Source of the DNA: Candidatus Gottesmanbacteria bacterium
GTDB lineage: Bacteria; Patescibacteriota; Microgenomatia; UBA10105; UBA927
DNA length: 48,223 nt
NCBI GenBank assembly: GCA_023245335.1
Contig: JAHFKK010000001.1
Span: forward strand, 747,282 to 795,504
Direction of reading: 5' to 3'
The translations under genes and the position numbers were made by a program. Below are positions 1 to 48,223 of the stretch, in pieces (within the stretch, counting starts at the first letter, position 1; every line of letters starts with the position of its first letter). The notes beneath the pieces are model-generated. The model had not been told where the DNA came from, searched no databases, and was given only the letters and a program-made list of their open reading frames with translations.

Positions 1-578
1 AGTCGTATGGAGGAAAGGACCCCGAGAAATACTCCAACGGCGACCCACTCGATGGAAGGGGAGGTGAGTAAGGCCACAAATGTTGCTGCTGCAAAAAATG
101 ATAATGCGTGCGAGTTGACTGCATCCAGTGATCCGTAAAACACCAGATTGGTGGCGCCGGCGATAAGCAGGATGGTGATGCCGGTGACCCCCGGCGATTT
201 TTTGATGAATCGCGATGTCATTGCCAAACCAAAGAGCGCCGCGAGTACCGATGTAAATCCCACCGCGAGCTGATAGGGCAGTCCCCATCCGTCGCCATGC
301 AGCATCGTATGGACAGAAAGGTATGCGGGCGACCATAGTTCAGCTGGTCCGATACTGTATTTATTTCCCGGAGCGTCTTTCGTATCCGTGGGTTGCGTCA
401 CATGAAAATGTGCGTAGTCGTTGGTAAAGTTCACATCATGATCGACGACGACGGAACGAAGCCAGGAATAGTAAAATATCCCGTCACCGTAAACGGTTTT
501 CTGTAAAAATATCGCGTGAGAAAAAAATGCGGACAGGTACAAGGCGATAATTGTAAGAATAATCGTGGGGAGCTTCAT
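1..578 (-). CDS. Partial polytopic membrane protein, possibly glycosyltransferase (GT39/mannosyltransferase-like); C-terminus outside the window
   Basis: Open minus-strand frame from ATG at 578 to the window edge with no stop: MKLPTIILTIIALYLSAFFSHAIFLQKTVYGDGIFYYSWLRSVVVDHDVNF...; hydrophobic segments. Missing from the ORF track because it is truncated. Confidence 0.7.
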   Translation of the reverse strand, partial: MKLPTIILTIIALYLSAFFSHAIFLQKTVYGDGIFYYSWLRSVVVDHDVNFTNDYAHFHVTQPTDTKDAPGNKYSIGPAELWSPAYLSVHTMLHGDGWGLPYQLAVGFTSVLAALFGLAMTSRFIKKSPGVTGITILLIAGATNLVFYGSLDAVNSHALSFFAAATFVALLTSPSIEWVAVGVFLGVLSSIR

Positions 579-604
579 AGTCCTATGATACAATGATTAC
601 GCAT

Positions 605-1354
605 ATGATATCCGCCGTCGTTTTGACCCATAATAGCCAAGCGATGCTTGAGGATACTCTCACAAGTCTTATCTGGTGTGACGAGATAGTCATCATAGAT
701 GACGACTCAACAGATAATACTGCGCAGATTGCCAAAAAGCATCATGCACGATTGATTTCACATAAACTGCGAGGAGATTTTTCCGCGCAGAGAAATTTTG
801 GTCTCGCACAAGCTTATGGAGATTGGGTATTGTTTGTGGATGCTGATGAAGTGGTAAGTGATGCACTCGCGAAAGAAATTTCTAAAGCGGTACAGGATAA
901 TATTCAGGACGGTTACTATCTCAAGCGCGAGGATACGTTATGGGGAAGAACGTTGCGGCACGGTGAGACGAGTAAGGTGCGGCTTATCCGTTTGGGAAGG
1001 AAGGGCTCCGGCAAGTGGGTCCGCCCGGTGCATGAGGTGTGGCAGATTCACGGGTATAATACGACACTCACGCATCCCATTCTCCACTTCCCACACCCGA
1101 GTGTCCGGCAGTTCCTTTCTGATATCAATGATTACTCTACGGCAAATGCAGCATATTTCTACTCGGAAGGTGTCCGGGTTTCGTGGTGGCATATTGTCGC
1201 CTACCCCACGGCAAAATTTTTTCAGAACTATGTGTGGCGCAGAGGTTTTTTGGATGGTACGGAGGGCGCAATCGTTGCCCTTATGATGAGTTTCCATTCA
1301 TTTCTTACGCGTGCTAAACTCTGGCAGCTCTGGCATCAGCGCGGGACTGTCTAA
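605..1354 (+). CDS. Glycosyltransferase family 2 (WaaE/KdtX-like); start could also be 593
   Basis: MISAVVLTHNSQAMLEDTLTSLIWCDEIVIIDDDSTDNT...VLFVDADEVV: GT-A fold with DxD-like motif. Confidence 0.9.
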   Translation: MISAVVLTHNSQAMLEDTLTSLIWCDEIVIIDDDSTDNTAQIAKKHHARLISHKLRGDFSAQRNFGLAQAYGDWVLFVDADEVVSDALAKEISKAVQDNIQDGYYLKREDTLWGRTLRHGETSKVRLIRLGRKGSGKWVRPVHEVWQIHGYNTTLTHPILHFPHPSVRQFLSDINDYSTANAAYFYSEGVRVSWWHIVAYPTAKFFQNYVWRRGFLDGTEGAIVALMMSFHSFLTRAKLWQLWHQRGTV

Positions 1355-1367
1355 TAGAGTGTAACGT

Positions 1368-2504
1368 ATGCAATTCTTTTTTCTGCTAAGTTTTCTTGCC
1401 GGACAGATAGTGAGCCTCGTCCCGGTCGGGAAGTGGTCGTTCCTCGATGTTTTTGCGGTGAGTTCATGCATCATATTTTTCATCCGTCACGTACGTCATC
1501 ACAAAACGATCCGGCACGGACGGTTGTTTCGTAGCGTCGGGTTGTTTGTCCTTGTTGCGGCGGCGGAGCTCCTGTTACGAATGACCGTTATGCGGGCTTC
1601 TGTAAATATTCCAGATATGTTGTATCTGATGCGTTGGATTGCCTATGCGGGCATCTATGCCTTCGTTTTGTCCGACCGTACGCAAATTCCCTGGAAGCTT
1701 ATCCTGTATTGGTCTGGTGTGACGCTTGCGGTTATGGGGCTCGTACAACTTGCGATATATCCTGATCTACGGAATCTCACCTATTTAGGATGGGATCCGC
1801 ATTTCCGCCGTGTATTCGCGACCCTCTTTGACCCAAACTTCGCCGGGGTCGTGTATGTGCTTACCTTTTTGGTCGGTTTGTCACTCGGGAGTAAGAAGCG
1901 TAACCGGATTTTTTTGGTCGGGGGACAAATGACTGTGTTTGCCGCACTTCTCCTGACGTACTCAAGAAGCAGTTTCGCCGCATTTATTTTCGGGATGATA
2001 GTGTGGAGCATATTGCGCCGTTCGTACGCGTTTTTATCCGGGGTTGTCGTCGTATTTGTGGCGTTTATCTTCCTTCTAAATGGCGTGGCGGAAGGACAAA
2101 ACTTATTCCGCAGCGTGTCGACGCAAGCGCGTTTGGGGAGTGCCGCAGTGGGGTGGAACCGTTTCGTCCAGTCCCCGGTTGTCGGGACGGGTTTCACAAT
2201 AGCGCATCCGGACTCGGCTTACTCTCTCCCGCCAAATCGTGCAGGAAACGTGGACACAAGCCTTTTATTCGTTTTGGCGTCAACCGGACTACTGGGGTTC
2301 GCGGCTTACGCAGTTCTGTGGAAAGGTATGGGAGCCCTTGGATTCGCATCCCTCAAGCGAACATCTGACCCGGTCCTTTTAAGTTCATTGGCCGCGATAC
2401 TCGTACACAGCATGTTCATAAACAGCCTTTTTTATCCGTGGGTGATGGCTTGGATGTGGATTCTTTTGGCGCTTACGGAGAAGGAACTTACGGTTGGTAG
2501 GTGA
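1368..2504 (+). CDS. O-antigen ligase/polymerase-like membrane protein
   Basis: 378 aa multi-TM ORF; pattern '...GVVYVLTFLVGLSLG...LLLTYSRSSFAAFIFGMIVW...GTGF' typical of the O-antigen ligase family (Wzy_C). Confidence 0.8.
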   Translation: MQFFFLLSFLAGQIVSLVPVGKWSFLDVFAVSSCIIFFIRHVRHHKTIRHGRLFRSVGLFVLVAAAELLLRMTVMRASVNIPDMLYLMRWIAYAGIYAFVLSDRTQIPWKLILYWSGVTLAVMGLVQLAIYPDLRNLTYLGWDPHFRRVFATLFDPNFAGVVYVLTFLVGLSLGSKKRNRIFLVGGQMTVFAALLLTYSRSSFAAFIFGMIVWSILRRSYAFLSGVVVVFVAFIFLLNGVAEGQNLFRSVSTQARLGSAAVGWNRFVQSPVVGTGFTIAHPDSAYSLPPNRAGNVDTSLLFVLASTGLLGFAAYAVLWKGMGALGFASLKRTSDPVLLSSLAAILVHSMFINSLFYPWVMAWMWILLALTEKELTVGR

Positions 2505-3204
2505 CGTTTCGCACGACTGTCGTACTGTTTCCTGCTGTATCCGTCGAAACGACTTCCAGTTTGTTTGCTCCGTCGTTTAACGGCATGCTGTATGTAAATG
2601 ATCCGTCTGATTTCACGACGACGATTCTGCCGGTGATCGTGACTTTCATGTCCTCATCCGTCACCCCGGTGACCGTGACTTTGTGCGTTCCGTCGTTCAC
2701 CGTCGCATTATCACTCGGCGAATCGACGGTCAGTTTGGGGGGCGTGCGGTCAATGGTCGTCGTCACCACATTGGATGCGTCGCTGAGCGCATTTTTGCCA
2801 TCCGTGACTTTCGCACTCATGGTAACCGTACCTTCGTCAACGGGAATGTCGGTGAATTGAAACGTTCCGTTATCGCCTGCTGTGGCTCGTTTGTATTCCT
2901 TATCGTTGAGGTAGATGATAATCTGATTTTTTGCTTGTGCGGTCCCGCTTACCGTAAGCGTAGCGCTGTTCGTCGCTTCCGGTAGCTGATCAAGAACGGG
3001 CGGTACGAGGATGGTTTGTCCGTTTGATGATGGAAGAGGGGTAGTACTTCCGCGGATGCGTTCAACGAGAACACTAAAACCGATCAGTAATTTGACTCCG
3101 AAGAGTGCCAAGAAAATAAGAAGCGCAACGGACCCGATAAGCCCGATCGCTATGCGGTGGCGAGCACTTTTTTCCTGAACCCGATTAAGTCGTGAACGCA
3201 ACAT
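2488..3204 (-). CDS. Single-TM protein with extracellular Ig-like repeats
   Basis: N-terminal TM followed by repeats 'SGTAQAKNQIIIYLNDKEYKRATAGDNGTFQFTDIPVDEG' and 'VTVTGVTDEDMKVTITGRIVVVKSDGSFTYSMPLNDGANKLEVVSTDTAGN' (bacterial Ig/Glucodextranase_B-like). Confidence 0.75.
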   Translation of the reverse strand: MLRSRLNRVQEKSARHRIAIGLIGSVALLIFLALFGVKLLIGFSVLVERIRGSTTPLPSSNGQTILVPPVLDQLPEATNSATLTVSGTAQAKNQIIIYLNDKEYKRATAGDNGTFQFTDIPVDEGTVTMSAKVTDGKNALSDASNVVTTTIDRTPPKLTVDSPSDNATVNDGTHKVTVTGVTDEDMKVTITGRIVVVKSDGSFTYSMPLNDGANKLEVVSTDTAGNSTTVVRNVTYQP

Positions 3205-3284
3205 AGAGTTGTCATGCGTCGCGATTACGCGACATTCTTAAGCCATAAGCTTCGCACGATGACGTGCTCAGTACCTGCATGCGG

Positions 3285-3355
3285 AGCCTCCTGTCAGAAT
3301 TGGACTGACATCTACGGTTTACGATACCGCTGCTCTGCCGTTGAGCTAAGGAGGC
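3285..3355 (-). tRNA. tRNA-Thr(CGU)
   Basis: Reverse complement GCCTCCTTAGCTCAACGGCAGAGCAGCGGTATCGTAAACCGTAGATGTCAGTCCAATTCTGACAGGAGGCT folds as a cloverleaf; anticodon loop ATCGTAA; CCA not encoded. Confidence 0.93.
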
Positions 3356-3384
3356 AGATGTTTGTCCGTCCCTATTGTATCAAA

Positions 3385-4278
3385 TCAGGTCGTCGGTAGG
3401 TATGTGTCAGCCTGCCACCGGGCAAAAATACCGTTCGGTAGTAATTTACCAGCAGTACTGTCTTTGAGGGCCAGTTCGCCGGCTTCGGTCATTCCACCGG
3501 ATCGTTTCATGAGATCATCGAGGAGTCGGGAAAGCGCGATGGAGGAAACGTCCGCGGTGTACGCATTGAGAAGAAAAAACGATGGCTTAGGCGACAGTAT
3601 ATGCGTACAAGCAGATAAAAGTTTGGGTAAATCATCTTCGAGTTTCCAGATTTCGCCTTTGGCGCCCCGTCCGAATCTCGGTGGGTCCATAATGATGCCG
3701 TCATAGGTGACACCTCTTCGTGCCTCCCGGAGGACGAATTTATACGCATCATCCAGAATCCAGCGGATCGGCCGGTCAGAAAGATGAGACGCTTCTGCAT
3801 TTTCTTTCGCCCAGGAGAGTGAGGGTTTGCTTGCGTCGACATGGGTGACTCGTGCGCCTGCTCCTGCAGCAGCAAGAGTAGCTGCGCCGGTATAGGCAAA
3901 AAGATTGAGGACATTAATGGGTTTGCCGGCCACCCGTTCGGTAATCCAGCGCCAATTGGGTGCCTGTTCGGGAAACACACCGACGTGCTTAAACGCAGTG
4001 GGCTTAAGGACGAGCGTGAGCTGATCATGCCGTATGTGCCAGAGAGGCGGAGGGGGGCGGCGGATAACCCAGTTTCCCGATGTCTCATTGACCCGTACGT
4101 ATGCCGCATCCGCAGCATCCCAGACATTTGTGTCAGCGTGCGGCTTCCACATGGCACGGGGATCAGGACGATTGAGGGTATAGTCAGCAAACCGTTCGAG
4201 TTTTTTGCCGTCGCCGGAGTCTATGAGTTCATAGTCCTTCCAGTCATCTGGAGTGAGTATCGGTATGGTGTTTGTCAT
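3385..4278 (-). CDS. Class I SAM-dependent methyltransferase, RlmI/RlmK-like
   Basis: 'INVLNLFAYTGAATLAAAGAGARVTHVDASKPSLSWAKENAEASHL...IMDPPRFGRG': SAM motif I and DPPR motif. Confidence 0.88.
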   Translation of the reverse strand: MTNTIPILTPDDWKDYELIDSGDGKKLERFADYTLNRPDPRAMWKPHADTNVWDAADAAYVRVNETSGNWVIRRPPPPLWHIRHDQLTLVLKPTAFKHVGVFPEQAPNWRWITERVAGKPINVLNLFAYTGAATLAAAGAGARVTHVDASKPSLSWAKENAEASHLSDRPIRWILDDAYKFVLREARRGVTYDGIIMDPPRFGRGAKGEIWKLEDDLPKLLSACTHILSPKPSFFLLNAYTADVSSIALSRLLDDLMKRSGGMTEAGELALKDSTAGKLLPNGIFARWQADTYLPTT

Positions 4279-4320
4279 GCGATCATTGTATCATGACTAT
4301 TACGTTTCCTTCCCTTTTAT

Positions 4321-5287
4321 GAAGCAATTTCTGATGTTTGTCATCGCGTTTGCGGTCGTCCTATGTATCGCCGGATTTTTGGGCTGGCGATATTTCGGAC
4401 CTGTCGGCGGGACAAACCAAACGGTATTTACCGTGCCGCAGCAGTCAGCTGGATTTGACGTGCCTCATGAATTATCCCGGGGACACCTCATCAAAAACGA
4501 GAAGGCATTCCGGTGGCTCTATAACCTTCTGGTTGCCGGGAAGACGACTGCAGCCGGAGGATACCGGCTTGAAGGGACTATGACCGCCTGGGGAGTCATC
4601 CGTAAGCTGACGTCTCAACCTGATTTTGCGTGGGTCACGGTACGCGAAGGATTGCGAAAAGAGCAAATCGGGATACTTCTCCATGACAAACTCGGTTGGA
4701 CCAGCGCACAGGAGACGGCATGGAACTCCGTCAATGACGGGAGTGACGAGTTCCGCGAGGGGGTATATTTCCCCGATACCTATCTTTTGCCGAGAGACGA
4801 GTCCGTCGAGCAAATAGCCAAGCGCTTCACCGATCATTTCAACGAAAAGTTTGCGCCGTACGCGACTTCGTTTGCCGCCCAGGACATCAAATGGACGACG
4901 GGGATAAAGATAGCTTCACTTATCCAAAGGGAGGCTGGGGGATCAGCCGACATGCCGATCATTTCAGGCGTCATCTGGAATAGGCTCAATAAAGGGATGG
5001 CGCTACAGATAGACGCGACGATCCAGTACGTTTTAGGAAACGCCAAAGACGGGTGGTGGCCTGTCGTCAAAGGATCCGACACCTCTATAGACTCGCTGTA
5101 CAATACGTATCTTCATAAAGGGTTGCCTCCCGGCCCGATTGCTAATCCAGGACTTGCGGCTATAGCGGCCGCGGCGAATCCGGCGGAGACGGATTGTCTT
5201 TTCTATCTCCACGATCACGACCGCCAGATCCATTGTTCAGTGACGTACGCGGAACATCTGGTAAATATAAAGAAGTATCTTGAGTAA
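4321..5287 (+). CDS. mltG: Endolytic murein transglycosylase MltG (YceG-like)
   Basis: 'LEGTYLLP'-type and 'ASLIQREAGGSADMPIISGVIWNRLNKGMALQIDATIQYVLG...YNTYLHKGLPPGPIANPGLAAIAAAANP' signature. Confidence 0.95.
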
Positions 5288-5293
5288 GAACTA

Positions 5294-5839
5294 TTAAAGT
5301 TTTGTGGCTTCCGATCGTTTCACCCGCACCATTTCCGTCATGGCGTGCGTGCCCACGTATGCGCATGCATCTATATCTGGGTCATACAGTTCGACGTAGT
5401 CCAAGTCCTTGCGGTCAAGTACGCGCGCTCCTTTTAGCTTTTTCCCGTTATGTAGTGATTGTTTCAATTCCGTATACTTTTCCGGTTCCATGTAGAAGTC
5501 GACATCCCCGACCTGCGCACGATAGATGTCGGGCTTCCTGATATAGAGATGGGTATACGTGGTTTCCTGCACGTCACCCCTTGCCGGAATGATGATTGGC
5601 GAGTGGAGGCGGAAATATTTTTGATTCCAGTTGTCTGAAGCCTGTGTCAGCTCTTTGCGTACGTCAGTGAGATACTCGTATTCATCGTCGTAATGGCAGA
5701 ATATGCCGATATTGCCCGCGTTGGGCAAATAATGCCCAAACGTCTGCTTACAGAGTGCGTAACACGAGAAATGCGTATGGGTAATGGCTTTAAGGAGTTG
5801 GGCTTTCGTTTTGATGGGACTGAAGCGGTAGAGTTTCAT
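5294..5839 (-). CDS. Hypothetical protein
   Basis: 181 aa ORF filling the inter-gene space, with codon bias like its neighbours; no family recognised. Confidence 0.7.
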   Translation of the reverse strand: MKLYRFSPIKTKAQLLKAITHTHFSCYALCKQTFGHYLPNAGNIGIFCHYDDEYEYLTDVRKELTQASDNWNQKYFRLHSPIIIPARGDVQETTYTHLYIRKPDIYRAQVGDVDFYMEPEKYTELKQSLHNGKKLKGARVLDRKDLDYVELYDPDIDACAYVGTHAMTEMVRVKRSEATKL

Positions 5840-6144
5840 ATTCCAGTTCGTGATTTAGGCTAAAATAATTACTTATTCTGCTTTGTGAGCTCTTCGCCAA
5901 TCAAAACCCCAACCCAGAAGTAGCCAAAAAGGAGAAAAGAAATTCCCCACGAAATACGGTGATTACCAATAAAAGCTAATCCAAAGATAGGCAAGCTTAT
6001 TAGAATTGGCAACAGATATTTCACTTTGAGCGGAAGACGTAAATTATTTTGAATCCGTCTTGATACATTTTAACGACCTTTTGCTGATATATCAACGCGC
6101 CTAGCGGGAACAAATCCTGAATCAATTAGTTATATAATAAAAGT

Positions 6145-6876
6145 ATGAATTTTATTGACCAACAAATAGTAAAAAGTGGCCAATCTACTGAGTCTGTTTT
6201 TAGAATTGGGAATACGATTCACCGTTCAATGGGGCCTCATTCCGAATATGTGCACGACTTATTAAAGTTACTTGAAATGAAAAAGTATTCATATTCACCC
6301 AAATACTTGGGTCAAGACAAACAGGGTAGAGAAATTTTGACCTATATCCAAGGCGACGTTGCAAGAGACGTGAAGTTGTCCGATGTAATATTAGAAAAAA
6401 TAGTGTTAATGATAAAAATGTTTCACGATGCAACCTCTGGCAGCAAATTGGCAAAGAACAAGGAAGTTGTATGCCATGGAGATTTAGCGCCTTGGAATAC
6501 AGTACTTCGAAATGGTGAACCAATTGGGTTTATCGATTTTGACGGTGCAAAACCAGGTAGAAGAATTGAGGATTTAGCCTATTTTTTATGGACTTTTCTT
6601 GAATTGGGAAAGAAGATTCCAGCGAAGATTCAAGTAACGAGGATGAAACGCTTATGTGACATTTACGGCTACTCACGCGGTTCCGAATTGGCGTATGCAA
6701 TTGTTAATGAACAACACAAGGTATTAACTCATAGAGAAAATTTGGTTAAGAATTCAGAAAATCCGGAGTTAAGAAAATTTTCAGCTAGTAAAATAAGGGA
6801 AATAAAACGAGAAATAGAATGGGTTAAGAAGAATAAGAATCTAATCGAGAGAAGTTTCGATATGGGTTCTATTTAA
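6145..6876 (+). CDS. Aminoglycoside phosphotransferase/choline kinase-like protein
   Basis: 'VVCHGDLAPWNTVLRNGEPIGFIDFDGAKPGRRIEDLAYFLW': HGDxxxxN Brenner motif and IDFD metal motif. Confidence 0.88.
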   Translation: MNFIDQQIVKSGQSTESVFRIGNTIHRSMGPHSEYVHDLLKLLEMKKYSYSPKYLGQDKQGREILTYIQGDVARDVKLSDVILEKIVLMIKMFHDATSGSKLAKNKEVVCHGDLAPWNTVLRNGEPIGFIDFDGAKPGRRIEDLAYFLWTFLELGKKIPAKIQVTRMKRLCDIYGYSRGSELAYAIVNEQHKVLTHRENLVKNSENPELRKFSASKIREIKREIEWVKKNKNLIERSFDMGSI

Positions 6877-6905
6877 ATTACTTGTGAAACCAAGTTTGCA
6901 TCTGG

Positions 6906-6976
6906 AGCGGGATAGGGGAATCGAACCCCCTTCTCAACCTTGGGAAGGTCGCATACTACCAGTGTACTAATCCCGC
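6906..6976 (-). tRNA. tRNA-Gly(CCC)
   Basis: Reverse complement GCGGGATTAGTACACTGGTAGTATGCGACCTTCCCAAGGTTGAGAAGGGGGTTCGATTCCCCTATCCCGCT; anticodon loop TTCCCAA. Confidence 0.93.
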
Positions 6977-7033
6977 AACAAGAGCATCCCGGAATCGGGA
7001 GCTCATGACTTTATTTATATCACACCACAAGCC

Positions 7034-7579
7034 TCACGGCAGCACTAAGACGTTGCCGCTATAGATAAGATTCGGATTCGCAAGTTTATTAAGCTTTGCG
7101 ATATCGGGCCAGCGGTATCCCGTGCCGTAGACCGCGAGAGACACGCTCCACAGAGATTCGCCTTTTAGGACCGTGTGCTTGCCGTCTGCGGGTCTTTTGA
7201 TTTCCACGGATGTGGAAGATACTTGCCCCGGTTCCCGTTTGGTAACTGACGGAATCGTCAACTTTTCTCCGGCCGTGATGTGATCCGGATTGGTCATATT
7301 GTTGGCTTTGGCGATATCCACCCAGTTGTACCCGCTTCCGATCGTGGTCTCTGCGATACTCCACAGCGTCTCACCGGCTGCGACCGTATGTGTTGCCGGC
7401 AGTTTTGCTGACTCGGTGGCGTTCTGTTGCTCTTGTTGCGCGGCTGTTTGTTGTTTCATCTGGGGCCTGCCTTTCACGTAATTGACGATAAGTACCCCGA
7501 TGACGATAACGACAGCAAGACCCAAAAATAACGAGACTAATGAATCTGGATTGGTAAGGTTTTTAAGTTCTTTAACCAT
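7034..7579 (-). CDS. Membrane-anchored protein with two LysM domains
   Basis: N-terminal TM; 'THTVAAGETLWSIAETTIGSGYNWVDIAKANNMTNPDHITAGEKLTIP' and 'KHTVLKGESLWSVSLAVYGTGYRWPDIAKLNKLANPNLIYSGNVLVLP'. Confidence 0.95.
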   Translation of the reverse strand: MVKELKNLTNPDSLVSLFLGLAVVIVIGVLIVNYVKGRPQMKQQTAAQQEQQNATESAKLPATHTVAAGETLWSIAETTIGSGYNWVDIAKANNMTNPDHITAGEKLTIPSVTKREPGQVSSTSVEIKRPADGKHTVLKGESLWSVSLAVYGTGYRWPDIAKLNKLANPNLIYSGNVLVLP

Positions 7580-7737
7580 TCACTTTGTTTCCTCCGTTCC
7601 AGGCAGTGATTTTGGGCAAGTGGGCCCACCAAGTCTTTACTGTTCGTCTTACCTACTGTTCGTAGCGCGGCTCACAGAGCGACATATGGCGGGCATTGTC
7701 GTTTCTAAACTCAAACATTCGTTAAGAAACGTCAATG

Positions 7738-7812
7738 CGGGACCGACCGGGTTCGGACCGGCGACCTTCTCCTTGACAGGGAGACGCTCTAACCAGGCTG
7801 AGCTACGATCCC
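7738..7812 (-). tRNA. tRNA-Asp(GUC)
   Basis: Reverse complement GGGATCGTAGCTCAGCCTGGTTAGAGCGTCTCCCTGTCAAGGAGAAGGTCGCCGGTCCGAACCCGGTCGGTCCCG; anticodon loop CTGTCAA. Confidence 0.93.
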
Positions 7813-7965
7813 ATTACTTGGAGAGACAACTATGTTTTCCCTCCATCTTTTTTCCTTACGTTGTGCTGTCTTTTCCGACGAGTTTTCCCATCGGACTTGT
7901 AGGACATTATAATTCATATTTGAGGGCAGTACAACGAGTATGGTAGGCTTAAGGAAATATACGCT

Positions 7966-9777
7966 ATGACCAATCTGGAAATTGCTGAATTACTTCGCAA
8001 AGTAGCCGCGGCATACCTCGTTCTCAACGAAAACCGATTCCGCATTATCGCCTATGAACGGGCGGCAGATAGCGTGGAGCACCTCACGAGCGAGGTGAAA
8101 GACATGTGGGATGACGGTAAGCTCGAAGATATACCAGGTGTCGGCGGCGGGATAGCGAGCCAATTGAACGAGTTGTTCCGGACCGGGAAGTCCAAGCATT
8201 GGAACGAGGTGCTTTCACAGGTGCCGCAGGCTATTTTCCCGCTACTTCTGGTTCCGGGACTCGGGCCGAAGAAAGCGTATACGCTCGTAACCGAACTGAA
8301 GCTGAAAGATGCAAACACCGTGATTCCTGATCTCGAAAAGGCAGCGAAAGCCGGGAAGATTGCGCCCATGGAAGGCTTCGGAGACAAGTCACAGTCCGTT
8401 ATTTTAGATTCCATCGCGATCTACAAGCGAGGCCAGATCAAAGAAAACCGCATGCCTCTGCCGTACGCGGATGAGATCGCCAGAGAATTAATAGCCCATC
8501 TCAAAAAGGTTCCGGGAGTCATACGTGTGGATGCACTCGGGAGCCTGCGGCGCCAGGTTTCGACCATCGGAGATATCGACATAGCGGTCGCTACCGATAA
8601 ACCGGAGCCCGTCATTTCGCAATTCGTGAAGTTTTCGCATCAAAAGATCGTCGATCAGGGAGGAAGCGGGGCAACCCTTCTTCTCTCCAACGGCCGCCAG
8701 GCTGATTTACGCGTACAGAGTCAGAAAGCGTACGGTGCTATGCTGCAGTATTTCACCGGCTCCAAAAATCATAATATCCGGCTTCGGGAACTGGCCCTCA
8801 CGAAAGGCATGTCGCTTTCCGAGCACGGCATCAAGTCCGTGAGGACGGGTAAGCTCACAAAGTACGCTACCGAAGAGGCATTCTACAAAGCAATTGGTCT
8901 ATCGTACATTTCGCCGGAGCTTCGGGAAGATAGAGGCGAGATAGAAGCAAGTAGAAACGGGACGCTGCCGAAACCGATCATGTTGGATGACATGAAGGGA
9001 GATCTCCATGTGCATTCGAGTTATGATTTGGAACCGTCACACGATTTGGGCAAGAATTCGGTAGCTGAACTTATGACCAAGGCCTCCGACCTGGGGTACG
9101 CGTATCTCGGGTTTTCGGATCATAATCCCGGAATTACCAATCATAGTAAGGAAAAGATTATAGACATCATGAAGCGACGTCGAGAGAAATATGAACAACT
9201 CTATACCTCGTGGAAAAATAGTGTTCAAAAACGAACCCGCCTCGCCGAAGACAGTAAGTCGAGGCGGGCACAGTATTTCCTCATGTGCGAGGTAGACATA
9301 CTTCCGGACGGTAAGCTTGCGCTCCCCGATGAGGCACTGGAGTATGTAGATGCTGTCATCGTTTCGGTGCATTCGTCATTTACCCAGCCGAAGGCACAAA
9401 CGACAGAGCGCTTAGTTCGCGCATTGACGTCCCATCCCAAAGTTCGGATACTGGGGCATCCGACGGGAAGGCTGCTCGGAAGTCGTGAGGGTATAGATGC
9501 GGATTGGAAAGAAGTCTTCACGGTTGCCAAAGCCCATGATATAGCGCTTGAGATAAATGCGTATCCCGAACGGCTCGATTTACCGGATACATTGGTGTAC
9601 GACGCAGTGAAAATGGGTATCCGTCTTTGCATAGATACCGATGCGCACGCGGTCGAACACATGGATCTCATGCGCTATGGCATATCTGTCGCCCGACGAG
9701 GGTGGGCCAGCGCACATGACATCGTAAATACCCTGGAGTATAATGAGTTTTATAAGTGGTTGGCTCGAAAGAGCTAG
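7966..9777 (+). CDS. polX: DNA polymerase/3'-5' exonuclease PolX (Pol beta domain + PHP domain)
   Basis: N-terminal HhH region, 'LGSLRRQVSTIGDIDIAVAT' nucleotidyltransferase motif, C-terminal PHP 'MKGDLHVHSSYDLE...GFSDHN'. Confidence 0.95.
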   Translation: MTNLEIAELLRKVAAAYLVLNENRFRIIAYERAADSVEHLTSEVKDMWDDGKLEDIPGVGGGIASQLNELFRTGKSKHWNEVLSQVPQAIFPLLLVPGLGPKKAYTLVTELKLKDANTVIPDLEKAAKAGKIAPMEGFGDKSQSVILDSIAIYKRGQIKENRMPLPYADEIARELIAHLKKVPGVIRVDALGSLRRQVSTIGDIDIAVATDKPEPVISQFVKFSHQKIVDQGGSGATLLLSNGRQADLRVQSQKAYGAMLQYFTGSKNHNIRLRELALTKGMSLSEHGIKSVRTGKLTKYATEEAFYKAIGLSYISPELREDRGEIEASRNGTLPKPIMLDDMKGDLHVHSSYDLEPSHDLGKNSVAELMTKASDLGYAYLGFSDHNPGITNHSKEKIIDIMKRRREKYEQLYTSWKNSVQKRTRLAEDSKSRRAQYFLMCEVDILPDGKLALPDEALEYVDAVIVSVHSSFTQPKAQTTERLVRALTSHPKVRILGHPTGRLLGSREGIDADWKEVFTVAKAHDIALEINAYPERLDLPDTLVYDAVKMGIRLCIDTDAHAVEHMDLMRYGISVARRGWASAHDIVNTLEYNEFYKWLARKS

Positions 9778-9791
9778 AAGGAGGAAATGTT

Positions 9792-10346
9792 ATGAACATA
9801 ATTTGGATTCTCGGAGGTGTTGTCGTACTTCTTGCGCTCTATGTCTGGTCACTATACAACGGGCTCATCACGATGAAGACGGCTATTGATGAGGCGTGGA
9901 GCCAGATAGACGTCCAGCTCAAACGCCGGGCAGACCTCATCCCGAATCTTGTGGAAACGGTGAAGGGCTATGCCAAGCATGAGAAGGGCGTATTTTCCGA
10001 AGTGACCAAAGCGCGGTCAGCGCTCATGGGCGCAAAGTCCATGGATTCCAAAGCACAGGCAAGTGATGCGCTAAGCGGAGCTCTCGGCAAGCTTTTTGCC
10101 GTTGCCGAGGCGTATCCTGACCTCAAAGCGAATGATGAATTCTTACAGCTTCAGAAAGAGCTGTCGGATACAGAAGACAAAGTAGCCTACAGCCGGCAGT
10201 ATTACAATTCTACCGTCATGGACTACAACGTGAAGATCAAAGTGTTTCCAAATACACTACTCGCAAGCCAGCTCGGCTTCGGAGAGAAAGAATTCTTCGG
10301 TGCGACCGACGAGGAACGCAAAAGTGTGAAGGTGAATTTCAGTTAA
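9792..10346 (+). CDS. lemA: LemA family protein
   Basis: 'YNGLITMKTAIDEAWSQIDVQLKRRADLIPNLVETVKGYAKHEKGVF...YNVKIKVFPNTLLASQLGF'; SD GAAGGAGGAAATGTT before ATG 9792. Confidence 0.95.
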   Translation: MNIIWILGGVVVLLALYVWSLYNGLITMKTAIDEAWSQIDVQLKRRADLIPNLVETVKGYAKHEKGVFSEVTKARSALMGAKSMDSKAQASDALSGALGKLFAVAEAYPDLKANDEFLQLQKELSDTEDKVAYSRQYYNSTVMDYNVKIKVFPNTLLASQLGFGEKEFFGATDEERKSVKVNFS

Positions 10347-10433
10347 TTCTGAAATTCATCCTGAGATAAGATCGAGGCTCCAGCGTATCGCGGGATTGTT
10401 TCGGTCGTCTTCGTTTCTCGCAAGGACATTTCT

Positions 10434-11333
10434 ATGAGTATCCAATCATCTATTCGGGGTAATATCACGAAATCCTATCTCATCATGGCGGCTTTCGTGG
10501 CGTTTGTCGTTGTCGTAGGCTACGTCATGGGTCAGGCGCTGGGATATGGGAACGGCTTCATGTGGTTTGCAGTCATTTTTGCCGTTATATCGAGCTTCAC
10601 GAGTTACTATTGGGGAGACCAGCTGGTACTTGCCATGTCGGGTGCGCGTCCGGCCGATAGGAAGCGCGACTTTGACTTTTTTACGGTTGCCGAAAATCTG
10701 GCAATAGCAGGCGGCATTCCCAAGCCGAAGCTCTATGTCATAGACGATACGGCTATGAATGCATTCGCAACCGGCAGAGATCCCCAGCACGCCGTCGTGT
10801 GTGCGACAAGCGGCATTCTGGAACGCCTTGACCGGAGGGAACTGGAAGGCGTCATCGCGCATGAACTCTCACACGTCAAAAATTTTGATACCCGTCTTAT
10901 GGCGGTGGTCGCGGTTCTCGTAGGTACGCTCGTATTCCTGGCTGATTTTTTTATGCGTAGTCTCTGGTGGGGCGGAGGTAGACGAAGCCGGGACAATGAT
11001 AATAATTTAGGTGGAGTATTCATGATTGTCGGAATAGTTCTTGCCATACTGTCACCAATTCTTGCGTCGGTCATACAGCTAGCCGTATCCAGAAATCGGG
11101 AATACCTTGCTGATGCATCGGGCGCCAATCTGACGCGTTATCCCGAGGGGCTTGCGAGCGCTTTAGAAAAGCTGGCTAAAGATCAGGAAGTATTGGAAGC
11201 GGCAACCAATGCGACGGCTCACCTTTATATCACCAATCCCTTTAAAGGAAAGCAGTTTGGGACATGGTTTTCCGGACTCTTTGACACCCACCCTCCGATA
11301 GCCGAACGCATCAAACGCCTGCGGGCGATGTAA
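10434..11333 (+). CDS. htpX: M48 family metalloprotease HtpX-like
   Basis: 'LEGVIAHELSHVKNFDTRLMAVV' HExxH; multi-TM; adjacent to LemA. Confidence 0.93.
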   Translation: MSIQSSIRGNITKSYLIMAAFVAFVVVVGYVMGQALGYGNGFMWFAVIFAVISSFTSYYWGDQLVLAMSGARPADRKRDFDFFTVAENLAIAGGIPKPKLYVIDDTAMNAFATGRDPQHAVVCATSGILERLDRRELEGVIAHELSHVKNFDTRLMAVVAVLVGTLVFLADFFMRSLWWGGGRRSRDNDNNLGGVFMIVGIVLAILSPILASVIQLAVSRNREYLADASGANLTRYPEGLASALEKLAKDQEVLEAATNATAHLYITNPFKGKQFGTWFSGLFDTHPPIAERIKRLRAM

Positions 11334-11350
11334 TGCGTCGTTCTATGTTG

Positions 11351-11662
11351 TTAATACCGGTCTCTGTCTTCAAGGTCTATTATAATTTTCAGGGATTCTG
11401 GGTCCAGATCAAAACTGATTTTGTCTCTTCCGGTTACCGTTGCACGTCCTATTTTTGATAGTCCTTTGCCCGGTAACTCCGCGTCAACGTCAAATTCTAC
11501 CAACGGCCTGTTGGCATGCAACGCTACAACGTGAGACAACATTGATCGCGGGAGCAGCGTATTGGTATCTATACCTTCTTCTGTGACGCGTAATAGTCCA
11601 CCCATTGGTCCTTTACACACTCTGCAATGACCCAAAGCTTCTGTAGCGCCCATAACTAGCAC
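11351..11662 (-). CDS. Hypothetical protein
   Basis: 103 aa ORF between convergent/divergent genes; GTG or internal ATG start; CxxC near the N-terminus. Confidence 0.5.
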   Translation of the reverse strand: MLVMGATEALGHCRVCKGPMGGLLRVTEEGIDTNTLLPRSMLSHVVALHANRPLVEFDVDAELPGKGLSKIGRATVTGRDKISFDLDPESLKIIIDLEDRDRY

Positions 11663-11697
11663 TGTCTATACCAAAGAAGGTACAATAAAGCAATACC

Positions 11698-12993
11698 ATG
11701 GGCATTTTGGATCGTGTAACCATCATAGTCGGAAAGCTCGTTTCCTGGGTAAGTTCCACGTTTCACCTGGGGGCAGGTGCGACTTGGCCAGGCGAGATAG
11801 CGCTAATACTGCGTCCGGACGTTGCCTCGTCCTTCGCTCGGCAATTCCGAAAAGGAATCATTCTGATTGCCGGCACAAACGGCAAGACGACGACGTCTCT
11901 CATGATTAAGACAGTTTTGGAGGAGCGCGGTGATGCGGTGGTCCTCAACGACACGGGCGCTAATTTGCTGAACGGAATCGTATCCTCTTGTATACGGCGA
12001 TCGGATTGGTCAGGGCAGCTCTTCGCGGACGTGGGTATTTTTGAAGTGGATGAGAATTCGTTGCCCATCGTTTTGCGATACATGATTCCCAAGCGGATCG
12101 TGCTCCTCAACCTTTTTCGTGATCAGCTGGACCGATACGGAGAAGTGGATGTCATCGTAGAAAAATGGGAACGGGCGCTTACGAAATTGTCTAAGGATAC
12201 CCAAGTGATTCTCAATAGCGACGATCCGGGCGTTGCATCACTCGCGAAGTCAGTGAAGGGAAAAGTCATTTACTTCGGCATCAATGACCGGACGAAGTTT
12301 TTGCCGGCCGCCGAACACGCAACGGATTCCACATTTTGTCCGAATTGCGGCGCACGCCTCGTGTACGACGGCATTTTTTTCTCACATCTGGGCATATGGC
12401 ATTGTCCTAGATGCGATAACACGCGTCCCAAGCCCGATGTGTCGGTATGGCCCAATCCCTTGCCGGGGCTCTATAACCAATACAATACGCTTGCGGCTGT
12501 CGCGACCGTCACGTCGTTCCCAATTCCTGTGAGTGAGGTCGCTGCATCTATAGCGCAATTTAAGCCGGCCTTCGGAAGACAGGAAGAAATTATGATGGAC
12601 GGGCGGAAGATCAAACTGTTCCTTTCCAAAAATCCGGCCGGATTCAACGCATCGCTCCGGACGGTCATTGAAAAAAAAGCGAAGCATTTTCTCCTGGCCC
12701 TCAACGACCGAATCCCGGATGGCAGGGATGTGAGCTGGATATGGGATGTGGACTTTGAAACTATTCCGAAAGACGCGATAGTCACCGTGAGCGGCGACCG
12801 TCTCTACGATCTTGCTTTGCGGCTCAAATATGCAGGGATTGATTTGAAACGCCTGGACGTAGAGTCGACACTCCTTATCGCCGTCACGGACGCACTCTCC
12901 AAAGTCCCGAAAGGGAAAACGCTCTATGTTTTGCCGACGTATTCCGCAATGCTCGATATCCGGGAGATTCTGACCGGGAGAAAGATATTATGA
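11698..12993 (+). CDS. murT: Mur ligase family protein MurT (lipid II isoglutaminyl synthase subunit)
   Basis: 'GIILIAGTNGKTTTSLMIKTVLEERG', Cys4 ribbon 'FCPNCGARLVYDGIFFSHLGIWHCPRCD', C-terminal MurT domain; overlaps gatD. Confidence 0.93.
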   Translation: MGILDRVTIIVGKLVSWVSSTFHLGAGATWPGEIALILRPDVASSFARQFRKGIILIAGTNGKTTTSLMIKTVLEERGDAVVLNDTGANLLNGIVSSCIRRSDWSGQLFADVGIFEVDENSLPIVLRYMIPKRIVLLNLFRDQLDRYGEVDVIVEKWERALTKLSKDTQVILNSDDPGVASLAKSVKGKVIYFGINDRTKFLPAAEHATDSTFCPNCGARLVYDGIFFSHLGIWHCPRCDNTRPKPDVSVWPNPLPGLYNQYNTLAAVATVTSFPIPVSEVAASIAQFKPAFGRQEEIMMDGRKIKLFLSKNPAGFNASLRTVIEKKAKHFLLALNDRIPDGRDVSWIWDVDFETIPKDAIVTVSGDRLYDLALRLKYAGIDLKRLDVESTLLIAVTDALSKVPKGKTLYVLPTYSAMLDIREILTGRKIL

Positions 12994-13724
12994 AGAAGAA
13001 AAAAGTACAGATCGCCTGGCTGTATCCGGATCTCATGAGTACCTACGGAGACCGGGGAAATGTCATCGTCCTTCAGAAACGCTGTGAGTGGCGGGGCATA
13101 GAAGCGCGTATCGTGCCGGTGACGCTGGAAACACCGACGAGCGATTTGGAAAGCTGCGACATTATATTTATGGGAGGCGCGCAGGATCGGCAGCAAAAGC
13201 TTGCGGGCGAGGATTTTCTCAAACGCAAAGGACCGGTCGTCAAAAAAATGGTGGAGGCCGACGTACCCGCATTATTCGTCTGCGCGGCATACCAATTTGT
13301 GGGCCGGTATTACAAGCCGTATCAGGGCGAGCCTATTCCTGGTGCCGGCATATGGGATCTCGTCACCGAGCATCCGGGTGACCAGGCCAAGCGCCTCATA
13401 GGAAATACCACGGCAGAAATCATCAATCCGCCGGAGTTAGCAGGCACGATAATCGTAGGATTCGAAAACCATGGCGGGTATACGACGTTGGGACCCAAAA
13501 TGAAGCCGCTTGCCCGTGTCATACGGGGCGGCGGCAATAACGGACGGGACGGATACGAGGGTGCTACGTACAAAAATACCATCGGGAGCTATTTCCACGG
13601 GCCGCTTCTTCCGAAAAATCCAGTGATTGCCGACTGGCTTATCAGTAAAGTCGTCGGACCCCTCCAAGCGTTGGACGACGCCATGGAACACCATGCCAAC
13701 GAGGTGCTCAGGGCACATGTATGA
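12990..13724 (+). CDS. gatD: Lipid II isoglutaminyl synthase glutaminase subunit GatD (CobQ/CobB-type GATase)
   Basis: 'IAWLYPDLMSTYGDRGNVIVLQKRCEWRGI...VPALFVCAAYQFVG...IVGFENHGGYT...GSYFHGPLLPKNP'; ATGA overlap with murT. Confidence 0.93.
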   Translation: MKKKKVQIAWLYPDLMSTYGDRGNVIVLQKRCEWRGIEARIVPVTLETPTSDLESCDIIFMGGAQDRQQKLAGEDFLKRKGPVVKKMVEADVPALFVCAAYQFVGRYYKPYQGEPIPGAGIWDLVTEHPGDQAKRLIGNTTAEIINPPELAGTIIVGFENHGGYTTLGPKMKPLARVIRGGGNNGRDGYEGATYKNTIGSYFHGPLLPKNPVIADWLISKVVGPLQALDDAMEHHANEVLRAHV

Positions 13725-14326
13725 AGAAACCTGTTACGTTTATTTACTTTGATATCGGTGGTGTGTTGCTCAGTTGGAGGGAGGGGCATATACGGGCAGC
13801 GAAGAAATACGGTGTGCCTCACGAAGCCGTCTCTCGCATCGTTGATGCGCATTGGGCGGCCGCATGCCGGGGAACCCTATCAAACGCTGATTATATGGCT
13901 ATGTTCGCAAAAGTGTTCGGCCTCAGGGATCCGTTGCCGGACCTCACTGATTTTTGGACGGACCACTACACTCCTATCCTAGAAACGCATACATTGGTCC
14001 ATGAACTAAAGGGGTCGTACCGAATCGGCTTATTAACAAACGCTGAGAACGGAGCCATGAAACATGCGACGAAAAAGGGTCTCCTTCCAGTGATTCCCTG
14101 GGCCTCAGTAGTGGACTCTTCTCAACTTGGGACCATAAAACCAGAAACAAAGATATATGAAATAGCAGAAAAAGCCGCCGGTGTCCCGCCGGAGGAAATA
14201 TTTTTTATTGACGATGTGCCTGAGTATGTCGAAATCGCCAAATCCCGCGGGTGGCAGGGGATGGTATTCGACACGAAAGACGTGGTAGGATCAATCAAAA
14301 TGTTAAGAATAATACTATGTGGATGA
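13721..14326 (+). CDS. HAD-superfamily hydrolase
   Basis: 'FIYFDIGGVLLSW...IGLLTNAENG...GTIKPETKIYEIAEKAAGVPPEEIFFIDDVPEYVEIAKSRGWQGMVF'. Confidence 0.9.
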   Translation: MKKPVTFIYFDIGGVLLSWREGHIRAAKKYGVPHEAVSRIVDAHWAAACRGTLSNADYMAMFAKVFGLRDPLPDLTDFWTDHYTPILETHTLVHELKGSYRIGLLTNAENGAMKHATKKGLLPVIPWASVVDSSQLGTIKPETKIYEIAEKAAGVPPEEIFFIDDVPEYVEIAKSRGWQGMVFDTKDVVGSIKMLRIILCG

Positions 14327-14649
14327 CTGACAGGGAGCGAACATTTGTTAAACTAACGAAAAAATATTTTGAGAGTCATGAAGGGCGTGACGGGCAATTG
14401 CTTGACCATTGCCGTTCAAAGCAAGATGCATTAGAGCTGAAGCCTAATGGTTTTATTGTCGTAGTTGAAGACGCAAGGCCATGCATACTTGACTGGCCGC
14501 CAACGACGTACACAGATAATTATTACCGTGATCATCCAGCGGAATTACCGGAAGAGGAGATCCTAAAGGCCTGTTTCAAACATTTTCATGGAGAAACAAG
14601 TGCGAATATGCTGACGGTGACCTACCGAACAGGTAAAAAAAGATTGTAG
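14317..14649 (+). CDS. Hypothetical protein
   Basis: MWMTDRERTFVKLTKKYFESHEGRDGQLL...; ORF 14251-14649, ATG 14317 chosen. Confidence 0.5.
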   Translation: MWMTDRERTFVKLTKKYFESHEGRDGQLLDHCRSKQDALELKPNGFIVVVEDARPCILDWPPTTYTDNYYRDHPAELPEEEILKACFKHFHGETSANMLTVTYRTGKKRL

Positions 14650-14650
14650 A

Positions 14651-14938
14651 TTATTCCACTCCGATAAACATGATTTTGGGGAAGATCTTCTGGATCTCTT
14701 CCATAAACTTTTCCGAGAGATTCATGCTGAACTTGCTGTATTGCCCGGCTCCCATTTTGGCGCAGAGCTTTCGTTCGTGGTCACGGACTATGTCCATGAC
14801 GGAGCTTCCGATGGCGTTGTATTTGGCCTGATTGACGGTGGGGGAAAGGACATAGGCATCGTGGATCGCACGGAATTCATCGAAGAGCTCCTTGTTTTCT
14901 TCGAGCATGGTCTGTACCGCTTCACGGTATTTGGTCAT
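14651..14938 (-). CDS. Small hypothetical protein
   Basis: 95 aa ORF MTKYREAVQTMLEENKELFDEFRAIHDAYVLSPTVNQAKYN..., fits between neighbours. Confidence 0.6.
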   Translation of the reverse strand: MTKYREAVQTMLEENKELFDEFRAIHDAYVLSPTVNQAKYNAIGSSVMDIVRDHERKLCAKMGAGQYSKFSMNLSEKFMEEIQKIFPKIMFIGVE

Positions 14939-15008
14939 ATCTATACATTAGTAAACTTTGTGCTTCATTGCAATTCGATTGTCATAGGTATAGTATGCCG
15001 TACATATT

Positions 15009-15329
15009 ATGGCTCTGCGGAAAGAACAATTTGCGTGGCGTTTACGGCATGTCGGTTGTCTCGTTTGGAGCGGGAGCATAAGTCTTGTTCTATTGGGGGG
15101 TGTCGCATTTGCGGCTAACTTCCTGAGTAAGCATTGCGTGTATGATCCGGGCGGGGATGTGCCGCAAAATCCCCGTTCGATGACGTGTACGTTTGCGGAG
15201 AGTATTACTGAACGGGGAACGTGGGCGCCGTCAGATCAAAGAATGACGAATGTTCAGATGGTGAGTAGATTCGGTGAACGTAGAACCACTCGAACCATAC
15301 ATGTGCCCAGCTTTATCCTTCCACGATGA
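15009..15329 (+). CDS. Small single-TM hypothetical protein
   Basis: 106 aa, one TM segment 'GCLVWSGSISLVLLGGVAFAANFL'; -10-like TATAGT upstream. Confidence 0.5.
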   Translation: MALRKEQFAWRLRHVGCLVWSGSISLVLLGGVAFAANFLSKHCVYDPGGDVPQNPRSMTCTFAESITERGTWAPSDQRMTNVQMVSRFGERRTTRTIHVPSFILPR

Positions 15330-15389
15330 CCGCGTTTGGTATCATATATTCGCATTTCACATCAAACGCGTTTCCGTTATAATGAGCCC

Positions 15390-15731
15390 ATGAAAGCAAC
15401 GCTGGCGAAAACAAAAAAGAATACGTCTTCCCCTATTTTGACTACCGCAGACATTGACCACATCGCGAAACTCGCTAACGTCCCGGTTTCCAAAGAGCAG
15501 GCCATAGAACTTACCGAACAGGTCGGGGAGACGGTCGAGTATGTGTCAAAACTCGGCGCGCTTCCGACAGAAAACGTCGTAGAGACCGCGCAAGTGACCG
15601 GTCTCGAAAACGTACTCCGTGAGGATGAAATTGATACCACGCGCATGTTTACGCAAGAGGAAGCACTCAAGAATGCCAAGCGTACGTACAACGGATTTTT
15701 CATGGTTGATGCGGTTTTGGAAGAAAAATAA
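15390..15731 (+). CDS. gatC: Asp/Glu-tRNA amidotransferase subunit C
   Basis: 'LTTADIDHIAKLANVPVSKEQAIELTEQVGETVEYVSKL...'; precedes gatA. Confidence 0.93.
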   Translation: MKATLAKTKKNTSSPILTTADIDHIAKLANVPVSKEQAIELTEQVGETVEYVSKLGALPTENVVETAQVTGLENVLREDEIDTTRMFTQEEALKNAKRTYNGFFMVDAVLEEK

Positions 15732-15732
15732 T

Positions 15733-17142
15733 ATGAACTCTGACCTATCCATACGCGACATAGCAAAGAAACTCCGCTCAAAAGAGTTTTCCAGCTACGA
15801 CCTTACTCGTGAGTGCTACGACCTCATCGAAAAAGTAGAACCGAAAATTCACGCCTTCATTACGCTTGTTGATAAAAAGGACGCGCTTGCGCGTGCGAGA
15901 AAGATCGATGAACATATGACGCAGTCGCCGCTTGCCGGCATTCCCTACGTCATGAAAGATGCCTATCTCACCCGCGGAGTCCGGACAACGGCCGCATCAA
16001 AAATACTCGATGATTTCATCGCGCCGTATAGCGCCACGGTGCATAAGAAATTGGAAGATGCAGGGGCCATACTCATCGGTAAAATGAATATGGATGCATG
16101 GGGCCATGGGGCGAGTACCGAGAATACAGATTACGGTCCGAGTAAAAATCCCTGGGATCTTACACGCTCGGCCGGAGGTTCAGGGGGTGGCCCGGCCGCA
16201 GCCGTTGCTGCACGTCTTTCGGTATTCGGTATCGGTGAGGATACCGGCGGGTCGATACGAAATCCGGCCGCCTGGAATAATATCACCGCGATGAAGGTGA
16301 CGTATGGAAGAGTTTCCCGCTATGGCGCTATCGCCTATGCCTCAAGTCTCGACACCGTGGGCCCGACGGCCAAGACCGCGGAAGATTGCGCGTTCGTTTT
16401 GGAGGCAATTGCGGGTCATGATCCGTATGATGCTACGAGTTCCAAGCAGCCCGTGCCCAACTATACGAAGGAACTTGAGAAGAGTATCAAGGGTAAAAGG
16501 ATTGCATTTCCGACCGAATTTTACGGGGAGGCATTGGATCCGGAAATTAACGCAGCAATCACGAAAGCCCGTGAAGTGTTTGTTTCGTTGGGCGCGACAG
16601 TCACAGACGTGTCGCTGCCGATGCTTGAGTATGGGGTCCCGGTGTATTACATATTGGCACCCAGTGAGACGAGTTCGAATCTTGGGCGGTACGACGGCGT
16701 GCGATATGGCTACGGTAGAAATTTATTTACCAAAGAAAATAAGCGCCGTATCATGACCGGGACCTACGCGCTTTCGTCTGGCTACTACGATGCGTATTAC
16801 AAAAAAGCACTCAAAGTGCGCTCGCTGTTTATAGAGGAGTACCAAAAATTATTGGTCAACTATGACGCAATCCTTTCTCCTGTGACGCCCATCATGCCGT
16901 CGAAATTCGGGGAACTTCTGAACGATCCCATGAAAAATATGATGGCCGACCTGTATACCGTGATCGTGAATATTGTCGGCCTGCCGGCTCTTTCTCTTCC
17001 CTGCGGCTTCGGCAAAGGCGGCCTGCCGATCGGGATGCAGCTTGTCGGCAGTATGTTTTCGGAAAGCTCATTATTTTCTTTGGGTCACGCGTATCAAAAA
17101 GTCACCGACTGGCATATGCAACTGCCGCAGGTTTTAAAATAG
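15733..17142 (+). CDS. gatA: Asp/Glu-tRNA amidotransferase subunit A
   Basis: Amidase signature 'GSSGG'-type 'RSAGGSGGGPAAAVAARLSVFGIGEDTGGSIRNPAAWNN'. Confidence 0.96.
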   Translation: MNSDLSIRDIAKKLRSKEFSSYDLTRECYDLIEKVEPKIHAFITLVDKKDALARARKIDEHMTQSPLAGIPYVMKDAYLTRGVRTTAASKILDDFIAPYSATVHKKLEDAGAILIGKMNMDAWGHGASTENTDYGPSKNPWDLTRSAGGSGGGPAAAVAARLSVFGIGEDTGGSIRNPAAWNNITAMKVTYGRVSRYGAIAYASSLDTVGPTAKTAEDCAFVLEAIAGHDPYDATSSKQPVPNYTKELEKSIKGKRIAFPTEFYGEALDPEINAAITKAREVFVSLGATVTDVSLPMLEYGVPVYYILAPSETSSNLGRYDGVRYGYGRNLFTKENKRRIMTGTYALSSGYYDAYYKKALKVRSLFIEEYQKLLVNYDAILSPVTPIMPSKFGELLNDPMKNMMADLYTVIVNIVGLPALSLPCGFGKGGLPIGMQLVGSMFSESSLFSLGHAYQKVTDWHMQLPQVLK

Positions 17143-17143
17143 T

Positions 17144-18469
17144 ATGGATACCTACGAACCGATTATCGGATTAGAAATACACGTCGAACTTAAAACGAAG
17201 AGCGGTATGTTCTGCGGATGTCCTGCCGATCATTTCGGTAAAAAGCCGAATACCGGCACATGCCCCGTTTGTTTGGGTTTGCCAGGCGCTCTTCCTGTCC
17301 CGAATAAAAAAGCCGTAGAGTGGACGATCATGCTGGGGTTGGCTCTCGGAAGCACGATTGCTGAAGTATCCAAGTTTGACCGCAAACATTATTTCTACCC
17401 GGATCTGCCGAAAGGTTATCAAATTTCCCAATATGATCAGCCACTTTGCCGCGGGGGCATGGTTCCTACGTCTTTTGGGGACGTACGCATCCACCGGGTG
17501 CATCTAGAAGAAGATACGGGTAAACTGCAACACGCGACAGTCGACGGTAAGCGGGTGACACTTGTAGACTTCAACCGTTCGGGAGTGCCATTGGTCGAGA
17601 TCGTGACGGAAGCCGACATACGAAGTGCCGAACAAGCGAAAGAATTCCTGAAAAAACTTCATCAGATCGTACGATACCTAGGGATATCCGATGCGGATAT
17701 GGAAAAAGGCTCGATGCGCCTGGAGCCGAACATCTCTCTTCGAAAGATCGGCGAGAAAGGCCTACCGCCGTACAAGGTGGAAGTCAAAAACATCAACTCG
17801 TTCCGGTTTGCCGAGCGGGCCATCAACTATGAGCTGGAACGACACGCCCGTATGCTCGATGAAGGGAAGATTCCGTTACAGGAGACCCGCGGATGGGACG
17901 AAGCCAAAAATGCTACTGTATCCCAGCGGACTAAGGAAGAAGCCGCGGATTACCGGTATTTCCCGGAACCCGACATTCCTCCCATGAGATTTACGCAACA
18001 GATGATCACGAATATTCAATCAACCATACCCGAGTTGCCGGACGCGAAACTCACCCGGTTCACGAAAGATTTTGGTCTCAATAATCAGGATGCGTCACTC
18101 CTCATAGAATCGCAGGAGCTCGCGGATTATTTTGAGGAAGCTGTGAAGGTCGCGACGGGCCGCACAAACTTTTCCCCCAAAGATATAGCGAACTGGATCA
18201 TAAATAGGAAACCCGATATAGACGCCGTGATGCCGGCTAAATTTATAGAATCCATGCGCGAGGCCAAAGAAGTCGTCGCAGTGTCTGATAAAGATCTTTT
18301 TGCCGTTATAGATAAAGTACTTGCCGAGAACGCCAAAGCGGTCGCAGATTACAAAGCAGGCAAACAACAGTCTGCGATGTTTCTCATGGGTCTGGTGCGT
18401 AGGCAATTACCCAAAAGCGATACCAAACTTATTCTGGATACACTCAGGAAATCATTAGACAGCACATAA
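17144..18469 (+). CDS. gatB: Asp/Glu-tRNA amidotransferase subunit B
   Basis: 'EPIIGLEIHVELKTKSGMFCGCPADHF...NTGTCPVCLGLPGALPVPNKKAVE...VEVKNINSFRFAERAINYE'. Confidence 0.97.
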   Translation: MDTYEPIIGLEIHVELKTKSGMFCGCPADHFGKKPNTGTCPVCLGLPGALPVPNKKAVEWTIMLGLALGSTIAEVSKFDRKHYFYPDLPKGYQISQYDQPLCRGGMVPTSFGDVRIHRVHLEEDTGKLQHATVDGKRVTLVDFNRSGVPLVEIVTEADIRSAEQAKEFLKKLHQIVRYLGISDADMEKGSMRLEPNISLRKIGEKGLPPYKVEVKNINSFRFAERAINYELERHARMLDEGKIPLQETRGWDEAKNATVSQRTKEEAADYRYFPEPDIPPMRFTQQMITNIQSTIPELPDAKLTRFTKDFGLNNQDASLLIESQELADYFEEAVKVATGRTNFSPKDIANWIINRKPDIDAVMPAKFIESMREAKEVVAVSDKDLFAVIDKVLAENAKAVADYKAGKQQSAMFLMGLVRRQLPKSDTKLILDTLRKSLDST

Positions 18470-18472
18470 ATC

Positions 18473-21400
18473 ATGGCGAAATTCGTACACCTTCATGTCC
18501 ACAGTGAGTTTTCCCTTTTGGACGGACTAGGGAAACTGGATCATCTCATAAACCGCGTCAAAGAGTTGGGGATGGATACCATGGCGCTTACGGATCACGG
18601 CGCAATGTACGGAAGCTTCAAGTTTTACCTCAAGGCAAAGGCCGCCGGCATCAAGCCGATTCTCGGTGTCGAGACGTACGTCGCCCGGAGAAGCCGGTTT
18701 GACAAAGAAGGCAAGATTGATACCGATCCCTATCACCTCATCCTCCTCGCGCAAAACGAAACCGGGTACCGGAATCTCATGAAGCTCGTGACACATGCGC
18801 ACCTGGAAGGATTCTACTATAAGCCAAGGATCGATTGGGACCTTCTGAAAGAACTTCATGAAGGTATTATCGCAACGTCGGCATGTCTTGCGGGCCAGGT
18901 GCCGCAGCTTCTCTTGCAGGATAAAGACAAAGAGGCAGAGGAGGTCGCGCTCAAGTACGCGGATCTTTTCGGACCGGACCACTATTACATAGAAATCCAA
19001 AAGCATCCTCACATCCCGGAGATCGACCAGGTGAATGAAAAATTAGTTGCTCTCTCGCGCAAACTCGGATTACCGTTGGTCGCAACCAATGACGTGCATT
19101 ATGTGAATGCGGACGATGCGGAAGCGCAGGAAATTTTGTTATGCGTTCAGACCCAACGGACGATCGTCGAGAAAAATAGGCCGCTTTCCATGCTCAAATC
19201 TCCTGACTTTTATCTTCGGAGCCCCGAGGAAATGACCGGATTATTCATCCAATACCCGGAAGCCATAGAAAACACGGTGAAAATCGCCAACATGTGCGAC
19301 ATCACGCTCTCCGTCGGCAAATGGATCCTGCCGAAGTTTCCGGTACCCGATGACCGCAAGCCGGAGGAATACCTCAAAGAACTGATCTATGAGCGTGCGC
19401 CGGGCCGCTACAAAGATATGCGCGCAGAGGTGAAGGAACGCATTGAATACGAACTCGATATCATCACGAAAAAGGGATACGCCACGTATTTTCTCATCGT
19501 TTCGGATTTCGTCAATTGGGCCAAGGAGCACGGGATCGCAGTCGGACCAGGCCGCGGTTCGGCCGCCGGTTCGGTCATTTCGTATATCTTGGGCATAACC
19601 GGTTTGGATCCTTTCTTTTTCCGGCTTCCCTTTGAACGTTTTTTGAATCCGCTTCGTCCGAGTCCACCTGACATTGATCTCGATTTTGCCGATGATAGGC
19701 GGGATGAGGTCATCGCCTATGTCACGAATAGGTATGGGGATGATAAAGTCGCTCAAATCATCACCTTCGGAACCATGGAAGCACGGGGTGCCGTGCGGGA
19801 TGCAGGCCGCGCGTTGGGTATGCCGTACGCGCAACCGGATAGAATCGCCAAAATGATCCCGCCGGGCGCGCAGGGCTTTGGGATGACGATAGACAAAGCA
19901 ATTGACCAATCTCCGGAACTTGCGACCGCCTACAGGACTGAGCCGGAGACCAAGAGGCTTCTTGATGTCGCGCGTAAACTCGAGGGGGTAGCGCGTCACG
20001 CATCCGTGCATGCTGCGGGAGTCGTCATAGCTGATAAGCCGCTTGTTGAATATACGCCGCTCCAGCGGGAGTCCAAAGGAAACAAAGTGGTGACGCAGTA
20101 CGACATGTATACCGTGGGAGAAGACGGAGTCGGACTTATGAAAATGGATTTTTTGGGACTTCGAAACCTCACGATCATGGCAGCAGCACTCGCATTTATC
20201 AAAACGACGCAAGGAAAAACAATTGATCTTTATAGTATCCCGCTTACCGACAAAAAAACCTTTGAGATGCTCGCCATCGGCGAGACGACCGGCGTGTTTC
20301 AGTTGGAATCCGCAGGAATGCGCCGGTATATCAAAGAACTCAAACCTACCACGATCTATGATCTCATGGCGATGGTCGCACTATTCCGTCCGGGACCGAT
20401 GCTCGTCATCCCCCAGTATATTGCCCGCAAAAATAATCCGAAGACGATAACCTATCCGGACCCGCGCCTAGCTGAGGTGCTCAAGCAATCCTACGGGCTC
20501 ATCTGCTACCAGGATGACGTCCTCCTTACCGCGATAACGCTAGCCGGGTATTCATGGGGAGATGCGGACAAACTCCGGAAGGCCGTCGGGAAGAAGATCC
20601 CTTCCGAAATGAAAAAACAACAGGAAAAGTTTATCGACGGGTGTGTGAAAAACGGTATGACAAAGCAAAAGGCCGAGGAAATTTTTCACCTGATTGAGCC
20701 GTTTGCCGGATACGGATTTAACAAAGCACATGCGGCGTGTTACGCGGTGATCGCCTATCAAACCGCATATCTCAAAGCGAATTATCCCGTAGAGTATATG
20801 ACCGCGGTGCTGACGGCAGAATCCCGAGCGAATACCGGTGATACCCGAAATGAAAAAATAGCCATGATCGTCGCGGAATGCAAACGGATGGGATTGAAGC
20901 TTTTGCCTCCAGACATCAACACGTCCGACGTGGAATTTGCGATCGAGGGCGAGAAGATACGCTTCGGACTGTCTGCGATTAAAAACGTGGGGGAGGCCGC
21001 GATCGATAGCGTTCTCGCGTCCCGCACGGGAGAAGGTCCGTTTAAAACATTTACCCAGTTCCTCCGGCGCGTGGATGTCTCCAAAGTGAATAAAAAGACC
21101 CTCGAGAGTCTTATCCGTGCAGGAGCCATGGACCTTTTTGGTTCCCGGGCCGCTCTTTTGACAGCATTGGAGACAATGCTCGATCAGGTACATAAAGAGC
21201 GTAAAGCGGTCGCCTCGGGCCAAGTCGGATTATTTGATACAGGATCTGCGAAAGTTGATAGTGCTTCCTCCGCTGAATACTTGCCAAAGGTCGCGGAGTT
21301 GTCCTCACAGGAACTCCTGTCATTTGAAAAAGAATTATTGGGTTTCTACCTCACGGCACATCCGTTGGAGAAAGCGATGGAGAGGGTGTCCCGTATGGAA

Positions 21401-21712
21401 CACGTGACTTCCATCTCTGAGCTTACCGAAGATCGCGTCGGCGATCGGGTACAAGTCGTCGGGCTTATTACGCAGGTGAAGAAAATCGTGACCCGGGCGG
21501 GCAATAACGAAATGGCGTTTGTGCGGGTCGAGGATCTCACCGCCAACATAGAAGCGGTCGTATTTCCGAAAATATATGCACGGACGTCTCAACTTTGGAT
21601 CCGTGACGGAGTGGTCATTATCTCCGGTAAACTCGATCAAAAGGAAGACAGGCTGATGATATTGGTGGATGACGTACGCCCGATGGAAGGAACGAAGCGG
21701 CTTGCGGCATGA
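18473..21712 (+). CDS. dnaE: DNA polymerase III alpha subunit
   Basis: PHP domain 'FVHLHVHSEFSLLDG...ALTDHGAMYG'; 'GPGRGSAAGS', 'PDIDLDFADDRR', OB-fold near the C-terminus. Confidence 0.97.
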   Translation: MAKFVHLHVHSEFSLLDGLGKLDHLINRVKELGMDTMALTDHGAMYGSFKFYLKAKAAGIKPILGVETYVARRSRFDKEGKIDTDPYHLILLAQNETGYRNLMKLVTHAHLEGFYYKPRIDWDLLKELHEGIIATSACLAGQVPQLLLQDKDKEAEEVALKYADLFGPDHYYIEIQKHPHIPEIDQVNEKLVALSRKLGLPLVATNDVHYVNADDAEAQEILLCVQTQRTIVEKNRPLSMLKSPDFYLRSPEEMTGLFIQYPEAIENTVKIANMCDITLSVGKWILPKFPVPDDRKPEEYLKELIYERAPGRYKDMRAEVKERIEYELDIITKKGYATYFLIVSDFVNWAKEHGIAVGPGRGSAAGSVISYILGITGLDPFFFRLPFERFLNPLRPSPPDIDLDFADDRRDEVIAYVTNRYGDDKVAQIITFGTMEARGAVRDAGRALGMPYAQPDRIAKMIPPGAQGFGMTIDKAIDQSPELATAYRTEPETKRLLDVARKLEGVARHASVHAAGVVIADKPLVEYTPLQRESKGNKVVTQYDMYTVGEDGVGLMKMDFLGLRNLTIMAAALAFIKTTQGKTIDLYSIPLTDKKTFEMLAIGETTGVFQLESAGMRRYIKELKPTTIYDLMAMVALFRPGPMLVIPQYIARKNNPKTITYPDPRLAEVLKQSYGLICYQDDVLLTAITLAGYSWGDADKLRKAVGKKIPSEMKKQQEKFIDGCVKNGMTKQKAEEIFHLIEPFAGYGFNKAHAACYAVIAYQTAYLKANYPVEYMTAVLTAESRANTGDTRNEKIAMIVAECKRMGLKLLPPDINTSDVEFAIEGEKIRFGLSAIKNVGEAAIDSVLASRTGEGPFKTFTQFLRRVDVSKVNKKTLESLIRAGAMDLFGSRAALLTALETMLDQVHKERKAVASGQVGLFDTGSAKVDSASSAEYLPKVAELSSQELLSFEKELLGFYLTAHPLEKAMERVSRMEHVTSISELTEDRVGDRVQVVGLITQVKKIVTRAGNNEMAFVRVEDLTANIEAVVFPKIYARTSQLWIRDGVVIISGKLDQKEDRLMILVDDVRPMEGTKRLAA

Positions 21713-21749
21713 TCGTTGACCGCTCCCGAAGGTGTACGATACAATTATT

Positions 21750-22076
21750 ATGGATACGATGTCAGGAGCGGGAGACGATACAGTAGAGGAAAAGAAGTTT
21801 GACCTTCATTTGGATGATGAGGATGCGATAGCGCATCCAAGGATCAAAAAGGATCTTCCGAAGCGTCAAACGAGCGGGATGAAATATTTTTCTCTTGCTG
21901 GCGAGCTGGGCTTTGACATAGCGCTCCCGATGGTGTTGGGGCTTATAATCGGAACCAAACTTGATGCACGTTGGGGCACGCAGCCCAAAATAACCATCGG
22001 GTTATTTATATTCGGCATGGTGCTTTCATGTACATCACTGATACGTATTGTACGGGACGTGTCCCGTAAGGCATAA
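21750..22076 (+). CDS. AtpI/AtpZ-like small membrane protein at the head of the atp operon
   Basis: ORF 21732-22076; two TM helices, 'GELGFDIALPMVLGLIIGTKLDARWGTQPKITIGLFIFGMVLSCTSLIRIVR'; precedes atpB. Confidence 0.75.
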   Translation: MDTMSGAGDDTVEEKKFDLHLDDEDAIAHPRIKKDLPKRQTSGMKYFSLAGELGFDIALPMVLGLIIGTKLDARWGTQPKITIGLFIFGMVLSCTSLIRIVRDVSRKA

Positions 22077-22095
22077 TACAGTACAGAATTAATAT

Positions 22096-22833
22096 ATGTT
22101 ACGTATATCATTGGCCGCTGAACGCCTGTGGACACTGTGGGGCTTCCCAATTTCCAACGCGCTTCTTACGACATGGATAGTGATGGCGGTCCTTATCGTG
22201 TTTGGTGTTGCGGCTACCCGGAAGATGAGCATGATCCCCGGTAACGTACAGCTTGTCGCAGAGATGATCGTCGGCGGTTTATACGATTTCTTCAATTCGA
22301 TTGCGGGATCATTTGTCGGTCAGTTCTTCCCGATCATCGGAAGCTTATTTATCTATATATTGCTCGCCAACTGGATCGGATTGCTTCCTGGGGTAGGTAC
22401 GATAGGATTTTATCGTGCTTTGGAGCAAGGCACATCGCCGGAATTCATACCGCTATTTCGAGGTTCCATGTCAGACCTCAATACGACTATAGCGCTCGCG
22501 CTCGTTTCGGTTGTTGCGATGCAGTATTATGGGTTCAAAAATCTCGGTGCTCATTACGGGAAGCGGTTTATCAACTTCAAGGACCCCATTATGTCCTTTG
22601 TGGGAATTCTGGAGATTATATCTGACCTTTCCAAAGTCATATCATTTGCGTTCCGGTTGTTCGGAAATATATTTGCGGGAGAGGTACTCCTTGCCGTCAT
22701 GGCGTTTTTGATGCCGTTTATCGTGCCGTTGCCGTTTTTGTTTATGGAGCTTTTTGTTGGCCTCATTCAGGCTCTGGTGTTTTCGATGCTAACCACTGCG
22801 TTTTTCACCATAGCCGTGTCGCATGAGGAATGA
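22096..22833 (+). CDS. atpB: F1Fo ATP synthase subunit a
   Basis: 'LANWIGLLPGVGTIGFYRALEQG...LSKVISFAFRLFGNIFAGEVLLAVMAF...FMELFVGLIQALVFSMLTTAFF'. Confidence 0.96.
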   Translation: MLRISLAAERLWTLWGFPISNALLTTWIVMAVLIVFGVAATRKMSMIPGNVQLVAEMIVGGLYDFFNSIAGSFVGQFFPIIGSLFIYILLANWIGLLPGVGTIGFYRALEQGTSPEFIPLFRGSMSDLNTTIALALVSVVAMQYYGFKNLGAHYGKRFINFKDPIMSFVGILEIISDLSKVISFAFRLFGNIFAGEVLLAVMAFLMPFIVPLPFLFMELFVGLIQALVFSMLTTAFFTIAVSHEE

Positions 22834-22868
22834 GATGGGGCTAGTGGTATGCAGCGTCGTGATGTATA

Positions 22869-22896
22869 TTACATCTGACAGCAGGTCGCGTATACT
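22869..22896 (+). promoter_or_regulatory. Putative internal promoter upstream of atpE
   Basis: TTACAT-N16-TATACT in the 132-bp atpB-atpE gap. Confidence 0.4.
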
Positions 22897-22919
22897 ATCT
22901 TGGTAAGTGAGTAAACTTG

Positions 22920-22941
22920 CCCGCGAAATTTGTTTCGCGGG
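22920..22941 (+). promoter_or_regulatory. Perfect 9-bp stem-loop upstream of the atpE RBS
   Basis: CCCGCGAAA-TTTG-TTTCGCGGG; followed by GGGGGTGAG and ATG 22966. Confidence 0.7.
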
Positions 22942-22965
22942 AACATAAAAGGGGGTGAGTGTACA

Positions 22966-23193
22966 ATGGATCAGACATCAATTCGTTTAATAATGATGGG
23001 ATTAACCGTTGCTATCGGTGGAGGTATGCCGGCACTCGCCATCGGTTTATTGACCGGTAAAGCGTTGGAAGCCATGGGCCGAAACCCGGAAGCTGCAAAC
23101 GATTTGCGTACCAACATGATTTTGGGTATCGCATTTGCCGAGGCTATCGCTATTTACTCGTTGGTTATCGCGCTTATTATTCGGTTTACGTAA
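22966..23193 (+). CDS. atpE: F1Fo ATP synthase subunit c
   Basis: 'LTGKALEAMGRNPEAANDLRTNMILGIAFAEAIAIYSLVIALIIRF', R-N-P loop and ion-binding Glu. Confidence 0.96.
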   Translation: MDQTSIRLIMMGLTVAIGGGMPALAIGLLTGKALEAMGRNPEAANDLRTNMILGIAFAEAIAIYSLVIALIIRFT

Positions 23194-23267
23194 TACAAAA
23201 AAACACGTCCGACGGGGGCGACTTGTATGACAAGGCTCCCGCGGGCGCGTTATTCATCACATAGATC

Positions 23268-23771
23268 ATGGAACAATTAGGTATAGAACCAAAATTACTG
23301 ATTGCACAACTTATCAACTTCGCCATTATCGTGGTGGTGTTGCAGAAGCTTCTCTATAAGCCGATCCTCGACATGCTCAATAAAAGGAAGAAAGAAATCG
23401 CCGATGGTGTGGCGATGACGGAGAGCATGAGAGTAGAGGAAGAGAAGTTTAAGCTGAAACAGGAAAAAGCGCTTGAAAAAGCCCGAGAAGATGCGATGGA
23501 GATCATCGAAGATGCGAAGAAGCAAGCCAAAGAAGTAGAAAAAGAGCTGGTCGCCGATGCACATACGCAGGCGGGAGCAATTATCGCGCGCGCCAAAGCG
23601 GAAGCCGAAGAAGTCGAGAAGCAGGCGCAGGTGTCCCTCAGGAAAGAAGCAATCGCGCTCGCGACGACCATGGCGGAGCGGTTATTGTCTTCCGTTATGA
23701 CCGCGAAAGAACAGCATGCCTATATCGCTAAAAGGGTGAAAGATTTGGAGTCGTGGTCTAATCGCCTATGA
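23268..23771 (+). CDS. atpF: F1Fo ATP synthase subunit b
   Basis: N-terminal TM plus long Ala/Glu/Lys coiled coil; operon position. Confidence 0.95.
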   Translation: MEQLGIEPKLLIAQLINFAIIVVVLQKLLYKPILDMLNKRKKEIADGVAMTESMRVEEEKFKLKQEKALEKAREDAMEIIEDAKKQAKEVEKELVADAHTQAGAIIARAKAEAEEVEKQAQVSLRKEAIALATTMAERLLSSVMTAKEQHAYIAKRVKDLESWSNRL

Positions 23772-24121
23772 AGTCTTTACATCAGGATGCACGCGGATTT
23801 GTTGCGGGTGTGGTGACACAGCTCAAAAAAACCGGTAAGGTGTCGACGATGACGCCCAAGGTACAGTCGCTTCTTATGAAAATGTCCGCCGGCGCCCGCA
23901 AAGAACGGCAGGCGATCGTCGAGTCGGCGGTGAAGTTAACGAGCGACGAAGAGCGTGCGGTCGAACGCATGCTTTCTACCGTATCCGGTCATGAGGTTAG
24001 CATAGAGACACGGATTGACTCGTCCCTCATCGCAGGACTTCGCATCCAGATGGCTGATTGGGTCATGGATACGAGCATGAAAAGCGAATTACAAAATATG
24101 GCGGCTATGTTATCTGAATAA
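23768..24121 (+). CDS. atpH: F1Fo ATP synthase subunit delta (short form)
   Basis: C-terminal '[43 protein letters not shown]'; operon position; only 117 aa. Confidence 0.88.
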
Positions 24122-24126
24122 TACGT

Positions 24127-25644
24127 ATGAAAACAGATGTTTCGTCACTTATCGCTAAGGAACTCGTTCGGAAACTGGAAACATTTGAAACGACCGTAGG
24201 CGCGCGCAGAGTGGGGTATGTGACCACGATTGCCGACGGTATCGCGAAAGCCTCCGGATTGCCGCACGTCTCGTATCTTGAGATTGTCACGTTCGTAAGC
24301 GGTGTAGAAGGCGTAGTCGTGAACCTCGAAGAGGACGAAGTCGGTATCATCGTTCTCGGTAATTTTTTGGCGATTAAAGAAGGTGATGAAGTGCGATCGA
24401 CCGGGAACCTTCTCTCCATTCCCGTCGGTGAAGCATTTTTAGGACGGGTCATTAATCCTCTCGGTGAACCCATAGATGCCAAAGGCGCCATAGCCTCTAA
24501 AACCCGTTATCCTCTGGAACAGATCGCTTCAGGAGTTGTTCATCGCCAGCAAGTGAATACGCCACTGCAGACCGGCATAAAAGCCATAGATGCCATGATT
24601 CCGATAGGGCGCGGGCAACGGGAGCTTATTATCGGGGACCGGACGACAGGGAAAACCGCTATTGCGGTAGATACCATCATCAATCAGAAAGACGAAGGTG
24701 TGATTTGTATATATGTCGCGATCGGCCAGAAAACCGCGCGCGTCGCTCAAGTCATTGCGGATATAAGTGAACGGAACGCCATGGCTCACACGATCGTCGT
24801 TTCCGCGACCGCGAGCGACCCCGTCTCTTATCAATACCTCGCGCCCTACGCCGGGTGCGCAATGGGAGAATACTTCATGAATAAAGGCAAAGATGTTTTG
24901 GTCATATATGATGATCTTTCGAAGCACGCCTGGGCATACCGTCAGATTTCTCTGACCCTTCGCCGGCCCTCCGGCCGTGAGGCATACCCGGGAGACGTTT
25001 TTTACCTGCACAGCAGGTTACTTGAACGTGCATGTCGGCTGTCCCAGGCTAAGGGCGGCGGATCGTTAACCGCTCTTCCGATCATCGAAACACAGGCGGG
25101 CGATATGTCTGCCTACATTCCGACGAACGTCATTTCCATTACCGACGGTCAGCTCTACTTGGAATCAGATCTGTTTAACGCGGGACAGCGCCCGGCCATA
25201 AACGTCGGGCTTTCCGTGTCCCGTGTCGGCGGAACGGCACAAATTAAGGCAATGAAAAAAGTTGCCGGTAATCTCCGATTGGATCTCGCGCAATACCGCG
25301 ACCTAGCGGCATTCGCGCAGTTTGCTGCGGATGTCGACGATATCACGAAGAAACAGATCGCACGCGGTAGCCGGATGATGGAACTTCTCAAACAGGGACA
25401 ATATCAGCCGATTCCGGTCGCTTTGCAGGTCGCGGTCATGTGGGCCGGAGCACAGGGGTATCTTGATGACGTACCGGTTCCCCAAATCACGAACTTTGAG
25501 GCCGAGATGCATGCATACCTTGAGAGCCGGTATAAGAAAGTTCTGAAAGCCATAGCTAAAGAACGTGTGCTGACCCCCGAGATTGAAAAGGATCTGGAAA
25601 CAGCAGTCAGGGAATTCAAGAAAACATTTAAGGCTGTATCCTAA
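24127..25644 (+). CDS. atpA: F1 ATP synthase subunit alpha
   Basis: '[30 protein letters not shown]...[42 protein letters not shown]'. Confidence 0.98.
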
Positions 25645-25645
25645 C

Positions 25646-27929
<2,284 letters not shown>

Positions 27930-28015
27930 AATGAAGCTTTTTTCATCCAGATGAGCTGTCAGCTCCGAAGGATCCCGATGAGTGATGAGATGCCTCGGTA
28001 ATCACTCGGCACGAT

Positions 28016-28447
28016 ATGAATCGATTCTTACTTGAGATCATCACACCGCAGCGGAAGGCGTTTTCCGAAGAGGTAACGTCTGTCACGGTTCCCACACCTA
28101 CCGGGCTTATCGAGGTCCTTGCCAAGCACGAGCCTTTGTTTACGTCTTTAGCAGACGGAGAGCTCAAAATCGGGGCAGGAGGGAAGCAATATTTTTTGGC
28201 TATCGGCGGGGGATTTATGGAAGTACGGCCCAATAACACCGTGACTGTACTCGTTTCCCGGGCCGTGCATGCCGACGAGGTCAACGAGACGGAAATCAAA
28301 AAAGCCATGGACTCCGCGAAATCCCTTATCGCGCGGAAGGTATCCGGCGATGAGATGGCGGCCGCAGTAGCCATCCTTCGGCGCTCTATGCTGGAGCTCA
28401 AAGTCGCCCGCCGCCGCAAATCGCATCCGTTCGGGAACGTTTCCTGA
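28016..28447 (+). CDS. atpC: F1 ATP synthase subunit epsilon
   Basis: 'LEIITPQRKAFSEEVTSVTVPTPTGLIEVLAKHEPLFTSLADGELKI' plus C-terminal helices. Confidence 0.95.
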   Translation: MNRFLLEIITPQRKAFSEEVTSVTVPTPTGLIEVLAKHEPLFTSLADGELKIGAGGKQYFLAIGGGFMEVRPNNTVTVLVSRAVHADEVNETEIKKAMDSAKSLIARKVSGDEMAAAVAILRRSMLELKVARRRKSHPFGNVS

Positions 28448-28516
28448 TAGCTTCTTTTGGGAACGTGCGGTTGACAGACCCTCCCGCCCCTAAGTATACT
28501 CACTATCGATTCACCT

Positions 28517-29029
28517 ATGATCGTTTCGCAGATCATGTCAAAGGGTGTCGTGACGGTCTCTCCGGAAACCCCGTATCGGGAAATCTGGAAACGGTTCTTC
28601 TCCAAACATATTCATACGCTTCCGGTTGTCGATAAAAATAACAAATTAGTGGGTATCATCACCCGCGAAGATTTGCTGCGACCTCTCTACCCGCAATATC
28701 AGGATGTTTTTGAATATTTGGAATCTTCGAAGGATTTTGAAGCCATGGAGGACAGAGTGCGTGAACTCGAGCCCCTGAAGGCAAAAGCCCTCATGAGCGG
28801 CACAGTAGTATTTACGCGTGCGGATACGCTTATCATGCGGGTCCTTTCGCGGATGATCGTGCGGAATGTGGATCAGTTGCCGGTGCTCACGGAAGACGAT
28901 AAGGTCATCGGAGTCATCACCAAAGGAGATATCTTTTATACGCTTTTCCGTACGCATCTCGTGCCCGAAAGCGGCGCAAAAACCAAGAATCAATCGGTAA
29001 AAACAAAAAGGCCGCGGAGAAGATCTTAG
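28517..29029 (+). CDS. CBS-domain pair protein
   Basis: 'VSQIMSKGVVTVSPETPYREIWKRFFSKHIHTLPVVDKNNKLVGIITREDLL' and the second repeat '...QLPVLTEDDKVIGVITKGDIFY'; promoter TTGACA-N18-TATACT at 28471-28500. Confidence 0.93.
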   Translation: MIVSQIMSKGVVTVSPETPYREIWKRFFSKHIHTLPVVDKNNKLVGIITREDLLRPLYPQYQDVFEYLESSKDFEAMEDRVRELEPLKAKALMSGTVVFTRADTLIMRVLSRMIVRNVDQLPVLTEDDKVIGVITKGDIFYTLFRTHLVPESGAKTKNQSVKTKRPRRRS

Positions 29030-29062
29030 GGAGAAGCTCCCAAAAATATAGAATCGGCTTTG

Positions 29063-29091
29063 TTGACGCCGACGTATTTTTTTGGTATCTT
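29063..29091 (+). promoter_or_regulatory. Promoter for pyrG, predicted leaderless
   Basis: TTGACG-N17-TATCTT-N5-ATG(29097). Confidence 0.65.
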
Positions 29092-29096
29092 AAACC

Positions 29097-30767
29097 ATGC
29101 ACCCCAAAGAAACTAAATATATCTTTGTTTCAGGAGGCGTTCTTTCCGGTTTAGGCAAGGGCGTCACCGCAGCCTCCATAGGATATCTTCTTCAGGCACG
29201 CGGATACAGTGTCACCCCCGTCAAATGTGAGAATTACCTCAATCTCGATTCCGGACTCATTAACCCCATAGAGCACGGGGACCCTTATCTCTGTGACGAC
29301 GGAACGGAAGCGGATATGGATATGGGCACGTATGAAAAGTTCCTTGGGAAAAACGTCTATCGTCACAATTTTATAACCATGGGACAGATATATTCATCGG
29401 TCATCGCGCGCGAGCGGAATTTCGAATACAAAGGCGAAGATGTCGAAGCGATCCCCCATATAACCGACGAAATTTTGAAGCGCATCGATGAGGCGGCCAA
29501 AAAGGACAAGGCGGAGATCGTCGTCATAGAGCTTGGAGGAACAGCAGGCGAATATCAGAACATGCTGTATTACGAAGCTTCCCGGATACTCAAAACCGTG
29601 CGTAAAGCGCCGGTTGTGCATGTCCACGTGAGTTATCTGCCGACTCCCCAGCATCTCGGTGAGCCCAAGACTAAACCCGTCCAGCTCTCGGTCAAATTCC
29701 TTCTCTCTATGGGCATACAGCCGGACTTCATCGTTTGTCGCGCGGAAAAACCCATTGACCTTCGCAGACGCGAACGATTGGCAATGTTTTGTAACGTCTC
29801 GCCGGAGAACGTCATCAATAATCCCGATGAGTCGACGCCCTATGCGGTACCCCAGACTTTTGAAGAACAGGGGTTTGCCCAGATGATTCTCAAACTTTTT
29901 AATCTTCCCGACCGCACGGCAGATATGACGAAATGGAATTCGTTTCTCACTCAGGTGAAAGACAGTAGGAAGAAAGAAGTGGAAGTCGCGATTGTGGGCA
30001 AGTACTTCGGCACCGGGGATTATGAGTTGCGCGATTCGTATGCCGCGCTCATGGATGCTCTGGATCACGCCGGGTGGCACGAAGGCGTGCATGTCAAAAC
30101 GCGCTGGGTGAACTCGCAGCGTATCGAAAAGGGAGAATCGGTCGATAAGCTTCTGTCAGGGGTCGCTGGGGTCATTGTACCGATCGGCTGGGGCGCAAGA
30201 GGCGTCGAAGGCATGTTAGCTGCCATCCGCTATGCGAGAGAGAATAAGATTCCGTATTTAGGGCTTTGCTACGGTATGCAGCTAGCGGTCGTCGAATACG
30301 CCCGTAACGTCCTCGGGTTAGACGCCGCAAACACAACAGAATGCGATGAAGCGACCAAATACCCTGTCATACATATGAATAAGCTCCAGGAAGCAAACAA
30401 AGCGCGCCGTGCGTATGGCGGTACGATGCGGTTGGGAAGATGGGAATGCAAAGTGAAAGAAGGTTCCCTTGCGGACAAAAGCTACACCGCGTATGGCGGG
30501 TATTCCGATCCGGCGAAGAGGCTCGTGTGGGAGCGCCACCGCCACCGATACGAATTTAACGACGATTACACCAAGCAATTGGAAGATAAAGGGCTCATAT
30601 TTTCCGGCAGATCAACCGTCGAGAATCTCGCGGAAATTATTGAACTGCCGAGAAGTGTCCATCCGTTTTTTATGGGTACGCAGTATCACCCGGAATACCG
30701 GTCACAGCCCCTCGTCCCGCATCCTATATTCATCAACTACATCAAAGCCTGTATTGCGCATGGCTAA
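29097..30767 (+). CDS. pyrG: CTP synthase
   Basis: '[77 protein letters not shown]'; C-terminal GATase '[19 protein letters not shown]'. Confidence 0.98.
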
Positions 30768-30817
30768 GAGGGAAGCCGTTGAAGAAACAATCCGAAGCTG
30801 GTACAATAGGATTTCTT

Positions 30818-31225
30818 ATGGCAAACATGACGACCTGGACAGGTAAAGACGGCGAAAAGGAGCTTTCCGTGGTTTTTCATATCGGAGATGTGGTGCGCGT
30901 GCATTACAAGCTCATCGAAAAAGAGAAAGTAGCCGGTAAAACCAAGCGCGAAGTCAAAGAAGAGACCCGCGAACGCATCCAGATATTTGAAGGCATAGTG
31001 ATCGCGATCAAAGGAAGCGGCGCTAACGCCATGTTTATAGTCCGAAAAATCGGAGCAGGAGCCATAGGCATCGAGCGCATATTCCCGCTTATGTCCCCCT
31101 GGATTCGAAAAATTGACGTCAAAAAGGTAGGGTCAGCCCGACGCGCAAAACTTTATTACCTCCGTGGTAAACTGGGTAAAGAGGCAACCCGTGTCACTGA
31201 ATCCACTGTCACTCCATCGAAGTAA
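30818..31225 (+). CDS. rplS: 50S ribosomal protein L19
   Basis: '[13 protein letters not shown]...[67 protein letters not shown]'. Confidence 0.96.
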
Positions 31226-31571
31226 AGTCGGCTATGTAGGCGAAGGCATCGCCGCAAATTTTCTCCGTAAAAAAGGTTATCGTATCCTCGAACGCAATTT
31301 CAAAGCACGCTATGGCGAGATCGATATTATAGCGATTGATAAAGATACGCTCGTATTTGTAGAAGTCAAAACCCGTACTGGAACCCAGTTTGGGACTCCT
31401 GAGGAAGCGATCACGCCGTGGAAATTACGGGAAGTCGCGAAAACCGCCGAGTTCTATGCTTCTCTTCATCCGGAATTGCCGCAAGGATTGAGGATAGACG
31501 TCGTGGGGATTGTCTTGGGACCAAACGATGAAGTGTTGTCTTTGCAACATACTCCTAATGTGATGTTATGA
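31191..31571 (+). CDS. yraN: YraN/UPF0102 family endonuclease-like protein
   Basis: '[59 protein letters not shown]'; GTG start overlapping rplS. Confidence 0.93.
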
Positions 31572-31581
31572 GGGGCAAATA

Positions 31582-32352
31582 CTACGCTAGCTGGTGCTCC
31601 AGGATGGGCGGCAGTACGTGAGTAAACTCCGGGGTGTGGTAAATGGCGTTGACGCCGGGAAACTTTTTCGGGTATCCCTGGCTCCATTCGGACTCCGTCC
31701 CTATGACAAATGTCGGATGTGTCGCCGTATCCGGAAGGCCAAGAGCCCTATTTATGAGGAAGAAGGATTTATCCCGCGTCTCTCCAGTGGTCAGGATGTC
31801 ATCTATCCATACGATTTCTCCGCCGAGGGCGCGTAACAGTTCCGCGTCATTTTGGGTTATGCCCATATATTTTTTGATGCCTTTGGCGGCGGAGACCACA
31901 GATATGCATTCGGTCACCAGTCCTGTTGCCGCGCGGTTACGGGTGTAGAGTTCGTCTTCGCTGCCGATAAGCTGTATGAGCGGCATTTGTTTACCTACGT
32001 TGAGGGATACCTCGGCAACAACTGCATGGACAAATGTTTCGGATTTCGATGATTGCGGGGTGACAAAGGCTTTTATGTTTGGATTATCGAGAAGCTCGTT
32101 GGTTAGCCGCTCGACCATTTCGGCTTTGGCAAACTGGCGAAGTTCCTGGCTTTTCAGTACGTCTGCGTATGCTATCCAGACGGGCTCGTCTTTGCCGACA
32201 TTTATGAGAGGCAAATCAACAGCATTGCCAGCAACCGTTACAGTAAATACCAGATGCCCATTTATCTTGCGAATTGCTTCCGGGCCGTAAACCCTTGGTC
32301 CCTTAAGAGATTCCCCGGATACGAGTGCGTGGTATTTTTCCTGTGGAGGCAT
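31582..32352 (-). CDS. Phosphoribosyltransferase-like protein
   Basis: 'GGEIVWIDDILTTGETRDKSFFLINRAL' matches the PRPP-binding motif. Confidence 0.7.
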   Translation of the reverse strand: MPPQEKYHALVSGESLKGPRVYGPEAIRKINGHLVFTVTVAGNAVDLPLINVGKDEPVWIAYADVLKSQELRQFAKAEMVERLTNELLDNPNIKAFVTPQSSKSETFVHAVVAEVSLNVGKQMPLIQLIGSEDELYTRNRAATGLVTECISVVSAAKGIKKYMGITQNDAELLRALGGEIVWIDDILTTGETRDKSFFLINRALGLPDTATHPTFVIGTESEWSQGYPKKFPGVNAIYHTPEFTHVLPPILEHQLA

Positions 32353-32450
32353 GGAAAGTAATAATAATTATGAGTTACTGGTTAAACCGGGGTAGTATAT
32401 CAAATTTACACGCTGATGGTATGCCCGAAATATCCTGATGTCCGTATTTT

Positions 32451-32479
32451 TTGACGCACTGTAAGCAGTTTGTTATCAT
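32451..32479 (+). promoter_or_regulatory. Putative promoter
   Basis: TTGACG-N17-TATCAT upstream of ORF 32494. Confidence 0.5.
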
Positions 32480-32493
32480 GACACTCTGATCCT

Positions 32494-32805
32494 ATGAAAC
32501 CTCGAGAATACGGGAATTCCGGGTCGCAGTATGCCTCTATTGATTGCCCGCAGTGCCGGGAACAAATCGCGAAGGGTGAGAGAAGGGGAGTATCAGGATT
32601 TTTTCAACGTCTGACGATGGCAACCTTGGTCCCGCAGGTGACGACCGCTGATAACGCATGGATAATGTCGAGATCTCATGCGAAGACTAAACCCATGCAC
32701 CGGGTATATGTGCATTACTTTGATGAGCGTTCCCCGCTTTCGGACACCACACTTCGTAGGCTGAAAAGGATTGGTGTGTGGCCGGCAGAATCTACTAAAA
32801 AGTAG
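32494..32805 (+). CDS. Hypothetical protein with CxxC
   Basis: 103 aa ORF 'MKPREYGNSGSQYASIDCPQCREQ...' downstream of a good promoter. Confidence 0.5.
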   Translation: MKPREYGNSGSQYASIDCPQCREQIAKGERRGVSGFFQRLTMATLVPQVTTADNAWIMSRSHAKTKPMHRVYVHYFDERSPLSDTTLRRLKRIGVWPAESTKK

Positions 32806-32839
32806 CCCTAACGACCAAAAATTGTTATAATTTACCCAT

Positions 32840-32850
32840 GGGTCGGTAGC
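32840..32850 (+). repeat. tRNA-Lys 5' fragment (11 nt) downstream of a -10 box
   Basis: GGGTCGGTAGC, identical to the first 11 nt of tRNA-Lys at 33280; preceded by TATAAT (32826-32831) at tRNA-promoter spacing. Confidence 0.6.
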
Positions 32851-32936
32851 CGCCACCACGAAACATAGTGGAGTGGCAAGCACCCTTGGGGTACGCCACC
32901 ACGAAACATAGTGGAGTGGCAAGTACTCTTGGGGTG
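32851..32936 (+). repeat. Two tandem copies of a 43-bp hairpin repeat
   Basis: CGCCACCACGAAACATAGTGGAGTGGCAAG at 32851-32880 and 32894-32923 (30/30 identical), each followed by a CTTGGGGT-containing tail; internal inverted repeat GCCAC..CAC/GTG..GTGGC. Confidence 0.85.
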
Positions 32937-32984
32937 TCAACGGTGTCCGGACTATATTATAAAGTGGACTGGAAGATTATTATT

Positions 32985-33005
32985 GGGTCGGTAGCTCAGT
33001 GGTAG
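32985..33005 (+). repeat. tRNA-Lys 5' fragment (about 21-22 nt)
   Basis: GGGTCGGTAGCTCAGTGGTAG versus GGGTCGGTAGCTCAATGGTAG in the intact gene (1 mismatch). Confidence 0.75.
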
Positions 33006-33006
33006 A

Positions 33007-33026
33007 CCCGCCAGCTGGCGGGCTTT
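33007..33026 (+). terminator. Terminator-like perfect palindrome after the tRNA fragment
   Basis: CCCGCCAGCTGGCGGG followed by CTTTT. Confidence 0.5.
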
Positions 33027-33034
33027 TAGCGAGT

Positions 33035-33289
33035 ATGTTTACGGTGTATGTGATTGAAAGCAATTCTAGTAAGAAGCGTTACATCGGACAAACAGAAAAT
33101 TTAGAATTAAGATTAATTCAACATAAAGATCCAAAATTCGATAAACGTTCGTATACAAAATTGAATGGAACAAATTGGATATTAGTTTACAAAGAGACCT
33201 TTCAGACTAGAAAAGAAGCGATGAAGCGCGAACAGGAATTGAAGTCATATAGAGGAAGAGAGTTTATTAAACAACAACTGGGTCGGTAG
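33035..33289 (+). CDS. GIY-YIG domain nuclease
   Basis: 'MFTVYVIESNSSKKRYIGQTENLELRLIQHKDPKFD...'; its TAG stop (33287-33289) lies inside the tRNA-Lys gene. Confidence 0.9.
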   Translation: MFTVYVIESNSSKKRYIGQTENLELRLIQHKDPKFDKRSYTKLNGTNWILVYKETFQTRKEAMKREQELKSYRGREFIKQQLGR

Positions 33290-33351
33290 CTCAATGGTAG
33301 AGCAGCAGCCTTTTAAGCTGTTGGTTCAGGGTTCGAGCCCCTGCCGACTCA
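33280..33351 (+). tRNA. tRNA-Lys(UUU), intact; left attachment site of an integrated element
   Basis: GGGTCGGTAGCTCAATGGTAGAGCAGCAGCCTTTTAAGCTGTTGGTTCAGGGTTCGAGCCCCTGCCGACTCA; acceptor GGGTCGG/CCGACTC pairs; anticodon loop CTTTTAA. Confidence 0.95.
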
Positions 33352-33355
33352 CAAA
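33284..33355 (+). repeat. Direct repeat, left attachment site
   Basis: cggtagctcaaTggtagagcagcagcc...ctgccgactcacaaa. Confidence 0.9.
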
Positions 33356-33374
33356 TTGAAACACACCGCAATAC

Positions 33375-34355
33375 ATGCGGTTACAGATAGATACATGGTG
33401 TGATTTCTCACGATTTCTTCGGCTGGAGCGTGGGTTCGGGACAAAACCCCAGAGTTTCTCTGTATACCAAAGGCGTTTCAAGAAACTCGTGTCGTGGTTT
33501 CATAATAGGGATTTCACACGCCTCAACTTTCTAGTCTTCCTGGAAACAGAACAAGCACGAGGACTAAAGAATTCCTACCTCAATAACTTCATCAAGATGG
33601 CAAAACAGCTCAATAGATACTTCCACATACATGAGTTTGATGAATTTCGACTCTTACACGAGATAGACCCAGTACCGAAGGACATTCTACGGCCACAGGA
33701 TATACAAGCGATGGCTGATGTGCAGATTCCCTATCAATCGCAACAGGAAACCATAAATAACCGGCAAAAGGCACTTATTTTGCTTCTAGGAACCACAGGA
33801 TGCCGTATAGATGAGGCATTGAGCCTTACAATCGGTGATATACACGCTAGGCCTGCCTACATTGTGTTTAACGATACCAAGAATGGGGATAACAGAGTAG
33901 TACCAATATCTGAGGAGCTTCTTAACCTTATTTCAAAGCTCACAAGGAAGGGTAGTTACGTGTTTGAAAGTCGTTCTCGAGGCAAATTAACACAACAGGG
34001 TGCTGGTAGGGATATAAAAGAGCGTGCAAGGCTCTGTAATATCCCTATTCGGGTCTATCCACACCTGTTCCGACATAGTTACTGCACCGAAATGCTCAAT
34101 CAAGGCGTAGATTCCGTAGTATTAGCCAAAATAACAGGTCACAGGGACCCAAAAACCTTGATGACGTACTACCATCAAGATTTAAACGAGGCAATAAGTG
34201 TCACAAATATGCACCCGTTATTACGTCACGAAATGAATTGGGAACAAGAAAAGTCTTTAGTCAAGAATATCTACTATAAATTTTATAAAAATACTACACA
34301 TAATGTACATATTATCGAAACTAAAAATAGAATTGTTTTGGAACTAAGTACTTAA
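33375..34355 (+). CDS. Tyrosine recombinase/integrase
   Basis: 'LLGTTGCRIDEALSLTIGDI...VYPHLFRHSYCTEMLNQGVDSVVLAKITGHRDPKTLMTYYHQD': R, HxxR, H, Y catalytic set. Confidence 0.95.
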   Translation: MRLQIDTWCDFSRFLRLERGFGTKPQSFSVYQRRFKKLVSWFHNRDFTRLNFLVFLETEQARGLKNSYLNNFIKMAKQLNRYFHIHEFDEFRLLHEIDPVPKDILRPQDIQAMADVQIPYQSQQETINNRQKALILLLGTTGCRIDEALSLTIGDIHARPAYIVFNDTKNGDNRVVPISEELLNLISKLTRKGSYVFESRSRGKLTQQGAGRDIKERARLCNIPIRVYPHLFRHSYCTEMLNQGVDSVVLAKITGHRDPKTLMTYYHQDLNEAISVTNMHPLLRHEMNWEQEKSLVKNIYYKFYKNTTHNVHIIETKNRIVLELST

Positions 34356-34368
34356 GCTACTAAAAGCG

Positions 34369-34995
34369 TCAATAAACTATATGAGTCGCATGAGCTCTTG
34401 ATGGTTCCTTATCATGAATAAATTGTCTAACGTGTTCATGAAACGTGCGAAACGCTAAGGAGTGCGTAAAGAGCTTAAAAATATGAGCTTTACTAATAAT
34501 ATTTGTTGCAAAAACGCTTTTTATATCTACATTATGAGTGCTCCTATATATATTATTAAATTCAGCTTTAGGATCAGCAATTAATTCAGCTTTAGGAAAT
34601 TCTGGTAAACTTAATCCAGACACTGCATTAACAGCTTCTATATCGGAAATTAACCATGATTCTATATTCCGTTTAGGTGCAGCGATAATTATTGAACCTT
34701 GAGGGAATTTAACGTCGTTAAGCTCCCTTCGTAATTGTGAGCGTTGAGTTTGTGGTGATAAGTTATCACTATCAATAAAAATGATGATTAAATCTATATC
34801 TGGGTTTAAATCAAATTGTACATCAATTTGAGTGGGAACTTGTTTTATTAATTGACCTTTTCCATTGGGTTCAAATGAGTGATCAACAAATTCGATTGCA
34901 TGGTAACTGTAACATTCTTTAAAAATTCTTTGACAAAGCGCTTGATAAATAATTCGATCGAAAGAAAGAGTTTCAGCGAAAACGCATACTTTCAT
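34369..34995 (-). CDS. TOPRIM/DUF4276-like putative nuclease of a two-gene ATPase-nuclease cassette
   Basis: N-terminal 'KVCVFAE', 'DLIIIFIDSDN' (DxD), 'AAPKRNIESWLISDIEAVNAV' typical of TOPRIM/DUF4276-like proteins; 5-nt gap after the ATPase gene. Confidence 0.65.
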   Translation of the reverse strand: MKVCVFAETLSFDRIIYQALCQRIFKECYSYHAIEFVDHSFEPNGKGQLIKQVPTQIDVQFDLNPDIDLIIIFIDSDNLSPQTQRSQLRRELNDVKFPQGSIIIAAPKRNIESWLISDIEAVNAVSGLSLPEFPKAELIADPKAEFNNIYRSTHNVDIKSVFATNIISKAHIFKLFTHSLAFRTFHEHVRQFIHDKEPSRAHATHIVY

Positions 34996-35000
34996 GGTCC

Positions 35001-36161
35001 TTATTCAGTTTTATTAATACCAAGTTTATAAATATCTTCTAAAGTGCCAGTCAAAAATAGGTCCCCTAAATCTAAATCCTTATCTTTAGCTTTAGCCAGA
35101 TGCTCGTATATTTTTTTATTATTGACTGGTTTAGATATTTGTGTTTTTCCGTTATCTTTAAACATATACATAATATCTTTTTCCTGCACAAATTTAAGAA
35201 TAATAGGGCTATGAGTAGTAAATATAAATTGAGTTCCACCAGACTCTTTATCAGATAAATAATTCAAAAATTTCATTAATGCACGGATCCTCTTTGGATG
35301 CATAGAATTCTCTAGCTCATCTATAATAACGACTGATGGTTTAGGATCACCCAAAATGCTAGTTAATATACCTATTAATCTAAGGTTTCCGTCAGATGTT
35401 GAAAATACACTTAAAGGATTATTGTGTGAAATTTCCTTAAAGGTAATAAATAGGTTGCCTGCCTGATCTTCAACTGAAAGATTTTCTAGCCCCATAATTA
35501 ATTCTTTTGCTTCTCTTTCAATCTCAGAATAATTGTTAGGTCCAGTTGTTTTTAAGGAATATAAGCTTTCTGTTAAATTTTTATTGAGTCCTGGTCCTAT
35601 ATTTGACATTGAACCTGGGTTGCGTAATTTAGAAACATCAAAAATATCTATCTTCATTCTGCTGAGATACCGTTGAGTCTCCACGACTATTTTTGGTTGA
35701 GCTATAACTGATAATGCAATCTGACTATTAACCAATTGAACATTGCTCTGGGGGATTCCTTCTTCAGTGTTGATTATGATTTTATCTCCTTCTCGATAAA
35801 TGATTTGTTTGCTATTTTCAAGCACTTCTTTGCTAACAATAAAATTAAAATTACCACTCGGTTCGTTAATTTGTGTAATTTCAAGTAGATATTTAATATC
35901 AACACCATTGACATTAAACTCAAGTGTAATTGTGAACTTTGGATTTGTGGCATCATGGAAAAGTTCATTGTTAACCAATTCGAGTTCAATAAAAGCATCT
36001 TTAATTGATTTCTGTGCTGCTAGTAAAGATATAAGTTTAATTGCTTTTAATAAATTACTTTTTCCCACGCCGTTATTCCCAACAATAACTGCAAATTGGG
36101 GGATATTCATATCAAAATGATCAAAACTTTTAAAGTTATCGATGAAAATATGCTTCAACAT
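35001..36161 (-). CDS. OLD-like/AAA_15-21-type ATPase
   Basis: Walker A 'VGNNGVGKSNLLKAI', signature-like 'STSDGNLRLIGIL', Walker B 'SVVIIDELENSMHP', H-loop 'QFIFTTHSP'. Confidence 0.9.
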   Translation of the reverse strand: MLKHIFIDNFKSFDHFDMNIPQFAVIVGNNGVGKSNLLKAIKLISLLAAQKSIKDAFIELELVNNELFHDATNPKFTITLEFNVNGVDIKYLLEITQINEPSGNFNFIVSKEVLENSKQIIYREGDKIIINTEEGIPQSNVQLVNSQIALSVIAQPKIVVETQRYLSRMKIDIFDVSKLRNPGSMSNIGPGLNKNLTESLYSLKTTGPNNYSEIEREAKELIMGLENLSVEDQAGNLFITFKEISHNNPLSVFSTSDGNLRLIGILTSILGDPKPSVVIIDELENSMHPKRIRALMKFLNYLSDKESGGTQFIFTTHSPIILKFVQEKDIMYMFKDNGKTQISKPVNNKKIYEHLAKAKDKDLDLGDLFLTGTLEDIYKLGINKTE

Positions 36162-36354
36162 AGTGATTCAATATTATAACTTTATGGCTGAAAATACTAG
36201 AGTAGCTATGTCGCACAACCTCCATAATGCGACTTCCTTTTGAGGCTAACGTTTCTATAACAAGTAATGGATTACCCTATAATTTTGTACCGTAGCCTCA
36301 ATGACGGAATAAAGAGGATATAAAGAGGTATCCTTCGGATGGTATAATAGAAGT

Positions 36355-36591
36355 GTGCAAAATATACCTCCACCCTATGCAAAACATCTTGAATTTAGAG
36401 CTGTCATCAATACCGATGATAGAGTTGATTGGAAGCATATATTTTTATATTGCGAAAAACAAGAACCGAAACCGATATTTTGTGAATTACCGAATGAACT
36501 TCGAAGTAGAGTATTTAACTCTGGGACAGCTGGAGCTAGCGGAGTTGCTTACACGGCCGGGACAAGTCTGGCAAGCGGAACAGCAGCGTAG
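36355..36591 (+). CDS. Small hypothetical protein (low-complexity Gly/Ala/Ser tail)
   Basis: GTG start after TATAAT; VQNIPPPYAKHLEFRAVINTDDRVDWKHIFLYC...NSGTAGASGVAYTAGTSLASGTAA. The overlapping frame 36353-36661 is an alternative. Confidence 0.4.
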   Translation: MQNIPPPYAKHLEFRAVINTDDRVDWKHIFLYCEKQEPKPIFCELPNELRSRVFNSGTAGASGVAYTAGTSLASGTAA

Positions 36592-36617
36592 TTTATATTT
36601 ATCGGAAAGACTAGCCT

Positions 36618-37088
36618 TCAGGGTCTCATGTATGGTACCCACCAGTAAATTGCACCCATAATTTTAGGATTGATTAGAAATACCGTTAAAGCTATTAAGG
36701 AAGCTAGTATGGTAAATGGTAACGCCTTTATTTGTGCGTTAGTGTAATTATCCTCTTTGGCTTCTTTTGCCGCTCTCGCCCAATTAAAATAAATTGGAAT
36801 AAGAGAAGCGAGTACAGCAAAAATCCAAACAATGATACTAACCTTTTGGACTGATCTTGCTAAAAGTGTCCAATTTACGATAAAAGCGATATAAGCCAGA
36901 TAGACATATGCCTGGCCTAATATGGCTATTAGTGTTCCAAAGACAAATCTGATTTTGTTGTGTTGTCGTAGATCGCCAGCTATAAAAGCCCCGGGGACGC
37001 CAACGAGATTCAGAATTAATACTGCCAGATAGTCCGCCACAACCCCAACTATTATTAGAAAGATTATGGAAAAAAAAGTTTTATTCAT
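36618..37088 (-). CDS. Multi-TM hypothetical membrane protein
   Basis: MNKTFFSIIFLIIVGVVADYLAVLILNLVGVPGAFIAGD... four hydrophobic helices; ORF extends to 37190. Confidence 0.7.
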   Translation of the reverse strand: MNKTFFSIIFLIIVGVVADYLAVLILNLVGVPGAFIAGDLRQHNKIRFVFGTLIAILGQAYVYLAYIAFIVNWTLLARSVQKVSIIVWIFAVLASLIPIYFNWARAAKEAKEDNYTNAQIKALPFTILASLIALTVFLINPKIMGAIYWWVPYMRP

Positions 37089-37428
37089 ATTCTTGCATAA
37101 AAAGCTCCCCGCCAGCGAAGTCTTGCGACTGCTACCGCACTTTCGGGCGATAACATTGTGAGATGCTCTGACGAAGAGCTTGTTTCTCACAAGGCTCTAA
37201 TGCCATGCCCCTCATTTCTGATGGGTTTAGGCAACTATTTTAATTGTCACCGCTAGTATATCAGACATTTGAAATGCTGAATCGATCTTAAACCGACATG
37301 GATATCTTAAAACACTAAAATTATAGCACTGGGGCGAATACTCAGGTAAAACTATTTACCAAATAGCTTCATTTCGTTGTTTGGAGATTACAACATCGAT
37401 TGCTATCCTTACATTGTATAGGAGAATA

Positions 37429-37620
37429 ATGACAGACAGTACAATGTTTATCCCATTAGAACAGATTAAACCAAAATATATTCCGTTTAAGTGCGTTGTG
37501 TGCAACGGCTGGGGAACGGTGAGTAATAAACGTGTTACATGCCACGCTTGTGATGGTAAAGGATATCTTGAAGTGCCCGAACAGATAGAAAGAGAGAGCG
37601 AATATGGAGAACCAAAATAG
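37429..37620 (+). CDS. Small DnaJ-type zinc-knuckle protein
   Basis: 'CVVCNGWGTVSNKRVTCHACDGKGYLEVP': paired CxxCxGxG motifs. Confidence 0.8.
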   Translation: MTDSTMFIPLEQIKPKYIPFKCVVCNGWGTVSNKRVTCHACDGKGYLEVPEQIERESEYGEPK

Positions 37621-38203
37621 TTCGTTCATTATGCTAAAAAGAGATAGTCAGGAATACTTTTACTTGCTTGAGAGAAGGCCGACAGCATTCGCTCTCTTAA
37701 GTTTAATAGCTGTTAGAGCAAAACGTACGGTGAATCATCCTGATCAAAGCTTGCAAATTGGAGAGGCTTTTATCGGAGATCATCTAACATACGGAGTATC
37801 AGAACGGGAGTACAGAACTGATAAAAAATATTTAGAAAAATACGGTTTAGTGACGTTCAAAGGGACGAAGCTTGGCACTATAGCACGGCTTGTTAATGCG
37901 ATGATATTTGATATTAATCCAGAAATAGGGACGAACCTTGAGACGGATAAAAGACGACTAGTAGGCGAAATAACGACGACTAACAATAATGAGAAGAATG
38001 ACAAGAATGAAAATAAAAGAGGATCTTTTACTTTTACAAACAAAATTACTAAAGATCCTGATTACCAGAGGCTACAGGAACTTAAATATATGGGTGATGG
38101 TGCTTCCGTTATGAAGAAAATGGCCTTGGAGCAAGTATTGGCGAGTCGGTATCCCTTATGGAAGTATCAGCGTCAGTGGGACGAGGCCAAAAAGAATATA
38201 TGA
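37604..38203 (+). CDS. Winged-helix/replication-initiator-like protein
   Basis: 'ERRPTAFALLSLIAVRAKRTVN...LQIGEAFIGDHLTYGVSEREYRTDKKYLEKYGLVTFKGTKLGTIARLVN', resembling phage replisome-organiser wHTH domains; overlaps both neighbours. Confidence 0.55.
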   Translation: MENQNSSFIMLKRDSQEYFYLLERRPTAFALLSLIAVRAKRTVNHPDQSLQIGEAFIGDHLTYGVSEREYRTDKKYLEKYGLVTFKGTKLGTIARLVNAMIFDINPEIGTNLETDKRRLVGEITTTNNNEKNDKNENKRGSFTFTNKITKDPDYQRLQELKYMGDGASVMKKMALEQVLASRYPLWKYQRQWDEAKKNI

Positions 38204-38583
38204 ACGATATACAAAACGGTACAAATAAGCGTGATATTAAGCAGGAGTTAGCCATAGAAACCTGGAATAAGGTTAATGGCAATATATCACTTCTATGTCA
38301 GAAAATAGGAATAAATCGTAAAACTTTCTATTTATGGCTAAAAGATACGGAGTTCGAAAAGGCCATTAAAATAGAAGAACGGGGTTTAACTGACCAAATT
38401 CAGTCTAAATTAATTGCACAGGCTCTTAACGGTAATTTTGTAGCTATCAAGTTCTATTTGGAGCACAAACATCCAGAGTATTCTCCAAAAGCTACTTCAG
38501 TTGATATGGACCATCTACCCGCTCCGATTATGGGTGGTTCGTCCGTAGTTTCAATGGTAAGTCTAATAGATAAAAACACTTAG
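38200..38583 (+). CDS. phBC6A51/terminase-small-subunit-like HTH protein
   Basis: 'KVNGNISLLCQKIGINRKTFYLWLKDTEFEKAIKI...SKLIAQALNGNFVAIKFYLEHKHPEY'. Confidence 0.65.
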   Translation: MNDIQNGTNKRDIKQELAIETWNKVNGNISLLCQKIGINRKTFYLWLKDTEFEKAIKIEERGLTDQIQSKLIAQALNGNFVAIKFYLEHKHPEYSPKATSVDMDHLPAPIMGGSSVVSMVSLIDKNT

Positions 38584-38633
38584 TTATGCTACAGTAGTTT
38601 TTACGGTGTGATTAGAGTTTGAGCCCTTCTACC

Positions 38634-38705
38634 CGGTAGCTCAACGGTAGAGCAGCAGCCTTTTAAGCTGTTGGTTCAGGGTTCGAGCCCCTGCCGACTC
38701 ACAAA
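38634..38705 (+). repeat. Direct repeat, right attachment site (tRNA-Lys pseudo-copy)
   Basis: cggtagctcaaCggtagagcagcagcc...ctgccgactcacaaa; 5' acceptor strand TACCCGG no longer pairs with CCGACTC. Confidence 0.9.
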
Positions 38706-38725
38706 ATAATATTTCTCAAAAGTAC

Positions 38726-39463
38726 CTATTTAAACAATAGGCGCTTTGTTACTTCTAACCCAGTATCCTTAAAGTACGAATTATGGTCACTCCCCATGTA
38801 ATCCGGACAATTAGAATGTGAAACACGTATGACATAATTATTATTTAACGTCGTATATGATGCGAAATACGGGGGATCAATTTCCTGTATGAGAAATTGT
38901 CTTCCATTGAGAGTTTGTATTTCCGAATGAGACGGGTTTGTAGCGTCTTTAGAGTGCGCTAAATTATTTTTCAACATGTCTTCCAGGGTCACGGCTGGTT
39001 CGTTTATCCATGCTGCCACGGAAATGACGCCGTAATCGTATTTGGTACATGGTGACATATATCCGTCCGGTTCCGATTTATACCCGGCAAAGATTTGACA
39101 TTGACTCACGAGATTTATGGAATCATTATATTCTTTGGATCCCGGATCGCCGGAAACATTATCAAATACGTGTTGCGCTCCACCGACTATCCATCCGACG
39201 GGAAAAAATATGCGGAGGCTATTGCTAAGCGCGGCGCAGGTGGGATTAGCTTCAAACCAGTGTATATTATCCGGTACATCTATATGTTTCAGGATAAATG
39301 TCGGTGTCGGATTCTGTGGGGTACTTTGCTGAACGCCGGATGGAGGTGATGCTGTTGGTTTGATATTTCTATACGCGATGATCCCTAATATTGCAGCTAA
39401 AGTGACGAGTACTGCCAGTGCTATGAATGCTGATTTCGCATACAAGACATCATGTTGTTTCAT
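38726..39463 (-). CDS. Single-TM hypothetical extracytoplasmic protein
   Basis: N-terminal TM, Pro/Ser/Thr-rich linker, Cys-containing ectodomain; TATACT-N6-ATG. Confidence 0.7.
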   Translation of the reverse strand: MKQHDVLYAKSAFIALAVLVTLAAILGIIAYRNIKPTASPPSGVQQSTPQNPTPTFILKHIDVPDNIHWFEANPTCAALSNSLRIFFPVGWIVGGAQHVFDNVSGDPGSKEYNDSINLVSQCQIFAGYKSEPDGYMSPCTKYDYGVISVAAWINEPAVTLEDMLKNNLAHSKDATNPSHSEIQTLNGRQFLIQEIDPPYFASYTTLNNNYVIRVSHSNCPDYMGSDHNSYFKDTGLEVTKRLLFK

Positions 39464-39532
39464 AGTTTCAGTATATCATTACTCGAAATTGAATATTAAT
39501 CATCAGATTACAAGCTATTGAAGTTCTACTCG

Positions 39533-39751
39533 TCAATAAACATGACCCACGATCTCTTTCGGTGTAGTCGCTGACCTTTTGAATCTACCGACGAGTTTAC
39601 CTGCGTGTAACACCATAATTCTGTCTGAAATCGCAAAGATATCCTCCATTCTGTGGTTTATGACGATAATCGAGATACTTCTTTTTTTGAGGTCGCGCGC
39701 CAAGGACAGGACCTTAGAGACCTCTTTGACCGCCAATGCAGCGATCGGCTC
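39533..39751 (-). pseudogene. Remnant of a sugar ABC transporter ATPase (RbsA/MglA-like C-terminal part)
   Basis: 'EPIAALAVKEVSKVLSLARDLKKRSISIIVINHRMEDIFAISDRIMVLHAGKLVGRFKRSATTPKEIVGHVY' preserves 'DEPxAALxVKE' and 'SHxxxxxxxxxDRIxVLxxGK' regions only; no Walker A in the frame. Confidence 0.7.
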
Positions 39752-39924
39752 CCATGTGCGTTTTTCCGTTCGGTAGAACTATATCGTTTATACTTATCCC
39801 GAATGCGACGTTTTCAATTGGCATGCAATATGAGTTGGCAGGTACATTCGGCCCGTATGATATCATTAACGAGGGATATTTCCAATCAACCAAGAATTGA
39901 TAGATGAAGGTATATAATGTCTGT

Positions 39925-40602
39925 ATGAAAATACGCATATTATACGGGGTTCCAGGCGCGAGAAAAGCAAAAGGGACGGTTATCATCGTTGATGTGTTCC
40001 GGGCAGCGACGCTCGAGGCATATTTATTACAACGGAACGCGGTGCACATCATTCCCGTTTCTACCGTAGAAGAAGCATTCAACCTCAAGCGCGCGAATAA
40101 AGACTATATTCTCGTCGGAGAGGAACAAGGCATATCCATCGAGGGCTTTGATAACGGGAACAGCCCGAAGGAAATCGTTCACGCGGATTTTACGGATAAA
40201 GTAATCGTACACCGAAGTTCGCAGGGCACGCAGGGGCTCATCAATGCGAAAGGGGCAGACGAGATCATTTTTGGCAGCTTTACCGTTACGGCGTCGATAG
40301 TAAAATATATTCGAGCAAGAAAACCGCAAGATGTTTCTATCGTTGCAATGGACGGGAAGGAAAGTGAGGACGACGTATTTGCCAAATTTCTTAAAGAACG
40401 GTTATTAGGTAAAAAACCGGATGCTGACAAAGTAATTCAAGGATTAAGAAGACATAAAGCAAGTCTATTGTTTTTAGATCCTCTGTATCCGCACCTTCCT
40501 AAGGAGGATCTTGAACTCTGTCTCAAAGTTGATATATTTGATTTCATCCCTATTCTAGAAATGGGAGATACGCATCCAATAGTGAAAAAGTTACGAATAT
40601 AG
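39925..40602 (+). CDS. 2-phosphosulfolactate phosphatase (ComB)-like protein
   Basis: 'VIIVDVFRAATLEAYLL...GEEQGISIEGFDNGNSPKEI...HRSSQGTQGLINAKGADEIIFGSFTVTASIVKYI'. Confidence 0.8.
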   Translation: MKIRILYGVPGARKAKGTVIIVDVFRAATLEAYLLQRNAVHIIPVSTVEEAFNLKRANKDYILVGEEQGISIEGFDNGNSPKEIVHADFTDKVIVHRSSQGTQGLINAKGADEIIFGSFTVTASIVKYIRARKPQDVSIVAMDGKESEDDVFAKFLKERLLGKKPDADKVIQGLRRHKASLLFLDPLYPHLPKEDLELCLKVDIFDFIPILEMGDTHPIVKKLRI

Positions 40603-40604
40603 AT

Positions 40605-41243
40605 ATGACCAAAAAAGAAAAAGCTCTGGAGATATTAAAGAGACTTTCGGCCGCCAATCCCCATCCCAAGGTGGAACTTGATTACTCGACACCTTTTGAA
40701 CTCCTTGCGGCAACCATCCTTGCCGCGCAGGCGACTGATAAGATGGTAAACACTCTGACCCCAGCACTATTTAAAAAGTACCCGACGATTAAAGCTTTTT
40801 CCGAAGCGAAGTCGGAAGACGTAGACAAAATGGTGGGTAAAGTCCTTTTCCACACCAACAAAGCGAAAAACATCGTCGCTTCAGCGAAAATCATCATGGA
40901 GAAGCACGGAGGGCAGGTCCCGAAGACGATGGAGGAGCTGGATGCGTTACCGGGAGTAGCCCGGAAAACCGCAAACGTGGTTCTCGGCAGTGCATTTGGG
41001 ATCGCATCCGGCATTGTCATAGATACCCATGGCATACGGTTATCAAACCGCTTGGGCCTGACGACGGAAAAGGATCCGGTGAAAATCGAGGAAGATCTCA
41101 TGAAGCTCATCCCAAAGGACAAATGGATTATCTTTGGCCACTTGCTCACCCTTCACGGCCGTCATATATGTACCGCACGCCCGCATACGTGCGAAGGCTG
41201 TCCGCTTGGCGACCTCTGTCCGGAATACAAGAACAGTAACTAA
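40605..41243 (+). CDS. nth: Endonuclease III
   Basis: 'LPGVARKTANVVLGSAFGIASGIVIDTHGIRLSNRLGL' HhH-GPD; FeS cluster 'CTARPHTCEGCPLGDLCP'. Confidence 0.97.
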   Translation: MTKKEKALEILKRLSAANPHPKVELDYSTPFELLAATILAAQATDKMVNTLTPALFKKYPTIKAFSEAKSEDVDKMVGKVLFHTNKAKNIVASAKIIMEKHGGQVPKTMEELDALPGVARKTANVVLGSAFGIASGIVIDTHGIRLSNRLGLTTEKDPVKIEEDLMKLIPKDKWIIFGHLLTLHGRHICTARPHTCEGCPLGDLCPEYKNSN

Positions 41244-41374
41244 CGCACGAGCTCCCTGTAATTGATTCTTTTTTTCAAGCGGCTTACCATTGGTGTAGGA
41301 TAGATCTTTTCTATACGTGTAACTTTTCTTTGTGACATACGTTACAATAATAGAGAAAGGTGGTGAGGGATATC

Positions 41375-41560
41375 ATGTGTTATAACTGCGGATGCGGGAT
41401 GGCGGACGATGATCACGACAACCCGAAAAACATAACCACGAAAACATTTGAAGAAGCGGCCAAGGCGACAGGCATAAAAGCAGATGATGCCAAACGGTTT
41501 ACGAAAGAACTTCTGGAAGTAGAGGAGGTTGCCAAGAAATCACCGGCAACTACATCGTGA
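41375..41560 (+). CDS. Small Cys-rich N-terminus hypothetical protein
   Basis: MCYNCGCGMADDDHDNPKNITTKTFEEAAKATG...; SD-like GGTGGTGAGG upstream; ORF from 41360. Confidence 0.65.
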   Translation: MCYNCGCGMADDDHDNPKNITTKTFEEAAKATGIKADDAKRFTKELLEVEEVAKKSPATTS

Positions 41561-42476
41561 GTTCAACCCGGTAGACAAAGAAATCTTTGCCTCCGAGCTC
41601 ATACTTGTACCGCTCGCTCCCCTGTAAGAAGTTATACGAGGTGATCTTCTGTGAGATGGCCCATTCGATCATTTTGGATTTCAGATAGAATCCTGCGCCC
41701 ACGTAGTCTTCGTTGTAGCCCGAATTATAGAGAAGAAGAGAACCCTGAGTGCGAAACGCGACCGCTGTCGCTAGGACGTTGGTATCGAGTGCGAGTGTGA
41801 ACTGCATGATGCTTTCGCCGATGGAGACAGAGAGGTTTTGAAAAAAACGCTGCATCGGATCTGTCAAAAATATCTTTTTGTCGGAATCCCGCAGCATGAG
41901 CTTGATAAGAAGGTCGAGATCAGTCGATTCCCCCTGTGTCACAGAGATGGTAGTTCCAGTATGCGCGGCCTCAAATTTACGCATTTTCCTTTTGAGCTCA
42001 TGGCGGTCTTTGCGATCCAGCAATGCCATATACGCCTCAAAGGAATTCGGAAGAGTGAGGATCGGAGTCGTATCTTCTTTTTGTATGTCAGCGCCTTTTT
42101 GTGACCGGAAAAAGGCGAGCGTTGCAGAATCTTCAGGAATGTTCCGCAGGATGAGGCGCTTGGCGCCTTGCATCCGTATGATTCCGAGTGCTTTAAGCCA
42201 AACCGCTTTTTTGGCAGGATCGGAACCGATTGCATCCAGATAGTCCGCAATTTCTTCGCCGCCGCTGAAATGAGCAATTGCGTTTTTGACTGCAAGCGGT
42301 ATGAGGACTCCTGCTGGGACGTCGGCGATAATCATCGGCTGCTCGCCGTCTCCCAAAGAGGAAAACCATTGGGCGTGCCATTTTTTGGTATAAAAGGGAT
42401 ATGCGTGGGTGTCATGGGACAGAGTGGTCGTCCAGACGGTATCGAGTTCGGGGATAAATTGCGAAAAGACATCCAT
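41550..42476 (-). CDS. FemAB/BioF2-like GNAT acyltransferase
   Basis: 'DRKDRHELKRKMRKFEAAHTGTTISVTQGESTDLDLLIKLM...LLLYNSGYNEDYVGAGFYLKSKMIEWAISQKITSYNFLQGSERYKYELG'. Confidence 0.85.
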   Translation of the reverse strand: MDVFSQFIPELDTVWTTTLSHDTHAYPFYTKKWHAQWFSSLGDGEQPMIIADVPAGVLIPLAVKNAIAHFSGGEEIADYLDAIGSDPAKKAVWLKALGIIRMQGAKRLILRNIPEDSATLAFFRSQKGADIQKEDTTPILTLPNSFEAYMALLDRKDRHELKRKMRKFEAAHTGTTISVTQGESTDLDLLIKLMLRDSDKKIFLTDPMQRFFQNLSVSIGESIMQFTLALDTNVLATAVAFRTQGSLLLYNSGYNEDYVGAGFYLKSKMIEWAISQKITSYNFLQGSERYKYELGGKDFFVYRVELTM

Positions 42477-42495
42477 ACCGTGTATTATAGCCTAC

Positions 42496-43200
42496 ATGGA
42501 GAAGAAAAAATCCGTCCTCGTCGTGACCGCCCATCCCGATGACGAAGCATTCGGTCCTTCCGGGCTCATCGCAAAGATTTCTGCAACGCATGATGTGCAC
42601 CTTGTATGCGTCACAGACGGTGCCTCCGACAGCAGGTTCCACCCGCTGGGACCCAAATTGGGTCCGCTTCGCCGTGAAGAGCTCAAGAAATCTGCACATA
42701 TATTGGGAGTGAAAAAGGTTCACTTTCTCAACTATAAGGACGGCACGCTTTCCAACAACCTCTATCACGAGGTCGCAGAAAAGTTGACCGCCATAGCCAA
42801 AGATATCAATCCTACCTTTATCATTACGATGGAAAATAGGGGAGTATCGGGGCATTTGGATCATGTAGCGGTCTCCATGATTGCAAGTTTTGTGTATCGC
42901 AACATGCCGTCCATAGACGCTATCCTCTATCACGTCGCGAGTAAAGAGTCGAGCGAGAGCATGAAGGATTACTTCATCTATTTCCCGCCGGGATTTGAAA
43001 AGAAGGATGTGGACCTCGTCGTAGACATCTCGGATGTTCTCGACAAAAAGATAGCAGCTGCCAAATGCCATGATACGCAGATGAAAGACGTCCTACGTGT
43101 CACCAAGCGCTGGCTCGTAGTCCCGAAAGAAGAATGGTATTTGGTCACGAAACGGCGCAATTTTGCAGATGCCTCATTCTTTACAAATCAAAAATTGTGA
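42496..43200 (+). CDS. PIG-L/LmbE family deacetylase
   Basis: 'VLVVTAHPDDEAFGPSGLIAKIS...NRGVSGHLDHVAVSMIA'. Confidence 0.95.
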   Translation: MEKKKSVLVVTAHPDDEAFGPSGLIAKISATHDVHLVCVTDGASDSRFHPLGPKLGPLRREELKKSAHILGVKKVHFLNYKDGTLSNNLYHEVAEKLTAIAKDINPTFIITMENRGVSGHLDHVAVSMIASFVYRNMPSIDAILYHVASKESSESMKDYFIYFPPGFEKKDVDLVVDISDVLDKKIAAAKCHDTQMKDVLRVTKRWLVVPKEEWYLVTKRRNFADASFFTNQKL

Positions 43201-43232
43201 ACTATGGTTGGGGTGAAAGGGAGGTAGTAACG

Positions 43233-43538
43233 ATGAAAATTAGCACTTTTTCTTCCAAAGGCGCAGAACACACAAGTGTCACACGCGGTAGAGAGCGGGC
43301 ATCAATTAATTTATCAGGAACTGTTCGAGTCCTTGCGCGTCCTGACAGGAGACATGGCGTCGTGGTATTGATTCGGTCCAAAGGTAAACAGCCACGGCTT
43401 GAAGTGGATGGCCAGTTCCATAGAGACGCAAATATATTTCATCTGTTGCCGAATGCATCGATGGCTATATTCGCTCGTCGAAGAATGGCCAGCGGAAACA
43501 TGCAGGTAGAAGCTCAAATTCAGGCACCGAGGAGATAG
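43233..43538 (+). CDS. Small basic hypothetical protein
   Basis: MKISTFSSKGAEHTSVTRGRERASINLSGTVRV...; SD GGGAGGTAGT upstream. Confidence 0.5.
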   Translation: MKISTFSSKGAEHTSVTRGRERASINLSGTVRVLARPDRRHGVVVLIRSKGKQPRLEVDGQFHRDANIFHLLPNASMAIFARRRMASGNMQVEAQIQAPRR

Positions 43539-43554
43539 TTAAAGATATTATTGT

Positions 43555-43992
43555 TTAACGTTTCGATTTTTTGACCAATTTGGCGACATAGACGATTTCC
43601 CGTACTTCCCCGTCGTCGCCTTCTATTTCGTTGGTACCGGAGAGTCTGGCGTATTCACGCAGATATTCGGATTGTGCGCCACTCAATTCCTTGTTTTCCG
43701 TAGAGAGGTCTTTAATTTTTTCTTCGAGTTGCTTATTGGCCGGCACATTTAAAACATTGAGTTTGGCTTTCCCTTTTTCCTTCGCCGCTTCCTTGGCCTT
43801 TTCTGCGGCTGTACGATAGGTCTCGTCGTTAAGGAGTGCGCTCTCTAGCATCTCTTTGAGCTTTTTGAGTTCGGACTTATTGCGGTCCATGGTGGTCATG
43901 CCCTGCTTGATCATTGATTCGAGCTCAAGGACGGTGTCTGCGCTTGTCGTATCATTTGTACTTGGTTGGGGAGAAGAATCTTGTGTATCCAT
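43555..43992 (-). CDS. Coiled-coil hypothetical protein
   Basis: 145 aa, Glu/Lys heptad-rich. Confidence 0.65.
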   Translation of the reverse strand: MDTQDSSPQPSTNDTTSADTVLELESMIKQGMTTMDRNKSELKKLKEMLESALLNDETYRTAAEKAKEAAKEKGKAKLNVLNVPANKQLEEKIKDLSTENKELSGAQSEYLREYARLSGTNEIEGDDGEVREIVYVAKLVKKSKR

Positions 43993-44040
43993 ATCATCCT
44001 ATTTAAAAGAAATGAAGCCGGAGATGCAAGAGGGAGTTTA

Positions 44041-45315
44041 TCAAGTGACGGCCTCTATCGGCGTATTGACGCCTTGCCAGATACCGTTGCCGTTTAAAAT
44101 GTCATAACTTAACTTCGTGAGATTTCCGAGCTCGTTCCCTGTGCCATGCGCGGCAAACCATGAGGATTCGGATATGGCCCGGTATAAGACGTGCATCGCA
44201 AGACCCCGTTTTTCCTGTTCGCTCGGATGTAGTTTGAGAAATTCAGAGATGAGGGCCTCCTGATGAGCAGGGGAAGCTGCGGCCGCAGTCACCAGCCAGT
44301 CAATCGCCTCTCCGGGAAGACCGATATGGGACCTGTCTCCTCCCGTGACGGTAAAAAATGAGACACGGTCGGGGGTTTCCGAACGGTGTATATTGCCGGG
44401 ATACAGAGCACCATGAACGACCGTGAGGTGTTTCTGGGCTTCCGGGTTATCTACCTGACCGTTCTGATGAGGGAAGATCGCGAGATTGTTGCGTATCGTC
44501 TGCTCGAGAGCACTCGATACCTTAAATGACGGGTCAATGGCAGCAAATTCCTTTTCCATGGCGGCCGTTTTGCCGGTGAGCTCCCGCAGCCGATCCGTCG
44601 CCGCGGTTGGATTTACCCACCACTCTTGGCCGCGCAGTGCGGTAAGCGGGTTGTCCGGATGCAAGAGGCTTTCCGGTGGTACTGTTTGATGATTTTGAGC
44701 AAGGTATGCGCGGAAGTCGTTTAGATTGGGATGTATCGCGTCGAGAACGTGTACGAGCTGTCGGGCGTCGGAATCAGTGAGACGCTCGGTATCAAGCGCA
44801 TGAATACCCAAGGATCCGGATCCCTTGCCGATACTGTGGAGATATGGACGATATTGATCGAGAGTCACGAACCGTCCATCAGGGAGTGTATCGATCATCG
44901 TCACTTTCGGTAGGGGAGAAAAGCCGTTTTCTTTATTCCAATGGGCAGCTACGTAGTCCCCGACGGATTGCCTATACGCCGCGAGATTGGCGTCAAAACG
45001 CAGGAGGGTATCTTTCTTGGTTGGGAAGTGGACGACGTCCGTAAGTTTGCCGCCGGCTTCCGTTTTGACCGGGATAACCGCCATAGATCGGTCAGCCGTG
45101 AGAAAGAGTTTGTATCCTGGGGCCAGATCCTCCGTATCCGGTGCCATGATGCCGCCTCCGCGATATGCAACAAGCGGTTCGGTCATTTGGCGGTGATTTT
45201 TGGAAAGAGTAGCGGTAAGCTCTGTTACTGCGGCCGCGTCTGTTTCTTTCCAAGCCACGTGTGTCGGTAGTTCGTATCGTCTCACCGTCATGTGTTCTTG
45301 AGGGATTTCCGGCAT
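44041..45315 (-). CDS. Diverged APH/kinase-fold protein
   Basis: 'HLTVVHGALYPGNIHRSETPDRVSFFTVTGGDRSHIGLPGEAIDWLVTAA' resembles the APH HGDxxxxN...D region. Confidence 0.6.
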   Translation of the reverse strand: MPEIPQEHMTVRRYELPTHVAWKETDAAAVTELTATLSKNHRQMTEPLVAYRGGGIMAPDTEDLAPGYKLFLTADRSMAVIPVKTEAGGKLTDVVHFPTKKDTLLRFDANLAAYRQSVGDYVAAHWNKENGFSPLPKVTMIDTLPDGRFVTLDQYRPYLHSIGKGSGSLGIHALDTERLTDSDARQLVHVLDAIHPNLNDFRAYLAQNHQTVPPESLLHPDNPLTALRGQEWWVNPTAATDRLRELTGKTAAMEKEFAAIDPSFKVSSALEQTIRNNLAIFPHQNGQVDNPEAQKHLTVVHGALYPGNIHRSETPDRVSFFTVTGGDRSHIGLPGEAIDWLVTAAAASPAHQEALISEFLKLHPSEQEKRGLAMHVLYRAISESSWFAAHGTGNELGNLTKLSYDILNGNGIWQGVNTPIEAVT

Positions 45316-45388
45316 GTAAATAAGTATATACTATTGAATGCAGATTTGCCGCTTTTCATGCTTTCGTTCCTGCGCTAAAATATAATTC

Positions 45389-46033
45389 ATGAAATACGAG
45401 TACGGTGTCATTGCGGCGCTTGTCATCGCGTGTATTGTGCTTGCTCTACGATTTATGGGTACTTCATCAGACCAAAGCATACTTGGGAAAACCTCATCAT
45501 CCAGCCCGCGGCCAACGTCGTCTGTCGCGCAACCGCCGGCCTTCACTCTCGACAAAACGAAGTCCTATGCCGCCGTGCTTCATACGGACAAAGGCAATAT
45601 TACAATTGCGCTTCACGCGAAAGAAACACCGATTACCGTCAATAATTTCGTCTATCTGTCAAACAAAGGGTTTTACAACAACACCATATTTCATAGAGTT
45701 ATCAACGGCTTTATGATCCAGGGCGGAGATCCCAAGGGGAACGGAACGGGCGGGCCGGGATACCGATTTGATGATGAGCCGTTTACCGGGACATACACCA
45801 GGGGAACGGTCGCGATGGCAAACAGCGGTCCCAATACGAACGGCAGTCAGTTTTTCATCGTTCAGGCGGATACGGATCTTCAGAAAGACTACGTGATATT
45901 TGGTACGGTGACGGATGGCATGAGTGTCGTAGATGATATAGCTACAGCTCCGGTTAAGATGAGCGCCTCGGGAAAGAATTCCACACCGGTTAATCCGGTG
46001 ACCGTTACGTCGCTAGAAATAAACGCTCGCTGA
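45389..46033 (+). CDS. Membrane-anchored cyclophilin-type peptidyl-prolyl isomerase
   Basis: 'NNTIFHRVINGFMIQGGDPKGNGTGGPGYRFDDEPFTGTYTRGTVAMANSGPNTNGSQFFI'. Confidence 0.97.
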   Translation: MKYEYGVIAALVIACIVLALRFMGTSSDQSILGKTSSSSPRPTSSVAQPPAFTLDKTKSYAAVLHTDKGNITIALHAKETPITVNNFVYLSNKGFYNNTIFHRVINGFMIQGGDPKGNGTGGPGYRFDDEPFTGTYTRGTVAMANSGPNTNGSQFFIVQADTDLQKDYVIFGTVTDGMSVVDDIATAPVKMSASGKNSTPVNPVTVTSLEINAR

Positions 46034-46080
46034 AGCCGTTTGTGTTTTTGGCGTGTATTCGTGACCGATGAGCCGTATGT

Positions 46081-46503
46081 TTATTTACCGAAGCCGACGA
46101 GGATCGCGCCTATCGACATAAGCGCCGCTCCCAAAACTATGGGGAGTGTGATTTTTTCTTTGAGAATGAGCGCCGCAAGAATGATCGTGATGACCAGGCT
46201 TAATTTATCTATAGGCGATACGTGTGAGGCCTCCCCCAATTGCAGTGCTCGGAAATAAAAGAGCCATGATAGCCCGGTCGCAATTCCCGATAATACCAGG
46301 AAAAGCAACGAAAAACGGGAGAGCGTCACCAGTTGCTTCGCTGTACCCTGTGCCAATACTATCCCCCAGGCAAAAAGAAGTATGACCACGGTACGTATGG
46401 CTGTCGCCAGATTTGAATCGACGTTTTTGATCCCTATTTTCGCAAGTATTGCGGTCAACGCCGCAAAGAACGCGGAGAGGAGAGCATAAATGAACCATGT
46501 CAT
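46081..46503 (-). CDS. EamA/DMT-family small transporter
   Basis: 'MTWFIYALLSAFFAALTAILAKIGIKNVDSNLATAIRT...ALQLGEASHVSPIDKLSLVITIILAALILKEKI'. Confidence 0.93.
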   Translation of the reverse strand: MTWFIYALLSAFFAALTAILAKIGIKNVDSNLATAIRTVVILLFAWGIVLAQGTAKQLVTLSRFSLLFLVLSGIATGLSWLFYFRALQLGEASHVSPIDKLSLVITIILAALILKEKITLPIVLGAALMSIGAILVGFGK

Positions 46504-46521
46504 ATATGTAGTATACCTTTC

Positions 46522-47946
46522 TTACGGGCTCGGTGACGGAGTCGTTCCGATAGTGGGCTGGTAGTTCGTACCGAGGACCACCAGAATGTTGTATGCCGAT
46601 GCTGTTGCCGATGCGCCAATGTCTATCGTTGGGACGGCGAATTCTTTTTGAAGGGCACGAAGATCTTGTGCCGGTATGTTCGGGTCATAGACGGTAATAG
46701 ATGTTTTCGGTATGGCATGGTCCGTCGTGCTTCCAGGCGGCTGTATTTGGAAATGCAACTCCTGGATCCGGTCCGTCGCATGCTGCGCGAGCCCGGGCGT
46801 CTTCGTGCCATTGAGGACCTTGACGATCGGGATCGCCGGTACCGGCTTGCCCTCAAACGTGTTGGTTAGCCAGGTGTGGACGCTATCCCAGTTGTCCTGT
46901 CCGTCTTTGGAGACCAAAATGTTTTGGCCGTCAGCCGCGAGGGAGTCTACAAGATAATTTTGATCGGTAAGCGCGAGGGTTGCTACGTCATATCCGTTGA
47001 GGCTTGACGCATTTTGTATAAGCGTTTTCACGTCGTCGAGAGACAAATCCGTTTTGAAGTCATTTCCTAATGAATCCATGAAAGGAATCGCCTTGGACAC
47101 GAAGCCGACGGAGAATACCTTTTGTTTGACTGCCAGAATCAGCTTTTGTTGGCGCTGCGCCCGGCCAAAGTCCGTTCCATCTTCCTTGGAATGGCGACTG
47201 CGGACGTATTTAAGTGCCATTGCGCCGTCCATATGCTGCATGCCTTTGTCAAAATGTAGGGGCTCGTATCGGCATGGATATACGAGTTCCGCCGCGGTCG
47301 TCGCGGCCTGGATGTCTAGCGCCGGAATTTCTTCGGGTTGGTGCCCGCAGAGTTCCGCTTCTTTGCCCTCTATGGGATATTCCGTATCGGTGAAGGCTGG
47401 CGACACATTTATATCAACACCACCGAGAGTATCAATGGTATGGGTGAACCCGGAAAAATCCAATCCAACGAAATACGGAATAGTGAGTCCCGTCACCTGA
47501 CCCACAGCGTATTCGGCGAGTCTGCCTCCACCGTCATCGCCTTTGAATTCCGGTAATTTGTTGGGATATCCACGGTCGTCCAGGCCCAGCGTGTAGGCTG
47601 CATTGAGCTTCCAGTGCTTACCGTCAGTGCCTTGGGTGGGAATTTTCACCCAGATATCCCGGGGGATGGATATGAGAAATATCTTTTGTGTTTTGGGGTC
47701 GACGTGCAGGACGATCATCGTATCCGTAAGATATGCTCCGTCGTGCGTGCCGCCGCCGTAGCCCTCAACTAATATGTTGAAAGGAGTTTTGCTGTCAAAA
47801 TAGCCTTTGATCGATGTCGGTAGGTTTATCGCCGTTTTCTTGCCGGGCTGAACGAATATTTTGGTCGATACCCGGTGAAACCAGAGGTATATGACGCTCG
47901 CCGCAAGGGCGATGAAGATGACGAGAAAAAGTAATAGTTTTTTCAT
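46522..47946 (-). CDS. LCP (LytR-CpsA-Psr) family protein with C-terminal LytR_C domain
   Basis: 'TDTMIVLHVDPKTQKIFLISIPRDIWVKIP...KLNAAY...MDGAMALKYVRSRHSKEDGTDFGRAQRQQKLILAVKQK'; 'VKVLNGTKTPGLAQHATDRI'. Confidence 0.95.
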   Translation of the reverse strand: MKKLLLFLVIFIALAASVIYLWFHRVSTKIFVQPGKKTAINLPTSIKGYFDSKTPFNILVEGYGGGTHDGAYLTDTMIVLHVDPKTQKIFLISIPRDIWVKIPTQGTDGKHWKLNAAYTLGLDDRGYPNKLPEFKGDDGGGRLAEYAVGQVTGLTIPYFVGLDFSGFTHTIDTLGGVDINVSPAFTDTEYPIEGKEAELCGHQPEEIPALDIQAATTAAELVYPCRYEPLHFDKGMQHMDGAMALKYVRSRHSKEDGTDFGRAQRQQKLILAVKQKVFSVGFVSKAIPFMDSLGNDFKTDLSLDDVKTLIQNASSLNGYDVATLALTDQNYLVDSLAADGQNILVSKDGQDNWDSVHTWLTNTFEGKPVPAIPIVKVLNGTKTPGLAQHATDRIQELHFQIQPPGSTTDHAIPKTSITVYDPNIPAQDLRALQKEFAVPTIDIGASATASAYNILVVLGTNYQPTIGTTPSPSP

Positions 47947-48021
47947 GCGGATTTGCCTATTGTATATTAATTTGACCGAGTTGTGAAAAGGCAAATTGAA
48001 CGTATCGTGTATACTATCCTC

Positions 48022-48216
48022 ATGAATGTGCGCTTCGCGACCTCAAAAGACAAAAAGGCAGTACTTGCCCTCATGGACGAACTTGGTGAAGAAATAAACA
48101 GAGCACGGGGTTATTCACCGCATAACACCGAGGCGACCAGGGTCGGGGGATCCATGTTTGACGAGATCATTTCCCGTAGAGACACGATGATATTTGTCAA
48201 AGATGTTTCGGTTTGA
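48022..48216 (+). CDS. N-terminal part of a GNAT-like acetyltransferase, ending at an in-frame TGA
   Basis: MNVRFATSKDKKAVLALMDELGEEINRARGYSPHNTEATRVGGSMFDEIISRRDTMIFVKDVSV*; window ends 7 nt later. Confidence 0.45.
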   Translation: MNVRFATSKDKKAVLALMDELGEEINRARGYSPHNTEATRVGGSMFDEIISRRDTMIFVKDVSV

Positions 48217-48223
48217 TTATTGA

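Follow-up and report, generated by a model that had tools for sequence, protein, structure and literature searches.

Phage satellites of the PICI/SaPI kind combine an integrase at attL with a replication module, accessory genes and, in some members, terS, and they carry no capsid genes (PMC6092414). The PICMIs have a minimal gene set of about 5-6 kb and are recognised by an integrase gene, alpA and a DUF3987/DUF5906 primase gene next to fis (PMC10803314). Defence systems of the PARIS type, defined by an AAA_15/AAA_21 ATPase together with a DUF4435 protein (PMC9122126), are cargo of known satellites of similar size to the element described here (PMC10803314, PMC9122126). We found no paper in the open-access literature on phage satellites in CPR bacteria.

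Here we describe an element of 5.35 kb in a CPR bacterium that is probably of the Microgenomates type; a CPR host had already been suspected in the initial annotation. The element lies inside a 1.22-Mb contig, and the genome comprises 1.55 Mb and is 98% complete. The window, that is, the whole stretch of DNA analysed, is 48,223 nucleotides long. The element is of a known kind, a satellite-like integrative island, and what is new is the variant and the host group. We lean slightly towards reading it as a small, satellite-like integrative element of phage origin that carries defence cargo and leaves its host via a helper phage.

Comparison with described satellites

The element shares with PICIs and SaPIs an integrase at attL, a replication module, a terS gene, accessory genes and the lack of capsid genes, but it is smaller and lies in a CPR host, and its induction by a phage would be putative. 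With regard to the terS/pac/cos feature of PICIs, a TerS gene is present and its packaging role is putative. No excisionase, AlpA, repressor or primase was recognised among the ORFs of the element. It is therefore not a member of the PICIs, since the integrase is present but there is neither AlpA nor an Stl/Rpr regulator, and a wHTH protein is found in place of Pri-Rep. Nor is it a PICMI: it is similar in size, integrase and minimal gene set, and PARIS-type defence is known as PICMI cargo (PMC10803314), but int is the only one of the PICMI marker genes present, alpA and the DUF3987/DUF5906 primase are absent, the site is tRNA-Lys and not fis, and a TerS gene is carried. The initial annotation had found the gene set reminiscent of PICI-like satellites, which holds for the integrase, the TerS and the lack of capsid genes but not for the regulator and primase of PICIs and PICMIs.

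Boundaries and integration site

The element is bounded by a direct repeat of 72 nt (33284-33355 and 38634-38705, start-to-start spacing 5350) with a single mismatch (71/72), as first reported, and a repeat of this length at 99% identity is not chance. A tRNA-Lys(UUU) gene was called at both ends by ARAGORN and Rfam. The left, attL-like repeat overlaps an intact tRNA gene (33280..33352, + strand). The right, attR-like repeat (38634..38705, + strand) holds a tRNA-Lys copy without acceptor positions 1-4: its match to the tRNA model starts only at position 5, and in its predicted fold the outer acceptor pairs are absent (-24.8 vs -31.7 kcal/mol for the left copy). The earlier description of an intact left tRNA and a disrupted right acceptor stem was thus accurate. 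No tRNA-Lys-like DNA of comparable quality was found elsewhere in the 1.55-Mb genome. The AT-rich interior noted before is also evident, with 36.6% GC between the repeats against a mean of 50.1% and a minimum of 47.2% in 151 flank windows of equal length. All core ORFs are intact, and there are no pseudogenes or truncated genes between the repeats. Just outside the left end lie a second partial copy of the tRNA-Lys 5' part and a GIY-YIG gene, both absent from the initial annotation.

Seven genomes of the genus and 374 of the class were available for comparison. In one congener (G017) a GIY-YIG gene precedes tRNA-Lys, as at this element, and in two others (G020 and G021) the gene after tRNA-Lys, in the same orientation, is nth, which lies at 40605-41243 in the window; both flanks of the element therefore match the unoccupied neighbourhood. 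The site in G021 (L025) is empty, consisting of the tRNA, a 97-aa ORF and nth with no integrase. In G017 the tRNA and nth are about 37 kb apart, a serine recombinase adjoins the tRNA, and a ParB-methyltransferase, TerS and TerL are found within. In addition, G020 has a 17-bp copy of the tRNA 3' end 77 bp downstream of the tRNA, and two contigs of G018 differ by an insertion of about 180 bp with a tRNA 3'-end copy at its boundary. Since the site is empty in one congener, holds a serine-recombinase island in another and shows 3'-end duplications in two more, it is a hotspot.

The anatomy of the locus shows integration at tRNA-Lys(UUU) by integrase-mediated recombination, and we are nearly certain that this is an integrated mobile element. 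The repeats, the intact integrase and the empty site in a congener bear out the proposal of a site-specific integrative mini-island. That proposal would have been undermined by relatives carrying these genes at this position with no flanking repeats; a search for such relatives found none, and the integrase occurs in none of the congeners. The 374 class genomes and IMG/VR yielded no further copy of the complete element, and the interior had no DNA-level matches to phages. Although the relatives in collections are mostly MAGs, an artefact of assembly or binning that joined unrelated DNA through the tRNA repeat is very improbable, because the element lies within the 1.22-Mb contig and both of its flanks match relatives.

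Integrase

The tyrosine integrase (33375..34355, + strand, 326 aa; PF00589 8e-28; phrog_216/phrog_1) is an intact ORF with all of the catalytic motifs R, K, HxxR, H and Y. It adjoins the tRNA, as had been noted, at a distance of 22 bp (ATG at 33375) and not the 24 bp given at first. Its relatives at 40% identity are found in G107 and G111, and others adjoin TerL plus head or portal genes in G116 and G147; in CPR prophages with head or portal genes, integrase relatives lie beside TerS-TerL. The G107 copy belongs to a capsid-less element (L060) whose ends are a 43-bp repeat of the tRNA-Phe 5' half and which carries integrase, Xis, zinc ribbon, Rep and primase-helicase genes, with no terminase recognised. 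This element and the prophages L061-L063 have the same integrase family as ours, and in L060 a zinc ribbon heads the replication operon as it does here. Unlike our element, however, L060 has Rep and primase-helicase genes and a tRNA 5'-half duplication and is without this TerS, whereas L061-L063 differ in being prophage-like.

Putative replication and packaging operon

Genes for a zinc ribbon, a wHTH protein and TerS form a compact overlapping operon that ends 50 bp before attR. It starts with a CxxCxGxG-type zinc-ribbon protein (37429..37620, + strand, 63 aa; PF00684 3e-4, below cut-off), the homologue of which in G107 (3e-8) heads the Rep-primase operon and likewise overlaps the Rep gene. 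This gene and its overlap with the wHTH gene were absent from the initial annotation. The wHTH protein (37604..38203, + strand, 199 aa; phrog_2514 0.0045) resembles replication initiators and helicase loaders. Among phages, the closest match is gp71 of Vibrio phage 1.177.O (7e-18), where a P-loop NTPase gene comes directly next, and this neighbourhood agrees with the replication-like role suggested earlier.

Single-protein scans of IMG/VR and GTDB contigs with the wHTH and DUF4276 proteins returned no relatives, and those missed in this way were recovered with an alignment-based search. Relatives of the wHTH protein occur in IMG/VR phages (L073/L074) with TerS, TerL and, by sequence resemblance, RusA-like genes, and in capsid-less, terminase-less CPR recombinase elements (L038-L042), some with a primase; there were no matches to plasmids. 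The latter elements, together with the terminase-less tRNA-Phe element of G107, would suit a self-mobile, IME-like integrative defence island for which an integrase and a replication protein suffice. Such an island would spread by transformation, conjugation or vesicles, and its TerS would be a DNA-binding regulator with no part in packaging. We consider this improbable, given that the TerS family is elsewhere almost always accompanied by TerL and that no relaxase or conjugation gene was seen in the element.

The TerS gene (38200..38583, + strand, 127 aa; phrog_24579 3e-7) is joined to the wHTH gene by an ATGA overlap. Members of its family are present in 46 of the 374 class genomes and on 29 IMG/VR contigs. 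Of 29 other genomic loci that were inspected, 25 have a TerL gene immediately adjoining the TerS ORF or overlapping with it. Judged by this neighbourhood, the identification as TerS is strong, and the TerS-like HTH protein of the initial annotation is corroborated by both the profile match and its genomic company. The predicted model consists of an HTH and a long helix, for which the nearest solved fold is, weakly, the phage protein phBC6A51 (E 0.15); TerS proteins are among the viral models closest to it, and the HTH resembles AlpA weakly (E 0.006). Profile searches gave no match to TerL, portal or capsid among the ORFs between the repeats, which is consistent with what was first described and means that this is not a complete prophage.

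The element might alternatively be a defective prophage: a CPR temperate phage would have integrated at tRNA-Lys and then shed its structural genes, and what persists would be an immobile remnant with the integrase, a portion of the early module, TerS and a defence pair of the moron type. Relatives of the integrase, the wHTH protein and TerS are each present in phages or in prophages with a terminase, no excisionase or repressor was recognised, and the element occurs once. Against decay on this scale speak the intact genes, an overlapping operon that stops 50 bp short of attR, repeats that are still 71/72 identical and the independent recurrence of elements that have TerS without TerL. We therefore regard a remnant as unlikely, though worth weighing.

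Islands with and without TerL

Searching with TerS revealed a common type of CPR island in which a ParB-methyltransferase, TerS and TerL are combined with a serine recombinase; an XRE regulator is often present too, and a tRNA gene is frequently close by. Of the ORFs inspected next to the terminase of L145, none matched portal or capsid, and in 17 examined islands the ORF order past TerL differed from the prophage order, in which a gene of portal size comes next. A recombinase with TerS and without TerL recurs in four genomes (L139-L142) and on one IMG/VR contig (L114), and defence-type genes, namely type I RM-like, AAA_13 ATPase and Eco57I methylase genes, are found in some of these islands. 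Within this TerS-without-TerL set, only our element has a tyrosine integrase and a wHTH replication gene. The islands of the same class (L143-L159 and L139-L142) have the TerS family in common with our element, are often near tRNA genes, show no capsid genes near the terminase and in some cases carry a LOOT RNA. In contrast to them, our element has a tyrosine rather than a serine recombinase, no ParB-methyltransferase, a wHTH replication gene and a length of about 5 kb.

The satellite reading is favoured by a TerS that is real by its neighbourhood yet stands without TerL, and by the recurrence of this build of recombinase and TerS without TerL. We hold it an even question whether the element is a helper-packaged phage satellite. 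Three contigs of the same bin have TerL matches (C11, C16 and C17), but they have no sequence in common with the element and no helper was identified. The capsid of C16 resembles those of phages of Proteobacteria and Cyanobacteria, so this contig may be misbinned. The profile PF03354 is blind to CPR TerL, as it misses the G017 TerL that phrog_38 finds.

Probable defence cargo

On the minus strand, next to the integrase gene, the element carries a DUF4276 protein gene (34369..34995, 208 aa; PF14103 2.5e-5, under the gathering score; HEC-01B 3e-8) and an AAA_21 (OLD/AbiEii-like) ATPase gene (35001..36161, 386 aa; PF13304 2e-34; HEC-01A 2e-38; AriA 9e-37). Structural matches of the ATPase in the PDB are PtuA and OLD ATPases; the single-sequence fold of its partner had a pLDDT of 38 and was unusable. 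The partner is presumably a TOPRIM-type nuclease. The best PADLOC profiles for the pair are the adjacent HEC-01A and HEC-01B, so that both components of HEC-01, a PADLOC candidate system, are matched. The pair is quite probably defence cargo, and the ATPase-nuclease defence cassette postulated in the initial annotation gains support from these profiles.

The pair is akin to PARIS and HEC-01 in joining an AAA_21 ATPase to a small partner, with matches to the HEC-01A/B and AriA profiles. Nevertheless it is not PARIS proper: the AAA_21 match is clear (120 bits), but PARIS demands a DUF4435 partner and the partner here matches DUF4276 only. The PARIS effector AriB cuts tRNA-Lys(UUU) (PMC12409363), the same tRNA in which this PARIS-like pair is docked. 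We note this as a coincidence and, because the partner families differ, as a lead only.

LOOT RNA

A LOOT RNA (RF03000; 37117..37233, - strand) lies between the defence pair and the operon and matches its model at full length with 74.1 bits against a gathering score of 46.4 (fold z-score -3.9). Directly downstream, with 28 nt from the end of the RNA to the start codon, is a membrane-protein gene (36618..37088, - strand, 156 aa) with no family match. Neither the RNA nor this gene was in the initial annotation. A small ORF of 78 aa without a match (36355..36591, + strand) may not be a gene.

Rfam also finds LOOT in two of the related loci (L155 and L114). A model built from these three RNAs and run over 78 loci (1.14 Mb) added L162, in G022, where TerS-TerL lies 23 kb away on the same contig, and L066, which is beside a tyrosine integrase. 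As many of the 78 loci had been chosen for TerS, IMG/VR was scanned with a LOOT sequence pattern. Among the at least 80 loci listed, clear LOOT RNAs were those of L176 and L249, and in this search, which was not selected for TerS, both of the clear cases among the matches listed lie in ParB-methyltransferase/TerS/TerL islands; L206 was marginal (E 0.002). In all seven clear cases the RNA is located 18-67 nt upstream of a cargo gene and co-directional with it, the gene product being of membrane or secreted type in three and nuclease-like in four (weak NucS_C, VRR_NUC, or homologous to these). LOOT RNA seems to track terminase islands (at least seven clear cases, one of them not on a terminase contig).

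Conclusions

In conclusion, the satellite-like reading implies the following life cycle. The integrase would recombine attP with the tRNA gene, which would restore an intact tRNA at the left end, while the right end would keep a copy that is truncated at its 5' side. While the element is resident, the AAA_21 and DUF4276 pair may, going by its family, guard the cell against competing phages. Upon infection by a suitable phage the element would excise, and the zinc-ribbon and wHTH proteins could start its replication with a helicase and primase of the host or the phage. The element's TerS would then mark the element for that phage's TerL and for packaging into its capsids, allowing exit as a satellite. 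By its position, the LOOT RNA is the 5' leader of the cargo membrane-protein gene. We suggest, tentatively and short of an even chance, that CPR bacteria host an undescribed guild of minimal satellites that combine a recombinase and a single TerS family, with no TerL, with defence cargo and LOOT-led cargo and that use tRNA genes as docks, in which LOOT is a signature of terminase-bearing mobile islands and the 5.35-kb element is the smallest found here. The link between LOOT and terminase islands seems new and provides a testable setting for an RNA family that has been described but whose function is obscure. If the satellite reading is true, islands with TerS and without TerL would be a searchable marker, and satellites would influence how even ultra-small, host-dependent bacteria resist phages.

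GIY-YIG genes and apparent insertions at tRNA genes

The genome that carries the window has eight GIY-YIG genes, and five of them are followed, after no more than about 50 bp, by a co-directional tRNA gene; the tRNAs are Pro, Ser, Gly, Lys and Ser. The tRNA-Lys-associated gene is found at 32984-33289 of the window, and further GIY-YIG loci were identified elsewhere (L042, 6597-6967; L024, 8686-8986; L051-L054; and L058). The reading frame at tRNA-Lys has its stop codon within the tRNA itself. Ahead of this gene, in the window as in genome G014, the 5' end of the tRNA is duplicated over 22 nt. The GIY-YIG unit looks like a mini-element of about 300 bp that would insert 5' of tRNA genes and rebuild the tRNAs. 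A literature search for such a mini-element 5' of tRNA genes found no paper. A 42-nt tandem repeat (two copies, 95%) is also present left of the gene in the window, at 32851-32935.

The congener G018 has two contigs, C19 (L028) and C37 (L026), that differ by an insertion of about 180 bp directly after tRNA-Lys, with a copy of the tRNA 3' end as its boundary. This is an apparent population polymorphism at tRNA-Lys, the dock of the 5.35-kb element itself. In the tRNA-Phe element of G107 (L060), the repeat (4176-4218 and 14110-14152) duplicates the 5' half of the tRNA and not its 3' end. Since the serine-recombinase reading frames at three other loci (L039, L041 and L042) cross a tRNA gene in antisense near their 3' ends, the arrangement suggests a putative attachment site within the recombinase gene itself.

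Terminase-bearing islands, LOOT RNA and phage contigs

Three contigs in the bin that carries the window (C11, C16 and C17; L167-L170) are phage structural contigs with matches to the terminase large subunit (TerL), and the C11 TerL seems to contain an intein. These contigs are possibly helper phages or misbinned sequence. CPR islands that combine a ParB-methyltransferase, the terminase small subunit, TerL and a serine recombinase are widespread (L143-L159, L020-L021), and no capsid genes were seen near their terminase genes. Among the matches listed, LOOT RNA (window 37117-37233, reverse strand; L155, L114, L176, L249, L162 and L066) stands as the leader in front of cargo genes on mobile islands of CPR bacteria, and the majority of these islands are terminase-bearing.
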